From Serendipita indica DSM 11827 (Eukaryota > Basidiomycota > Agaricomycetes > Sebacinales > Serendipitaceae), in the NCBI GenBank assembly GCA_910890315.1, contig CAJVGD010000011.1, positions 310,001-374,000 on the forward strand: 64,000 bases of DNA, read 5' to 3'. Under the pieces are notes generated by a model. The model saw nothing but the letters and a program-made list of their open reading frames with translations. It was not told the origin of the DNA and searched no databases. Made by a program: the position numbers and the translations under genes. Position 1 is the first letter of the stretch; each line of letters opens with the position of its first letter. This document shows positions 1 through 64,000 of the stretch, in pieces.

Positions 1-1458
1 GTGGAATATAGGGCGTATACGTCGTCCCCGGTGTCGCTTGTTGTGTTGGTGCTGGCGCTGGTGGGATCGCGGCTTGTCGGACTGCTGTTGCGGGACTGAT
101 GACAGTCGAACGCGGCGTGGGAGGTGGTGAGAGGGGCATGGACTGCGAAATGCTTGGCGATGAAGGTACGGATCCGATCCCATTCGTTGCATGGGGAACT
201 GTATCTGGATAGTCCTTGATCATGAGAGCTAAGGCGACGGCTCCAGACGGTGCTATGCGGTTATTCCGCAGTGAAATGTGTTGCAATGGCGCAGTGCGGA
301 CGGCATGAGCGAGCGCTTCCAGCGCTGCTGGTCTCAGGTTACAGCCATCCATGCGCAGGGAGACGAGCTGCGGTTTGCCGGTGGATTGAAAGGATAGATC
401 CACCTTTTCCAAGATGGGAGTTGACACGGTAGAAGCGGGTGCTGAAGGGGGAAGAGAAGGAGGTATGCTTCCGAGGGCACTGACAATGTACTCGACTGCG
501 CGTTTGTCTAAAAAGTTTTGTGACACGTCGAGGAATTGGAGCGTGACGGCCTTGGACAAAAAGACGCCAACCAGTCTCCATGAAGTGTTCTTGAGGTTCT
601 TGTTCGACGCGATAGATAGGTAGGATATAGAGTTTGGGATGAGGAGCGAATGCAAAATGGGTTTGAGTGCCTAGAGTTTGGACGTTAGGCCGGCGCGTTG
701 GCCATATAGAACATACAAGGTCATCCAAATCGCATTCCTTGAGAGCGAGTTTCCGCAGCCCCCACTCGATAGTCAGCAGATCAGATAGAGCTGTCGCTGA
801 ATTGACGTCTAGATGCGTGCCAGACAAGTCCAAGGTTCTGGGCATCGCTCCAGCAGCCTGTATATATGTCAATATCACGTATGGAATCATCATAGTTTGC
901 GTGCACCTTGATAGCGTTGACGACACGCAAATCAATCGGCTCCTCCCTGCCGAGACAGCATTCTTTATAAAACTGCTCGACTCTATCCAGTGACCAAAAG
1001 TTGTCTGCATGCGTATTGCCGTTTTGTGCGAGCGAACGGAGCGAGCTGACCGAGTTTCCACGAACGAGACGAGCTCGTCGCGTCCGTTCGCGTTCTTCAA
1101 TCTCTGCCTTTTCCTGATTCAATGAGGGACTCGCGGGTGGGTTTCCGGACCATATTGGATAGGTGGTACTGAGCGAGGGGAGGATAAAGTGAGCTCGTTT
1201 CAGCGGTGTACCTCGAATGCCCTTGCCGCCATCGTCCGTGACCTCGTTTGCGGCTGGAGACTGAGACTGGGTCGGGAGAAATGTCTTGATGGTAGAAAAG
1301 GAGAAGAATTTTGGCTGCGGGGGCGGCGGTTGCTTGAGGATGGAGCGGCCGGGCTTGCGGAATGGAATGGGCGGTGGAGGTGGCAAATTTGAGACTCCTT
1401 GGCCAATAAAGGAACCTCCTGGACTCGATGGACCCGCCTGAGCAGAGCTCGTCGCCAT
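1..1458 (-). CDS. Leucine-rich repeat (RNI-like) protein, PPP1R37-like, partial
   Basis: Three exons are readable on the minus strand: 1458-907, 857-717 and 670 down to the left edge, which stays open, so the C-terminus is missing. The N-terminus is a proline-rich disordered stretch with a basic element (LKRAHF) that resembles a degenerate PP1-docking RVxF motif. From about residue 190 there are ribonuclease-inhibitor-type leucine-rich repeats (LDLSGTHLD, LKECDLDDL, LQFLDVSQNFLD, LRMDGCNLRP, ISLRNNRI). The order, disordered N-terminus with a possible PP1 site followed by RNI repeats, resembles animal PPP1R37, a protein phosphatase 1 regulator. That functional link is inference. I chose Met 1458 rather than 1518 because the upstream codons overlap the divergent ORC5 gene. 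Low-complexity Pro/Ser/Thr sequence begins again near the left edge. Confidence 0.75.
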
Positions 1459-3223
1459 CGAGCGTGGTAGAGTCGCTCTCCAAGTTTGGTTCTCCACGCT
1501 ATCCGGGTTATATGACACTCGAACTCGTCCGCGCTCATCCAGGCAGAGAGACGCTCATCACGAGATTACACACATACTGGGCATCCTCTTCACCACCATT
1601 TGTGCACATTTACGATCCCACAACGCCCCAGGACACAAGCCAGATTATCCAGACACTGCTCTCTCAGTTACAAGAACAATCTTCGGTTGTCCTGGATGCC
1701 ACGGAATGTGTGACACCAAAACTCGTCTTTGATCGAATCCTCAATGGCCTCGCAGAATGGACGCCCGACTGGGATGCAGGATCTACAAACTGGGCATCAA
1801 ATGCGTCTGGAGAGAGATACAACGGCAGTATAGATGCGTTTATTCATGGACTACGCGTCTTACATCGAGAAAAGCAAAAGCCCATGATCATCGTAGTCAC
1901 GCACGCAGAACGCCTCAAGGAAAATATTGCAGGAGTTGTCATCCCATTGAGTCGGTTACGTGACCTTGTGCGTGTCCACTACGCGTCATTCCACAAAGGT
2001 AACACCACTTCAGACCAGCCTTCCAATTTCTGTCGTCTTTCACTCCCGAACGCCCTGGGAGGAAGTCAGACCGGCTATTGGGAGTGCCGTGGTTCCAGAG
2101 ATTCTTCACATTTCAGCCCTCGGTCCAGAAGGTGAAGTGGCTACCTCGGCTCAATATGCCCATCGCTCACCCACAAATCCAGACATAGTTGCAACCCTCC
2201 AACTCCAATTCGAGCAACTCGTAGACGACTCAAGTCCCAATCCGTTTCATTCCATATTCAGAGGTCTATTCAACTCCTATGTCGAAACCATCAGTAACAC
2301 CTCCATGCCATCTACCCAGGATCTAAACGACGTCGGATACATAGCCGCCACCCACTGGCCACTATTCGTCTCGCCACTGATCAACGACTGGGTCTACTTT
2401 AACGAAATTGGAGAAGAGTACGAGATACCGAGCGACGCTTCTGGACGTCTCTATTCCATGTTTCGACAATCCATAGGATCCAGCATTCGCCAACTCCACC
2501 CACGACATGTGGACGCCCTGAGCTGGAACGCCAAGTTGCCCCGAGACCTCTTCCAACTGCGACTCTCCCAGGGTGCTAGGAGTACCGCCTCGGCCCGCAA
2601 AGAAGACGGAAACACGCAGTTTGCCAATCTCGTGCGTCTTCCGACGCTGTCTCGGTACATTTTGGTCGCCTCGTACCTCTGTTCGTTCAACCCGACGCGT
2701 ATGGATGCTCGAATACTGGGCCAGATGAGGGATCCTACAAAAAGATCTCGAAACACCAAGGCTCGAAAACCTCGTCCGGGGACAGCCCTAAAGGTTTGAC
2801 TATTCCTTCTCCTTACACGTGAATAACAATAAAATCTAGATTGGTAGTATGCTTTCCGGGCCTGGGTCGTTTGGACATGACCGGCTTTGGGCGGTCAGTG
2901 GCGCACTACTTGAGGTCTTTGGAAGCAATGAGAACCCTCCCTGGGCCAACTCGTTCACTGCTCCCGGCGCATTTAGTGAAGAAGAGGTCACAAGAGTGCA
3001 TTTTATTTCCCAGGTGAGTGGCATCGTACTCTCAAGCCGACTAGCAACAACTCCCCAGATTGAGATGCTAGTCTCCCGTCGACTTCTTATTCGTTCCAAC
3101 CAACAGGAAAAGATAGAAGTACAAGCAATGTATAGATGCGGTATCACCATGGAGCAGGCATCGGCGGTGAGCGAAAGTCTAAGTATCAAGCTAGGACCAT
3201 TGTTACACGAGGAGACGGTTTAA
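1428..3223 (+). CDS. ORC5: Origin recognition complex subunit 5
   Basis: Four exons: 1428-1967, 2014-2793, 2840-3013 and 3059-3223 (about 552 aa), joined by 45-46 nt GT-AG introns with the frame kept throughout. The N-terminus has the ORC5 signature HPGRETLITRL, followed by VVLDATECVTPKLVFDRIL and a WEEVRP block. The C-terminal winged-helix part shows QIEMLVSRRLLIR and YRCGITMEQA. ORC5 is part of the nuclear complex that marks replication origins. Unusually, the place where the family has a Walker A loop (GxxxxGKT/S) reads YDPTTPQDTS, without the glycine and lysine. The start is uncertain: ATG 1428 overlaps the divergent LRR gene, while ATG 1512 sits just before the conserved region and would leave a short gap between the two starts. 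Confidence 0.88.
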
Positions 3224-3423
3224 TACACTGCATTTTTGCATTGCCTAGTTGGATACTAAGTGAAAATGAGCGATTATCACGACCGCCTAATGGCTGCCGA
3301 GATCCTTGGATCGCGGACAAACGATTCACTCTTGACCCCATCTATCATCTACCTCGCACACAGATTCCCCTCCTGGCTTTCCGACTTTTCCGTGGTACAT
3401 TTCCTCGCGTCTTTGCGCACAAA

Positions 3424-4624
3424 ATGCCGTCTCCAGCCGTCTCCCGACTCGACGCTTCGACCATTGCTGGCTCTGACGGGCCAACAGCCACGGCAAACAT
3501 CGCAACGAGTACAAATCCTAGTGAAAATGCCAATGCAACGGCTACAAACCAGATCCATCAAAATCCTGCCCTCGTTCACAAAGAGTCTGCCGTGGCAAGC
3601 TCTGCCAACGTCATCGAAGGTGCAAAGCAGTTAGCTGCATTTACTGCCGTGGATCAGCATATCTTGCCCCATCACAAAGTGAGCAGCTCTGCGCTTCTCA
3701 ATTCTGTGCACATATTAACTATGCTAGGTCATTGGTATCGGTTCTGGTCGGTGATCAAGACGAGTATTTCACGATACCGATCCGTATTCCAGGATCCACC
3801 GTTCCTTATGTCGTCGAACGAATTGTACAGCAAGGCAAAGAAGCCAACGCAGGCCGAGTCTTCATCCCAACAGGTTCGTTTGTCCTTGCAGCTCGATTTT
3901 CGCTCTCAGCTTTGTCCCAGGATTTCAATCCAAGGAACTCATTGTCAAATCCGGACTCATCCTCGGCGACGTCGACCAATACCCCAATATCGACGTAACA
4001 ATTGACGGTGCGGACGAAGTGGATGCAAATCTGAATTGCATCAAGGGAGGTGGTGCATGCCACTTGCGGGAAAAAGTACTCGCAGAGGCAGCAGAAACGT
4101 TCGTCCCTACGCGCCTCGGTTGGCCCATGGCTCAACTCTATGCAGCTTCATTGTCGTGGCGGATTACCGGAAGAACTCACAGGTGCTCGGGACGAATGTA
4201 AGCTGGATTTGGATCCTCGGCTTCTGTTTCCTGAACATTCACAGTGGAAACAAGGCGTCCCTATTGAAGTTGCACCTTTTGCATACGCCAAGTTGCTACA
4301 AAACGTTCACCGACTCGGTTCGGAAAAGGCAACTCTGCGCATGGCGAAAGCCAAAGCCGGTCCCGTCGTAACAGATAATGGCAACTTTGTGATTGACGCG
4401 CCGTTCGAGGAGAGTCGCTACAAGGATCCGTACGAACTCTTAAAGTCCATCAAGATGCTTACCGGGGTAGTAGAGGTTGGTCTCTTTGTCACATGGCAAA
4501 GGCCGCATACTTTGGAAACCAGGTGAGTACTCCCTCTAAGGCTGTGCTTGACTCAGGTCTTCAGGATGGGAGCGTTACAATCAAACAGGCGGATGGACAG
4601 GAGGAAACCATTCAAGCACATTAA
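3424..4624 (+). CDS. RKI1: Ribose-5-phosphate isomerase, with a one-base frame break
   Basis: This enzyme interconverts ribose-5-phosphate and ribulose-5-phosphate in the cytosolic pentose phosphate pathway. Exons: 3424-3678, 3728-3746 (19 nt), 3793-3873, 3921-4098, 4146-4197, 4245-4522 and 4565-4624. Family motifs are all present: [16 protein letters not shown] for phosphate binding, TGFQSKELI, the catalytic [37 protein letters not shown] and [11 protein letters not shown]. The N-terminus has about 60 extra Ala/Thr/Asn-rich residues. The exons sum to one base short of a multiple of three. The frame changes at about 4482-4488, in a short T run where the family has GLFxxMA, and the next bases and last exon read the expected [15 protein letters not shown] in the shifted frame. 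As written, the protein would end at 4526 and lose its last 30 or so residues. Confidence 0.88.
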
Positions 4625-4727
4625 AGAAGTCAGAAAGAAAATTTATAACAGCTATATGACACAAATATCCAGAGCGAATTAAGCAAGAGGCCCAAAATTG
4701 TATACTATGAATCAGTTGGAGGTACCC

Positions 4728-6228
4728 CTAGGAGAGTGAAAAGCTAGGCAGATGCCTTAGCTCCTCGTCAAATTGGCTGAGATCGACAAATCCACGACCA
4801 AACCCTGCTTTGCGCACGACGAGCGCCTCGACGATAAGCCTTGGCTCCGTAGTATTTGCAGAATCTTTGGCGCTCGTGTCTGGAGTGGACGCCGTCTGCG
4901 GTATAACAGTGTCCTGGCGCTTGAGTGTGACAACAGAAACAGTCATAGCCTGCTCCTCGATCGTCTTGGTGGAATCAAGGTGCTCGATGCCGTCCAACTC
5001 GTCGTCGTCTGCGTCTTGGCTAACAATCTTGTCATAGTCGATCCCTCCTCTCCACCATCCTGGGTTACGAGGGCACCATGGTCGTAGACAGGATCCAACA
5101 GCGCTCTGCGCCGTTCCTCTCGCCGCTTGTCACGTTTGGCGCGCTTGTCCGCCATCCGCTGCGCAATCTGTTCCGGAGTCTTGGGTGCGGCATCGACGGG
5201 TGCTCGTGCTCCTTTTGGTGGCTTGGAGCTCTTGCTGCCTTGTGCCCGAGGGGGCTTGTTGCTCTTCGACTTGGCTGGCCGAGTCGGGTCGAGTTTGATC
5301 CGTGGGGACGATGGGAGCGCACTCTTGAGTTCTCCAAGCTCGAAAACACTCAACTGAGGATCCTCGTCGTCGGCGTCGTGACCGTCTTCAACGGTATTGT
5401 CGAGGTCGAATGGAGTAGGAGAGGGGAGGAAATCCTGGGGTTTGAGAGTACGCTCGCGTATCTTGGAGGTTGTAGAACGCTTGCCACTGTGACCGCGTAG
5501 GAACGAGGGAGTAATGGGCACAGGTGCCGACCGGACTATGACCTCGTTTGGATCATCATCCACAGCTGGTTCCGCAGCGGTTGGAGAATCCGTCGGGTTG
5601 ATGTCTATATCGTCTGCACCATCCATCTCGCTGGTGTCAGTATCTGTCGTGGTCACGTCGGTGCTTGTCGCGCTCAGAGATGTCAACGAGGAGGGTACAC
5701 CGCTCATGTCTTTGGTCCCACCCATTCCGTTGACCGACTCCAAAGCAAGTGAGGTAAACCGTCCACGGACTTCTATCTCCCGGCTGATGAGCACGCTTGC
5801 TCCGAGCTCGCCGGCCATATTTTCCAATGTCTCCAAGGTAGCCTCCATCTCGTCTTTTGTCAATCCTATTAGCTCCCCAGAGTCGGCTACTCCAAGCTTT
5901 TCGTGTAGGTTAGAATGGTAAGACGCAAGGGGCAAGAAACGTGCATTTACCTGGTAGTAGGCTTGGCCATTGCCTTCCATGAGCCTCCAGTTTAACTGAG
6001 TTACAAGTCGATGTAGACGCTCCGGGGAGGGGTTCTTTAGGATCAACTTGTATTCGACATTGCCCTGCCAAATTGGCCTAGATTGAGCGAGCACTTGATG
6101 GAATATCCAATAGTACTGACCTGTTCAATCTCTGGTGCCAACCTGGGGATGCCATCTGACCGTCTCATCTCTATCTCCAATCCCTCCGCCCCCGGGGAAG
6201 GCCCGGAGAACAGGAGAACTTGTCCCAT
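4728..6228 (-). CDS. GTPBP1-like N-terminal module protein without a G domain
   Basis: Exons: 6228-6121, 6064-5951 and 5896-4728. Residues 30-110 match the N-terminal module of GTPBP1/GTPBP2 proteins: GNVEYKLILKNPSPERL, LVTQLNWRLMEGNGQAYYQ, LGVADSGELIGL, then a helix with METLENMA-type spacing. In GTPBP1 this precedes an EF-Tu-like GTPase. Here no P-loop, DxxG or NKxD motif follows. Instead there are some 300 acidic, Ser/Thr/Pro-rich residues with a strongly basic helix (RMADKRAKRDKRREERRR), ending in RLIVEALVVRKAG. The third exon is one base short: the frame changes at a GGG run near 5043-5045 and then continues as acidic coding sequence (DYDKIVSQDADDDELDG). Function unknown; a cytoplasmic RNA- or ribosome-associated role can only be guessed from the family and the basic helix. 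Confidence 0.72.
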
Positions 6229-6885
6229 GGAGAAGGAGCTCGATTAAATGCTTCGAATTTGTCCCTTTGCATCAAATGGATGTTATTTTCCGCGCTGACG
6301 TGTGGTTGGTTATCTTTGGGGGCTGCGCGACGTATGCTGTAATCCGAATTGCGAGTTTTTTTGCAAGAGTTTAGCGTTGTAAGAGCGATATAATGATTGA
6401 GAATGAGAAATATCCAACTCTTTCATATACGAGGGATCATTGCTGGTTGTTCTTCACAGTTTGCGACTTTGAGGCCGGGTCGAGGTTGAGCTGGCTCGGT
6501 CATTTATCGACTCCAACGTTCTGACTCGATTCTACCATACCAGCCAGCAACACAGTTCAAGACCTTATTCACGAATATTCCAAAATTCATCGGAATCAGA
6601 CCGCACTTACCTAGTCACCGCTGGGCACAAAACACCAAAGAGCTCCAGTAAAAGGAGGAAACATATGTTGCGCTCAACGTAACAGTGCTTTCAAACTAAT
6701 ACTAGTAAGTATATAGGATCCTTCGAACCTCGTCCCTTTGAGCTCCACCTTAAACCGGGTCGATCATTGAAAGCATCCGCAACAAGTTTTTCTTCATCGC
6801 AAGAACCGTTCGCGTCGACGTCAAACAGTATATGTACAGGAGTTCTAAAGAAAATACATACATGAACACTGCTGGATAGGAGCTT
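6229..6885. other. Intergenic, no gene seen
   Basis: The upstream region of the GTPBP1-like gene faces the 3' end of an F-box gene. I see short AT-rich stretches but no conserved reading frame and no clear repeat. Confidence 0.5.
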
Positions 6886-8511
6886 TTAGAGTTCGTTAAT
6901 TGTATCGCCCCTGAGATTCGTTTCTGTACCTTGGTAAATAATCGAAAGGCGTTGTAATGGATGGTAAATCGTCTTTCTCCGTTGCAAGAAGCGTGTCGCG
7001 GCATCGAGGTATGTGGCCTCATTTGCGAAAGCGCGCCCCTTTCGTCGGAATTGATCAATCACCAGAACCTTGAGGGCTGGAAGACATACGCTCTTCTTCT
7101 TCGAGTTCTGCGTAGTAGGACAGATAAGCTCGAAAATGTCGGCTGAAACGCGCATCTGGAGGAGATGCAGCTCGACGCAGCGCGTCAACCGGTATAACAC
7201 ACGGCTCAGCAACTTGACATTGACGGAGACGTGGTGTATTTTCAATACCGGGGGGTCCAGATGGACCGCAGTTGTGCCTCTGGATTCAATTTGAGGCCAG
7301 ATTATGTTCATTGCTCGGATAACCGTGTGCTGATTCGCTCCCTCATCTGTAGCATCCAGAACTTCTAGATGTGGTGCGCTGAAATATTGTAGAAAAGGTG
7401 TTTCCGAAAAGGCTCGGCGGCGATAGACAAACTCCTTCAGCCGAGGCAGGTGGATGGTATCGCCAGTATGCATATGGCTAAATATAGGTGGATCAAGATC
7501 CAGATAGGTAATGTTTAGACACGTAATGGGCCATAACTGACCATATCCACACAAGGTGAGACGCCGCAGGTGTGGCATAGTGATGATAGTGGTCGTAGTG
7601 TGCGTTGAGATTCCTGAGCCAATTCGAAGTGAGATCAAGTTCGTAAAGTGGGCAAGATCGCTTGAGTCTAGGGTTTCTGTGGGATGGTCCCAGACTTCGA
7701 GATGGCGCATGAGCCGAGGGGCTTCGACCTGCCTGAGGAGACGAGGAGGAATCCCTATCCTCTGAATTTTTGCACTCTTCTTCAATGCCACCTCGATCAG
7801 ATCTTGGCTTTGAGTGTCCAGATGCTCGAGGCGGCAGAGATCCCACGACTGGAGAATCTGCAAAAGGTTGGTCAGAGAAGTATTATAGATATTATCTTTT
7901 AGCTTAAGGTGGCGGATATGCGCAGATGGTGGCACCAACTCTACGAGCGCCAAAACCTGCGCTTCGTCACTAGGACCACACCTAAACCAAAGCTGCCTTG
8001 GCCTTGATCCGAATTTTACTTCTATATCCAGTGGTGCTGACCCTATACGATTGAGTGCGCATTTCAGTCGCTCCACTGAATTGCATACGACTCCGGGCTG
8101 TTCCTTGTTGGCCAAAATCAAATGAGGAGAGCAAATGATGATATAGTTCCATGTATCCCCGGCCAGTAAAGCAGCCGCTCGCCATACGCGACTGGTCTGC
8201 ATCAGCACCCACACCGACTGTTGGTTGGCGCGCACATGCAGGCAGGCTATCATCGACAGGATCTCAAGAGGTAGTCTCCGAATAGGTGCAAGGCGTGAAT
8301 TGAAGTCGATGATTTGCCGCTTCTTAGCTTCCAGGCCATCTTGAACTGCGGCGAGGCGATCTTTGAGCTCACCGAGCATCATCTCGAGAACACGGCGCTC
8401 AAAATCTGCTTCAGCAAGCTGAGCTGTCGTGCGTAGAATCTCTTCTGCGCTTGGCCGCGCCACGTGAAGAACGGGAGTTCCTGGTGCTTTGGGCTTGCCA
8501 GGCGTCAGCAT
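6886..8511 (-). CDS. F-box protein with N-terminal coiled coil and LRR-like C-terminus
   Basis: Single exon, 541 aa. Residues 15-20 carry the block VLHVARP, which also occurs in the paralog next door. Residues 22-72 form a heptad-like coiled coil. The F-box-like core follows at about 75-120 (IRRLPLEILSMIACLHV, then the Trp-rich end SRVWRAAALLAGDTWN). The remaining 400 residues are leucine-rich, with irregular repeats such as LRHLEVWD, LRRLTLCGYG and LKVLVIDQF. F-box proteins bind SKP1 and present substrates to the SCF ubiquitin ligase; the substrate here is unknown. The closest relative in the window is the gene at 9217-10899, in the same orientation, so this is a tandem pair. No break is seen. 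Confidence 0.85.
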   Translation of the reverse strand: MLTPGKPKAPGTPVLHVARPSAEEILRTTAQLAEADFERRVLEMMLGELKDRLAAVQDGLEAKKRQIIDFNSRLAPIRRLPLEILSMIACLHVRANQQSVWVLMQTSRVWRAAALLAGDTWNYIIICSPHLILANKEQPGVVCNSVERLKCALNRIGSAPLDIEVKFGSRPRQLWFRCGPSDEAQVLALVELVPPSAHIRHLKLKDNIYNTSLTNLLQILQSWDLCRLEHLDTQSQDLIEVALKKSAKIQRIGIPPRLLRQVEAPRLMRHLEVWDHPTETLDSSDLAHFTNLISLRIGSGISTHTTTTIITMPHLRRLTLCGYGQLWPITCLNITYLDLDPPIFSHMHTGDTIHLPRLKEFVYRRRAFSETPFLQYFSAPHLEVLDATDEGANQHTVIRAMNIIWPQIESRGTTAVHLDPPVLKIHHVSVNVKLLSRVLYRLTRCVELHLLQMRVSADIFELICPTTQNSKKKSVCLPALKVLVIDQFRRKGRAFANEATYLDAATRFLQRRKTIYHPLQRLSIIYQGTETNLRGDTINEL

Positions 8512-9216
8512 ACTTTATATGGATTTCTCAACAGCTTACAATCTGATCGTAGAGCTCATTTGGATCACAGAAATCGCCCGATTGACCATCTTTGGATATT
8601 CCATTCTCCTTTCACCTCAAGGTGGCCGAAATAATCCTCTAGACTGCACGGAGTTGGCAGAGAGAGCGAAGAAGCAGTGATTTTATTCGACTTCTCGAGT
8701 TCAATGTCCACACAGGAAGGAAAGGGCGATGGGTAAAGGAGCAACCCTGCTTGTGGCCGTCCGCCGCTTTGGGGCGGCTATTTGCGTTTACATCACCACA
8801 CTATTGGTTGTATTTGCTTTGACACTGAAATTATGGTCATTGATCCTTGAAGCTATACGACATATGTTATATCATGAATTGACTATTGTAACCACGATAC
8901 ATTGGTTGGGAGGGGGCAACTATCCACTTGTCTCGTATACGAGGAATCGGTAGTAATACACCGAGCTGATCTCCTTGATCATGTATTGATGCGAGCCAGT
9001 CAGGCAATAAAATTATCATTCAGAAATTCATGGTTCATTGGGAAAAAGGAGACCGAACTAGTCATACAGAGGGGGAAGTTTATATTCTGCATCAGTCTTC
9101 AGTTACTGAGGTATATTTTGTGACAAATCGAGCCATATCTGCGAGTCTAAAAGAGTTACATACACGTGAACTTCTGTTACGAAGAAATAATGAATAGGAA
9201 GTACGTTTCTTCTTTG
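8512..9216. other. Intergenic between tandem F-box genes
   Basis: Mostly AT-rich. It contains short open frames (for example 8729-8953 with a hydrophobic stretch) that match nothing I know and have no splice partners. I treat it as promoter and terminator sequence. Confidence 0.45.
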
Positions 9217-10899
9217 TTAGGAGCCCACGAGCTGCTTCTTGACATCGCAGTGACTAATTGAAAGTATGTGCAACGGGAGTGACATATCCTTTCTTCGCTG
9301 CAAAAATCTCCGTGCGGCATCCAGATACGTCTCGTCGATCCGCCCGACTTCCCCTCCCGTCGATTTGCGCTGTTTCTTTTGATATAGGTCAATCACTAGC
9401 ACCTTCAGGGATGGAATATAAACATCTCTCTTCTTAGCATTCGGCCTGCTAGGACAAAGCACCTCGAAGAATTCAACTGGGACACGCATCCGGAGCAGAT
9501 GCAGCTCGATACAGCGCGTAAAGGAGTGTAGCACATAGTGAAGTAGCTTGAAGTTGATCGAAACGTGGCGTAGCTTCAATATCGTAGGATCGAGATAAGT
9601 GGCCGGTTGGAGTGATGGAGGCCAAATCAACTCCATCGCACGCATAGTTGTTTGTGGTGACCTGCCCTCATCTGTAGTGTCCAAGACCTCCAAGGCCGGT
9701 GCCTTGAAATACTGTAGAAAAGGCGCTTCCGAAAATGCGTCTCGTCGGTAAAAGAACTCCTTGAGCTGGGGAAGATGGATAATATCACCGGTGTGACTGT
9801 ACCCAATCACCCTTTGTTTCAGATCCAGGCGTCGGAGGTTGAAGCACATAATAGGCCACAGTAGCCGACGAGTCCCTTCCAAGGTCAGATCCTGTAGATG
9901 TGGTACGCTGATCGTAGGTGAGGGTGGATCGTTGTATGGAAAACTGGAGTTGAGGCGAAGCGAGACCAAGTTCGTAAATTTATCGAGACGGCTTAGCTCT
10001 TGAGACCCTGAATGATCCCAAAGGTTGAGGTGACGGACGAGCCGAGGGGCATCGACTTTCGTAAGCATTTGATAAGGAATACCAAGGTCATGAATCCGCG
10101 CCTTTTCCCTAATTGCCCTTTCGATCAGGGTGTGGTTCCATGTGTCGAGCCGCTCTAGGTTGCTGAGATCCCATGACTGAAAGCTCTGCGAGAAGGATTC
10201 TGGAATATTACTGTCCGAAAACCACTTGCGGAGGCGGTCCTTGAGTCTCAATCGGCGAATGCGAACAGATGATGGGACTAATCTGACGAGGTTCAGGACA
10301 TGCTGCTCGTTTCCAGTGAGGCCGTAGACATATCCGCACTTCGGACTCTTGCCTTTAGACTGGAAGGATATCTCTATGTCCAGGGCTTTCGAGCCTATAC
10401 GGTTGAGTGTATATAGGAGTCGTTCCTTTGAACTGCATATGATCCCAGGCTCTTCCCCACCATCCGGTCGTGTATCATCCCAGGTGAAATGAGGGGGACA
10501 GATGACGATGGAGTTCCATGCATCTCCTGCTAGTAAACTAGCTGCACGCCATGCGCGACTTGTCTGCATCAGCACCCAAACCGACTGTCGGTTTGCGTGC
10601 ACGTGTAGACATACTATCATCGAGAGAATTTCAAGGGGGATTCGTCGAATTGGCGCAATGCACGAACTGAGTTCGAAAATTTCTCGCTTCTTAGCATCAA
10701 ACAGACGCTGGATATGAGCGACGTGATTTTGAAGCCGATGGAGTTCCTTTTCAATGATTTGACATTCTTCAGTTGCTCGAGCGAGTTGTAATGTCTTAGT
10801 TCGCACCTCCTGTGCCCCGGGACGTGCAACGTGAAGCACAGGTGCCCTTGATGTCTCGAGCTCGTTGGGCGTTAGAATAACGCACATAACTTTTACCAT
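9217..10899 (-). CDS. F-box protein with N-terminal coiled coil, tandem paralog
   Basis: Single exon, 560 aa. It aligns end to end with the 6886-8511 product: VLHVARP near residue 22, coiled coil at about 30-80, F-box core CIAPIRRIPLEILSMIVCLHV and SRAWRAASLLAGDAWNS. Shared C-terminal blocks include FTRCIELHLLRMRVP and AARRFLQRRKDM. The first Met is 10899, but Met 10884 a few codons in gives an equally good start. Predicted role as above: an SCF substrate adaptor with a leucine-rich recognition region. Both copies are intact and clearly diverged across the LRR part, so the duplication is not very recent. Confidence 0.85.
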   Translation of the reverse strand: MVKVMCVILTPNELETSRAPVLHVARPGAQEVRTKTLQLARATEECQIIEKELHRLQNHVAHIQRLFDAKKREIFELSSCIAPIRRIPLEILSMIVCLHVHANRQSVWVLMQTSRAWRAASLLAGDAWNSIVICPPHFTWDDTRPDGGEEPGIICSSKERLLYTLNRIGSKALDIEISFQSKGKSPKCGYVYGLTGNEQHVLNLVRLVPSSVRIRRLRLKDRLRKWFSDSNIPESFSQSFQSWDLSNLERLDTWNHTLIERAIREKARIHDLGIPYQMLTKVDAPRLVRHLNLWDHSGSQELSRLDKFTNLVSLRLNSSFPYNDPPSPTISVPHLQDLTLEGTRRLLWPIMCFNLRRLDLKQRVIGYSHTGDIIHLPQLKEFFYRRDAFSEAPFLQYFKAPALEVLDTTDEGRSPQTTMRAMELIWPPSLQPATYLDPTILKLRHVSINFKLLHYVLHSFTRCIELHLLRMRVPVEFFEVLCPSRPNAKKRDVYIPSLKVLVIDLYQKKQRKSTGGEVGRIDETYLDAARRFLQRRKDMSLPLHILSISHCDVKKQLVGS

Positions 10900-11517
10900 G
10901 GCTCACAATCGGATCAAAGACTTCATTTCCAGTATCGCCACCTCCTCCTTGACTCCCGTTTGGGCTTTCCATTCTCCTGACGTCGTCTCTAGGGATTCGG
11001 GAATGATCCCAGACTTTGATTGAGTGGTTGTATAGATGAATTCAGAGTGATTTGACGAGTTCCTCAGATTCGCGTCGGACGGCCAAAGTTGGGTATGGGG
11101 CGCGACGACCAAAGAGCTCATACCCCCTGCCACCTTTTATGGGACATCCGAGGACACTAATAGACATCCTAAGCATTATCCGAGTCGTTTATATATACTC
11201 AGGTCATGACTGCGTCACTAGAGGCGGGTTATTTTGAAACCGACAAGGCACAGAAAGTATGCCTTAAATTGACTCTAATTGGGATATATATTGTTTGAAC
11301 GTCTATAATGCATTTTCCGCTGGCGAAGCCCAGTTACGGATGGTAAATGTGAATACAATCGTTGTAAACATTAAATAGTGTATGAACCATGAATGGTCGG
11401 GAGGTTTGCTCTCTGCGCCGACATTGCTGTCACGAGCAAGGGCTATATGAGGTCAAGACGCTTATAGAGTCTGATCGGGTCATAAGTAAACCATCATGAT
11501 GAGAGACATACTCACCA
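10900..11517. other. Intergenic, no gene seen
   Basis: Lies between two minus-strand F-box genes. Short frames only; no repeat or RNA gene recognised. Confidence 0.45.
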
Positions 11518-12903
11518 CTACGTCCGAACTGACCGCGTAAACCGTCTTGTAGCCCCATCTGCCCAGTCGCAAGTAACTTCATCCAGGCTAGTTCTGAGGG
11601 CGATCAAACGTGACAACTCTGTCTGTATCTCACAATCATCACGACGCCTCCATTCTAGTCGGATTCCGAGACGCTTCAGATTGGGACAGTGTTGGGGAGC
11701 CTTGGTATCGTCCTCTAATCTTATTGCCTCCTCCAGCGTCTCCAGAACTAAGAGAAGCTTGTCAAACCGCCCGCTCGAGATGTGAACTGTCAAGGACACT
11801 AGCTGGGGTTGGCTTGCGATAAGCTGTGGAATGACATGCTCCGCGCCAACCACACGGATTGTGAGAAACATTGGTCGAAGCGAAGGCCTCTTGTTCGGTG
11901 TCGTTGATCCGAGGAGGCAGGATAGCTGATCCTCGTAGGAGTGGCGAGACACTTCTGAAGTCAAAAGCTCTAGTTCTTTGAGTTTCGGGGCATGGAGTAG
12001 TTTGAGGGATGCAGGATCGCCGCTCTTCACTCTGAGGGAGACTAGGTGAGGCAAATGCACCTCTTGTAATTTTCCCAAGGCAGAGCTGGAATACATCCGC
12101 CTAGTCTGGAGATGCTGAATAGTCAGAACCTTGAGCGGGGGCGTTGATCTGGTTCGAAAATCGCAAAGATTGGCGGAGTCAACTGAGAGTTGAAACACTT
12201 GGGGACAGGCCTCGAGCGAGGCCCCTATCCGACAGGTTAGGTGAAGACTCCGTACTAGAGGGAGTAACTTGTGCTGGTTGGTATCCAGCATTCGAGTCAC
12301 TAGTGTGGTCACCGTCGAGGGGATATTGACCGATTCCTGATACCATGCCGTGCCGAGATGCACCGTATGGACAATGGGGGAACAGAGGAGGATTCCATTC
12401 AGCATCCGGCATTGGGCTTCCTCAATGCGTTCGAATTTCCGTGAGGAAACTGAGATGGATTCGAGCCGGGAGAAAGGGACTCTGAGACCCTCTCGAACGA
12501 CTGTCCAGCATGCGTTCGAAAGGTGACGAAGTGTCAATCCGCGCCATCGAGTGGGAGGAAGCAGACGGACGAGCAAATGAACCAGTTTCAGAGCATGATG
12601 TCCTCCGAAAGCAGGGCCTATTCGATATATTGATGGAGATGGATTGATGACGACTTCGAGAGTATGATGTGCACCAGCACGTTGGGCGAGCGTTCTGAGA
12701 CGCTCTTCGGATGACGCCAATTGGAGGCAGCGAGTTTCCGGCAGTAGCGATATTCTAAGCCAAAGACGGGGAATGGAGAGGGCGGAATATCGCCATTGTC
12801 TACATACCGCTGATATAGTCAGCGGAGAGCCTCCTTGAAAGACGTATTCAAGAAAGATATCGACAAGGATGTCGTGCGGGATGAGAAGGCGAGTGGGACG
12901 CAT
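11518..12903 (-). CDS. F-box protein of a different subfamily
   Basis: Single exon, 461 aa. The F-box lies right at the N-terminus (residues 6-50: LLIPHDILVDIFLEYVF, SAVCRQWRYSALSIPRLWLRI), with no coiled coil before it. The rest is leucine-rich with segments such as LVRSLHLTCRIGA, LKVLTIQHLQ and LKRLGIRLEWRRR. It ends in an Arg-rich tail (ATRRFTRSVRT). It differs clearly from the coiled-coil F-box family in the rest of the window and is closer to the common fungal F-box-like type that begins at the N-terminus. Predicted SKP1-binding adaptor; partner unknown. Confidence 0.82.
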   Translation of the reverse strand: MRPTRLLIPHDILVDIFLEYVFQGGSPLTISAVCRQWRYSALSIPRLWLRISLLPETRCLQLASSEERLRTLAQRAGAHHTLEVVINPSPSIYRIGPAFGGHHALKLVHLLVRLLPPTRWRGLTLRHLSNACWTVVREGLRVPFSRLESISVSSRKFERIEEAQCRMLNGILLCSPIVHTVHLGTAWYQESVNIPSTVTTLVTRMLDTNQHKLLPLVRSLHLTCRIGASLEACPQVFQLSVDSANLCDFRTRSTPPLKVLTIQHLQTRRMYSSSALGKLQEVHLPHLVSLRVKSGDPASLKLLHAPKLKELELLTSEVSRHSYEDQLSCLLGSTTPNKRPSLRPMFLTIRVVGAEHVIPQLIASQPQLVSLTVHISSGRFDKLLLVLETLEEAIRLEDDTKAPQHCPNLKRLGIRLEWRRRDDCEIQTELSRLIALRTSLDEVTCDWADGATRRFTRSVRT

Positions 12904-13961
12904 AAGAAAAACTGGTCTAAGAATGAGAGATCTTCACGTCGGGATAGAGGGTTGATAAGAACTCGTACGGCGGTCGCCGCAACCCGTCACGTCCTGCCAA
13001 TCCCCGTTTACAGCTGGCCGGCGGGATACCCTGGAGACGTATTGAGTCTAGGTGACCGCCGCGTTAGAAGCTACAGTGGAATGGAACGGTTGCAGGAAGC
13101 GTGGAAACGTGGGGTCGAAACAAAAATAGCGTACTCCTGTGCCACAGGCAGTGGAGAGGGGGAGCGTGAAAAAGAACGCACCTTCTGGCTTTGAGAGGAT
13201 TTGTTTGGCTTTAGAGTCTAGTGCTAGAACACAACCGGGATGGAGAGTTTGTCGCTCGTACTGTTCTCACGTCTGCGGTCCGGTGCTACAGACGACGGTC
13301 TTTGAAGTCGGTTGATTGTAGGGTGTGATAGGATTGAAAACTGTTGAGCAAACTGTAACAATATGTTTGCTATCACGATGTCTATGGGAATGCAAGAAAG
13401 CTAGAGGACGCGGACATCACTCCCCGAGTATCCATCAGTGTTTAAGTACTGGGATCTGGTAGAGAATTGTGTAAGGAAGCCTCCAGTGCTGACGAGGCGG
13501 GGCGCTGCCCAAACGCTGGTTGCGCGCCCAACCGGAGAGAGCAACCACAGGATACTGAGTCGTTTATTTGAGCAAATCTTGCACCGTGGGATACGTCATC
13601 TGTCGTCGCACTGCCCAACCCCGCTGTTCCGACCTCGGCGGTAGGCAGAGGTTGCGCCCGCTGGAAAGATTGAGGTTCATGCACACATTCAGGTCTGTTT
13701 GTACATTGGATCATTGATTTCTTCTTCCCATCGACTGTTCAACTTGATGCCAGTGTGCAACTAGAGTAGCAACCGGTTCCAAGCACGAACGGGACAGAGC
13801 CTTTCTGTTTAGACTTGTCACCAGGCTAAGCGACCGTGGTGAGAACAAAACACGGGGATTCAAATAACATCCACAAAGAGGCATCGTCTGAAATACAGAA
13901 TCCATCGAACCAGAACCATGACCAATAGCTACTTCTGTGTTCACATGGATGAGCTCCGTGC
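12904..13961. other. Intergenic, about 1 kb
   Basis: No conserved protein in any frame. The open frames at 12835-13194 (+) and 13438-13714 (both strands) have no family features or splice context. It contains the downstream region of the thaumatin-like gene and the upstream region of the F-box gene. Confidence 0.45.
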
Positions 13962-14962
13962 TCAAGGACAGAAAGTGAGCGTGTAGTCTGCACGCTTCGA
14001 CCCAGCGCACGTCTTGAACAAGTTGAGACAGAATCGAGCGAGTAACGGGCTTTACTCACCTTCAAGGCGTTGACATCGTCGTAGGCATAAGCATAGGCGG
14101 TCGGGCACCTGCCATGGAAGTAACTGTAATAGGCCACACCAGACGCTGGGCATGTCTAGAAGAGACTCAGATGATCGAACGTATGGCGCTTACGTATGTA
14201 CAGACCTGAGGGGTATTGTACTGGCCGGAGCAACAGTTGGGGCTGTTGGCCTGGTTTCCGTCGAGATTAGCAAAGCAAGCGCTCTTGCAGCCGACTGGGA
14301 ACCCAGAGCTTATTCGAAAGTTCAAAGAAGTTCTCGGACGGAAGGGCGATGCATACCTGTCGAAGGGACCCTTGAGAGGGGCTGGGCAGTCCGGTCCAAG
14401 ATCCTGAGCACATTCAACCACTGGACAACCCTTGTTGTTGGTGATGCGCATGGGCAGGTTGTACCCGTCGACCAAGCTCACATCGTAGCTAAAGGACTTG
14501 TTCAGTTCTCGATGTAACCCACTCGAAGAAACGTACTGATCAGTGCCGCTATCACCCTCAAGCGTCCATTCGGCAACAGAAGCCGGAGGAATACCAGTTC
14601 CTGTCCTCATGTCGCACAAGAGACCGCCATTGCAAGCGCCAGTGAGGCAGGACTGTGCAGCCGGCTTTGAGAAGTCACAATTGCGACGACCTGTACACAT
14701 GTCAGCAAATAGAATGACTGAGAACCGTCGAGGAATACTCGCCCCAAATGCGGCCCGCTCTCCAGTTATCGGGCACATAAAAGGTCCTCACCGACCAGGC
14801 AGGCGCCTCCCAGCCAGTAGGAACATCTGGAACGGCAGATCCAACGTTCAAATCCGTAAAGACGGCTGGCCAAATGGTGAATGGACAGGCATTGTAGACC
14901 GTAAAGGTCCTCGCTGTAGCGAGACCAACGAAAGTGAGCGCAGTAGCGAGAGAAGTAAGCAT
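13962..14962 (-). CDS. Secreted thaumatin-like protein
   Basis: Six exons: 14962-14743, 14690-14537, 14488-14357, 14308-14206, 14155-14060 and 14012-13962. They sum to 756 nt (251 aa), in frame. A signal peptide (MLTSLATALTFVGLATA) precedes the mature start RTFTVYNACPFTIWP. Family blocks in order: RIWGRRNCDF, CLTGACNGGLLC, YDVSLVDGYNLPM, CPVVECAQDLGPDCP, GFPVGCKSACFANLD, SPNCCSGQYNTP, CPASGVAYYSYF, CPTAYAYAYDD and DYTLTFCP. I count 16 cysteines, the number of the large thaumatin/PR-5 fold with eight disulfides. Family members often bind or cut beta-1,3-glucan. The first intron appears to use a GC donor (about 14742-14691). The exact donor before the fifth exon could shift by a few codons. Confidence 0.92.
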
Positions 14963-15945
14963 GTTTAAGCGGATGCTGAGTACCTGGAGCGGTGTTTGAC
15001 TGCTGGTACACTGTGGCTGGCGAGCAACCAACGCCCACCTTTATAGTCGAGGCATCCAGAGTAGATTGAATCCATGTGAACGGAAAGTCTCGGGATATAA
15101 TAATAAGCGATTCTTGGTCTCATCAGCCAGTCAACTCAGCGCTATGTCGAAAGAACGCGCAGTCGTCTGACCATACAGACGACGCCCCTCTTGAACAACG
15201 AATGGGTTGGAGCGCTCATTCACGGGTTCGCCAGGATCGCTAGGAGTTTACCCGGAGCGCGCTGTATCCCCCTTCCTAGGAGTGAGTAGAAGGGATTCCT
15301 TCTCCACAGCTAATGACCGGATAGCGGGAAGTCCAGAATGTACACACGGCTCCGGCGGCCGCAGTTGTTCAAAGGCCTCGACCGGAACGGATACGATGGT
15401 CTTGATGTAACCGGCTATCTGCGTGTCAAACTTGATCTGGTTGGCTACAGGTGGCGACGAGAGGTTCTGCCAATATATCCGACTTGATGGTCGCCTGAGG
15501 GTAGCGGGAGAGAAGAGAAGACGTCGCCACCAGGTCTGATTACTCCGCACTCTCGCACGTCGATATCAGCCACCGAGTAGGCACTGCGCGACATTCGCAT
15601 CGGGTATCTACGGAGGTTGAGTTTGAATGATATATTAGCTTTGATGGTGCCCTGCAAAGCGGAACGATCTGGTAGTGGATGGTGTTCTCGTGTATGTCTG
15701 TGGAGCTCCGAGAAGAAGAGCACCTGAAGTAGATACACAAGGAATTGGGTGCATAGAGAAAGTCCGGCATCAGCTGACGTGCCGATACTATCCAGAGCCG
15801 GTCTACTCTACTCGTGCGAGAATTTCCGAATGTAGTTGATGTAACAGATTCTGGTGAAAGGTAAGCTGTATAAGTGGAACCATAGCTTATGTCTTACGAA
15901 ACCGTCATTCAGCACATGGCCGCTAGCCATGTGAAAGTTTCCCCT
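14963..15945. other. Intergenic with unassigned short frames
   Basis: Between the thaumatin-like gene and the calpain gene. Three overlapping minus-strand frames (15248-15550, 15445-15738, 15540-15770) look partly protein-like, but I could not join them into a sensible gene or recognise a family. A small unrecognised gene here is possible. Confidence 0.4.
15039..15045 (-). promoter_or_regulatory. TATA-like element upstream of the thaumatin-like gene
   Basis: TATAAAG on the minus strand, about 77 nt upstream of the ATG at 14962. The spacing suits a core promoter with a short 5' leader. Based on sequence alone. Confidence 0.4.
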
Positions 15946-18900
15946 TTACTGGGTAGTTTCGAGATATTGCACGCTGATGGGAGAGTCTGACCAGACTGAA
16001 ACTTCGAACAGGCCCTGGATCCCCGGAGAATGAGTCGATGGCACGAGTAAATACCTCCCAGCCGCCAGCCGACGTCGAGAGAGACGAACACCGTAACGGG
16101 ACTCGCGATATGGGCCACTTGTCGCGACCTCTGTTGGCGGCGATGTATCTTGATATTGGAATAGGGAGAGATTAATAGGCAAGTAGAGAGCTCCTGCCCT
16201 TGTCTGGGTGACTTGCCTATAAAAAGGTGTCAAACACCGCTCACGCGTCACAAGAGCACAAGAGCTCACAATCTCGCACATACTTCCGCAGAACGTGATA
16301 GAAACATCTCGTATTGTGGATTCCGCCAGTATCGACCATGACTTGGGCCGCCAGCAGCGGTCTCCGGCATCCTGAAGAAAATCAATAAAGGTAGCAAAGG
16401 GATGAAGCTACTCACCAGTTGCCGTGAAGTGAGCTTGTATGCATCCCCGCACCTTCGGCAGGTGCGCGCTGCAATTCCACGGATCGCTCAGAAGAGATCT
16501 CGAGCGTTCCCTTTCCATGTTGGGTTGCCACATAGTTTGAGAGCACAACAACATAATTTCCAGGGAGAAGAGAGACTTGGCCACAAGCTATGCCATAGCT
16601 GTAAGTTCCAGAGTCGAAGACAACCGTTCCCTCCGTGACGCTACAATCGTTAGCAATGCCCAATATCGTGAAAATGACCCACTCGTTAACCCGCTTCTCC
16701 GCACTTCTGTATACCTTGATGTTCAATGGTATATCTTTCGACGCAGTGGCATGGAATTGAAGGCGGACCGCACTTTGCTTCCCAGATGAGCTCGAGGGAC
16801 CCGCCGGCACCTTTAGCGTCCACTGTGGGTTGTCGAAATACGTGGGATAGAGCAAATTTCCGCCAGAGTACAGTGAATTAAACTCGTAGGAGATCTATAC
16901 AGGTCAGCAACAACAATCACTGTCCAATTGGTCAACTCACAATTTGTTTGACCATATTTGGGGGTGGTCGCGTATCAAATTCGAGTGGGGCGTGCGACAT
17001 GATACTCAGTGTATATGGTACATCGTCTCGAATGTCGGCTTCGTTAGGAAAACTGAGAGAGGCGATTAACGAAATGCGTTTGGTGTCGTCACTGCATGTC
17101 ATTTTGAGCTAACAAACGTCAGACTAGCAGGGGGAGTATGTTTCATCCATACCAGGCAGTGGGGAGAGTTCAGATAATGTCCAGTAAATGTAAGATTCTC
17201 TGCCTTGTTAAATGTGATCTCGGCACCATCCTCTTCGAATGCATGCAGTGCGCTATACAATTCTGTCTCTGCCTGAGCATAGGTATGGCGTGAAAGGAGG
17301 GCCCAAATGTCCGTCCTTGGTGTGACTGCGTCTATAGCGATACGAATCTGTTGATTCAGGACTTTTTTCGTCGTCAGGAAACCCCTATTTGAATGGCCAC
17401 ATACTTACTACCGTCCCCTGGCGACCTCGCAATCTTCCACTTTCTGAGATGGTGTAAGCAGGCGGATGGGCAATTCATTTCACTTGCCGATGGTGGACAA
17501 GCCTGTGCGGAAAGCTATCCGGATTCCAGCTCAGGTACATATGATCGAATGTACGACAGACGTCGTCCCAAGGTATTCTCCAGAATGCTTCTTCACTTCG
17601 GTGCGCATCGTTTGCATCGATTGAACGCCATGGATTGACGATAGTGACCATTCTGTCTTCATTGTCCTCGAGACCTACAGACTGTGAGAGTCCGCCTGCT
17701 CCGAGGTATGGTGATCAAACCTATGCATGCATATGCGTGGAAGGGAATCAACGGTCGACTGGCATGTGACGGAATTTCTTTGGCAGTCCCGAACGTGACA
17801 AGTACATTTCCTACCGAGCGTAAGCCACGTGTTTAGTCATAGTTGGGTCCCTACCTTGGCGAAACGCTGTCGATATTCTCGACCAAGTCTTCTCCCGCTC
17901 AAATGCCGTGCTGTGCTCGTGAGGTCTCTGTTGGGCAAGGAGCAACCAATCTCACCTTTGAAGATCATAGGAATCTGGTATCCAGCCGATGAGAGCTCTA
18001 CGAATATTGAATCTACGCCAAAGTTTGCGACAGCGCATACCGTAGGTCGACTCCAGAGTCCCTGCGATCCATTAGTCGCGTGGCCACACATTAGAGCCCA
18101 CGTACGATCCCTTGAATCCATAGCCGCCATTTATCTTCAAGTACTTCCCCTCTTTAGCTATATTTCTTGCCACAGAGGTTGGATTCTCACTGCTTTTTCG
18201 ACCAAGCTCGGCCATAGACAGCTACGTCGAGTGGACCGTACGGACATGACGAGATCTCCACGGAGAGGCATTCGATCATCGATGATGACCTTGCGTTCGA
18301 CTCCATTGAGAAACATTTTATAAGCATATCGTCCATTGCTTGATTCTATTGGCCGTCGTAACGAGTCGCCTTCAGCCTGCGGAAACAGGCGGTCCAGTAT
18401 CAACTGACCCTCCGAGTCATTATCACGAAAATAGTATAAGCAGAGTACTTACCGATGAGCCGTGTATCAGATGATGTTGCCAACAGACGATGATGGACGC
18501 CACGACGGAACAATTAGAAACGACGCTCTGTACGAGCTCATATGGCAGCATATTGAGATCTAGCATTGGACAATTCGGTCCAAAGACTTTGTCTTTCGAC
18601 ACCCAGCGATCTCCAGGCTCGAGACCCCACTCGACAGCAGTCCTTTTGGGACATGTTTCAGTACTGCTCTAGTATTCGAACCAGCCATACACACCTATCA
18701 TCTTCCTTTACTGACAGACTGGGTGTATACCCTTTCCAGAGGGGACACACGACCCCATTGACAATAGATGACGATTCCAAAACGGCCTGCTGCTCTTCTA
18801 TAACCAAAATAAGAAACAACGATCCTCCTTTGAGGAAAAAACGTACCAGGTGAGAATATGTTACGCTGCACAAGCTGAACGCGATCCGGATAAGCCCTCT

Positions 18901-19285
18901 TAATCTTTTGCGCACGTTCGAGTGCGAGACTAGCATGAGCACGGGCTTGTGTACGTTCATCCTTGTCCCTCGCAATCATAGCGTTATCAGCCGTGGTTCT
19001 CGTAGCTTGTCCATCCACGGTAGAACCATCAATGGACGACGTATTGTTGACAATCTTGAGAAACGCCTGAGCAGCTTGTACATACAATTGGAATGACGTG
19101 TTCCATTCCGTCTCCAATTCCTTTTTCTTCGCCTTGGCCAAGATGGTCTTAGCGCCATTTTGATCGGTTTAGGGAAAGGGTGGAAATTTCAAAAGAACAG
19201 AAGATCCACCGTCAGATAATGGGTAATCGATGGTGCAAGGATAAACGCTGACCTCTGCTTCTTGGAATGCACGGCTTTTGACCAT
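15946..19285 (-). CDS. RIM13: Calpain-like cysteine protease, PalB/Rim13 type
   Basis: About 17 exons. The main ones are 19285-19253, 19147-18847, 18797-18695, 18642-18453, 18409-18191, 18143-18106, 18061-18041, 17997-17956, 17910-17855, 17810-17721, 17674-17484, 17439-17383, 17347-17153, 17108-16941, 16894-16416, 16371-16284 and 16203-15946; their sum is in frame (about 820-840 aa). The N-terminus is MIT-like (AKKKELETEWNTSFQLYVQ). The protease core shows the triad: Cys in NCSVVAS, His in PFHAYA, Asn in VNPWRS, plus the family block KVIIDDRMP. C2-like C-terminal domains follow (YPTYFDNPQWTLKV, SGTYSYGIACG, AEGAGM, VPSTHSPG). In fungi PalB/Rim13 cleaves the PacC/Rim101 transcription factor at endosomal ESCRT-III during pH signalling. 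One intron inside 16894-16416 is optional, since both versions keep frame. Confidence 0.9.
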
Positions 19286-19774
19286 CGAGGAAGAGATGAA
19301 GAAGCGCGAGCCACCGAAGCCATCTTTACGCTGCCCAACCAACGAGTCCGATTCATCAAGAGCAACAACAATAAAATCGTATTGGTACGAAAAAAGAAAC
19401 AAGGGAGCAGTACAAAAGAACAAAATTGAACAAGGTCGCAGGGGTGCTAGGCAAAAGGGGTTGCCTGATCCCAAATTCTCGCCGCCACTTCGGGAGAGGG
19501 TGGAACAACAGAGCTGTCCATGCGACGGTAAACAACAAAGCGGACGTTATGTAAACGGACAGGGTGAGGGATGACGTGGAGAGTGCGCGACAGAGTACAC
19601 GATGGACAGGACGGCGATGCGATGCGGTGCAGAGCAGAGCAGGGTCAAATTTTGCTGGCAGGAAGAGTCGGTCCGAACCAACTAACACGCGAGCTCTGGA
19701 TACAATGAGATTGGTTATGGCTTGGGGGTGGTTGAAAGTAGATGGGGCTGCTAATGTATTGAGAGGGCGACTTT
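19286..19774. other. Intergenic between two minus-strand genes
   Basis: Upstream of the calpain gene. No conserved frame; purine-rich patches around 19390-19440. Confidence 0.4.
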
Positions 19775-21373
19775 CTATTCGTGAGAGGTCGTGTGTTCGT
19801 TACGAAACCCATCGGGCATCTTGTGTCTACCCGGGTGACCTAGTAGAGCGCTGCGGGCGCGTAGGTCTCGGGCTGAAGGTATGCGAGGGCCGGAGGTTGC
19901 AAGAATGGCTACAAGTTCATCGTCAGTATGGAATTCTAAATGGCGCCTTACGAGGAGACGTACGATATGACCGCCGAGGGTGGACCAATCCATCGACCGC
20001 GAGTTACTACCGGTCCATGCACCATACGCCTGTTGTTCTTGAACGAGGAGATGCGGATGTGAACCAACGACGTCCTGGCGACCCTTCCAACCCACCGGAC
20101 GATACTGGAGTGCGTCGGCAGACATCGGGACGCTAAGATTTCGCGCATGGCGTCTTGCGCGCATCGATTGACGGAGCTGCATCGTTCTTCCCGAGGTATC
20201 AAGCTCGAGGATCGGCTGGATCCTCCTGCGGGGTAACTCGGGCGTCATCACCGCCGACAGTGATTGGCTTTGGCCAACGAGGGATTGAGAGACGAAGGAT
20301 GGTGGAACGACATGTGATGGTTGTACTTGGCGCGTGTGGGTTGGTTGTGCATACGGCAGGACGAGGGCTGGCGCCGTCAATGGAGAGAGTTGATCCGCGT
20401 TGGTCGTCCTCGACTCGATTACGCTGTCAACGGGCGGCTCGTCGCGTTCCTGTGCCTCGAGCTTTGACTCTTCGCGCTCGACGAGAGCAGCGAGGTGTGC
20501 AGCCGTATTCTCGATCCGCATTGGCCTCGGTGCGTGCAAGTGGACGTGGCTCGGAGGGGTGACCATCGAGGCGGAGCTCTCCGTGGTTGCAGCAGGCAAA
20601 AATGACTCTTTAGATGTTATAGCCTCGTTTATGTCTCCTGTACTGTATGCCGTCTCCGCGGTGTCCTGGGCGAGAAAGGGGGACCAGGAGTCTGGCGGAT
20701 AGTGTTGGTCAGGGAGCACGGGAGGGAGAGTAATTGCGTTTGTTGAGAGGTGGTCAAGCTGAAGAGGGTAATAATACTCGTTCAGATGTGCGCAGCCACC
20801 GTCGTCCCCTGGAGCAGGCGCAAAGATAGGCGACGGGTATTCTTCTGAACCGAGAATGGCCGTTGTTGCTGTCGTGGTCGCTGCTGCCGGGGCGACAAGG
20901 TCGAGATTCATGCTGCCCTCTTTGTCTAGTTGTTGTTGGCGGTGATGATGATGATGATGATGATAATTGGCAGAGAATTCGGAGATGGGGCTGTTGGCAA
21001 CGGTGCTTGTGCTGAGTCGGCAGTCTTCAAACCCTTCGGATAAATCATCTTCGTCTTCGAATACAACGACGGGGTTGTGAGATTGGGCATGATTCTCAAA
21101 CGCGAATTCGTCGTAATATTGCTGGCCCTTTGTGGCGTTTACCTCAAAGGGGGCAAAGGAATTCCATGAACACTCGTCAACGTCGTATGTTGTAAATACG
21201 AGTGGGTCCATGTCTCGTAGTGGTGGTGGTGGTTGCGGCCAAGCTTTGCCATCGATGTAACCCCGGGCAGCGGGCAGAGGGACCGCGCGCTGATTCGGAG
21301 CATCCACAAAGGGGCCCGGGCTGTTCTTTACGGAAATTGCTGGAAACTGGGAGTGGGAGCAGAGGCTGGTCAT
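19775..21373 (-). CDS. Disordered protein with His tract, unrecognised
   Basis: One open frame. I take Met 21373 (MTSLCSHSQF) as start, giving about 532 aa; an upstream in-frame Met exists at 21484. The sequence is low complexity: Pro/Ala/Ser/Thr-rich, a run of seven histidines around 20942-20962 (encoded by ATG-type triplets on the other strand), acidic patches (FEDEDDLSEGFED) and an Ala/Thr run. A short charged helix (LAALVEREESKLEAQERDE) and a basic region (MRARRHARNLS) occur in the second half. I do not recognise a domain. Its length and lack of stops support a real gene, and the composition resembles fungal transcriptional regulators or other disordered hubs, but I assign no function. 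The C-terminal part could contain an unspliced intron. Confidence 0.55.
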   Translation of the reverse strand: MTSLCSHSQFPAISVKNSPGPFVDAPNQRAVPLPAARGYIDGKAWPQPPPPLRDMDPLVFTTYDVDECSWNSFAPFEVNATKGQQYYDEFAFENHAQSHNPVVVFEDEDDLSEGFEDCRLSTSTVANSPISEFSANYHHHHHHHRQQQLDKEGSMNLDLVAPAAATTTATTAILGSEEYPSPIFAPAPGDDGGCAHLNEYYYPLQLDHLSTNAITLPPVLPDQHYPPDSWSPFLAQDTAETAYSTGDINEAITSKESFLPAATTESSASMVTPPSHVHLHAPRPMRIENTAAHLAALVEREESKLEAQERDEPPVDSVIESRTTNADQLSPLTAPALVLPYAQPTHTRQVQPSHVVPPSFVSQSLVGQSQSLSAVMTPELPRRRIQPILELDTSGRTMQLRQSMRARRHARNLSVPMSADALQYRPVGWKGRQDVVGSHPHLLVQEQQAYGAWTGSNSRSMDWSTLGGHIVRLLVRRHLEFHTDDELVAILATSGPRIPSARDLRARSALLGHPGRHKMPDGFRNEHTTSHE

Positions 21374-22283
21374 GGCGGCAGGCTCGGGCGGCGGCTGCGG
21401 ACAGTTGATTTCAGATTTGTTGCAATCGATGAGATTTGGGGGGCACCGCTCAGAAAAAAAGAGGTCGGGAAAAGCGGAGATCAAAAAACTTAAAGTCGTA
21501 AATGGATTCGTGAGCGTCGTGTAGGCGTTGGGAGAAAGAGACTCCAGGTCGTGTCAAGCCAAGGGCGGGGGGCCTCTGAGACTACGCACAACGTAGACGA
21601 TGGCGTGCAAAAGAGATGTTTGTCGTGGGCGGGTTCAAGCAGTGTTATCCAAAGGGGCACTCAACCCGACGGCTCTTAACTCTAACCGCAGCTCAGTTGG
21701 TGGCATGCGTCTGGCAACGAGGCTCAAGAAGCCCATGTTGCTGTTGTAATCTCACAAGGCCAACATTTGAATCGTGGCGCACTCGCCCACTATTCTGGGT
21801 CACATTGCAATAAGCGCGTGGAGCACCTGCGGCCCTTTGCTTTAGCGCGTGATCGTCCCGACACCAGCCCGAGGTAGCCTCTCCAAATCAAAGAGGAAAA
21901 ATCAAAAGTCTGTGTTCAAAAGGTATTCAACGTCCCTACATACCGCCGAGCTATCCCCTCTTCAGGGTTTCTGCTTGTCAAGCTAAGCGATCAAAGGACG
22001 ACGTATAGGGAACAGCGTGTGTGTGGCTAGGTGGGTGGGGAACCAGGGATATGTAGAGATGACGACGACGAGGACGGTGAAATTGTGCTTCTTGCAACTC
22101 GCGACGCGGACGCGAGTCTGAACCGACGGCCCGTAGAGAAGCTACGAGCCTCGGCCACGACCAGCACCGTCTTTGACCAGCGGGTAGAGTGAATGAAACA
22201 AGAGAGTGTGTAAAAGAGAGAGAGAGAGAGAGAAAAACGATCAAACTGTCGTGGTACGCCCGTAGTAATCCGTAGAAAGAAGA
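21374..22283. other. Intergenic with (AG)n microsatellite
   Basis: Upstream of the disordered-protein gene and downstream of the LysM gene. A dinucleotide AG run lies at about 22215-22232. No conserved frame. Confidence 0.5.
22215..22232 (+). repeat. (AG)n microsatellite
   Basis: About nine AG units, just downstream (3') of the LysM gene stop. Confidence 0.8.
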
Positions 22284-22980
22284 TTAAACGTCCATGACCT
22301 CGTCGCAGTACGGCACATCTCCGTCCTCCTCCGTAATCTGGTCATCTGGAGTAGGCACCCATTCGATGGATCCGTCGTTGTCAAAGAAGCCAGGCGGAAT
22401 GGGCGGCGCGACAACCGTCGGAGCCACGCAGAGCACGAGCCCACTGTACAAATTGTCGCACTCGTCGTCTACGTTGGGGTTGTTCGACATCAAGATGGTC
22501 GAATTAATCTGATACGTCTGCTGGATCGTCGCGCACGAATCTCCAGAGCTCACGACATGCACGCTCGTACAATCTTGGCCTTCGGTTCCGAGGCCTGCCA
22601 AAATGGTGAGTTGCACAAAACCAATCGACATATCGACATACAAAGATTCTCGCCAATTTGCATGTGTTGGCAAAGCGCATCAATCTTGTCGGCATTGAGC
22701 GCGGCGAGTTGGAACGTTGAAACATTGTGAGCACGCGAGATTCCGTCGCAGATATCTCCGGCAGCAACCGTGTAGTTTCGAGTGCACGTCGCGGCCATGG
22801 CGGCTGTTTGATTCCCAAGAAATATAGCCAAGCACCGGTCAAGATTAGTGGCGGTCGTAGAGAAATTTCAGAAAAAAATCCATAGTCAGCTTTACATGGC
22901 GGAATCAGCCTGAAACAAGTGCACATACGCGTCAAAAAGAAGAGAGCGGATGCAGCGGCGACAAAAGTCTTGACAAACAT
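22284..22980 (-). CDS. Secreted protein with two LysM domains
   Basis: Three exons: 22980-22929, 22803-22642 and 22594-22284 (525 nt, 174 aa, in frame). The signal peptide is MFVKTFVAAASALFFLTPAMA, split by a rather long 125 nt intron. LysM 1 is about residues 26-72 (YTVAAGDICDGISRAHNVS ... LAALN); LysM 2 is about 83-130 (VVSSGDSCATIQQTYQINS ... SNNPNVDDECDNLYSG). The tail is short, acidic and Pro-rich with two more cysteines. LysM domains bind chitin or its oligomers. In plant-associated fungi such small LysM-only proteins shield hyphal chitin or hide chitin fragments from plant receptors. An effector role is plausible but inferred, because LysM proteins also act in a fungus's own wall. Confidence 0.9.
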
Positions 22981-23462
22981 GGTTTTTGGCGTCGTAAGAG
23001 TGAATGTAGAGCCTTTTTAGAAAAAAGTCTTCAGACTAGAATGAATGACGAGTTTCCTGGTCGTTGTACTGGTGCGGCGAGCGAGCAAAGGGCGCTGTTG
23101 GAGCTGCGGCGGGCACTGGTAGCGAATGGAATATGCACGTATAAGTGTGCAGAGTCGAGTAAAGAGAGTAGTTGAGCAGGAAAGGACGTCTGAAGGACCG
23201 CAAAGGCCACAAGCACAGAGGTGGTCGGGTGCAAAGAGCTTGCTAGACTTTGTCTGGGCGGGGCGGCGGCGTGCTCAACGGCCGGAAATCCAAAGGCCGT
23301 GCGACGGAGCTTATATTGGTGGTTGCTACTCTGATCTATTGGCCCTCCGGCCTCAACGTGCGACCGCATACTTGCGGCCTTTTCCCGGTCCCGCCAATCG
23401 GAATTGGCTCCTCCCGTATGGGTCGGGCTCAATAAGTGTTGTTACAATTGTTTTCCTAGCCA
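22981..23462. other. Intergenic, LysM gene promoter side
   Basis: The LysM gene lies on the minus strand, so this is its upstream region. Its far end meets the 3' end of the first methyltransferase gene. Only short spurious frames. Confidence 0.4.
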
Positions 23463-24439
23463 TTATACACTCACTCCTTTACGTGCTACCAGATATTCGA
23501 TCCCCCATTTCCTGTGGACCTGCACCCACTCCTCGTCCCACCCTAGTTCGTGAACTAGGTAGCGTTTGTAGGAGTGCATCGGTCCTTCAAACCACGATTT
23601 TGGCTTGAGTTCCTTCTTATCACCCTTTTCTGTCCCTGTGCCGCTATTCTCGAACAGAATCATGGCGCCCCCTTCCACGACGACCCGTGCCATCTCCGAA
23701 AAGAGCATCCTCCGTTCCTTGGGCTTATTCCAACCGCTAATCTCGTCCAGGCCAAAGTATGAAATGACGAGCGAGATCGAGTTATTGGCAAAAGGGAGGG
23801 TGGTTCGCGTCTCGGAATTCGTCTCGTCCACGCGGCTCGTCCTTATGAGGTGGCGCGGAACTCCAATCCTTATCAACTCTTCTAGGTAGCATGTGGTATT
23901 ATTGGGGATGCGCGTCCATTTGCTCCATCGGTCATGACCGATGAAGAGGGGAAAGCGCGCCGGGGTGTCCCTTTGGTGCGCGAGAATCTCTTTAGCAAAG
24001 GATCCAGACACCATTCCCTCGCTGCATCCAACCTCTAGGACGATATTGTGACCATATACCGACGACCGAGTCGACGTCGGGTCAAACATGCCACTGGTGA
24101 CCATTTCGCGCGCTCGGCTCCTCCAGAACCTTGGAATAAAGACGAGCTGGAGCATCAAGGTGTTGAAGATGGCAACAATTGAGGATATGAAGAATGCAAA
24201 AAGAACCCAGAAGGCAACTCTGTGTTTCTTCATCCCTCCACGCACGGTTGCCAATAAAATGATGGTAATTCCAAGGCAGATAATAAGAGTAAAGTGGATA
24301 GCATATATGAAGGGCCATGTCAACGCCAGACGTGACATCCAGCGTGGGTGTCGGCCATTGGAGACGAGGGGAACACCAGCGTTTGATCCACAGGCAATGG
24401 TTGCGTTGCAGCTTTTGATTGTTTGTCTTCTGTTTCCAT
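23463..24439 (-). CDS. Membrane-anchored methyltransferase-like protein, copy 1
   Basis: The intact reading frame runs from Met 24338 (MSRLALTWPF) to 23463, 291 aa. Two hydrophobic helices lie at about 8-30 and 42-66 (HFTLIICLGITIILLATVR; VLFAFFISSIVAIFNTLML). They are followed by a class I SAM methyltransferase-like core: motif I VLEVGCSEGMVSG, a motif-IV-like SLVISYFGLDE and EMARVVVEGGAMILFE. Copy 2 (25585-26580) has about 40 more N-terminal residues. The matching sequence exists here from ATG 24439 (METEDKQSKAATQPLPV) but is one base shorter near 24390, so it reads out of frame with the rest. The missing part is cytoplasmic and before the helices, so the short form may still work. Substrate unknown. 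Confidence 0.72.
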
Positions 24440-24470
24440 CCTTGTTTACTCACCTGTCCGTTTGGTCGAG

Positions 24471-24480
24471 ATTATATACA
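24471..24480 (-). promoter_or_regulatory. TATA-like element, methyltransferase copy 1
   Basis: TGTATATAAT on the minus strand about 32 nt upstream of ATG 24439. The same element sits at the same place in copy 2 (26611-26620), within a flank shared by both copies. Confidence 0.4.
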
Positions 24481-24950
24481 CCTGGCGAAACGTTCTGGGC
24501 CCGCCCTTTTCGCGCAGCAAACTGTTGCTCGAAGGGAACTCCTAGGATATGATACGATGTGTTGATTGTGTTGATGCTCGCTAACTGCAAAATCTGGAGG
24601 ATACTGCGTCTTCCAACCGCACATTACCATGGCAGGCCACCATGGACAAAATCATTCAGAACTCGGTTAGTATGACGGATTGGGGAAATATCTGGCGGCT
24701 CTGGCCGAACGGGGTCGGCTCACCCAAAAATGCATCCTGGCCCCGCCCAGCCCGCAGTCCTAGCCCCTAGGCTGGCTCACTCCCGCCAAAGTCTAAAGAG
24801 CCCACGGGTCCCTATATCTGTTACTTGAATCAATTCTTTTCGCTGCGCCCGCCAAAAGAAATTCTCGACGAATGGTACGTGGTGGGGTGGTGCAAGTCTG
24901 GATCCTCGAAGATTGGAGAGTTTCTTGAAATTGGCAGGTAATGACATCTT

Positions 24951-25480
24951 AATATTTCATCTCCGAGATTGGTACTCGTGGACTTGGCCGATGGCCCCTT
25001 GAGTTTATTCCAAACTCTCAAACGTAACGTTCTCTTTCCATCGATAATTACGCCTCTGGTGGGTCCAGTGGAACTCGAATGGTGGATTTTGACCGTATCC
25101 TCGCAGCCACGACGAGGGGACCACAGCAGTTGGATGAAGACCGATCAGGCAGAGGAGCCTGAAAGAGCGCAAATGAAGGCCCACTAACTGGCAAGGTGTC
25201 AGCAGCTCACCTAGCGACTTCAATTATGGTGCAGGTTCTCGATACGACAAGCTCTCTCCAGCGCGTCCATATCCACCTCAACGAGAGGTCTAGCAGAAGA
25301 GGTACAAAACGACCCAATTTAATGCCTACTTCGTCACCCTAGCTCCAAGTCAGCAGGGAATGGAAGAATTCAATGTTCAGAAGCGGTCGACGCAGGAAAT
25401 CTTCAAACCCCCGTCTCAAATACAACGACTGCCGCTCGAATTACCTTCGAAAAAACCAGCATACACGTGATGGTACATCC
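24951..25480 (+). pseudogene. Relic of an F-box gene (5' part only)
   Basis: Recognisable by alignment with 26931-27510, the 5' part of the next F-box gene. Shared landmarks include a CATCTCCGAG start, a GTGGAACTCGAATG-like stretch, GACCGTATCCTCGCAGCC, a CAGGAAATC stretch and finally CTGCCGCTCGA, the codons of the F-box RLPLE motif. The copy stops soon after that motif, has many indels and no long frame. So it is a truncated, decayed host gene, not a functional one. It stands divergent to methyltransferase copy 1, exactly as the intact F-box gene stands to copy 2. Confidence 0.65.
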
Positions 25481-25584
25481 GTCTAAGGGTTCATCTGGTT
25501 TCAAGGGGATGAGATGAGCCTTTTAACGGTACCAATTTGCTCCTACATAGTTAGGCTCGATATTTTACTACCATGTTCTAGCCA

Positions 25585-26580
25585 TCATACATTCATTCCT
25601 TTGCGTGCAACTAGATATTGGGTCCCCCATTGCTTGCGAACTTGCACCCACTCCTCTTCCCATCCAAGCTCGTGAATCAGGAGTCGCCTGTACGACATCA
25701 TCGGTCCCTCAAACCAAGATTTTGACTTGAGCTCCTCTTTAGCCCCCTCGTATGTCCCTGACCCGCTGTTCTCGAGCACAATCATAGCCCCCCCTACCGC
25801 TACGACCCGCGCGAGCTCCCGAAAGAGCATCCTACGTTCCCTGCGATTGTTCCACTTGCTAACTTCTTCCAACCCAAGATAGGAAACGACGAGCGAGATT
25901 GAATTGTCGGCAAACGGGAGGGTTGCTCGTGTCTCAGAGTTGGTTTCGTCCACTCGGCTCGTGCGTATGAGATCGCGTGGAACTCCAATTCGCGTCAATG
26001 TCTCCAAGTAGCATGTGGGATTATTCGGGATACGCGTCCATTTGCTCCATCGGTCATGACCGATGAAGATGGGAAGACTTGCCGAGGTACGTGCCTGCGC
26101 AATGTCCCCTTGGTGCGCAAGAATCTCCCTAGCAAAACATGCAGACGCCATGCCCTCGCTACATCCAATCTCCAGGATGATGCGCCGACCGTACACTGTC
26201 GGGTGAGTCACCGTGGGGTCAAACATGCCGCGGGCGATCATTTCGTGCGCTCGGTTCTTCCAGAATTTTGGAATAAAGATGAACTGGACTATCATGGTCG
26301 TGATGATGGCGATAGCTGCGGATATGAACTCTGGAGCGACTTCCCAGAACACCGATTTATGCTTCTTCGCACCTCCACGCACGGTTGCTAATATAATGAT
26401 AGTGATTCCAAGGGTAATTAAGACGATGATATGTGCTCCATAGATGAGTGGCCATGTAAACGCCAAACGCGACGTCCAGCGTGGCCGTCGTCCATCGGAG
26501 ACGAGGGGAACGCTAGCTGTTTGGTCCACAGGCAACGGCTGCGTCAATGTGATCCTCGGTCGCTTTTCTTCCAACTCCAT
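25585..26580 (-). CDS. Membrane-anchored methyltransferase-like protein, copy 2
   Basis: Single exon, 331 aa, intact. Residues 1-37 are a charged cytoplasmic tail (MELEEKRPRITLTQPLPV). Two hydrophobic helices follow at about 44-66 and 78-105 (AHIIVLITLGITIIILATVR; ISAAIAIITTMIVQFIF), then a methyltransferase-like core with motif I ILEIGCSEGMAS (about 140-152) and motifs LPFADNSISLVVSYLGLEE and ELARVVAVGGAMIVLENSG. The combination of a two-helix anchor and a SAM-type domain is not one I can match to a named enzyme. Phospholipid, sterol or protein methylation at an internal membrane are all open. The tandem paralog is 23463-24439. It is divergent to the F-box gene starting near 27098. Confidence 0.78.
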   Translation of the reverse strand: MELEEKRPRITLTQPLPVDQTASVPLVSDGRRPRWTSRLAFTWPLIYGAHIIVLITLGITIIILATVRGGAKKHKSVFWEVAPEFISAAIAIITTMIVQFIFIPKFWKNRAHEMIARGMFDPTVTHPTVYGRRIILEIGCSEGMASACFAREILAHQGDIAQARTSASLPIFIGHDRWSKWTRIPNNPTCYLETLTRIGVPRDLIRTSRVDETNSETRATLPFADNSISLVVSYLGLEEVSKWNNRRERRMLFRELARVVAVGGAMIVLENSGSGTYEGAKEELKSKSWFEGPMMSYRRLLIHELGWEEEWVQVRKQWGTQYLVARKGMNV

Positions 26581-26610
26581 CCTAGTTTATTTGCCTGTCC
26601 GTTTGGTCGG

Positions 26611-26620
26611 GATTATATAT
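26611..26620 (-). promoter_or_regulatory. TATA-like element, methyltransferase copy 2
   Basis: ATATATAATC on the minus strand about 31 nt upstream of the ATG, in a flank conserved with copy 1. Confidence 0.4.
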
Positions 26621-27097
26621 GCTCTGTGGAAACGTTTGTTCGGGCCCGCTACCCTGCTGCGCAAGGCGTTGCTCAAGGGGCACTGCCAGCGAGAGACACT
26701 ATAGGTGGACTATGTTGATGCTGGTTGAGTAATAGTGTATTGTGTAAGCTGGAGGGTACTGTGGCCTTCCAACTGCCAATCAAGAAACTCCAGGCTGATC
26801 ACTGCACAGGTACTGGATGGTAGAGAACTCTCGGCAGGAAAGCCAGTAGAGCCTAAATGGCTCGATAGAACAATTGGTCGTTTGAGATTGGAGAATGAAC
26901 ACGAAAATGGTCGGGTCCAAGGTGCGATATATCATCTCCGAGGTTGGAGCCGACAGCTTCTCGGGTTTCTGAACCATCAAACGGTAATACCCGCTTTACA
27001 GACAAATAGGCTTCTGGTTGGTCAAGTGGAACTCAATGTAGTGATTTCTGACCGTATCCTCGCAGCCGCGATCCAGACAACTTGGCCGAAAAAACCA

Positions 27098-28864
27098 ATG
27101 TCCCAAAGGAGGCATAGGCAGCTCGAGAATGATATGGATCCCCCCGAAGCGTCGGTAGAAAAAAGCAATTGGGATGAAGGCAACCACAGAGAGAAGCCCG
27201 ACGCGGCGGCCCGAGACGTAAGCAAGCACTACTCATGGCGTAGGCCCTCACTGACAAGAGGCCAGCAGTCGGTTCTAGCAAGCTCAGTAGAGTCAAACAT
27301 AACGCAAGTTCCAAAAAAGGAAGTTTCTAGCCTTCCAGTTTGCATCCCATATCCATCCGCACAGGAAATCCGGCAGAAGAGACCCCAAGTCGCTCAATGG
27401 AATGCCAATTATATCACTCTACCCTCCGAGAGTCGTGGAACTCGGCAGGAGATCCTCGAATTTGCGCCTATTAGGCGGCTGCCGCTCGAGCTACTTTCGA
27501 CGATCATCAGTATGCATGTCGAGGATCATGCGTCAGTCTGGGAGCCAATGCAAGTTTCGAAGACGTGGCGGTCTGCCACTTTGCTCGTGCCCAATCTTTG
27601 GAACTCACTCCTTCTATGCTCGCCAGATTGGCCAAACATTAAGAAGGCGAAAGAGGACAGAGGAAGAATCGGAACATATGACGTGTGCTGTGCAGAAGTA
27701 CATGTACGTCGTGCACTCGCCCGTACGAGATCACATTTTCTCAATTTACAAATATCCTCCATGACTGGAGATCCACGGGGTCCGTTGTCGTACTCCACCC
27801 AGCCGACACTCCGACTCATCTCGCATCTTCTGGAAATTATCAGGACGTCCTTACCCGCTCGTCGCGTTCGCAACTTGACGCTCGACAGCAAGGAACTTCC
27901 AGACACTGTGTTTGCTGATTGGGACTTTTCGATGCTGGAGGAGATCAAGACCAGTAATGAATACGTCTTCGACAAGGCAATTGGAGAATCTAGGTCTCTC
28001 ACCACCCTGTACGTCTCATCCGGATTGCTTCCAAAGCTTGGGCCTTCCGCCAACATTGGCCACATCACCAAGATACATATGGTGGACAATGCACCCCTAA
28101 TTGGGTTGTCGCACTGTCACTTTCTCACTGATCTAACAGTGAGAGCGCTCAGGGGTGATGGAGAAATAGTTGCATTCCCGAGGCTGAAGCGGCTCCACGT
28201 CAGCAACTTGTTCACCGGGTGGACGATTGTCTGCCCAAACTTGGTTCACTTACAGATTACAGGTACGAGTGGCCGGTCAACCTGGTCCGGACAGGTCCAC
28301 CTCCCTCAGTTGAGGGAACTTGTGTACTTCTACGCTCTTGATGTCGACTCGAAACTAATGTGCTTTGATGTTCCCAATCTCCGCGTCCTCAAACTGGCTT
28401 ACGGTGTAACTTCTTACATAACTATCCAGGCGCTCACCAAACTCTGGGTAAACGGAGGCTCCACTGACTCGTACCGTCAGCATCTAGATCCACAGGAACT
28501 CATAGTCAAGGATATATTTATCGCTTCCGAGACTCTCTGTGGTATCCTTCGTCACTTGACGCGTTGCAAGGAGTTGCGTCTCGAGAATGTTATTCGCTCA
28601 TCTGGGTTCTTTCAGGGTATGAGCACGGTCTCCTCAGAAGAAAAGGACGAAATCCGTGCGGCGAATCCTCCGCTACCAAACCTCACGAATCTGATCGCCG
28701 AAATACGAGAAAGTCCAAGAGTTCCCCCAGAGAGAATATTAATTGCTGCCAAGCGTCTAGTGCAGACAAGAAGGGAGCTGGGTATACCTCTCGAAAGACT
28801 GTCGATCAAAACACCGGGAAATGAAGGATGGCGAGAGCTTGTTCAAGAGGGTGACTGTGAATAA
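27098..28864 (+). CDS. F-box/LRR protein
   Basis: Single exon. I take ATG 27098 as start (about 588 aa). The frame is open back to 26735, but the extra part crosses the divergent promoter and resembles a decayed non-coding flank of the sister unit. The N-terminus is charged and disordered (RRHRQLENDMDPPEA). The F-box core is near residues 125-170 (FAPIRRLPLELLSTIISMHV, SKTWRSATLLVPNLWNSLLL). An LRR-like region follows with LRRVRNLTLDS-type segments, LRELVYFYALD and the family block LTRCKELRLENV. The C-terminal RRELGIPLERLSI is shared with the other F-box proteins here. Predicted SCF adaptor. Divergent partner: methyltransferase copy 2. Confidence 0.8.
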   Translation: MSQRRHRQLENDMDPPEASVEKSNWDEGNHREKPDAAARDVSKHYSWRRPSLTRGQQSVLASSVESNITQVPKKEVSSLPVCIPYPSAQEIRQKRPQVAQWNANYITLPSESRGTRQEILEFAPIRRLPLELLSTIISMHVEDHASVWEPMQVSKTWRSATLLVPNLWNSLLLCSPDWPNIKKAKEDRGRIGTYDVCCAEVHVRRALARTRSHFLNLQISSMTGDPRGPLSYSTQPTLRLISHLLEIIRTSLPARRVRNLTLDSKELPDTVFADWDFSMLEEIKTSNEYVFDKAIGESRSLTTLYVSSGLLPKLGPSANIGHITKIHMVDNAPLIGLSHCHFLTDLTVRALRGDGEIVAFPRLKRLHVSNLFTGWTIVCPNLVHLQITGTSGRSTWSGQVHLPQLRELVYFYALDVDSKLMCFDVPNLRVLKLAYGVTSYITIQALTKLWVNGGSTDSYRQHLDPQELIVKDIFIASETLCGILRHLTRCKELRLENVIRSSGFFQGMSTVSSEEKDEIRAANPPLPNLTNLIAEIRESPRVPPERILIAAKRLVQTRRELGIPLERLSIKTPGNEGWRELVQEGDCE

Positions 28865-29101
28865 ATGTAGATTTTCCTCACCATTTCATGCCCAATATAT
28901 TACCCTCTTTCCAAATAAAACGATCTTTGGACTCGTCTGTTCAAACTTGATTCCGGCCTCGACGTTGGCTGGAGGCTCCCTTCAGATTCTGCCAGACCCC
29001 CAATCCCAACGTTGCATTCCAAGTCAGTTGGCCTGGTGTTTGACACTATCTCTCGCCAGTAGTGACAAAAGTGTACGACTTGCGTCAACGTCGTCTCGGG
29101 A

Positions 29102-30859
29102 ATGGAACACGACATCATCTCACCAAAAGCATCGGAAGAAGAGGATTTAAATGATATGGTGAGCTCAAGATCGCTTTCGTGCGATGCTTATGTGACACTC
29201 GCCCAGAACGAGCAGAGTTCTATCGCGGACAGGTCCCAACCGCTCGATACAGCCGTTCTACATGCCGCACACCCTAGCTCGCAGGAGGTTGAGCACGTCA
29301 AGGCCCAGATCATTCAGCAAACGGAGTCCCACTACAGCCTCCAAGCCCGCCATGACGAGCAGTTTGAAAACTTGGATGCGCAGATAAAGCAAAAGGACAA
29401 GCATTTGCTTGAACTTAAAGCGTTCATCGCTCCGATTCGCCGACTTCCTTTGGAGGTCATGACCATTGTGCTAAGTATGCTCGTTTTGGACGAGGAAGGA
29501 GAATCACCATGGCGTCTCATGCGTGTATGTCGAACATGGAGAGCCGCAGTCATGCTGGCCAGGCAGCTTTGGACATCGCTACTCCTTTGTGTTCCAGACT
29601 GGCCAAACCTGTGGTTGGCGCAGAGAAACGACGGCAGATACAAAGGCTACCAAGTGTGCTATACGAAGAATCACCTCCTCTGTGCGCTCAATCGTGTTGG
29701 CCCGACACCCCTCGATATCTTTGTCTCCTTTCAATGTCGCATGGGATATACGAGTCGCGCTTATAATAGGATAGTGGAGCTCTTCGAAGCCTGCAAAGAT
29801 GCTGGCGTCCGACCCCGAGTTGGCACTCTGGTCTGGGAAACGGGCTATGGATTCCAGTGGCAATTCCCGATGGAAGCTTTTAGCCTATGGGACATATCAC
29901 CTTTGAGGGAGCTCACGACGTGGGATGAGGCGCTGCTCCAGAAATGCCTTGCGTCATCGCACAATCTCAGAAAGCTCGACATACCGACATCAAACCTTGC
30001 CATGGCACAAAAAGCACTCGTTCTTTCCCAGCTAGAGCGTCTTTGCTTACAAGGAAGCGGCGATAGCTCGCTGTTTGAAACCTTGCCCGAATGTCGAAGC
30101 TTGACCGAGTTGGAGCTGAAGGTTTTTGTCATAGACGGTGATCAGGAATTACCATCTTCGCTACCCATTCTTCCACGTCTCCATCGACTCTGCATGAGTG
30201 GGAGTTGTTGGTTGCTCCCCTTGGTGTGCATAAACCTTACCTATCTCAAGATCGAGCCCACCAGGACGATGAGTATACGTGGCGAGGTTCGTTTGCCCTG
30301 CCTAAAGAAACTCGAATACAGCTACGCGGCGTTTGCGTCAAACTCAGGTTTACCTTATCTCGATGCACCAAATCTCGAGGTCCTGGATGTGACCGACTCG
30401 GGAACCCCCGCGAATATTGCTTACTTGACACTGACAAAGATATGGACGGGTAAACCAGGAGACAGTAACCCTGGGCAAAAACTCGATCCAATGGTCCTCA
30501 AGATCAGAGAGGCGAGCAGTCATCCAAAGAAACTCGGCCGAATTCTGTCACGTCTGACGAATTGTGTGGAACTGCATCTCGACCGCGTATTGGCATCTCC
30601 CGAAATCTTTGAGGTACTCTGTCCCGCCTCGATCAAGAAGAAGAAAAGAGGCGAGGAACCCCCATTCTTCGCTCTGAAATCCCTCTCTATCACGTTTACC
30701 TACTCTCGACACAATTCTGTGACACGCGACGACATTGTGAAGGCCGCATCAGCATTCGTGGCCAAGAGACGGGATATGGGTAATCCAATCAAGCAGATGA
30801 CCCTCAAGATTGCATACAAAACCTCTTTCCAGGACTTGAACATGGATCTCAGTGCCTAG
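29102..30859 (+). CDS. F-box/LRR protein with coiled-coil N-terminus
   Basis: Single exon, 585 aa. A disordered acidic start, the family block VLHAAHPSSQEVEHVKAQI near residue 50, a coiled coil at about 60-105 rich in Gln/Lys, then the F-box core (FIAPIRRLPLEVMTIVLSMLV, VCRTWRAAVMLARQLWTSLLLC). The LRR-like part has LERLCLQGSGD, LTELELKVFV and LHRLCMSGSC, and the conserved LTNCVELHLDRVL near the C-terminus. It is a same-strand neighbour of 27098-28864, only 237 nt downstream, and is probably another tandem copy, although more diverged. No defect seen. Confidence 0.83.
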   Translation: MEHDIISPKASEEEDLNDMVSSRSLSCDAYVTLAQNEQSSIADRSQPLDTAVLHAAHPSSQEVEHVKAQIIQQTESHYSLQARHDEQFENLDAQIKQKDKHLLELKAFIAPIRRLPLEVMTIVLSMLVLDEEGESPWRLMRVCRTWRAAVMLARQLWTSLLLCVPDWPNLWLAQRNDGRYKGYQVCYTKNHLLCALNRVGPTPLDIFVSFQCRMGYTSRAYNRIVELFEACKDAGVRPRVGTLVWETGYGFQWQFPMEAFSLWDISPLRELTTWDEALLQKCLASSHNLRKLDIPTSNLAMAQKALVLSQLERLCLQGSGDSSLFETLPECRSLTELELKVFVIDGDQELPSSLPILPRLHRLCMSGSCWLLPLVCINLTYLKIEPTRTMSIRGEVRLPCLKKLEYSYAAFASNSGLPYLDAPNLEVLDVTDSGTPANIAYLTLTKIWTGKPGDSNPGQKLDPMVLKIREASSHPKKLGRILSRLTNCVELHLDRVLASPEIFEVLCPASIKKKKRGEEPPFFALKSLSITFTYSRHNSVTRDDIVKAASAFVAKRRDMGNPIKQMTLKIAYKTSFQDLNMDLSA

Positions 30860-31057
30860 ATGCACAACAGTCTTGTACCTGTACTTGTCCATAGCGTTAC
30901 TGGAATCTTAGCCTCACAGTTTCTACTCTCTCGTGCCAGTAAGGGAATCTACGGTCAAGAAACAGATAAATTTCCACTCTGCATCCGAATATTTCATCGA
31001 TCCGCAAGACGTCGCATTGCTAGATTCCTGATGGATCTCCTCGGTTGCCTTGAATAC

Positions 31058-31934
31058 TTATCGACCGTCCAGCTTTGTTCGCGCATATGCAACATCGTGA
31101 GCATACTGTTTCCCAACTTCACTCTGGCGTGCCATTTCCGCGTTGAGTTGCTCGCGATGCTGACCAATGCCTCTTGCTGTCCCAAACTGAGTCCAACAGG
31201 GCACGACTCCAGTAAATCCATGTGTCGCCGATTCTCCTTCGTCTTCAGTTGGCGGGAGGTCTCCTTCTTCGCCTCCAATACGCTGTTTGCAACTCGCATC
31301 TTCGATACGCACGCGAATTACGGCCGTCTTCTTTGCTTCTGTCTCTTCTGTTCTCCCGATAAAGGCTGTACGGTCGTAGCCGGTCACATCATTGACGACA
31401 GCCTCGAGCGCAACTAGTTTCTCAGCAACTCCGGAGGGCGTATTTGGGACAAGATAGGGCATGTGACCGTAGATGCAGGCTGAGCGGTAGTTGACAGAGT
31501 GATTTCTCGGAGTTGAACCGAGAACGAGTCCATCTATCTTGGTAGTCGATATGGTCAGTGAATCCAAGCCTGCCTTGATGGCTTGAACTAGCCGAGAGCC
31601 GTAATAGCTAGAAAAGCGATCAGAATTGGCAATGAGACGCGTATCCTTCATACCTATGAAGATAAGCAACGAGTTCGCCATTGTTCGGAGCCGAGTCGAC
31701 ATCCTCCGAGGTCGATGCGTACTCTCTAAGGACCACCAAGAGAGGGAGGTTAATTATGCGTGGACGCTCTTCCCCGTCGGGTCCTGCGAGCCCATTCCCG
31801 GGATGAAGGTAGGCGCAGTGAGCCATCGGCGACGCCTTGAAAATCTCCTTTAGAGCTTCACGAGAGTAGGTTCCTCTGACCGCTCTGCTTCGTAATTGAG
31901 CAAGCGGGGAGGGACTTGCTGCCTTGGAGTCCAT
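31058..31934 (-). CDS. FMN-binding split-barrel protein (pyridoxamine 5'-phosphate oxidase-like)
   Basis: Two exons: 31934-31654 and 31607-31058 (831 nt, 276 aa, in frame). It matches the flavin-nucleotide-binding family related to pyridoxamine phosphate oxidase. An early motif (SRAVRGTYSREALKEIF) and the barrel strand HCAYLH come first. The joined exon then gives YLHSYYGSRLVQAIKAG, followed by TTKIDGLVLGSTPRNHSVNYRS (the HSxNYRS block), VAEKLVALEAVV, EASCKQRIGG-type and FTGVVPCW. Such proteins bind FMN and reduce or sense small substrates; the true substrate is unknown. I start at Met 31934 (MDSKAASPSP) because it lies just before the conserved region; an upstream in-frame Met exists at 32012. 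Confidence 0.85.
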
Positions 31935-32073
31935 AGGTTCGACTTGGAGAGGTGTAAGAAACAAAGCTGAGTCATTTGCCAGTCCATGGCACCGTAAAAG
32001 TGTTGCTCGCAAGGAATTTCCGATAAGAAGAAGCCAAGAATTAGATACGAAGGATTCTATAGTTACTGAATTT

Positions 32074-32461
32074 CTACGGTCTGGATGGTCTCCAGTCGGT
32101 CACTCGTTTAAAGATGCTCTCGACCTGCTCATTCCACTTTGCTTTGACAAGAGCACCAAACGGAGGCGGTGCTATTCTCTCTGCTGCTGTTGGAGGGACA
32201 ACGAGACCAGCTTGAGGATTCGACATTGTCTCGGAGAGTTCATGAAGTCTGATAATAGTCTAAGGTGAACATTCGCTTGCAATGTAGTGTGATAAATCAC
32301 CTCGACTTGTACTGTATGACGCCTGTACGGAGTCTGTACGAAAACGAGTAATAGACCTGCAAAATCCGTTCAGAATGAATGATTAGCAAGCGAATAATAA
32401 TTGTAATACGCACTCCTCCTGCCAATACAGCCCCCGCAACCGTGCCAGTGAGGAAACTCAT
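32074..32461 (-). CDS. MIC12: MICOS subunit MIC12-like small membrane protein
   Basis: Three exons: 32461-32414, 32356-32301 and 32248-32074 (279 nt, 92 aa, in frame). The start MSFLTGTVAGAVLAGGVYYS is a single transmembrane helix typical of fungal MIC12/AIM5. A short helix (YKSRLHELSETM) and the conserved C-terminal KAKWNEQVESIFKRV follow. MIC12 belongs to the MICOS complex at mitochondrial crista junctions. The protein was found only by splicing, as none of the exons is a long frame by itself. Met 32479 upstream would add six residues. It is divergent to BRO1, with 119 nt between the start codons. Confidence 0.8.
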
Positions 32462-32580
32462 CGTCTTGGTGGATGTCAACTTGTGAAGCCGGCCACGATA
32501 TCGGCCACGTACTGGTGACGGCCAGAGACCAGTTCCAAATACTCTCGACGCGGGAATAGCAAGAGAAGTATCATAATTCT

Positions 32581-35500
32581 ATGGCACAATCACCCACAAT
32601 CGCTATTCCAAAGAAATCGACAGACGAGGTCGACTGGACAGGGCCAATCCGGGCGATTATCAAGTCATCGTATGGCGAGAATCCTGACAACTATGCTGCA
32701 GAATGTGCAGCTCTTCAGAGGTGCAGACAGGACGCCGTGCGAGGTGCTGGTAGCGATCTAACGGGTGAGTGCTCCCACTCTTCAGTGGCGTTGGCCATGG
32801 CTCATCATCCTGAACAGCGGCGTCGCTCTTGACCAAGTATTTTGGTCAGCTAGAACTCCTCGAGCTACGCTTTTCAGAGATTCGCGTCTCATTCCCATGG
32901 CGAGACGCGTTCACGTCCAAGCTCACGACGCAGACGTCCATGGCATTCGAGAAGGCGTCTATAATTTATCAAATTGCTGCGACGCACTCTTCTATCGCAA
33001 ATTCGCAGAACAGATCGGACCCAGAGGGCCTCAAGCGGGCGTACTACTACTTCCGAACGTGCGCCGGGATGCTGACGTACATCAATGACAACTTTCTACA
33101 TGCACCATCAACAGATCTCAGTCGAGAGGTCATCAAGTTTCTTGTTGGCATCACAATGGCCCAGGCAAATGAGACCTTTTACGAGACGTGCATCGACCAG
33201 CGCAAGTCCCCCACCCTCGTATCAAAAGTGGCAGCACACACAGCATTTTTGTATACGAGTCTCTGTGAAGAGGTGAAAGAGTTCTTTGGGAAGGGCATTT
33301 TTGACCGTAATTGGGTCACGTTGCTGCAGGTACGAGAGCCAAATTTCTTAGTATACTTATTTACATCCTCTAGATCAAATCCAAATACTTCACTTCCCTT
33401 ATGCATTATCATCGGGCACTCGCAGACTCGGCTGCGGGAAAGCACGGCGAGGCACTCGCCAGGTTCATCGTCGCAGAGAACAACGCCAAAGAAGCGCACA
33501 AGCTCGCATCATCTTTCGCGCCCTACTTTGTTACGACGCTCTCGACGACATTGCCGGCCGACACAGGAACTGCCATCCTTGAAATCACCAAGGCGCACTT
33601 GGCCCTCTGCACGGAGAAACATACTCAAGGCCAAAAGGACAACGACCTCATCTACAACGCCATTGTCCCTGCGGAGGCTACGCTACCCGCCATTGACAAG
33701 ATATCCGCGGTGACCCCTGTACCGATTCAAGAAGTGTACGGCACGCCCGAGGTGCAAAAGACGATTGGGCCAGACTTGTTCGCAAAGCTCATCCCTTTGA
33801 GCGTCCACGAGGGTGCGAGTGTATACTCGGAAGAAAAGGCCAAGATTGTGCGCGCAGAGGTAGAAAAGGCAGATGTGGCAGAAAGCGAGATCAAGGCAGG
33901 ACTCGAGTCGCTTGGTGTCAAGGCTGGGTTGCCCAGATATAAGGAGATTGCAGAAGGCGAGGTGGATGATTCGGTACCGCCCACTGTGCTGTCCTGGCAT
34001 GATGAAGTCAAGCGACGGGAATCAACGGATGCGGTGGAAAAGCATCTGCAAGAGTTGGACACTCTCAAGAACAACGTGACGAGGGATCTGAACGCCATTG
34101 ATGAGATGCTTGGAACAGAGAGCCGGGAGTGTGAGATGATGAGGGTATGGACGATTGAGGCGATGAATGTTTGCTTATGCGTACATAGGTGAAATTTGGG
34201 CACAAATGGACGCAGGAGCCTTCAAGTGGACCCGCGAAAGACATTCGAAAGGACCTCAAGGACCATAAAGCGACTCTTGAAGCTGCAGCACCCTCCGATC
34301 AACAGGTCTACAGCTTATGGAGTTCCATTCGGAGTGACATTACTCTCCTCGTCTCGAGATCACAGCTCGAGGGAATGTTTGCGAGCGCAGTCAGTGGGAG
34401 TGCCGCCGATCTGCTTGATGTTGGGGAAGCAGACACAGATGATGCCGAGAGGGAGAAGATGCGCAAACTCGTGCGAGAGATTGAAGAACGATTGGGCAAG
34501 ATTAACAAGATTGCCCGTGAGCGGAATGAGGTGCTCAAAGACCTGAAAGAGAAGGTGAGACCGCTTCTGATGTGCTTGATGCAGTTGACACTCTATAGGT
34601 TCAAAATGACGACGTATCTCATTTACTGCTTCTCAATAGGCGAACATCGGGTATCGAACCGACACTCTTTGCAAACGAGTTGGAAAAATTTAGACCCTAT
34701 CAGTCGAGGCTCGCGTCTACGACGCATGCCCAACAAGCCACCCTGCAGGAGATTGCGCAATTGTGGAAGAACCTCAAAGACAAGGGCGGAAAGGGAAAAG
34801 GCGCGAAGAAATGGGAGGAACGCGAAAAGCGCGTGCATGCACTCGTCAAACGATTTGGAATCGCACGAGAAGGCTATCTCGAGGTATCTGATGGCGTAAT
34901 GTACGTTGAATATGTTTCTTGGTCCGATGTGCTGGCTGATTTGATTACAGGAAAGGGTTGCAGTTCTACAAAGATTTGACAAACCTGACGAAGAAATTAC
35001 ACGATCGTGCAAATACATTTGTATCTGCACGTAATCGGGAACGAGAGTCGCTCGCTGGACGATTGGAGATTGAGACACGATTGGAAGGTGCACCCTCGAC
35101 ACCGTCTGCCGGGCCACTCTCCCCATCTCTGGGATCCGCGCCGCGTGTTCCACCGCCTCCGCCTCGACCGCTTGAATCGTCGTTTGCTTCGATGAACCTT
35201 GGAGGATCGTCTGCACCACCGCCGATGGCACCGAGCACGGTCGCCTCTCCCCCGCCAGCGCCAAACGCATGGCAACAGCATCAACGCACTGCTTCGAATG
35301 CGTATCCTCCACCACCCCAGCAGCACACCAATTCATACCCTCCTCCGCCGGCTTCCTCTGGCTATTCTTACTCGCCATACACGCAATCTCCTCCTCCTCC
35401 GCCGCCTGTTCAACAGCAACAACAAAGCTATGGATCGGGTGGCTTCCCACCTCCCCCTAATCAACAACCGGCGATCGGATCAGCACCCCCGCCTCCTGAT

Positions 35501-35989
35501 CCGTATGCAGGGATGTTTAGTTCGGGCGGTTTTTCGAACCAGTTTTCCACTGCTCCTGCTCCTCCTGTTTTATCTTCAAACGTATCGTCGCCTCTTCCTC
35601 CCCCTCCACAGCAACAATCATGGGGAGCGCCGTATAGCGGGTATCAATCGACAGCATCAGGATACGGGACACAACCACCACCGCCCCCACCACCAGCACA
35701 ATCTTATGGAGGATATACTGGATATCAATCACCACCTCCTGCGCAAAGCCAGCCGGCGTATGGTGGCTATCCGCACCAAGGGCCCGGGGCACAGGGACCT
35801 CCAGGGTCAGGAGCACCAGGTAGTGGTTATCAAAGTGGAGGGTATGGCCAACCAAGCTATCAAGCCTCTGCTCCGCCGTCTTCACAGCAACCTGGCCAGC
35901 AAGCAGCGTCGTCGTCGTCATCGTCATTCGGATATGGGATGCTTCCACCTCCTCCGGCTCCGCATGGTGGAACGTATCAATATCGATAG
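32581..35989 (+). CDS. BRO1: BRO1-domain ESCRT-associated protein
   Basis: Six exons: 32581-32764, 32818-33329, 33374-34144, 34189-34554, 34599-34900 and 34951-35989 (3174 nt, 1057 aa, in frame). Residues about 10-390 are a BRO1 domain (YGENPDNYAAECAALQRCRQ, LTKYFGQLELLELRFSEIRV, KRAYYYFRTCAGMLTYI, IKSKYFTSLMHYHRALAD). About 400-740 is a helical V-domain/ALIX-like region with heptads (REIEERLGKINKIARERNEV). The last 280 residues are Pro/Gln/Ser/Tyr-rich with many PPPP runs and SYPPP-like sites. BRO1 proteins bind Snf7 (ESCRT-III) on endosomes and recruit the deubiquitinase Doa4 for sorting of membrane cargo. Rim20/PalA has the same layout; BRO1 is preferred from the N-terminal sequence, but the choice is not final. 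Confidence 0.9.
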
Positions 35990-36507
35990 ACGAGCTGGCT
36001 GGTTGATCGGTGTCGGAATGGACGGTCGAGTCGTGGCCACACGATGTGTGCGTGGAGGCTGGGCTGCGTGATGTAAACAAGCAAAGGTTTTCCATATGTA
36101 ATACAAATTATTACGTCGATGATGGGATTGCTGAAACGATGACGTATGACCGCACAAGGCGCGAGTGAATTGGACTATGACGAATAGAGTTTTGGACGGA
36201 GGAGCAGGAATGAGAGCATGATGGTCATCGCCCCTGTTCAGAGTTGCGACCGTCTCTTGATCCTCGCCACTCCCGACGGCTACGTAACGGCCGCCGCTGC
36301 CCACTGCGCTATAAAACAGTCCGTCTAGAACTCGCCAGAACACTCAGAATTGCTGGTTCCGCCGCCTTTTGGGTTCGTCAACTTTGAGTCTTTGAGCACT
36401 GGTGACGACAAACTAACAACCCACATCCCTCCGAATAGCCAGTTCGTTGAATACACTAGAAGCCGCTTGAGCATATCCACATCAGCCTCAAACGGGCCCC
36501 CAAGACG
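35990..36507. other. Intergenic
   Basis: The 3' region of BRO1 and the upstream region of the thioredoxin-like gene. A TATAAAA lies at 36310-36316, about 190 nt before the ATG at 36508. No other feature seen. Confidence 0.45.
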
Positions 36508-36936
36508 ATGCTCCTCACTCCCCCCGCAGATTGGCTCACCAGCCCGCCAAATTTCACCGTCGAGGACCCACTTCAGGATACTATTCTTATTTTCTACGCT
36601 TCTATCGATCCCAACACAGGCGTAATGTGGTGTCCAGACTGCCGCAAGGTCAAGTCGACCATTGACTGGCTTTTTGCCGGCGAGGACAAGCCACCTGCAT
36701 ATGTCATTTACGTCGGCTCAAAAGCCGAGTGGAAGCTCCCTGCACAGAACCATTATCGCACCGATTGGAAGGTTGATGGTGTTCCGACCATGCTCAGATT
36801 CAAGAATGTGAGTCTTTTTATACTCATTGTACCCATGGAACCTTTCTAACTCGGATCATAGGGCAAAGAGGTCGCTCGTCTTGTCGAAGATGAGATCCTC
36901 GACTCGACCGCCTTGGGCCAGTTCTTCCTCGCATGA
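36508..36936 (+). CDS. Thioredoxin-like protein, TXNDC17/TRP14 type
   Basis: Two exons: 36508-36807 and 36862-36936 (375 nt, 124 aa, in frame). It has the TXNDC17 active site WCPDC at about residue 45-49, within IDPNTGVMWCPDCRKVK, and the family's KLPAQNHYRTDWKVDGVPTML segment. The second exon encodes GKEVARLVEDEI. TRP14 proteins are cytosolic oxidoreductases that reduce disulfides or nitrosothiols of specific targets with electrons from thioredoxin reductase. No targeting signal is seen. Intact. Confidence 0.92.
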
Positions 36937-37119
36937 CCTCGTTATGGTCTACCTTCAATGATACCCCTTCTACTCAAGTCGTTTATAGCCACTACAATCA
37001 TCTTTGTAGGCGCCTCCTTTTGTATCCTATTCACGGTCGTTCGTCTGAGGAGTACAGTGGCATTTTGTAGCATTTTCTATTCTATAAACGTTTGATTATT
37101 TATATTCGACGTACCGACC

Positions 37120-38736
37120 CTAATTCTGATCCTTGTTTAAACCCGTCATCTGGACCAGAACTCTTGGCCCATAGTCGAGTCGGACTTCGTTGAATGGAAA
37201 GCCTAGTCGTTTCCTAGCATTCAAGAACGATGTTGCAGCCATGTCGAATTCGATGAGGCTGAATGGAATGGACGCGGTCTCGCCCCCAAATGATATCTGT
37301 ATAGCATACAGTTGCTTGAGTGGAATATCCCATACGCCACCTTTCTCTGCAGGGGGGTTTGTTTTCATCAACTCATCTCGGAGGCAATAGAATAAGTCTA
37401 TATGGCTTTGCACTTCCGTGATCCCTGGTCGGATGCGGAGCGTGGTGAGTCGCGTCACACGACAGAGATAGCCTATAAAGGTTGGCATGGAAGTGGCGGT
37501 AGATGAGAAGGCTATGTCCAGGCAAACGGGGTCAAGTCGGAGCATGGATGCGTGCTGGTCGTTCGGTAGCCTCGGTGGCCATATACTATTCAAAACGTAC
37601 TGCAGTGACGTGTTCAATGTGGTTTCAAGCGTCTCCACGACCAACTTTTCCAAGTGGGGAGCGACCAAGGTGAGCAGAGGAGAAGAATGAGAGCATGTGA
37701 TGGTCTCAAGCTGCATTAATGTGATACTCCTCGTTGGAGAAAAGTTTGGCAACTTCGTTGCCACTTCCAATTCTCTCAGTTTTGGGCTGTTCACCGGCCA
37801 CTCCGCACCCACTCCTCCCCCAGCGACGAGACAAAATTTGACGAGTGACGGTAGTTCAATAGGCGGGTCTACGATGGGTGCGTAGTCTAGGTTGAGCGCA
37901 AGGGTGTGTAATGATGTACAAGTGACGAGCAGTTGACGAGGTAGTTGGCCACTTGCTCCAGCCAAAATCAATCTCTGCAACCGAGGAAGCCCGTTACCAA
38001 TATCTAGTTTAGACGCAACTTCCGTGGTTGTAGCTAATGTGCGCAGTGTTGTTGATTGGCGTACAGCTTGTTGGACCGACTGCCTTCGTACGGTGAAGAG
38101 CTGCTGCAGCTCGCTGAAATCCCATTGGATATTCGGAAGTTGATTCATGCCCGGTATCGGTGGCTCGGAGTACAAGCGAAGTTTAATGGTAGGTTTGTGT
38201 CTGTGAATGAGGTCGAGAAGAAGCTTCAGCTGGGAGACGGGTAGCTGTCCGACGCGAAGGTCAGTCAGTCTTGACTCGGAGTACTTGAGATACGCTTGTA
38301 ACTGCTCTTCGCTCGCACACCTTATGTATGTATATGGCGGTACATCGGTGAGTGGCGGATGGCCGAGATAAATTGCCTTCCACAGTCGGCTAGTACCTAT
38401 TGCGGCGATCCTCCATGCCCTACATACGTGCATAAACGTCCAGACGCTCCCCTGGTTCCGGAAAACATGGAACTCTACGATCACAGAGAGAATTTCAGGA
38501 GGAATTCGGCGAAGTGGGGATGTGAGCGCCTTTGCATATAGCAAAGCGGCATTCTCCTGTTGTATATGCACCTCGAGCTTTTGAGTGAGGGCTTCCTTCA
38601 TCTGGTCGAGTGGCTCGCATACGGTTGTTTGTTGAAGGGCTATCAGCTCTCGGATTCTCAGAGCATCGTTTCCACCAAGTTCTGAAGAGAGCTTGAAACT
38701 GTATATTTCGCTTCGCAGACTCTGCTTTGGTATCAA
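37120..38736 (-). CDS. F-box/LRR protein
   Basis: Single exon, 538 aa. A coiled-coil-like N-terminus (about 20-65) leads into the F-box core near 66-115 (LTSPLRRIPPEILSVIVEF, VCRAWRIAAIGTSRLWKAIYL). The leucine-rich part has LRTLATTTEVAS, LHTLALNLDYA and LRELEVATKLPN. The C-terminus carries LNARKRLGFPFNEVRLDYG, the local version of the shared R..(G)(I/F)P signature. It is more distant from the other coiled-coil F-box proteins but has the same order of parts. Predicted SCF adaptor. Confidence 0.82.
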   Translation of the reverse strand: MIPKQSLRSEIYSFKLSSELGGNDALRIRELIALQQTTVCEPLDQMKEALTQKLEVHIQQENAALLYAKALTSPLRRIPPEILSVIVEFHVFRNQGSVWTFMHVCRAWRIAAIGTSRLWKAIYLGHPPLTDVPPYTYIRCASEEQLQAYLKYSESRLTDLRVGQLPVSQLKLLLDLIHRHKPTIKLRLYSEPPIPGMNQLPNIQWDFSELQQLFTVRRQSVQQAVRQSTTLRTLATTTEVASKLDIGNGLPRLQRLILAGASGQLPRQLLVTCTSLHTLALNLDYAPIVDPPIELPSLVKFCLVAGGGVGAEWPVNSPKLRELEVATKLPNFSPTRSITLMQLETITCSHSSPLLTLVAPHLEKLVVETLETTLNTSLQYVLNSIWPPRLPNDQHASMLRLDPVCLDIAFSSTATSMPTFIGYLCRVTRLTTLRIRPGITEVQSHIDLFYCLRDELMKTNPPAEKGGVWDIPLKQLYAIQISFGGETASIPFSLIEFDMAATSFLNARKRLGFPFNEVRLDYGPRVLVQMTGLNKDQN

Positions 38737-39310
38737 TTCGCGTCAATATAATGAGAAAGAGGGTACCGGTTGATGTAGCAGAGCTTCGACTGCTCGTAAG
38801 AGCCTGAGCAGGCTCGCAAGGCCCTCGTCCAACTGACTCTCGTTGTTCATTGCCACAAAAGATAGTTACTAGATATGCAGCGATTATATTGCAGCGATGT
38901 CTGGTTGCTCGGAAATTGGAGAACGTCCAACCTGTCTAGCGCACCTGCCACCGTAGGCGAGCCATCCATCCCTAGTGACAATAGCAAAGCAATGAGAAGT
39001 TGCCCCTAAAGATCAGCAGCTACAGCCTAAACCCTGGGCGTCGTGTTTTTGCGCATTCTAAAGACGTGACCCGCAATTTCACTCGACCATGGCAAGTCAT
39101 GAGTCATTGATTATATATGGATATATACAACCGCGGGAAGAAGGAAACCAGGTATAAAGCGAGGGCCCAGCCATGGGAGCAAGCAGTCTCGCCGGTTAAT
39201 CTGACAGTCGTATCGGGCAAGGCTATGAACTATTGAGGGATTCATCATTACGTATTTCGCGATCACTCACTAAATAGATGAGGCAGCAATCGAGGAAGAG
39301 TCAAGATGGC
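38737..39310. other. Intergenic
   Basis: Upstream of the F-box gene at 37120-38736. TATATA-rich around 39110-39130. No gene seen. Confidence 0.4.
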
Positions 39311-40837
39311 TTATTGGTTGCTCGTGCAATCCTCGAGGATGTCGTAGCCAATCTCCAAATAACGCAATGGAATGCCAGCTGACTTCCTCGCCTCTGCAAA
39401 CTCGCGGGCGCGATGTGTGAGTGCAGAGCGGCTGACTCTACGTAATCCGGAGAAAGTGATGACGAGAGATTCGAGGGTTCTCGAAATGGCAATACCGGAA
39501 TGGATACGTTTCTGCTCTACCTTTAGAACCTTGAAGAGCTCGACAGAGTGTACAATCCCATGCAATCTGAGTTTAACACAGCGCGTGAGAGTTGCCAGAG
39601 CCTTCGCAAGCAGCTTTTGGTCAACACGCATGTTTCTGAGATGTAGCACGCATGGATTGAAGCGCTCTTCTCTGGGCCTATTGACCCAAAGCCGCGAGAG
39701 TAGATTGTCGTTATCCTCGAAACAGACTGAATTCCATGGACCTGAAATTTTCAGATCTTCCAAGTTCGGAACCTTGAATACAGGAAGGTGTATATCTGCA
39801 CTCGATCCGGTGTAATCGAATATCCTCAGTCTTGGGAGTACGATATCGGTGTGGATGATGGAATCCGAACGTCCGGTGTATTCGAGGGAGAGCTTCATGA
39901 TATTGGGGCAGTCGATCGGCCAGAATGGAGTGCATGACCTAAGAACCAGATACCAGAGCTGGGGCATTAGAATTGGATTGGCCTGCGGATTTAGCTCGCA
40001 GTCTTGCAGTGTAAGATCGCTCACGCGCTCACACAGGATAAGGATTCGACCTAAGACTGTACCGTCTACCTTGCTTATATGAAGCTTGCGCAGGCGGCCC
40101 CAGAGAGGCAGGGATTGAAATGGCTTCAGCTGACTTCCTCTGATGCGAAGTATGGCGAGCTTCCGAGATTCTAAGATGGCTCGTTTGAGTAAACGATCAT
40201 CTTCCGTCTCAATCTCCTCCAGACCGGTCAAGTCCCAAGAGTCGAAGAGCGCTGAGGCCAACTGATGAATGTTGGTTACTCGTAGGGACCGGGCTCGGGG
40301 AGATGGGAAATGTTCTCTGACCGAGTTGAAGAGTGCAGTCACATGGGATTCATAAGACCCAAAAATGGCATCGAAGCTGATGCTGAGCGGCAACCCCTCG
40401 CTACGCGTGAATGCACGAAGTAGCTGTTTTTCCGTTCCACATCGAGCTACTCCATCTGAACTCAGGTAGTGATATCCCATTTGAACCTCGATAGTACTCC
40501 ATATCTCTCCGGCGAGCTTCGCTGCTCTGTGCCACCTTCTACAAACGAGCATGGCTGCTTGGAGAGAGCCATAGTTGCCGCATATATGATATACTAGGAT
40601 CATAGAAATGATCTCCAAGGGTAGACGTTTCGCAGGAGAGGTTGACTCCATCAACGACTGCTTTATTATGTCGGACAGAGCATCGAGAGCTACTAGCTGC
40701 TTCTGAAGCTGTTCTCGTTTGACTCCGAAAGCTTTAAAGGTTGCTCTCAGCCTTTCGGGCGTGTAAGTCTGGTGAATTTGGCGAATCCGGGCAAGTCTTT
40801 CTTGACTTGTCTTGGGCACAAGCCGTGTATAATCCAT
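39311..40837 (-). CDS. F-box/LRR protein
   Basis: Single exon, 508 aa. N-terminal helix (RLARIRQIHQTYTPERLRAT) and coiled coil (about 35-70), then the F-box core at 68-115 (AKRLPLEIISMILVYHICG, VCRRWHRAAKLAGEIWSTI). LRR-like segments: LRKLHISKVDG, VSDLTLQDCEL, LWYLVLRSCTPFWPIDCPN. The CTPFWPIDCPN block ties it closely to the pseudogenes at 41294-42838 and 49015-50374. C-terminal LTRCVKLRLHGIV and RKSAGIPLRYLEI. Intact, and the best living relative of that subfamily in the window. Confidence 0.83.
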   Translation of the reverse strand: MDYTRLVPKTSQERLARIRQIHQTYTPERLRATFKAFGVKREQLQKQLVALDALSDIIKQSLMESTSPAKRLPLEIISMILVYHICGNYGSLQAAMLVCRRWHRAAKLAGEIWSTIEVQMGYHYLSSDGVARCGTEKQLLRAFTRSEGLPLSISFDAIFGSYESHVTALFNSVREHFPSPRARSLRVTNIHQLASALFDSWDLTGLEEIETEDDRLLKRAILESRKLAILRIRGSQLKPFQSLPLWGRLRKLHISKVDGTVLGRILILCERVSDLTLQDCELNPQANPILMPQLWYLVLRSCTPFWPIDCPNIMKLSLEYTGRSDSIIHTDIVLPRLRIFDYTGSSADIHLPVFKVPNLEDLKISGPWNSVCFEDNDNLLSRLWVNRPREERFNPCVLHLRNMRVDQKLLAKALATLTRCVKLRLHGIVHSVELFKVLKVEQKRIHSGIAISRTLESLVITFSGLRRVSRSALTHRAREFAEARKSAGIPLRYLEIGYDILEDCTSNQ

Positions 40838-41293
40838 GATATGTTGAAACCTATCCCTTTAGCCAGCTATGAATCGTAAGAATGGATATAGAGCTTTCCG
40901 AACCAGGTTCACTGACAGATTCCGACTCACGACGAGGTCGATCTCAACTGTCGACGAGATGTCTCCAACCGTTGTTCTAGCGATTAATGGAGACCGAAAT
41001 AATATAATATGATATTCTAAGGGACAAAAAGTTGCGTCCGCTCGAAAACGTTGCTACCGGCAGAGAACAAGCAACGAGACTGTCAAGCGGAGAGCTGCCA
41101 CCGCCAATTCCCCAAAGTGATCATGTCATATGAGGACTGAATGGAGAATGTTATAGCCATTAAATATCAAGGACATTTCTACTCAGCAAGATAAATTTAT
41201 CAATTCAGGCGAAAAACGCGGGAAATGGGAGACAGGAAGGTCACTTAAATGAACAAGTGAAGGGGACGCAAATTAGAAACATTTGGACCATCA
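40838..41293. other. Intergenic
   Basis: From about 41148 on, the sequence is similar to 48860-49014, the matching flank of the second F-box pseudogene. No gene. Confidence 0.5.
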
Positions 41294-42838
41294 TTAGTTA
41301 TCTCCGATGACCTTGGAGTTGACAACCAGGCTAAGGAAGGGCATTCCAGCTGCCTGTCTGGACCTGACAAATCGTCGTGCAGTGTCCAGAACGGTATCAC
41401 TGCATCCCTGAGTACATGTAATGTCCAGCGATATGAGAGACTCCAGAGGAGTCTCTTGCTCTCCAGTGAAAGTCCTCACTTCATGAGCAGGGCTGAACAC
41501 CTCGAAGAGCTCGTCCCTCTGCACGACGTGGAATAGATCAAGCTTAATGCAACGGGTCAGCGTGGAGAGGGCTCCGACGAGGGCTTTGACATTGACTTGA
41601 AGCAAAATTATTTCAAAAGAGATGGGATCGAGACGCTGTTCTGCGGGTTTATTGATCCATGTACGCAACAGAAGATCCTCGCCATCATGATCAGAGGGGG
41701 CGTAAATGGTCAATTTCTCCAAATTTGGAGCTTGAAATATGTCAGGTTGAGGTTTCACTCCGTCAACAGTGTACGTGAGCTTGTTCAGCCTGGGCAGGAT
41801 GACACTTTTGAGAGATGGTTGCGAGCATGTTTGCATAATTGAAAGTTCGACGAAGTTGGGGCAATCTATGGGCCAAAATGGGTTGCACCATTCTAGAGAC
41901 AGCAATTGGAGCTGAGGCAAGGAGATCCTGACCACGTCCTCGTCCACGCGGCACCATCGCAAGTGGAGATATTGCAAGGGTGTACAGAGGGGGAGGATTT
42001 CCGAGAGAGCCGAGTCGGAGCTTCCCTCAGTTCGAAGACTGCGTAGCCGTCTCCATATCTCTGGATCTTGGACCTCGTGAAGCATAGATCCGGCCAAGCC
42101 AAGCGCGACGATCCGGCTGGATTCGACGACTGCTCGTCTAATCAAGTCGTTATTCCTTGTTTCAATCTCCTCGAGGAGATTCAAATCCCAGGATGCCGAC
42201 AGTGTTGTATACCATGAGCTGAGAGTGTCCGGCGAGTCTAGCCACAACGCTCATGCGCGAGGTGTTTCGACGGTCTCTTCAATCACCTTGATGAGACTTT
42301 GGACGTGGAACTGTGATGTACCTTTATCTGTAATGCTCAGAGGCAAACCTCTACTGCGCTTGAGTGCGGCCAATAGTTGTGGCTTGGTCCCACATTTCAG
42401 CACACCGTAACATAGTCTGTCATGTGTTGCTCCTGTTGTGAGGTGGATGTAGCTCCAGACCTCTCCAGTAAGAATCGCTGCTGTGTGCCAAGCTTTGCAG
42501 ACGAGCATGGTCGCTAATAAAGGGCCATCGCTGGCGCAAATGTGATGGAAGATAACGATGGAAATGGCTTCCAACTCGTCTCTTTGACCCTCGTCTCCCT
42601 GGCGCCGATCCTTGCCAAGGATCGTCTGTCCCGGTAGTTGAATGACGAGATGGTCGAGCTCGATGTCACGCTTTCCCGAGGACGGGAACGGGAACGTGAG
42701 CGCGACAAACGTGGACGCGGGCACAAGAAGCGCTTTAGCGTCGAGTGGTGGAGGCGCAGTTTGAGCATGTCCCGGAGTAAAGAGGCAGAGGAGAACGTCG
42801 AATTGTTGAGCGTGTCGCCTGCGTGATGACACTGCCAT
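41294..42838 (-). pseudogene. F-box gene with one in-frame stop (copy A)
   Basis: Two stretches in the same frame, 42838-42254 and 42250-41294, are separated by a TGA at 42253-42251. Neither a shift nor an intron is needed: ETPRA, stop, ALWLDSPDTL continues smoothly. In copy B (49015-50374) the same place reads TPRARAL, so the stop replaced an Arg codon. The F-box core is KAWHTAAILTGEVW. The LRR part includes WCNPFWPIDCPN and LTRCIKLDLFHVV, with C-terminal RQAAGMPFLSL. The start region (from Met 42838) is unusual and lacks the RLPLE box, so the 5' end may be altered. If the sequence is right it yields a truncated product. Confidence 0.75.
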
Positions 42839-43113
42839 CGGCTCTCCATGTTTTGGTGAAACCCGGACGGACGGACGGGCCTCGTCTTTTTTTATCGCGG
42901 TACTTTTCTACCGCGCTCAATCGCCCCTTTAGATTATCGTGCGACTAGGGCTCTGCGAGGCCGTACGTAACCCGAGTCTTCGGTGCCAAGATTGAAGAGT
43001 AATTTACTTGCGTTTGCAAACTTGGTCATGTTGTTGTGACTGCTATATCGCTCTCCACGGGTCGAGGCTGATAGGTAGACGCCGAACAGATCTTGAACTC
43101 ATCCACCGCCACG

Positions 43114-46100
43114 ATGTCGACCCAAAAGCCAGCCAAGGCTAAGAAATCGCACAAGAGTGCGAATACGTCTCAGTCTTCGTCTGTCGCGGAGGGTTCGTCC
43201 AGCAAGAAGCAGCAAGTGTACGACACTGTCAACGTCGGCCTCGATGTAATGGCGAATGTAGCTGAAGGGTCGGATATTCTTGCGCCTCTCAAGGCAGCTT
43301 GTAAAACTACAAAGTCTATCCTCGATGTCATGCAGGCACGTTGGCGAATTGTGGTATAGGCGGCGAGTCTAACGAGTCCGATAGGCAATAGATAGCAACC
43401 AAGAGGATTGGAAGGATCTAACGCAACGCCTGGGAGAGTATAAGACTGCACTCGAGGAACAAACCGCCTTGATCGGCAAATACCCCATAGCGGACAAGGA
43501 CGTCTACGAGGCGCTCAACCAGCCGCTTGCCCGATATATGGAGTACGTGAACAACTTAGGGATCAATCTTAACAGGCTGAGCAATGCAGGCTTCTGAAAG
43601 GGATGCAAACCATGGTCGTCAATTTACAGGAGAAACGCAAGCAAAGCAAACTCGGTGTATTCAAAGCGTTCAGCAAAGTTAAGGTCGATGCGGGAGAGAT
43701 TCGTCGATTCAATCGGGATATCGAGGACCGACATAGGCAGTTGATGGTGCGACGAACACACTCTTATTCATCAGTTGACCATAGGTACAGAGTGCATTGA
43801 CTCTTTTTATTGCGTTACTGGTTCAAGCCAACGGTAAGCTCTAGTCTTACATGGAACACCTGCTTAAAATTCTCAAGCCGACTCCACTGCGATACTTCAG
43901 CTACCGACTGTAGACTTCGTAGCGTCCTCAGTTCATAGTCGCTGTTTGGAGGGAACACGCGAGGCTGTTCTCAAGATGATCTGGGACTGGGCCAATGGCG
44001 ATGCATCGGACAAGCCGATATTCTGGCTCTGCGATATCGCTGGCTCCGGCAAGTCCACAGTCGCAATGTCCGCATTGGAGACATGGCAGAGGGAAGGAAC
44101 GCTAGGTGGCCGATTCTTCTTCTCCATGGCAAGTAACGAGGCCTCCACGACCGACAAATTCTGTCCCACCATTGCAAGAAATCTCGCCCACTACATTCCC
44201 CAGCTCGGGCCCCACATTGCTGATGCCATCAAACGCAATCCCTCTTTCATGCAAAGCTCTCTTGGAGAGCAGTTTCAAACCCTCGTCACTACTCCTATCC
44301 TTCGTCGGCAACAGCGTGTGATCCTCGTCATCGACGCTGTCGACGAGTGTAAATCTGGAACACAGCGTAAACAGCTGCTCGACGCCCTTTGTGTGGCCGT
44401 TCAAGAGTGCAAGAACCTCAAGATATTCATGACAAGTAGACCAGATCCTGTCATCCAGTCGACCCTTGAGACCGTCTCGATCAAGGCCAAAGTGGAGAAC
44501 CGCCTTCACGATGTCAACCACCCAGATAACGTTGATGACATCGCTGCCTATATACATCGATCGCTCGATGGGATTCTATCTCCTGACAAGAGGCAGCAAC
44601 TAGTCGAAAAGGCCCAAGGACTGTTCATCTGGGCGAGCACTGCTTGCCGGATGCTGAACAGTGAAGCCACATGGGACACGCCAGAGAACGTCTATGATCG
44701 ATTGATCTCAGTGGACAAGGCGGGAGACATAGACGACGTATATGGTCTCATCTTCGAGCGGATAGACCCAAAGGCTCAAGAGTCGATGTGTAAAATGCTG
44801 GCCCTACTGCTGGCAGCGTTCGAGCCGCTCACAGTCGACGAGGTGCAGGACATCCTGACGCATGTCAAAGTACGCGGGAGCGTCAAGATGTTGGTGCAGA
44901 ATCTAGGAAGCGTACTGAGCGTGGATGAAAGGACGCAGCTAATCCAATTTCGCCACCCCACGCTTGTTGAGTACCTTCAACGGTGCTCCATGACTCCATC
45001 TACCAGCAAATTCTCCATTAAACTCGCAGAGGCTCATGGACAAGCTGCGTCCTGGTGTCTCAACCGCCTCACATCACGGACCGATGGGCTCAAGTTCAAC
45101 ATATGTCAAATCGAATCATCTTTCTTCCTCAATAAGCAGATTCCGAATCTTGCCGACAGAATATCCAAGTTTATCCCACGGCAACTTCAATACGCAAGCT
45201 CGCATTGGTGTTTCCACATCATGAAAAGTGACGATAGCTGGCGACGCACAGTCAAGAAAGAACTTGAACAATTGACGGAAGCATCCTACGCGCTATATTG
45301 GATGGAGGTGCTGAGTTTTACGAGGGGACTACCACGAGCAATAAACGGCCTTCGAGCAATTGTACGTCACATGGGAGTATGTAATCTTTTGAAATGGGCT
45401 CCAGACACTCACACAGTAATAGCTTGAAGAGGAGACAAGAAAGAGGATGACCGAGATCCGGCGGTTTATGATGGCATATTCCGTGCCGATCCAAGAGAGT
45501 GCTCCACACATCTACATTTCTGCGCTTCCGTTCAGTCCGAAAGAGTCAAAACTGCACACTGACGGCTTGATAAAGTACAGGAGGACGCTTAAAGTGATGG
45601 AGGGACTTGAGGCAATGTATTCCAGACTTCCGAGAGCTCTTCGAGGCCATCAAGATGCGGTGATGGCCGTCGGATTCTCGCCAGACGGCTCACGAATCGT
45701 CTCTGGCTCTTCCGACAGGACTATTCGACTGTGGGAGGCAGACACCGGCCAGCCATTGGGAGAGGCGCTCCGAGGTCATGAATATCCTGTGATGGCCATC
45801 GGATTCTCGCCAGACGGCTCACGAATCGTCTCTGGCTCTTCCGACAGGACTATTCGACTGTGGGAGGCAGACACTGGCCAGCCATTGGGAGAGCCACTCC
45901 GAGGTCATGAGGAAGGATCAATGCCGTCGGATTCTCGCCAGACGGCTCACGAATCGTCTCTGGCTCGGCCGACAGGACTATTCGACTGTGGGAGGCAGAC
46001 ACTGGCCAGCCATTGGGAGAGCCACTCCAAGGTCATGAGGGAGAGATCAATGCCGTCGGATTCTCGCCAGACGGCTCACGAATCGTCTCTGGCTCTTCCG

Positions 46101-47911
46101 ACAGGACTATTCGACTGTGGGAGGCAGACACTGGCCAGCCATTGGGAGAGCCACTCCGAGGTCATGAAGGAATTATCTGCGCCGTCGGATTCTCGCCAGA
46201 CGGCTCACGAATCGTCTCTGGCTCTTCCGACGGGACTATTCGCCTGTGGGAGGCAGACACTGGCCAGCCATTGGGAGAGCCACTCCGAGGTCATAAGCAT
46301 TGGGTGAGGGCCGTCGGATTCTCGCCAGACGGCTCACGAATCGTCTCTGGTTCTTCCGACAGGACTATTCGACTGTGGGAGGCAGACACTGGCCAGCCAT
46401 TGGGAGAGCCACTCCGGGGTCATGAGGATTGGGTGAGGGCCGTCGGATTCTCGCCAGACGGCTCACGAATCGTCTCTGGCTCTTCGACAGGACTATTCGA
46501 CTGTGGGAGGCAGACACTGGCCAGCCATTGGGAGAGCCACTCCAAGGTCATGAAGGAATTATCTGGGCCATCGGATTCTCGCCAGACGGCTCACGAATCG
46601 TCTCTGGCTCTTCCGACGGGACTATTCGACTGTGGGAGGCAGACACTGGCCAGCCATTGGGAGAGCCACTCCGAGGTCATGAATATCCTGTGAGGGCCGT
46701 CGGATTCTCGCCAGACGGCTCACGAATCGTCTCTGGCTCGGACGACAGGACTATTCGACTGTGGGAGGCAGACACTGGCCAGCCATTGGGAGAGCCACTC
46801 CGAGGTCATGAAGGAATTATCTGCGCCGTCGGATTCTCGCTAGACGGCTCACGAATTGTTTCTGGCTCTGACGACAGGACTATTCGACTGTGGGAGGCAG
46901 ACACCGGCCAGCCATTGGGAGAGCCACTCCAAGGTCATGAGGGAGAGATCAATGCCGTCGGATTCTCGCCAGACGGCTCACGAATCGTCTCTGGCTCTTC
47001 CGACGGAACTATTCGACTGTGGGAGGCAGACACCGGCCAGCCATTGGGAGAGCCACTCCGAGGTCATGAGGGAGGGATCAATGCCGTCGGATTCTCGCCA
47101 GACGGCTCACGAATCGTCTCTGGCTCGGACGACAGGACTATTCGACTGTGGGAGGCAGACACTGGCCAGCCATTGGGAGAGCCACTCCGGGGTCATGAGG
47201 ATTGGGTGAGGGCCGTCGGATTCTCGCCAGACGGCTCACGAATCGTCTCTGGCTCGGACGACAGGACTATTCGACTGTGGGAGGCAGACACTGGCCAGCC
47301 ATTGGGAGAACCACTCCGAGGTCATGAAGGAATTATCTGGGCCATCGGATTCTCGCCAGACGACTCGCGAATCGTCTCTGGCTCTTCCGACGGGACTATT
47401 CGACTGTGGGAGGCAGACACTGGCCAGCCATTGGGAGAGGCACTCCAAGGTCATGAAGGTCCAGTGATGGCCGTCGGATTCTCCCCAGATAGCTTACAAA
47501 TCGTTTCTGGCTCAGAAGATGGGACAGTTCGATTATGGAATACAGATACTGGTCAGTTGTAGTTTCAAACTATCGCCGATTGAGACAGCAATCTGACCAC
47601 TAAGCGTAGCTGTAAGCGCCCACATTTCTGACTCCAGAGACGTACGCTCCAGTCTCGCAGACGAGGAACAGGGTACTCCTCTGAGAATCGTCGTCCCTGG
47701 GTTCAATCAATGCTCAATGATGCAGGATGGCTGGGTGAAATCTGCCGGTCGTTTTCTCTTCTGGGTGCCATCAGACAACCGAAATGGACTATTATATCCT
47801 CATATTCTAACGATACCAACGACGAGTCGATATCGCCCGACCAGAATTGACTTTACCCACTTTCAATGTGGACCGTCTTGGACAAACGTTCGAGCAGGGA
47901 CCAACAACTGA
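43114..47911 (+). CDS. NACHT-WD40 NLR-like protein (two one-base breaks in the repeat region)
   Basis: Exons: 43114-43335, 43385-43542, 43590-43746, 43785-43833, 43914-45376, 45423-47551 and 47610-47911. The N-terminus is helical (about 190 aa), of unrecognised type. The NACHT NTPase domain starts near residue 235: P-loop DIAGSGKST, Walker B-like [11 protein letters not shown], sensor FMTSRPDP, then a winged-helix part. The C-terminus has 15 WD40 repeats of 43 aa and a family tail ([32 protein letters not shown]). Intron 1 uses a GC donor. The exon sum is two bases short; relative to the repeat consensus one base is missing near 45908 and one near 46484. Fungal proteins with this layout act in heterokaryon incompatibility and other non-self responses, as Podospora HET-E/D/R do; that role is inferred here. 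Confidence 0.9.
45650..47551 (+). repeat. Tandem 129-bp WD40-coding repeats, 15 units
   Basis: Each unit encodes [12 protein letters not shown], a variable pair, [17 protein letters not shown] and GH followed by a short variable patch. Units 1-14 are nearly identical at DNA level; unit 15 is diverged ([19 protein letters not shown]). This pattern suggests recent unit exchange or conversion. Confidence 0.95.
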
Positions 47912-48537
47912 CTTATTGTGATTTCTATGACCGTCAATCTATTGTGTATTCATATGAAACGGATGAAGAATCCCAGGAAGGAGAACAAATCGCTTGTGTA
48001 GCCGTCGCGTCGTTGAAACTCCGGTAAGAAAGGCTGGGACGACATCGTAAAGGAGAGGTTGGCACGGACAACTGAATGGCCACCAAGTGTTTAACTGTTG
48101 GGTATTGAGCTCGAGAACAGCAATGAGGCACTGTATTTAGTCCATCCTCCAAAACTACATATACTGAGTATTTACGAGTTTATTAAAGTATATCTTTGAT
48201 GAGGATGAGGCCTGGCGCACATCAGCTGATCCGCCTATTGTACACTTTTGAACCTGACCATTGCGCTTGCTCGACCAAACCAACGGCCACTGTTAGGAGA
48301 AGGATCACGACGAGTTATTCAGTCCATTGATAGCTCGTCTCTTTTCGACTCTCACCCAAACAGACAAAGGAAACACGCGCCCATAGCGCGGTCGGGGGTG
48401 GACGTCGAATTAATCGACTTGGACGCAAGGAAAAGAAGCCGAGTAAGCAGGAACACATAATAAAGGAAGAGAACACAATATCCTGTCCACTTGCCGCTCT
48501 CACTTCCAAGGATGGACTGTGAGCGCCTGGTCCAGCT
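47912..48537. other. Intergenic
   Basis: Downstream of the NLR-like gene. AT-rich from 48160 to 48200. The frame 48248-48460 has no support. Confidence 0.4.
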
Positions 48538-48836
48538 CGTGGTGGACCATCAGGCTGCGATACAGTGTCCATGTATGTATAATGTGAGAATATAGGTAAA
48601 AAATTGGTCGTAACGCTGTTGTGAAACTTCCAAACCCGGTTTGCTGGCGCCTTTTGGATGTGACAGGGATGGGTAGTTGGAGACGGTACGTCTAAAAGGT
48701 ACATTAGTGATTGACGTTGATCGGTAGTAATGGCGTACGAATGTTCCCAGAGGAATGGATGTGACCGGGTGAACACAGTGGACTCGGAGAACCACTGCCA
48801 CCGAGAACCCAATGGGTCGTCTATGAGATGCCAAAG
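48538..48836 (+). repeat. Direct repeat flanking F-box pseudogene B, left copy
   Basis: About 300 bp, clearly similar to 50342-50643 in the same orientation. It starts at TGGACCATC(A/G)GGCTGCGA and ends at CGTCTATGAGA(T/A)GCC. No coding sense; the right copy corresponds to the 5' flank of the pseudogene. Confidence 0.8.
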
Positions 48837-49014
48837 TGATAATGTACTCACGACAACTAAATGAAGAATGTTATCTCTAAGGGGCAATTTCGCTCAGCAG
48901 GATGGAGTTGAAAAAATTGGTCGATTCAGGCGAGATACAGACAAGATTGGAGACCCAAGAAATAACAGAGGTTACCGAAATGAGCAACTAGAGAAATGAG
49001 AAACAGCTAGATTG

Positions 49015-50374
49015 TCATTGGCCATCCTCGATGACCTCACCGTTGACAATCACACTGCGAAGCGGCATTCCAGCCGCCTTCCTGAACCTGACAAACTGTC
49101 GTGCATTTTTTATAATGGTATGATCGCGTCCCTGCATGCATGTAATGTAGAGGCATATGAGAGTCTCCAGAGGAACCTGTGGCTCCCCAGTGGATATCTT
49201 GACCTCAGGAGGAAAGTCGAGTGCTTCGAAGAAGTCCAACTTCTGGTAGCCCACGGAAATTCTGAGCTTAGTGCAACGAGTCAGCGTGGAGACGGCTCGG
49301 ACGAGGAGTTCTGAATCGATATTGGTGCGCAGCGAGATTATTTCCAAAGAGATAGTGTCGAGACACTGGTCTGCGGGTTTATTGATCCATGTATACGAGA
49401 GAAGGTCCTCGTAGTCATCATTTAAAAAGGAGTGACCTTGAATGATCAGCTGCTCCAAATTTGGAGCTTGGAATACGTCAAGTTGAGAGATTATTTCCTC
49501 AACGCCGTATGAGAGCCTCCTCAGCCTGGCCAAGTTGACGTTTGTGAGGGACGGTTGCCAAATATTGTGAATAATCGAGAGCTCAATGAGAGCTGGGCAG
49601 TCTATGGGCCAGAATGGAGTACACCTGCTCAGATTTAGCCATCGGAGCTTAGGCATGAAGATCATAGGGGCTTCCTCGTCCAGGTGACACGATCTCAAGT
49701 GGAGATCCTGCAGGTTTGTACAGAGTGGAGGGTTTTTGAGAGGCTCGAGTCGAGGCTTTTCCAGCTATGAAGGGTGCATAGCCGTCTCCACAACTTTGGG
49801 TCTTTCACCTCTCGAACCATAGGTCCGACAAGCCAAAAACAACGATCCGGCTGGATTCAACGACTGCTCGTCTGATCAAGTCGCTATTCCTTGTTTCAAT
49901 CTCCTCGAGGAGACTCGAATCCCAGGATGCCGATAGTGTTGTATACCATGAGCTGATAGTGTACGGCGAGTCTAGCTACAACGCCCGTGCGCGAGGTGTT
50001 TTGACGGTCTCTTCAATCACCCTAATGAGACTTTGGACGTGGTACTGTGTTGTACCTTTATCTGTAATGCTCAGAGGCAAACCTCTGCTGTGCTTGAGTG
50101 CTGCCAACAGTCGTTGCTTGTTCCCCCATTCTAATACTCCACGGTGGAGTCTATCGTGCTTTAATCCTGCTGAGAGACAGATATGGCTCCATAGCTCTCC
50201 GGTGAGCCTTGCGGCTGTGTCCCAAGCCTTGCAGACGAGCATGGTCGCCAGAAGGGAGCCATCGTTGACGCAAACATGATGTAGAATGATGATGGAAATA
50301 ATCTCCAAAGGTAGCCGTCGGACAGGAAAGGAAAACCCACATGATGGACCATCGGGCTGCGACGTAGGATCCAT
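49015..50374 (-). pseudogene. F-box gene, decayed (copy B)
   Basis: Close paralog of copy A (41294-42838). The 5' part 50374-49979 is open (FPVRRLPLEIISIIILHH, VCKAWDTAARLTGELW) and ends at a TAG where copy A has the Trp of ALWLDSP. The middle (about 49960-49700) still aligns at DNA level but has several indels. The 3' part 49698-49015 is open again (RCTPFWPIDCPALIEL, LTRCTKLRISVG, RKAAGMPLRSVIV). Several breaks make it a pseudogene. Its flanks align with those of copy A, and a 300-bp direct repeat brackets it. Confidence 0.8.
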
Positions 50375-50643
50375 TTATGTATACGGTGAGAAGACGGTAA
50401 AAACGTGGTGGCAACGCCGTTGTGAAACTTCCAAACCTGGTTTGCTGGCGACTTTTGGATCGAACAGGGCTGGGCGTGGTTGGAGACGGTACGTCTAAAA
50501 GGTACATTAGTGATTGATGTTGATTAGTAGTAATAGCGTACGAGTTGTTCCCAGACGAATGGACGTTGCCGGCTTGAAACAGTGGATACGGAGAAACTGT
50601 CGCGGAAACTGCTGCCACCACAATGGATCGTCTATGAGAAGCC
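50342..50643 (+). repeat. Direct repeat flanking F-box pseudogene B, right copy
   Basis: Partner of 48538-48836; overlaps the first codons and upstream flank of pseudogene B. Confidence 0.8.
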
Positions 50644-51123
50644 GTACGGTTGTGGATGACCCTGTGGGCACAGGTATATTACCGGGCTGCAAGATAGGGG
50701 TCTCAGGGACTCTCAGGGCTTCCCCGCGCAGATTGTGGGATGGCCCCTATCTGGTGACGTTGGATGTGCTGCAGAACGGCTAGACGGTAAAGAGCCAGAC
50801 GTGTGCGTTGGGAGCTCAGGTCGTGTTTTATGACTTTGATATTCACAAAGTCCGGTGTCTAAGTGGAGTCCAAGATTTCTCCCCCGACCTCATCGTGCCC
50901 ATCATCTGGATCTGCAGGCGAGACAAGAATACGCAGAGAATACACGGTGATACTCCTGATCGAGATAGATCGGATGCACAGAGGGCCCACCGACTTATCG
51001 ATACTATCGCCACCGTAATACCGTCCAGGTTTCCAGCAGCCCAGGGCCTCATCAGCGTCCAGAACCCGGTTATATAACTCGGAAACACTCGCAGAAAACC
51101 TCCGGATCCAGTCCCGTGCCGCG
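50644..51123. other. Intergenic
   Basis: Upstream of the next F-box gene. The minus-strand frame 50859-51215 overlaps that gene's start and has no family features. Confidence 0.4.
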
Positions 51124-52727
51124 ATGTCGCTCCTCACGCTGCCAAACGAACTCGTTCTGCTCATCGCTGACTTTTTGCCCATCACCAGCGTATCAGGTCT
51201 CCGGAAGACGTGCAAGAGAATCTACAGAGTCCTCAAAAAACTCAACCGCAAGCGCATTGTCATCGACGACATCGTCTCCATCGCCGACCTCGAAGCTCTC
51301 GTTCTCAATCCCGCCTCGCGCAACCGCCTCCAAAATGCTGCGTAAGCCCAGCTTCTTATTTCGCTTTTTAGATACTGACAATCATCTATAGTGCACTCGA
51401 GATTTCCGCAATCACGGTCCTGCCACCGATGCAGACCCGCACTCGCTTGTCTCTATCGTCCTTTCTCACTACCGTCATGTCAAAGGCACAATACTTTTCA
51501 CTCTATCTCGTCCCAGAATGTGACATATCGTACATTCCGCCGCCATCGCCGAACACGCCACTTCATCCTACTCTGACGCATCTTTCCATCATCAACTTTC
51601 GCATACCACCCTCCTTCTTAGCCATGTTCCCATGCCTGGTAGAAGCCACCATCACTCTCATCCTCACACCACTGCAAAATGACATTGTCCAGCTCCAGTA
51701 CAGGCCAAAGGATGTCCAAGCCATCCTCCTCGCCTTGCCTTCAGCAACCCTACAGAGACTCACAGTCACATGCACCAACCTCCCGCCGGAAATCTTGGCA
51801 CTAGCCGCCCAGCGATTCCCGCTCCTGACGCACCTATCTTTCGTCTGGGCTGATGCACCAGATCGAATGCTCGGCGGTGTCGAGTCTACCGACATCTCGA
51901 GATCCCTACAACAATATGCAGAGGCCATTGCTCCGCTGTCCAACACCCTCCAGGCGCTCTATCTCCCCGCCTGCGTGGGTGTGCCATCATTTACATCCAA
52001 ATTTGCGCCAAATGCGATACCAACAGGGGACGAGCTACTTGGTGAGGGCGGCGTGCTCCTCTCTGCACCAGAGATTACCGACAGCCTGGGACCGAGGGCG
52101 TTTTCCGGTGCAGGGCTGACGGGTGTCAATCGACCCATGACTCGTGGAAGAGTTAGCGTCGGTCTCAAGGGTCTTCTCGACGCTTGCCGTACCCTCGTCA
52201 AGGGCACCGGTGGCGTAAAACGTACGGATGGCACTCTTGTTGGAGTCCACGGCATGTATGAGCTTGTCAAGATTGGATGGCTCATCCCACAAGGTGATGG
52301 CATGCCACTTTTGCCCATTGAGTGCGTCCGTCGTAGAGGCGTCGTCAAGTTTGGTGCTGCTACGCCCCCATCGTCTGTCGAGGATGCGTCTGGACTCCCT
52401 GCGATTGGAAACTTGGTACTCCGAGACGTTAACAACGCCCCGTCGCGTCCAACTGTTGCGATTGGAAAAGGACCAGGCGTCCTCACCTCTCTGTCCTCGC
52501 CAACGACCCATCACATCCCGCGTTCGGTGCCCATCACCCACCACGCGGATCAACACAGTTTCAGCCCGGTCCAGATAACGGCCTATGGCGCTCGAAACAC
52601 GGCCCCCGTCTATCGGGAAGAGACAGAGTATTGGTATCCCAATATGGAGTGGGTGGACGGTTGCGCATGGCCTGCGTTTTCGGAAATAGAAGCCATCTTC
52701 CCACGTCCGGCCTTTATGCGGTATTGA
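51124..52727 (+). CDS. F-box protein, N-terminal F-box type
   Basis: Two exons: 51124-51341 and 51392-52727 (1554 nt, 517 aa, in frame). The F-box is at residues 3-45 (LTLPNELVLLIADFLPITS, LRKTCKRIYRVLKKL). The body has leucine-rich segments (LTHLSIINFRIP, LQRLTVTCTNLPPEIL, LTHLSFVWADA) and a C-terminal basic-acidic part ending in FPRPAFMRY. No coiled coil, and the protein is unlike the array of coiled-coil F-box proteins. More likely a conserved single gene than an array member. Predicted SKP1-binding adaptor. Confidence 0.8.
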
Positions 52728-53834
52728 GGCCGACCCTCGAATAACTAGGCAAGCACTCTCCAATGTAATCCAACGCCCGACTCCCCCATCATCGGGCTCT
52801 GTAAATGGCTCTACGAGCATTGATCCACATCACCACTTTATCAAGACTCAAGTCTCGTTCGAGCCTCGCACATCTCTTCAAACCTATGGTTATTTATGAT
52901 CAGAATGTTCCAATGTACGCCGGGACGCACCCGAGTGGAAACCTCTTTCAAATACGCCATCATCACTACCCACTTGCACAGTGCGAGGAAGACCAAATTC
53001 GTCGTGCGTCCTCGGCATCCCCCATGTGTTCTCCTCTTCTCTTTTGTCTGGTTGTCGGGTATAGTCTACCATTTTTCTCTCGTCTGGCTTTCGTGTTGTC
53101 TCTTTCAGCGGGTTGTTCCACAACCCTCTGTGCAGCTCCTCTCACATGCACCCTCTTCCGTCTCTCCCTCCCGCTCCGTCAGTATGAACACCTTTAATCG
53201 CGCATACCACTCTCTACACGTCCGTCGTTTTACACCCCTTCTTTCTCCAACGTACGTACGTTCGTTCCATTCTCGATTCCGTGAGTCCTAGTTCTGTTGT
53301 TGATATCCCAGCCCTTTGTTGTACTACGCTTGCTGATCTTGTGGCCATCGAGATCGATGGTGTGGTTTGTCTCTGCTTACTGTTGTCGTATAGACTTTCT
53401 TCTCTCACAGTGTTGCGAGTTGTATTGAGTGGGCCGAATCAGAAGGGTTTGATGCCCGATATACTTGACCGGTGAGTCGGAAGTAAGTCGAGCGAATCGG
53501 AAGCATCGACTAAGGTCGTGCTCGACGCTGAAGGTTGGGTCCAGCAATAATGTGTGCAGTGACAGGAATCGAGTTCCGTAGTTATGAGATTCTTTTCACC
53601 GTCGGAGGCTCTGTGGTATACCGACACTGAGGGATTCCGTGTCTAATTCTTCCAGTGGTTATTTATTCCTTCAATTCTTGTCATTTCGTGAATACTGGCG
53701 GTGATGGATTGGTTGTGTTGATGCACACTGTTTTCCTCGGTGAGGCAGGTAGTTGGATACCCTTCACATATCATTCGGAGAATGTAGATGGAAAGATTCA
53801 ACCTAATAATTAAGCCAAGCGAGCAGTTACAGGT
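52728..53834. other. Intergenic, about 1.1 kb
   Basis: Pyrimidine-rich. A short frame at 53184-53291 (MNTFNRAYHSLHVRRF) looks like a mitochondrial presequence and ends near a GTGAGT, but no matching second exon was found. No supported gene. Confidence 0.4.
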
Positions 53835-54354
53835 CTATTTGCTATCTTTAAACTGCTGCTGGTACTGCAGGCGAGTCAGAAAAGACTGGTTTATACATAT
53901 TGAAGTGCATACCATCATCGAAGGTATCCATCTTGCGGGTTGTGTTGATCGAACCTGGAAAAGTGGATGCGGTCGAGACGATAGGGTGGTCGAAATAAGG
54001 CAAGAACGAGCGTTTCGTCAGAAATATACTCTCTTTTGTGATTCAGAGCGTTTACTCACCTCTTTATGGGCGGTTCCGCGGAAAACGAGGTAGCTCAACG
54101 CTACAACGCCGCCCATCACGACAACAGTATTCGTTTTCCAGTTCTTTGGACGAGCCCACCAGCCACCTGATAAAAAAAAGCGAGAAATCGTCAGCGGAGA
54201 GGCGGAAGGCCGCACATCTGGTGCGGTTAAGAGTTTCGATACTGACCAGCGGGCGACCAGACTTCTTTCGGATATGGATATTGAGCTCCTCCACCCTAGA
54301 TATACACGTTGAGTGTCCTCTTGATTTATATTGGCGTGCAACGGGTCTTACCAT
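53835..54354 (-). CDS. Small single-pass, mitochondrial-type conserved protein
   Basis: Five exons: 54354-54352 (the ATG alone), 54295-54247, 54166-54060, 53955-53914 and 53864-53835 (231 nt, 76 aa, in frame). Sequence landmarks: MGGGAQYPYPKEVWSPAGGW, WWARPKNWKTNTVVV, one transmembrane helix (VVMGGVVALSYLVF), then RWIPSMMYQQQFKDSK at the end. The pattern PKEVWSP-GGWW-NW-x-NT-TM-IPSMM recalls a family of short fungal proteins that I know only as hypothetical and presume to be mitochondrial inner-membrane proteins. It was found only through splicing. The first intron follows directly on the start codon. Confidence 0.75.
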
Positions 54355-55360
54355 TGCAACTGCTCGTATTGGTCGGGTGCAAGTGTGTACTGGCTCACTG
54401 CGACGGCATAGTTGTAAAGTGTACATTTGCTCAAGCTTGCAGTTTCAGTGGCTAGACTCTGTGAAGAGATGTCTTCTGACTTACCATTTATCTGGCTCCC
54501 TTGAGTAATTGTATCGGCGGGATGGTGGGGTGAAGATTCTTCTGATGGCATAGAGTTGGATGCTAGAAACGCAAATTAGTGTTATCGTGGAGATACAACC
54601 CGTTATCATTATCACTGGCCGCGCCATATGTAACTTGGACCCCGACTCTACCAAGGTGGACATAGAAAATGGATAGCCAGTATCTCGAGCATCAGCAACG
54701 CGCGCGAGAATCTGCAATGCGATATGAACTGCTTGCCAAAGATGGGAAGGTCGAAGGCGATGCGCAGAGGGAGTCACCACAACAAACTGCGGCGTAAAGG
54801 GCGCTACGCCTGGTAAACAAGAGTTCAATAATAGGACCAGTATACTATGAGCGGCTCAATGACAAGTGAGACGTGGTCCAGATACCAACACTGGCCTATA
54901 AAAGTACTTTCGCTTGTGAAATCCGAATTTGGGATACAGATTGAGCAAGAGATGGACACTGAATTTGAGAGAGGTATAAATATTCCCTCTCGTATCCCTT
55001 GTGCTGATTGACGTTCCAGCTTAGACCTCCTCCAGAGAGCAGTGCCTTCTTTCAGCATTGGCAATCAAAGGAATTGAAGCTTTCGTAGTCAGGAATGAGC
55101 GAATGACGTGAAAGATTGAATGTATCTCAGGACAAGCAAGCAAAACGTATCGGGGACGTGTTTCGATCGGTCGGCTTCAGTGATACAACGATGTAATTCA
55201 CTACACTAGATGTGGATAAACCTTGCAAATGTTGTTGATTGGTCGAATTCTCGTTGTTTGTCGGGTGAAATGACACACTAACCAAAACTTGGCCGCCACC
55301 ATTTCCGACCAATTCCTCCGAGTAATATATCTTACCAATTCTTGATTCGTTTAAATAGTC
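54355..55360. other. Divergent intergenic region, about 1 kb
   Basis: Between two divergent genes. A minus-strand frame at 54481-54828 (115 aa) has one hydrophobic helix (MITGCISTITLICVSSIQLY) and could be part of an unrecognised gene; I do not annotate it as such. Confidence 0.4.
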
Positions 55361-57176
55361 ATGGTCGGCGTGACATGTTTCTTTTCATCCTGCTTTGTTA
55401 CTAATACACCTCGTTCGTCCTTGTAGCCACGGGCCAAGAAACGCGCACGCAAGGACGTGTCCGAAGAAGAAGAATCTGATTACATCTCGGCTGGAGAGAG
55501 TTCTGAGGAAGAAGCGTTAAACAGTGACGCGCTTGACGAGGATACTCCACCACCGTCAGCTAAGAAAAAGAAAACAAAGGGCAAGACCGCTAGAGCATCC
55601 AAATACTGGAAAGGAAAGAAAGAGCAAGAGGAGAGTGTTGACAAGGCGACGTCTACAAAGAAGAAATCCAGCCCGGTGAAGAGCTCCACCTCCTCGCATA
55701 AGAGACGCAAGAGCGGAGATTCGCCTCCTTCTTCTTCTTCCGAACCAGAGGATGGGTTCATCACGGTGGGACGTATCTGCGAGGCTCCGAAGACTGGACG
55801 AGGTATGACTGTTCATGAGGCCACAGACCAAAGAACTGAATGCCATGAATCCTAGTCCCTCCTGGGCAAATATCGCAGAACACATTTGACTTTCTCAAAG
55901 AATTGCAAGACCCAAAGAAGAACGACCGTGAATGGTGAGGACCTACTATACTGCAGGGGATAACACTTACTTTATTCACGCAGGTTCAAGCTACACGGTA
56001 TATAGCTCATTTGTTGGGTGAATACACTAATGTCCACCAGAACCCGTGTATCGACAAGCGGAAAAGGTGGGTTTCGCCCACTGGAATAGTCACCGTCTCA
56101 TATCACAAAGGAATGGAATGACTTTGTCGAAGAGTTTACGTCTATCCTCTCCGAAGTGGACGACGAGATTCCTCACCTTCCGCCGAAAGATGTCATTCAT
56201 CGGATTTATCGAGATGTAAGAGGATTAAATGATTATAACATACGCCGACGACCCACTCCAGGTACGCTTCAGCAACGATAAGACACCATACAAGGTCAGA
56301 GGGCGGTTACGTCAAGCGCAAAGACTGATAACCGCTTACAGAGGAATTTCTCCGCCTCATTCTCGAGGACGGGACGGAAAGGCATCTTTTCGCATTGTGA
56401 GTGTTTCGACTCGTAAGCGAAGTGGAACTGACGGCTGACGGGTGGGATAGACCATTTGTGAGTGATGTGATTAGCGCTAATCTTTCATATATCAACGTCA
56501 CGGATCTTTACAGATCGAGTATGTGCCTTGATGTTCGCGTATTCACTCGGCGCTGATGGCTCCAGTCAAACCAGGGGGAGGTAGCATATTTGCGGCAGGG
56601 TCTGGTGCCCCGGCAAGAATGAACTGCAGCAGATAAGGTACGCTTGCTTACCTCTATCAACAATGGCCGGTGGAGATTGATGGCCCAGAACCCACATTCG
56701 CCACAATGCACAACCTCTTCGAGATGTCATCTCTAATCCGACCTTTGAGTCATTGTTTGGCCCCGCAAAGTGGTCAAATACGAAGAGACAGAATATCTTT
56801 GGAGGCGAAGACCAGCTCAAAGTAGCCCCGAAAGGGGTTCCAAAGGACCACCCGTAGGTCTACTCCGAGTCCAGTACTGTATTGACGGTGTGCTATAGGG
56901 ATATTGATTTGCTGAAGTGTCGAAGCTTTGCTGTTGTTCATCAGTGGGTACCCTAATTCCTGTGTTCCGTGGTTCTAACTCGCGTCATTAGTCTGACGGA
57001 CGAGCAAGTACTGGCTCCCGACTTTAAGGAACTGCTCGGGGTCATTGCAGAGGCTGCAAAACCTTTTGTTCATAGGTCAGTGGTTACTTGGTTAGAGCGG
57101 CCGGGACTGATGCGCAACACGTAGGCTCAACCACATGCTGACCGTCGGAGTGGATGCAGAAGATGCCGAGTCCTAA
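55361..57176 (+). CDS. DUF2461-family protein with two micro-exons and one frame break
   Basis: Fifteen exons: 55361-55363 (ATG alone), 55427-55802, 55856-55934, 55984-55997, 56041-56066, 56111-56215, 56262-56294, 56342-56396, 56451-56457 (7 nt), 56514-56518 (5 nt), 56566-56637, 56689-56853, 56899-56943, 56992-57075 and 57125-57176. The N-terminus is basic and acidic, nuclear-like (PRAKKRARKDVSEEEESDY). The DUF2461 domain follows: FDFLKELQDPKKNDREWFKLH, IHRIYRDVRFSNDKTPYK, FSASFSRTGRKGIF, HYHLSIKPGGGSIFAAG, NELQQIR, IDLLKCRSFAVVHHLTDEQ. The sum is one base short: after FAAG (about 56598-56602) the family's WCPGKNELQQ continues in the shifted frame. Function of the family is unknown. Confidence 0.85.
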
Positions 57177-57823
57177 TCTCCAGCCTGTCACATAGGCTTG
57201 CAGTCATCGAGTGGCAATATGGTCCTTGTAATGGAGACTGCACAGGATCGAGTTGTACCATAGAATGCACAATGTCTAATGGGGAAATAACGCGTGTTAT
57301 ACGCTCGGACTTGGTGAGGTCGAGCGAGGCTGATTGGCCGGCTTGGAACCTCGTGGTGGTCATTTCTAGAAAAATTGACTTTGTCTGCTCCACGACCGCT
57401 GACGTTGCGTAGCGGCCTTGCAACTGGGTTTATCTGTGTTAGAACTTGAACGAAAGGGGCTCTCAGCGCTCCATGTCGCGGCCTGAACGGGCTGAGAGGG
57501 GCCCTCGACCGGTTCCACCACAAAAGTAAGAACTTGAACCCAGACCGCACGGGCGTTGCCTGCCTCTAGTCGACCCTGGCTTTGAATCTGTCTTTTGGAC
57601 GGCTTACTGATTGCTCTTCTTTCTGTCTCCAATCGTCCCTCGCCGTTGCCTCTTCGGTGGCTGACCGGGCACTTGTTCTTTCTCGCCATTTGCCGACCCA
57701 ATGGAACATCTACTCGCAAATCCTAGATATATGAATGATTTCAGGTTCGTATGCACCTTTTGGTTGCTGTTGCCGCCCGCCACCCTCGCTCACTTTGCTT
57801 CCTGCAACGGCTACACCTCCTAA
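57177..57823. other. Intergenic
   Basis: Between two plus-strand genes. No conserved frame; minus-strand frames at 57188-57719 are shadows or chance. Confidence 0.4.
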
Positions 57824-58601
57824 ATGGCCTCTGCACGACTTGGATCCATGGAACGACTCGCCAACAGCAAAGCTTTGGCTGCTGAAGTCCGCATTCTCCT
57901 CCAGGAAGTAGGCAAACTCCGCGATGAGAAGCGCGCCCTCCAATACGAAGTTTCTGAGCTCCTGGCGGCAAAGGTCGGACATTCTTCAGACTAGATAGTC
58001 TGGTTACTAAGCTTCCGACAGGCCAGATACGGATCAGATGGCGATTATCATGGGGAATGGTGCGTTTCACGCGCGCTCCTGCGCTCGGCCGATCTTGAAT
58101 GATGCTGACCATTTCTATTCACCAGGAGACCTCCTGTAATATTCTTCGACTTTTGGTATTGGGCGAGCTAATCCTCATTGCAGCACGAGCAACCACAGGC
58201 AATCGCACCCCCTCCTCCTCCTGAGCCAGCCCCATCCGATGCGCTAGTCCTACACCAAGAAGCAAAATCTGGATGGCGCAGCGTTCCCAAGAAGCACGAG
58301 CGCAAGCCTAGGGAACCTCGAGTGGCAAAGCCTCGCGCTCCCGAGCCGCCTCCGCCGCCTCCAGTCCAGGCGATTCCACCACCAAACATGCCCAGCTGGG
58401 CATCTTGGAAACGTATGTATTCTGCTGGCGGAATCAACCTTCTGACATTCCCGGTAGCGAACCCTCTCTATCATCCTCAACCGCGAGCAGCCGTTCCTGC
58501 CCCTGCTCCGCCTCCAGGACTCTTCGGTAATGGCTTATCACCCTCAAACATTTTGCCTGCTAACCCTCTACCCAGGTCCGCCCACACCACCACCACATTA
58601 G
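57824..58601 (+). CDS. Small coiled-coil and proline-rich protein
   Basis: Six exons: 57824-57973, 58022-58059, 58126-58135 (10 nt), 58184-58412, 58458-58526 and 58576-58601 (522 nt, 173 aa, in frame). Residues 1-55 form a coiled coil (MERLANSKALAAEVRILLQE, VGKLRDEKRALQYEVSELLA). A linker with YGSDGDYHGEWRPP follows, then a Pro-rich, Lys/Arg-containing region (PPPPPEPAPS, KKHERKPREPR, PPNMPSWASWKP) and the end GLFGPPTPPPH. I recall similar hypothetical proteins from other mushrooms; no function is known to me. It may be a scaffold or adaptor, judged only from composition. Confidence 0.75.
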
Positions 58602-59106
58602 ACCGCGAGGTTGCTCCGCAAGGGGGAAACCTTTGCTCCTCGGTGCTCCGGTTATCTCTTGTTGTCCTACGATACAATTTCTCGTCGTTTCGAATCGAAT
58701 GCAAGTGGCTTCTCGTTAGTTTTATGGCAATCTATTTTATACCAGCGCATATACCAAAAGGGGCTACATATAAATAGGCAGAATTTTGATTATTGAACAT
58801 TGATCATAAGGTGGCTGAGACTGTTTGATGGATCGGATGACCATGATGACCGTGGTGTTTCGCTTGTGTGAGTCTGTTGGATAATGAGATATACATCGAA
58901 TGAGTAGCCGAGAGACACACTCTTCGTATTGTGTCTTCCTCTTTGGATCCGCTCTTCGCTTCTCCATAGTCCGCCTACGATGCGGCCTGTACAAACGTCA
59001 GGAGAGGAAAAGTGCGAGGTGAAGAGGCACTCACGAGACAACAATTACTGGTACAGGAGAGTGACTTAGACAGTATCTATGGACATTTAGCGTTTATATA
59101 TAACAG
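58602..59106. other. Intergenic between convergent genes
   Basis: 3' regions of the coiled-coil gene (+) and the stress-protein gene (-). AT-rich, no gene seen. Confidence 0.45.
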
Positions 59107-60031
59107 CTAGGTAGAAAAGTACCGGGAAACGCTCCCGACACGAGAACCGACGGCCTGTCCGACTTGCTGAAGGAACGACTTTTCGCCTCGCGTGCCGACA
59201 ATCAAGCTATCCGGACGGTATAGTGCAATCATCCGTTCGATTGTTTCTGTAATCTTGCCCGCGACAAATTCGACGACAATGCTCAGTTTGCGGTCAGGGT
59301 CGTATTCGACGTTTTTCTGTCCAATCATCTTCATTAGGTCCCGAGCTTCTTCTCGGAGCGTATCATGATCCTTGTCTTCAGGATGGTCAGTCGGAACGAG
59401 ATGAGAAGAAGACAATGTACGGTCATGCGGACGAACGGGCAGTGGCGGGGATCAGATATCGGGTAGAGCCTCACCTAGTTCGCCAGTGTCAAAGCCTCGC
59501 ACGACAATAAACTCGTCATCATCTTGACATAATGACTCTAATGCCCAGTCCAGAGCTTCCATTCCACTCTCATCGGGACTGGCGGCGCAGAGAAAGACTC
59601 GTGTGCGTCGAGTACGCTTATAACCTTCTGATTTGACCTATACTACCGTTAGATACACGCGGACAAATTACAGTGGGAGGATGATTGCTCACCTGAAGCG
59701 TAAAGGAGAAGAGGGCATCGTCCATGGGATTTTCAAACGTATCAAAGGAGACCTTGGGCGTATAGCCAGCGGGTGTCCCCAGGGAACTTGAAGTTACCGC
59801 TCGGGGAAGTTTGCCGTACGATGTGGGTGGCGAGGCGAGCCCATACGACGTCGTCGAGGGTGGTAGCTGGGATTGGGTAATTTGAGGAGATGTGATAAGC
59901 CCAGAAGTTGATGTTGGAGGAGATCCAAGTGGTACTGGTGAAGGCGATGGACTTGAAGGTCTGCTCGAGTGCCGCATCGCCGAACGCAGAGGTGGCGTTG
60001 GGAGATGATGCATCGGAGGTACGTGGGACAT
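59107..60031 (-). CDS. Universal stress protein (UspA) domain protein
   Basis: Three exons: 60031-59693, 59637-59475 and 59375-59107 (771 nt, 256 aa, in frame). The first 100 residues are Pro/Ser/Thr-rich and disordered (PTPPLRSAMRHSSRPSSPSP). The Usp domain follows: RRTRVFLCAASPDESGMEAL, DWALESLCQDDDEFIVVRGF, a helical middle and the nucleotide-loop region DSLIVGTRGEKSFLQQ with GSVSRYF. The loop resembles the ATP-binding G2xG9xG(S/T) type only loosely. Such proteins act in stress and energy sensing; no target can be named. It is divergent to the WW-domain gene, with only 127 nt between the start codons. Confidence 0.88.
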
Positions 60032-60158
60032 TTCCGCGAATTATCTGTCGAGAAGAAAGATCTGGCAAGCGGAAATTCGCGGTCACGGTCGGGAACAAAG
60101 TTGTACAGCGACTGAATCATACTTGGCTCTGACCTCAACTGAGTGGGGTGCAGCAAAA

Positions 60159-61062
60159 ATGAGCGCGTCAGCGGAAAAGAGTATCGAACAACAGGCAGAA
60201 GAGTATTCTCCAAGTGGAAACGAGGAACCAGCGGAGCTCTCGGCATCCAAGGCGTTATCTGAAGCCTCTGACGCTTCCAAACCGGAGCAAAAGGAAAAGG
60301 AGGTCCAAGACTCAAAGTCTAAAAAGACGGAAGAAACAAAGCAAGACACCTCTGCTCCTGCACAACACGATTGGCAAGCGATTTATTCTCCGCAACACAA
60401 CGCGTATTACTTTTACAACGCCAAGACACAAGAGACGACATGGACGAACCCTCTTGTACCAGACACTGTCGCCTCGTCGAGCGCCGGACCATCTACAGCC
60501 ACTAAAACTTCTGGCCCTGCGGCAAATTCCACCGCGGGACACAATCCCGTGTTGGACGGTATCGACCCCGATCTCATCTACCTAGACCCTACAATGGCAG
60601 TGCCCGGCATGCCAAAGGCGGCTGGGACATATTCAGCTCGATTCAATGCTCGCACTGGAAGATTCACCGCGATGGACGCTCGAGACCCGACGCACATGTC
60701 TGAATACGAAAGAATGAAGAGACAAAGTAGCGCCTTCTTTGACGTGGGTGCATGGGAACGAGAAGTGGCCGAAAGAAAGGCGCAAGAGGCTGCAGAAGCT
60801 GCAGAAGGGCGACGTAGGAATAAACGCCCAACAAAGGCGGACTTGGTATGTACACATTGGTCTTTGCATAACGTCTATGCTACTTGCTGCTGTTGGGCGA
60901 TCGACAAGCGCCATGCTGGTGGTTTCAGTTCCCGACACTCTCGGCATGTCAATGATAGCTCCATGATGGCGTTGATTGACACTTTGCTTTGTTTTCCAGG
61001 AGCGCTATCGGGCCCAGAAAGAGGCACGGAAGAAGACCAAGTATGCCTGGCTTCGAGAATGA
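60159..61062 (+). CDS. WW-domain protein
   Basis: Two exons: 60159-60845 and 61000-61062 (750 nt, 249 aa, in frame), split by an intron of 154 nt, long for this window. The N-terminus is acidic and Ala/Glu/Lys-rich. One WW domain lies at residues 69-98 (HDWQAIYSPQHNAYYFYN, ETTWTNP). A conserved-looking region follows (AGTYSARFNARTGRFTAMDA, MSEYERMKRQSSAFFDVGAW, then a basic coiled coil). The second exon encodes RYRAQKEARKKTKYAWLRE. The layout resembles fungal nuclear WW proteins tied to splicing or transcription, such as WBP-type factors. The partner, probably a Pro-rich motif, is not known. Confidence 0.87.
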
Positions 61063-61815
61063 GGACGCACATGCTCGCCATCTTCTACTCTCATCAATAG
61101 ATTGCATTTATCAAAACATATAAACTGGCTTCTGGGGGTAAAACCAACGTATGTAGCCTGTTTCGGTTCATTGCCCGTTTTCCGGACACGTCATGAAGAT
61201 CCCGTGTGCGGGCGCGCAGCACGAAAGGGCCGTGTGGGGAAGGTCACCCTAGGACTCGTGGGATGATAAGAGTAACCCAGCCACGGTGCGAACCAGCACT
61301 CACGTGCGGAAACCGACCGGTTCGACCTGTGGAGAATGGCAAACAGTCTAGAGCCCCAGCAGTCGCTGGCTTGGACAGTCGAAACGGCTCATTACAGAGA
61401 CGGCAGGTACCCCCGCGCAAATCAGACCCTGTCAGCGGGTCTTCTAGAACGGATATGTGAGTACTGGATTGCGATGCTGGGCCCTGACGGGGGTATCTCT
61501 GCGGGTGGGTCGTATCGCGGCCGCCGCGAACCGGTCTAGCATTATCGGTGGCACGCGCATCGGCAAAGGAACATGGCATTCTCGCTGTCAAGAGCGTCAA
61601 GTTGTTATCCGCCAGTTAGATTGAGCTCCTGGCGGAACTCGGAGGAGAGCGATCCATGGGTGGACGTGATGTATGCTGGTCTGGCGAAGGCACCGATCAC
61701 TGGTGGGCTCTGCAGTAATCTCCTTTAAGTAGACCTGGTTAGCACCCGAGAAACCCAATCCCTCTTCCCTCCTCTCCTCCCCTCCTGCGCTGGCTTGCGC
61801 GTGCTGTATGCCGCA
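61063..61815. other. Intergenic
   Basis: Downstream of the WW gene and upstream of the DUF3602-like gene. CT-rich just before 61800, as in many fungal promoters. The frames inside are not supported, and I found no tRNA fold around 61300. Confidence 0.4.
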
Positions 61816-64000
61816 ATGCGCTTCTCGCTCTCCGCAAAGCCTCCAAAGGCCAAGCCAAAAAAGCTCAAGGATTCCCGGCCCGTAATGGTAATTTTCATCT
61901 GTCCACCTCGCTGTCGATCCCGTCACCCCCTAACGCCTCCCTTTTCAGCGCACGGGCCGTGGTGGCGCTGGTGGCTACAGAAAGAAAGTACCTAAAGCTC
62001 CTGCAGAGCTCGCTTCTCTTGCTAGCGACGGCCAGTCTGTCGTAAGGTCGACCTCTGGATCTGGCATCGGTGCCGCCCCCCAGGCGGGCTCAACCAGCGA
62101 CCCTCATGGCAGTCACCTCAATCTCTCACGCATCACTCAGAGCATCAAGTCGGGCACTACCGTATCGCCTAGTGAAGGCGAAGAAAATGAAGATCGTTTG
62201 ACAGCGCCGGCTGGAAGAGAAATACTCAGTGCGAAGCATCGGGTAAGTTGTTCCCACATGGTAGCCAATTAGACATCAAGGGCTCACGACCGTTTCAGAA
62301 GATATATAGTGGTATGTATTATGCATTGTTTAGCCGTAAAGTGGTCTCATTCCGAGTTATGTCCATGGTGTCTAGGTCGAGGAGGAGCTGGTGAGTAAAG
62401 CACTTGGATTCGTATGGTTGATTACTCATGACTGGTCAGGAAACAAGCACACACTTGTAGCGGATGACAAAGTGTACGAGGGCGTGCTTCTCCATGAGCA
62501 AGGGATACTCCAAGCGTACAATGCAGAGCGTAAAGCTAAAGAGGGCACTTCTACGGGACGCGGCGGCTATGCAAATATCAAACGCAAGAAGAAGTCGCCG
62601 TATAGCGATTCATCCTCCATCCGCTCCGGCGCTTCCTCACGTTCTTGGGGCTCAAGCTCCTTCTCACGCAGAGCTCAACAGAGCTCGACTAGCGTGACCA
62701 GGTCAAACACGAGCCTTTCGCAGGAGCCCATACCGAGTCTGCAGACGATTCCCGCCAACGACTTCGGGACCTCGGTCGTCCAGACAATGATGGACAAGGG
62801 CATCTTTGACCGCGTCATCGAGGAAGAAGAGTCGGAGGCTGCCGTTGCTTCTTCGGTTGTCGAAAGCCTGAGGGGAGAGTCTGTCGCTACTGGAAGCGAG
62901 CTACACCATCCTACCATCCACGTCACCATTACACCTTCAACTTCGAGTGTCGGCGATCAGCAGCAACAAAGTCCGGCACCCTCTCCATCTCCCTCTCTCC
63001 AGCACGTGCGAAGCCCTGCATCCAAGCCCATATCCCCCAACGCAATCTCTTCTGGAAGCTGGATTGCCAACAATCTGCAAGAGCCACAGCAACAAGGTCG
63101 CTTGTCCAAGTCCCCCACACCAAAGCATCCCATCTCTTCTGGAACTTCGAGGGGCAATGTTGCCCGTCCAACTAGTCCTACCGCTCAGACCTCACTTGCG
63201 GGGCGTATCAAGTCGGGTTTGCAGTTCACCTTGCGTAGGACAACCTCTTCAGAAGGCTCCCATGATCGAGAAGCCATGGCTAGTCCTCTCTCGTCCCCAG
63301 TCGTCAACATCACCAGTTCACCGAGTACCACACCCACCGCTAACTCGTACATGAGGACGAATGCACACAATAGTTTCAGCCCCGACCCTTCCTCACCCCT
63401 GTCGCCACAGCAGCAGGGCCACTCACAATCGACGCGGCCTCGCGCATCGTCGAATCAAGCCAACCGCAATGCTAGTGTATATTCGCCAGAAGGACTCACT
63501 GGTGACGGCTCTGTTGGTTTGTACACCGGACATAGTCAGGAACCCTCTAATCTGCCTTATTTGGGGCAGTCGTCGGCACCTCGTCCCTCTGGAAGCAAGA
63601 TGCCAGTTGCTGAAGGTCGTCAGAGCCCGTCTGCAGGCAAGACGCTCAACGTTGCTCCAACTCCAGATGCCCTTGACCCACGGCATGCTCGGCACATGTC
63701 CAGCTCGTCCACGTCGGGCAGTGACTTGGATCTCTCTGGATATAACTTTCCGGATGCTCCTGGACATTCACCTGTCGTCCGACCAAGAGACACTGAGCCA
63801 ATACACACCGTTATTCGAGGGGGAAATGGAGAGCTCATGACGCGAAGACCGTCGGAGCCAATGTCGAGGACCATTTCCCAAACGCCACCTCCTTCTCATC
63901 CTCTTCCACCAACGCCTGTCGAGGCTCTTCCTTCTGCCCCGACACAGCCGTTGAGAGCGGGCCGTGCCCCTGTCCAACCTGGCGCATACCAGGCAGCCCT
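61816..64000 (+). CDS. DUF3602-like GRGGAGN-motif protein, partial
   Basis: Exons: 61816-61887, 61949-62242, 62299-62311 (13 nt), 62376-62390 (15 nt) and 62440 to the right edge, still open. After a basic start (MRFSLSAKPPKAKPKKLKDS) comes RTGRGGAGGYRKK. The small exons and the next one together encode YSGRGGAGNKHTLV, and STGRGGYANIKRKKK follows. These repeated GRGGAGN-like motifs are typical of the fungal DUF3602 family of small disordered proteins. The long C-terminal part (500+ aa here) is Ser/Pro/Thr/Gln-rich with phospho-site-like SP motifs. Function unknown. A starvation- or stress-related role as in some family members is only a guess. The 3' end lies outside the window. Confidence 0.78.

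Follow-up and report, generated by a model that had tools for sequence, protein, structure and literature searches.

A gene on the forward strand of the 64,000-nucleotide stretch of DNA analysed here (hereinafter designated the window; positions 310001-374000 of contig C11 in a 24.7-Mb, 55-contig assembly of Serendipita indica DSM 11827) probably encodes a NACHT-WD40 receptor of HET-E-like build, in which near-identical WD40 repeats differ mainly within two short patches and in which the frame breaks sited in these patches are most likely consensus errors of the assembly. The gene joins a NACHT exon to an array of 15 WD40 units, a few columns of the unit carry nearly all amino-acid variation, non-synonymous differences exceed synonymous ones at these columns, and the same pattern recurs across other arrays of the genome.

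The NACHT exon scores 51.6 bits against PF05729 (cut-off 26.7), as a NACHT-type STAND NTPase does, and 97.3 bits against PF24883 (cut-off 24.8), and contains no stop codon. The change of reading frame between this exon and the WD exon is an intron rather than a break, because the paralogue PIIN_07712 (P0009) is continuous across it and the stop codon between the two frames is intronic. The stretch 45423-45908 is 63% identical to residues 636-797 of P0009, and the C-terminal tail, probably an additional exon, is 62.5% identical to residues 767-854 of PIIN_10258 (P0017). Units 8-15 score 334.8 bits against PF00400, giving the protein a C-terminal set of superstructure-forming repeats. An initial annotation, made from the sequence alone, had called the product NLR-like, and the finding by Pfam of a NACHT domain upstream of the WD40 repeats and linked to them via the intron bears this out. 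F-box-like genes adjoin the receptor gene on either side, with PF12937 above its cut-off in 2 of the 4 ORFs scanned.

Features of the receptor gene and its neighbours (window coordinates)
Feature	Position	Strand	Basis
F-box-like gene with LRR-like stretches	39311-40837	-	
F-box-like gene with LRR-like stretches	41294-42838	-	
N-terminal region, several exons	43114..43746	+	tblastn with PIIN_10440 (P0008)
NACHT NTPase exon	43868..45376 (start approximate; ORF given as 43946-45427)	+	Pfam
Intron, 46 nt, GT...AG, NACHT exon to WD exon	45377..45422	+	paralogue P0009 (PIIN_07712) continuous across
Linker 5' of repeats, conserved in paralogue	45423..45641	+	similarity to P0009
WD40 array, 15 units	45642..47559	+	last unit closes at stop
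Unit 3, 128 bp, one-base loss in first patch (columns 4-10)	45900..46027	+	
Unit 7, 128 bp, one-base loss in second patch (columns 23-26)	46415..46542	+	
C-terminal tail, conserved, probably additional exon	47630..47893	+	similarity to P0017 (PIIN_10258)
F-box-like gene with LRR-like stretches	49015-50374	-	

The N-terminal region was characterized through its homologues. PIIN_10440, which covers this part of the gene, scores 20.3 bits against PF17111, below the cut-off of 27.2, and the HET family is absent among its 7 Pfam matches at E 0.01; PF17111 is found at E 0.01 in 2 of 17 homologues. The fold predicted by a weak model of the paralogue P0091 (mean pLDDT 62) is mostly helical, and its structural matches are generic helical bundles. 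PIIN_10440, which comes from an older assembly of the same strain, is also the highest-identity match of the NACHT query (99% over 62% of the query) and differs from window positions 43114-44869 by three amino-acid substitutions in the aligned stretches. According to PMC3192844, DSM 11827 is most likely heterokaryotic, its two nuclei being unlike and its SNP density 2.6 per kb; the PIIN_10440 version may represent the second nucleus's allele.

Tandem-repeat detection places the array at 45660-47513, with a period of 129 bp, 14.4 copies and 90% matches. Unit starts, counted from 45642, are spaced by 129 bp save for units 3 and 7 (128 bp each) and the last unit. The two short units spread the 15 units over three reading frames, and the window's ORF list holds no ORF that spans the array; in its assembled form the array has no single continuous frame. 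The fifteen near-identical WD40 repeats of the initial annotation are thus present as 15 tandem units with a PF00400 match, but the two 128-bp units and the loss of frame had been overlooked. Mean DNA identity is 0.90 over 11 units. Protein identity is about 87% (column differences total about 5.6 of 43 residues), which, with broken units excluded, places the array among repeats of high internal conservation, defined as over 85% identity over at least 100 aa (PMC4986451).

Differences between units are confined to a few columns rather than spread evenly. In a first count over the 11 of 15 units that are intact and followed by 129-bp spacing, ten columns account for 96% of non-synonymous differences. 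The columns that had been singled out from the sequence, namely those after GH, before AVGFS and before DxTIRLW, are the right ones, with minor variation in the window's array also at columns 1 (R/Q), 4, 7, 10, 14, 16 and 42. Within the patches, column 25 is an invariant D in the 11 units here and in 101 units of other arrays, and column 7 is limited to V or I.

For counts of substitutions we used the five columns (5, 6, 8, 24 and 26) that are most variable on average across 21 further arrays of high identity, since choosing them there avoids choosing on the tested data. The same five columns rank as the top five for variability in the window's array, and the chance of an identical set is 1e-6 by simple counting. 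Over ten units of the window's array, pN is 0.51 and pS 0.25 at these columns, compared with a pN of 0.03 and a pS of 0.11 at the other 38. The full set comprises 206 units of 22 arrays (broken, stop-bearing or non-xGH-starting units excluded), and in it pN exceeds pS at the five columns in 19 of the 21 other arrays and outside them in 0 of 21, although these column tests are not independent because the arrays have a common ancestry and units probably pass between them. The per-column check that had been proposed over the repeats therefore gives pN above pS at the variable columns and below it elsewhere. Among individual arrays, column 26 falls to 26th or 27th place for variability in 3 of 22 (L032, L039 and L041). 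The arrays are not a random sample: L041-L050 were picked for likeness to the window's unit, and L001-L008 are the best WD40 matches. Recombination can inflate pN/pS, and the elevated pS in the patches implies that they are also older or less homogenised than the rest of the unit.

The arrangement of the variable columns matches that of a known system. The Podospora anserina proteins HET-E, HET-D and HET-R (hereinafter designated HNWD) share with the window's gene a NACHT domain and a high-identity WD40 array (PMC1805685, PMC2873952, PMC12222747), and in HET-D/HET-E repeats the positively selected codons 7, 9, 25 and 27 flank the conserved codons 8 and 26 (PMC1805685). When the HET-E repeat as printed in PMC12222747 was aligned by eye to the window's unit, columns 6, 8, 24 and 26 coincided with these four selected codons, at identical spacing and around the V/I of column 7 and the D of column 25. 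The resemblance to the hypervariable columns of HET-E/D/R suggested by the initial annotation thus extends to the codon level; selection on the window's columns is itself judged by the pN/pS counts. As described in the cited passages, HNWD proteins differ from the window's gene in having a HET domain at the N-terminus, for which the homologue PIIN_10440 has no Pfam match, in the length of the unit (42 aa, versus 43 aa in the window's gene) and in the usual number of units (11, versus 15). The window's gene, unlike HNWD, comes from a basidiomycete and carries a conserved C-terminal tail.

An AlphaFold2 model of units 8-15 is a closed, high-confidence ring (mean pLDDT 97.2, pTM 0.92). According to the strand list of the model (its coordinates were not used), strand a is predicted to contain column 8 and to be directly preceded by columns 4-6, and columns 24-26 to lie in the stretch that links strand b to strand c. 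Mapping the variable columns on a propeller model, as had been suggested, yields predicted positions in line with the published surface of the Podospora propeller. The model is closest to the eight-bladed designer protein Tako8 (TM 0.90 by query length; seven-bladed designs, 0.71-0.73) and is a weak guide to the true blade number, since folding programs tend to close whatever is given. The proposed division of the array into two seven-blade propellers plus one unit finds no support in this model of units 8-15, whose nearest structures are eight-bladed, and 8+7 is equally good arithmetic.

Comparison of units within and between the 22 high-identity arrays points to probable exchange of repeats. 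Backbone codons are 2.5% different within arrays and 13.4% between them (0.025 vs 0.134), whereas the corresponding values are 31% and 43% for patch A (0.307 vs 0.429) and 30% and 54% for patch B; backbones are therefore far more uniform per array than patches. This is what the earlier suggestion that exchange keeps the units similar would lead one to expect. We prefer these distances as a measure because nearest-neighbour counts failed to separate backbone from patches: over 29 arrays, the nearest neighbour lay in the same array at 0.29 for the backbone and 0.32 for patch A (chance 0.03), with no clear separation, and over the 22 high-identity arrays at 0.39 and 0.46, so that backbones were not closer to home. 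In the window's array, the first patch EGEI-N occurs with second patches SR and SG, and EGII-C with SG and DR, a pattern that shuffling of unit parts would be expected to produce. On contig C5, the nearest paralogues are 91% identical in NACHT and have 14 and 11 units in a different patch order. The two lie in opposite orientation with about 6 kb between them (G000:C5, 459-468 kb); one has an open array (L039) and the other a broken one (L040). L039 holds its 14 units in a single open frame, and three of them are shortened in frame, by 3, 6 and 3 bp, within the post-GH patch, indicating that patch length varies besides sequence.

In the established model of fungal NLRs, a propeller face binds the partner, NACHT oligomerises and the N-terminus acts (PMC4986451). 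Applied to the window's gene, repeat exchange within the array would keep the backbone uniform, and substitutions would be retained, presumably by selection, at residues that lie on one propeller face in the published Podospora model. By analogy, these residues most likely determine the binding partner of the sensor; binding of the partner would release NACHT for oligomerisation, and the oligomerised receptor may then trigger a cell-death or defence response via its N-terminus.

Frame breaks such as those of units 3 and 7 are found in arrays across the genome. We examined 44 arrays, many sampled in part, comprising 30 with a unit identity of at least 0.80 (364 units) and 14 below it (140 units); L003, L005 and L008 were left out as overlaps, and longer pieces were used in place of L009-L011 and L028. 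The count excludes spurious second anchor matches, a false 11-base loss in L045, where two spacings sum to one unit, and a stray match in L038. Breaks are present in 17 of the 30 high-identity arrays, of which more units were sampled, vs 1 of the 14 divergent ones (Fisher p 0.0025); a first, smaller array set had given 7 of 15 vs 1 of 15 (p 0.035). Of the 43 breaks in the high-identity arrays, 39 are sited in the two patches (columns 4-10 and 23-26), which make up 11 of the 43 columns (p 3e-19 by a binomial test that, like those below, assumes independent breaks, which these may not be), and 41 of the 43 breaks are losses. Patch columns contain 33% of homopolymer runs (p 3e-15 against the share of breaks) and 76% of nucleotide differences (vs 91% of breaks, p 0.014), both shares being taken from the 206 intact 129-bp units rather than from all 30 arrays.

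Homopolymer miscalls were rejected as a general cause of the breaks because columns 27-43, which have few breaks, contain most runs of at least 3 bases (434 of 689). The older assembly was considered as an arbiter and is uninformative on the array, since the PIIN_10440 protein stops in the NACHT region. A second WD40 array family, with 126-bp (42-aa) units, is represented by L001, L002, L004, L006 and L007 (contigs C27, C10, C35, C4 and C7). All five of these sampled arrays carry frame breaks; they sit near contig ends, at distances of about 1 to 6 kb, and so are either subtelomeric or at places where the contigs broke. A telomere pattern search of contig ends returned 0 matches.

The two one-base losses in the window's array are most likely consensus errors of the assembly. 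We judge errors that arise where copies or nuclei differ to be the likeliest cause because the strain is a published heterokaryon, and bases could drop out at the patches when a consensus is built from copies with unlike patch sequences. If the losses are such errors, one or both nuclei probably carry an undamaged copy of the gene. In Podospora, a het-d repeat that seemed to lack one base was shown to have been misassembled from long-read data (PMC12222747). Two observations count against this explanation: the published misassembly lay in a homopolymer, whereas the breaks counted here do not follow homopolymers, and the breaks are slightly more concentrated than the nucleotide differences.

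That the losses are real in the DNA and the gene a true pseudogene, its repeat pattern kept by exchange with intact paralogues, appears unlikely. Such a history has been proposed for the Podospora NWDp pseudogenes, which retain largely intact WD repeats (PMC1805685), and would account for the two breaks of the assembled array, but the NACHT exon is stop-free, the linker and C-terminal tail are conserved, and breaks cluster in high-identity arrays and in patches. We give still less credence to a real mutation hotspot, in which, for example, error-prone repair of mismatched repeat exchange would generate both substitutions and minor changes of length in the patches, of which selection would keep those that preserve the frame. 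The confinement of 39 breaks to 11 columns, their independence of homopolymers, their somewhat greater concentration than that of nucleotide differences and the in-frame losses in the open array L039 all suit a hotspot; on the other hand, consensus errors are also expected in the patch columns, where three quarters of nucleotide differences lie, nearly all changes (41 of 43) are losses, and the spontaneous WD-domain mutations in sequenced Podospora alleles are all frame-preserving in the published account (PMC2873952). An ordinary WD40 scaffold with recently amplified repeats, its variable columns reflecting relaxed constraint on surface loops, would explain why most of the variable columns lie in loops of the model, where weak constraint is expected, but is equally improbable given the excess of pN over pS at these columns in the window's array and 19 of 21 others, the fixed D of column 25 and the restriction of column 7 to V or I.

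Whatever the status of its frame, the window's gene is one example of an already described family of NACHT-WD40 receptors. The 2011 genome paper of this species reported 99 NACHT-WD ORFs and already proposed possible non-self recognition for them (PMC3192844); these NACHT-WD (NWD) genes, described from Piriformospora/Serendipita indica DSM 11827, have the same domains as the window's gene. A later count gave 274 NLRs for the species and found high-identity repeats to be frequent in fungal NLRs (PMC4986451). Among 317 candidates, we scored at least 87 NACHT copies in the genome, the window's gene included. The published descriptions of S. indica NWD genes, in the passages and matches listed, contain neither hypervariable columns nor patch-confined length changes, and hypervariable WD40 columns in Serendipita appear in none of the titles or abstract openings of the matches listed.

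The sensor rule of Podospora, with its four codons and the spacing they have there, recurs in a family of basidiomycete receptors that numbers at least 87 NACHT copies in one genome, and in a strain that carries two unlike nuclei. The reading frames of such arrays are not to be trusted without accurate phased reads. A mutation hotspot, if real, would mean that a process tied to repeat exchange confines substitutions and small insertions or losses almost entirely to the sensor columns throughout the receptor family, and that mutation, and not selection alone, directs where diversity arises. Should the arrays prove intact and unlike between the nuclei, S. indica could be used to study the mutual tolerance of two nuclei whose receptors have diverged.
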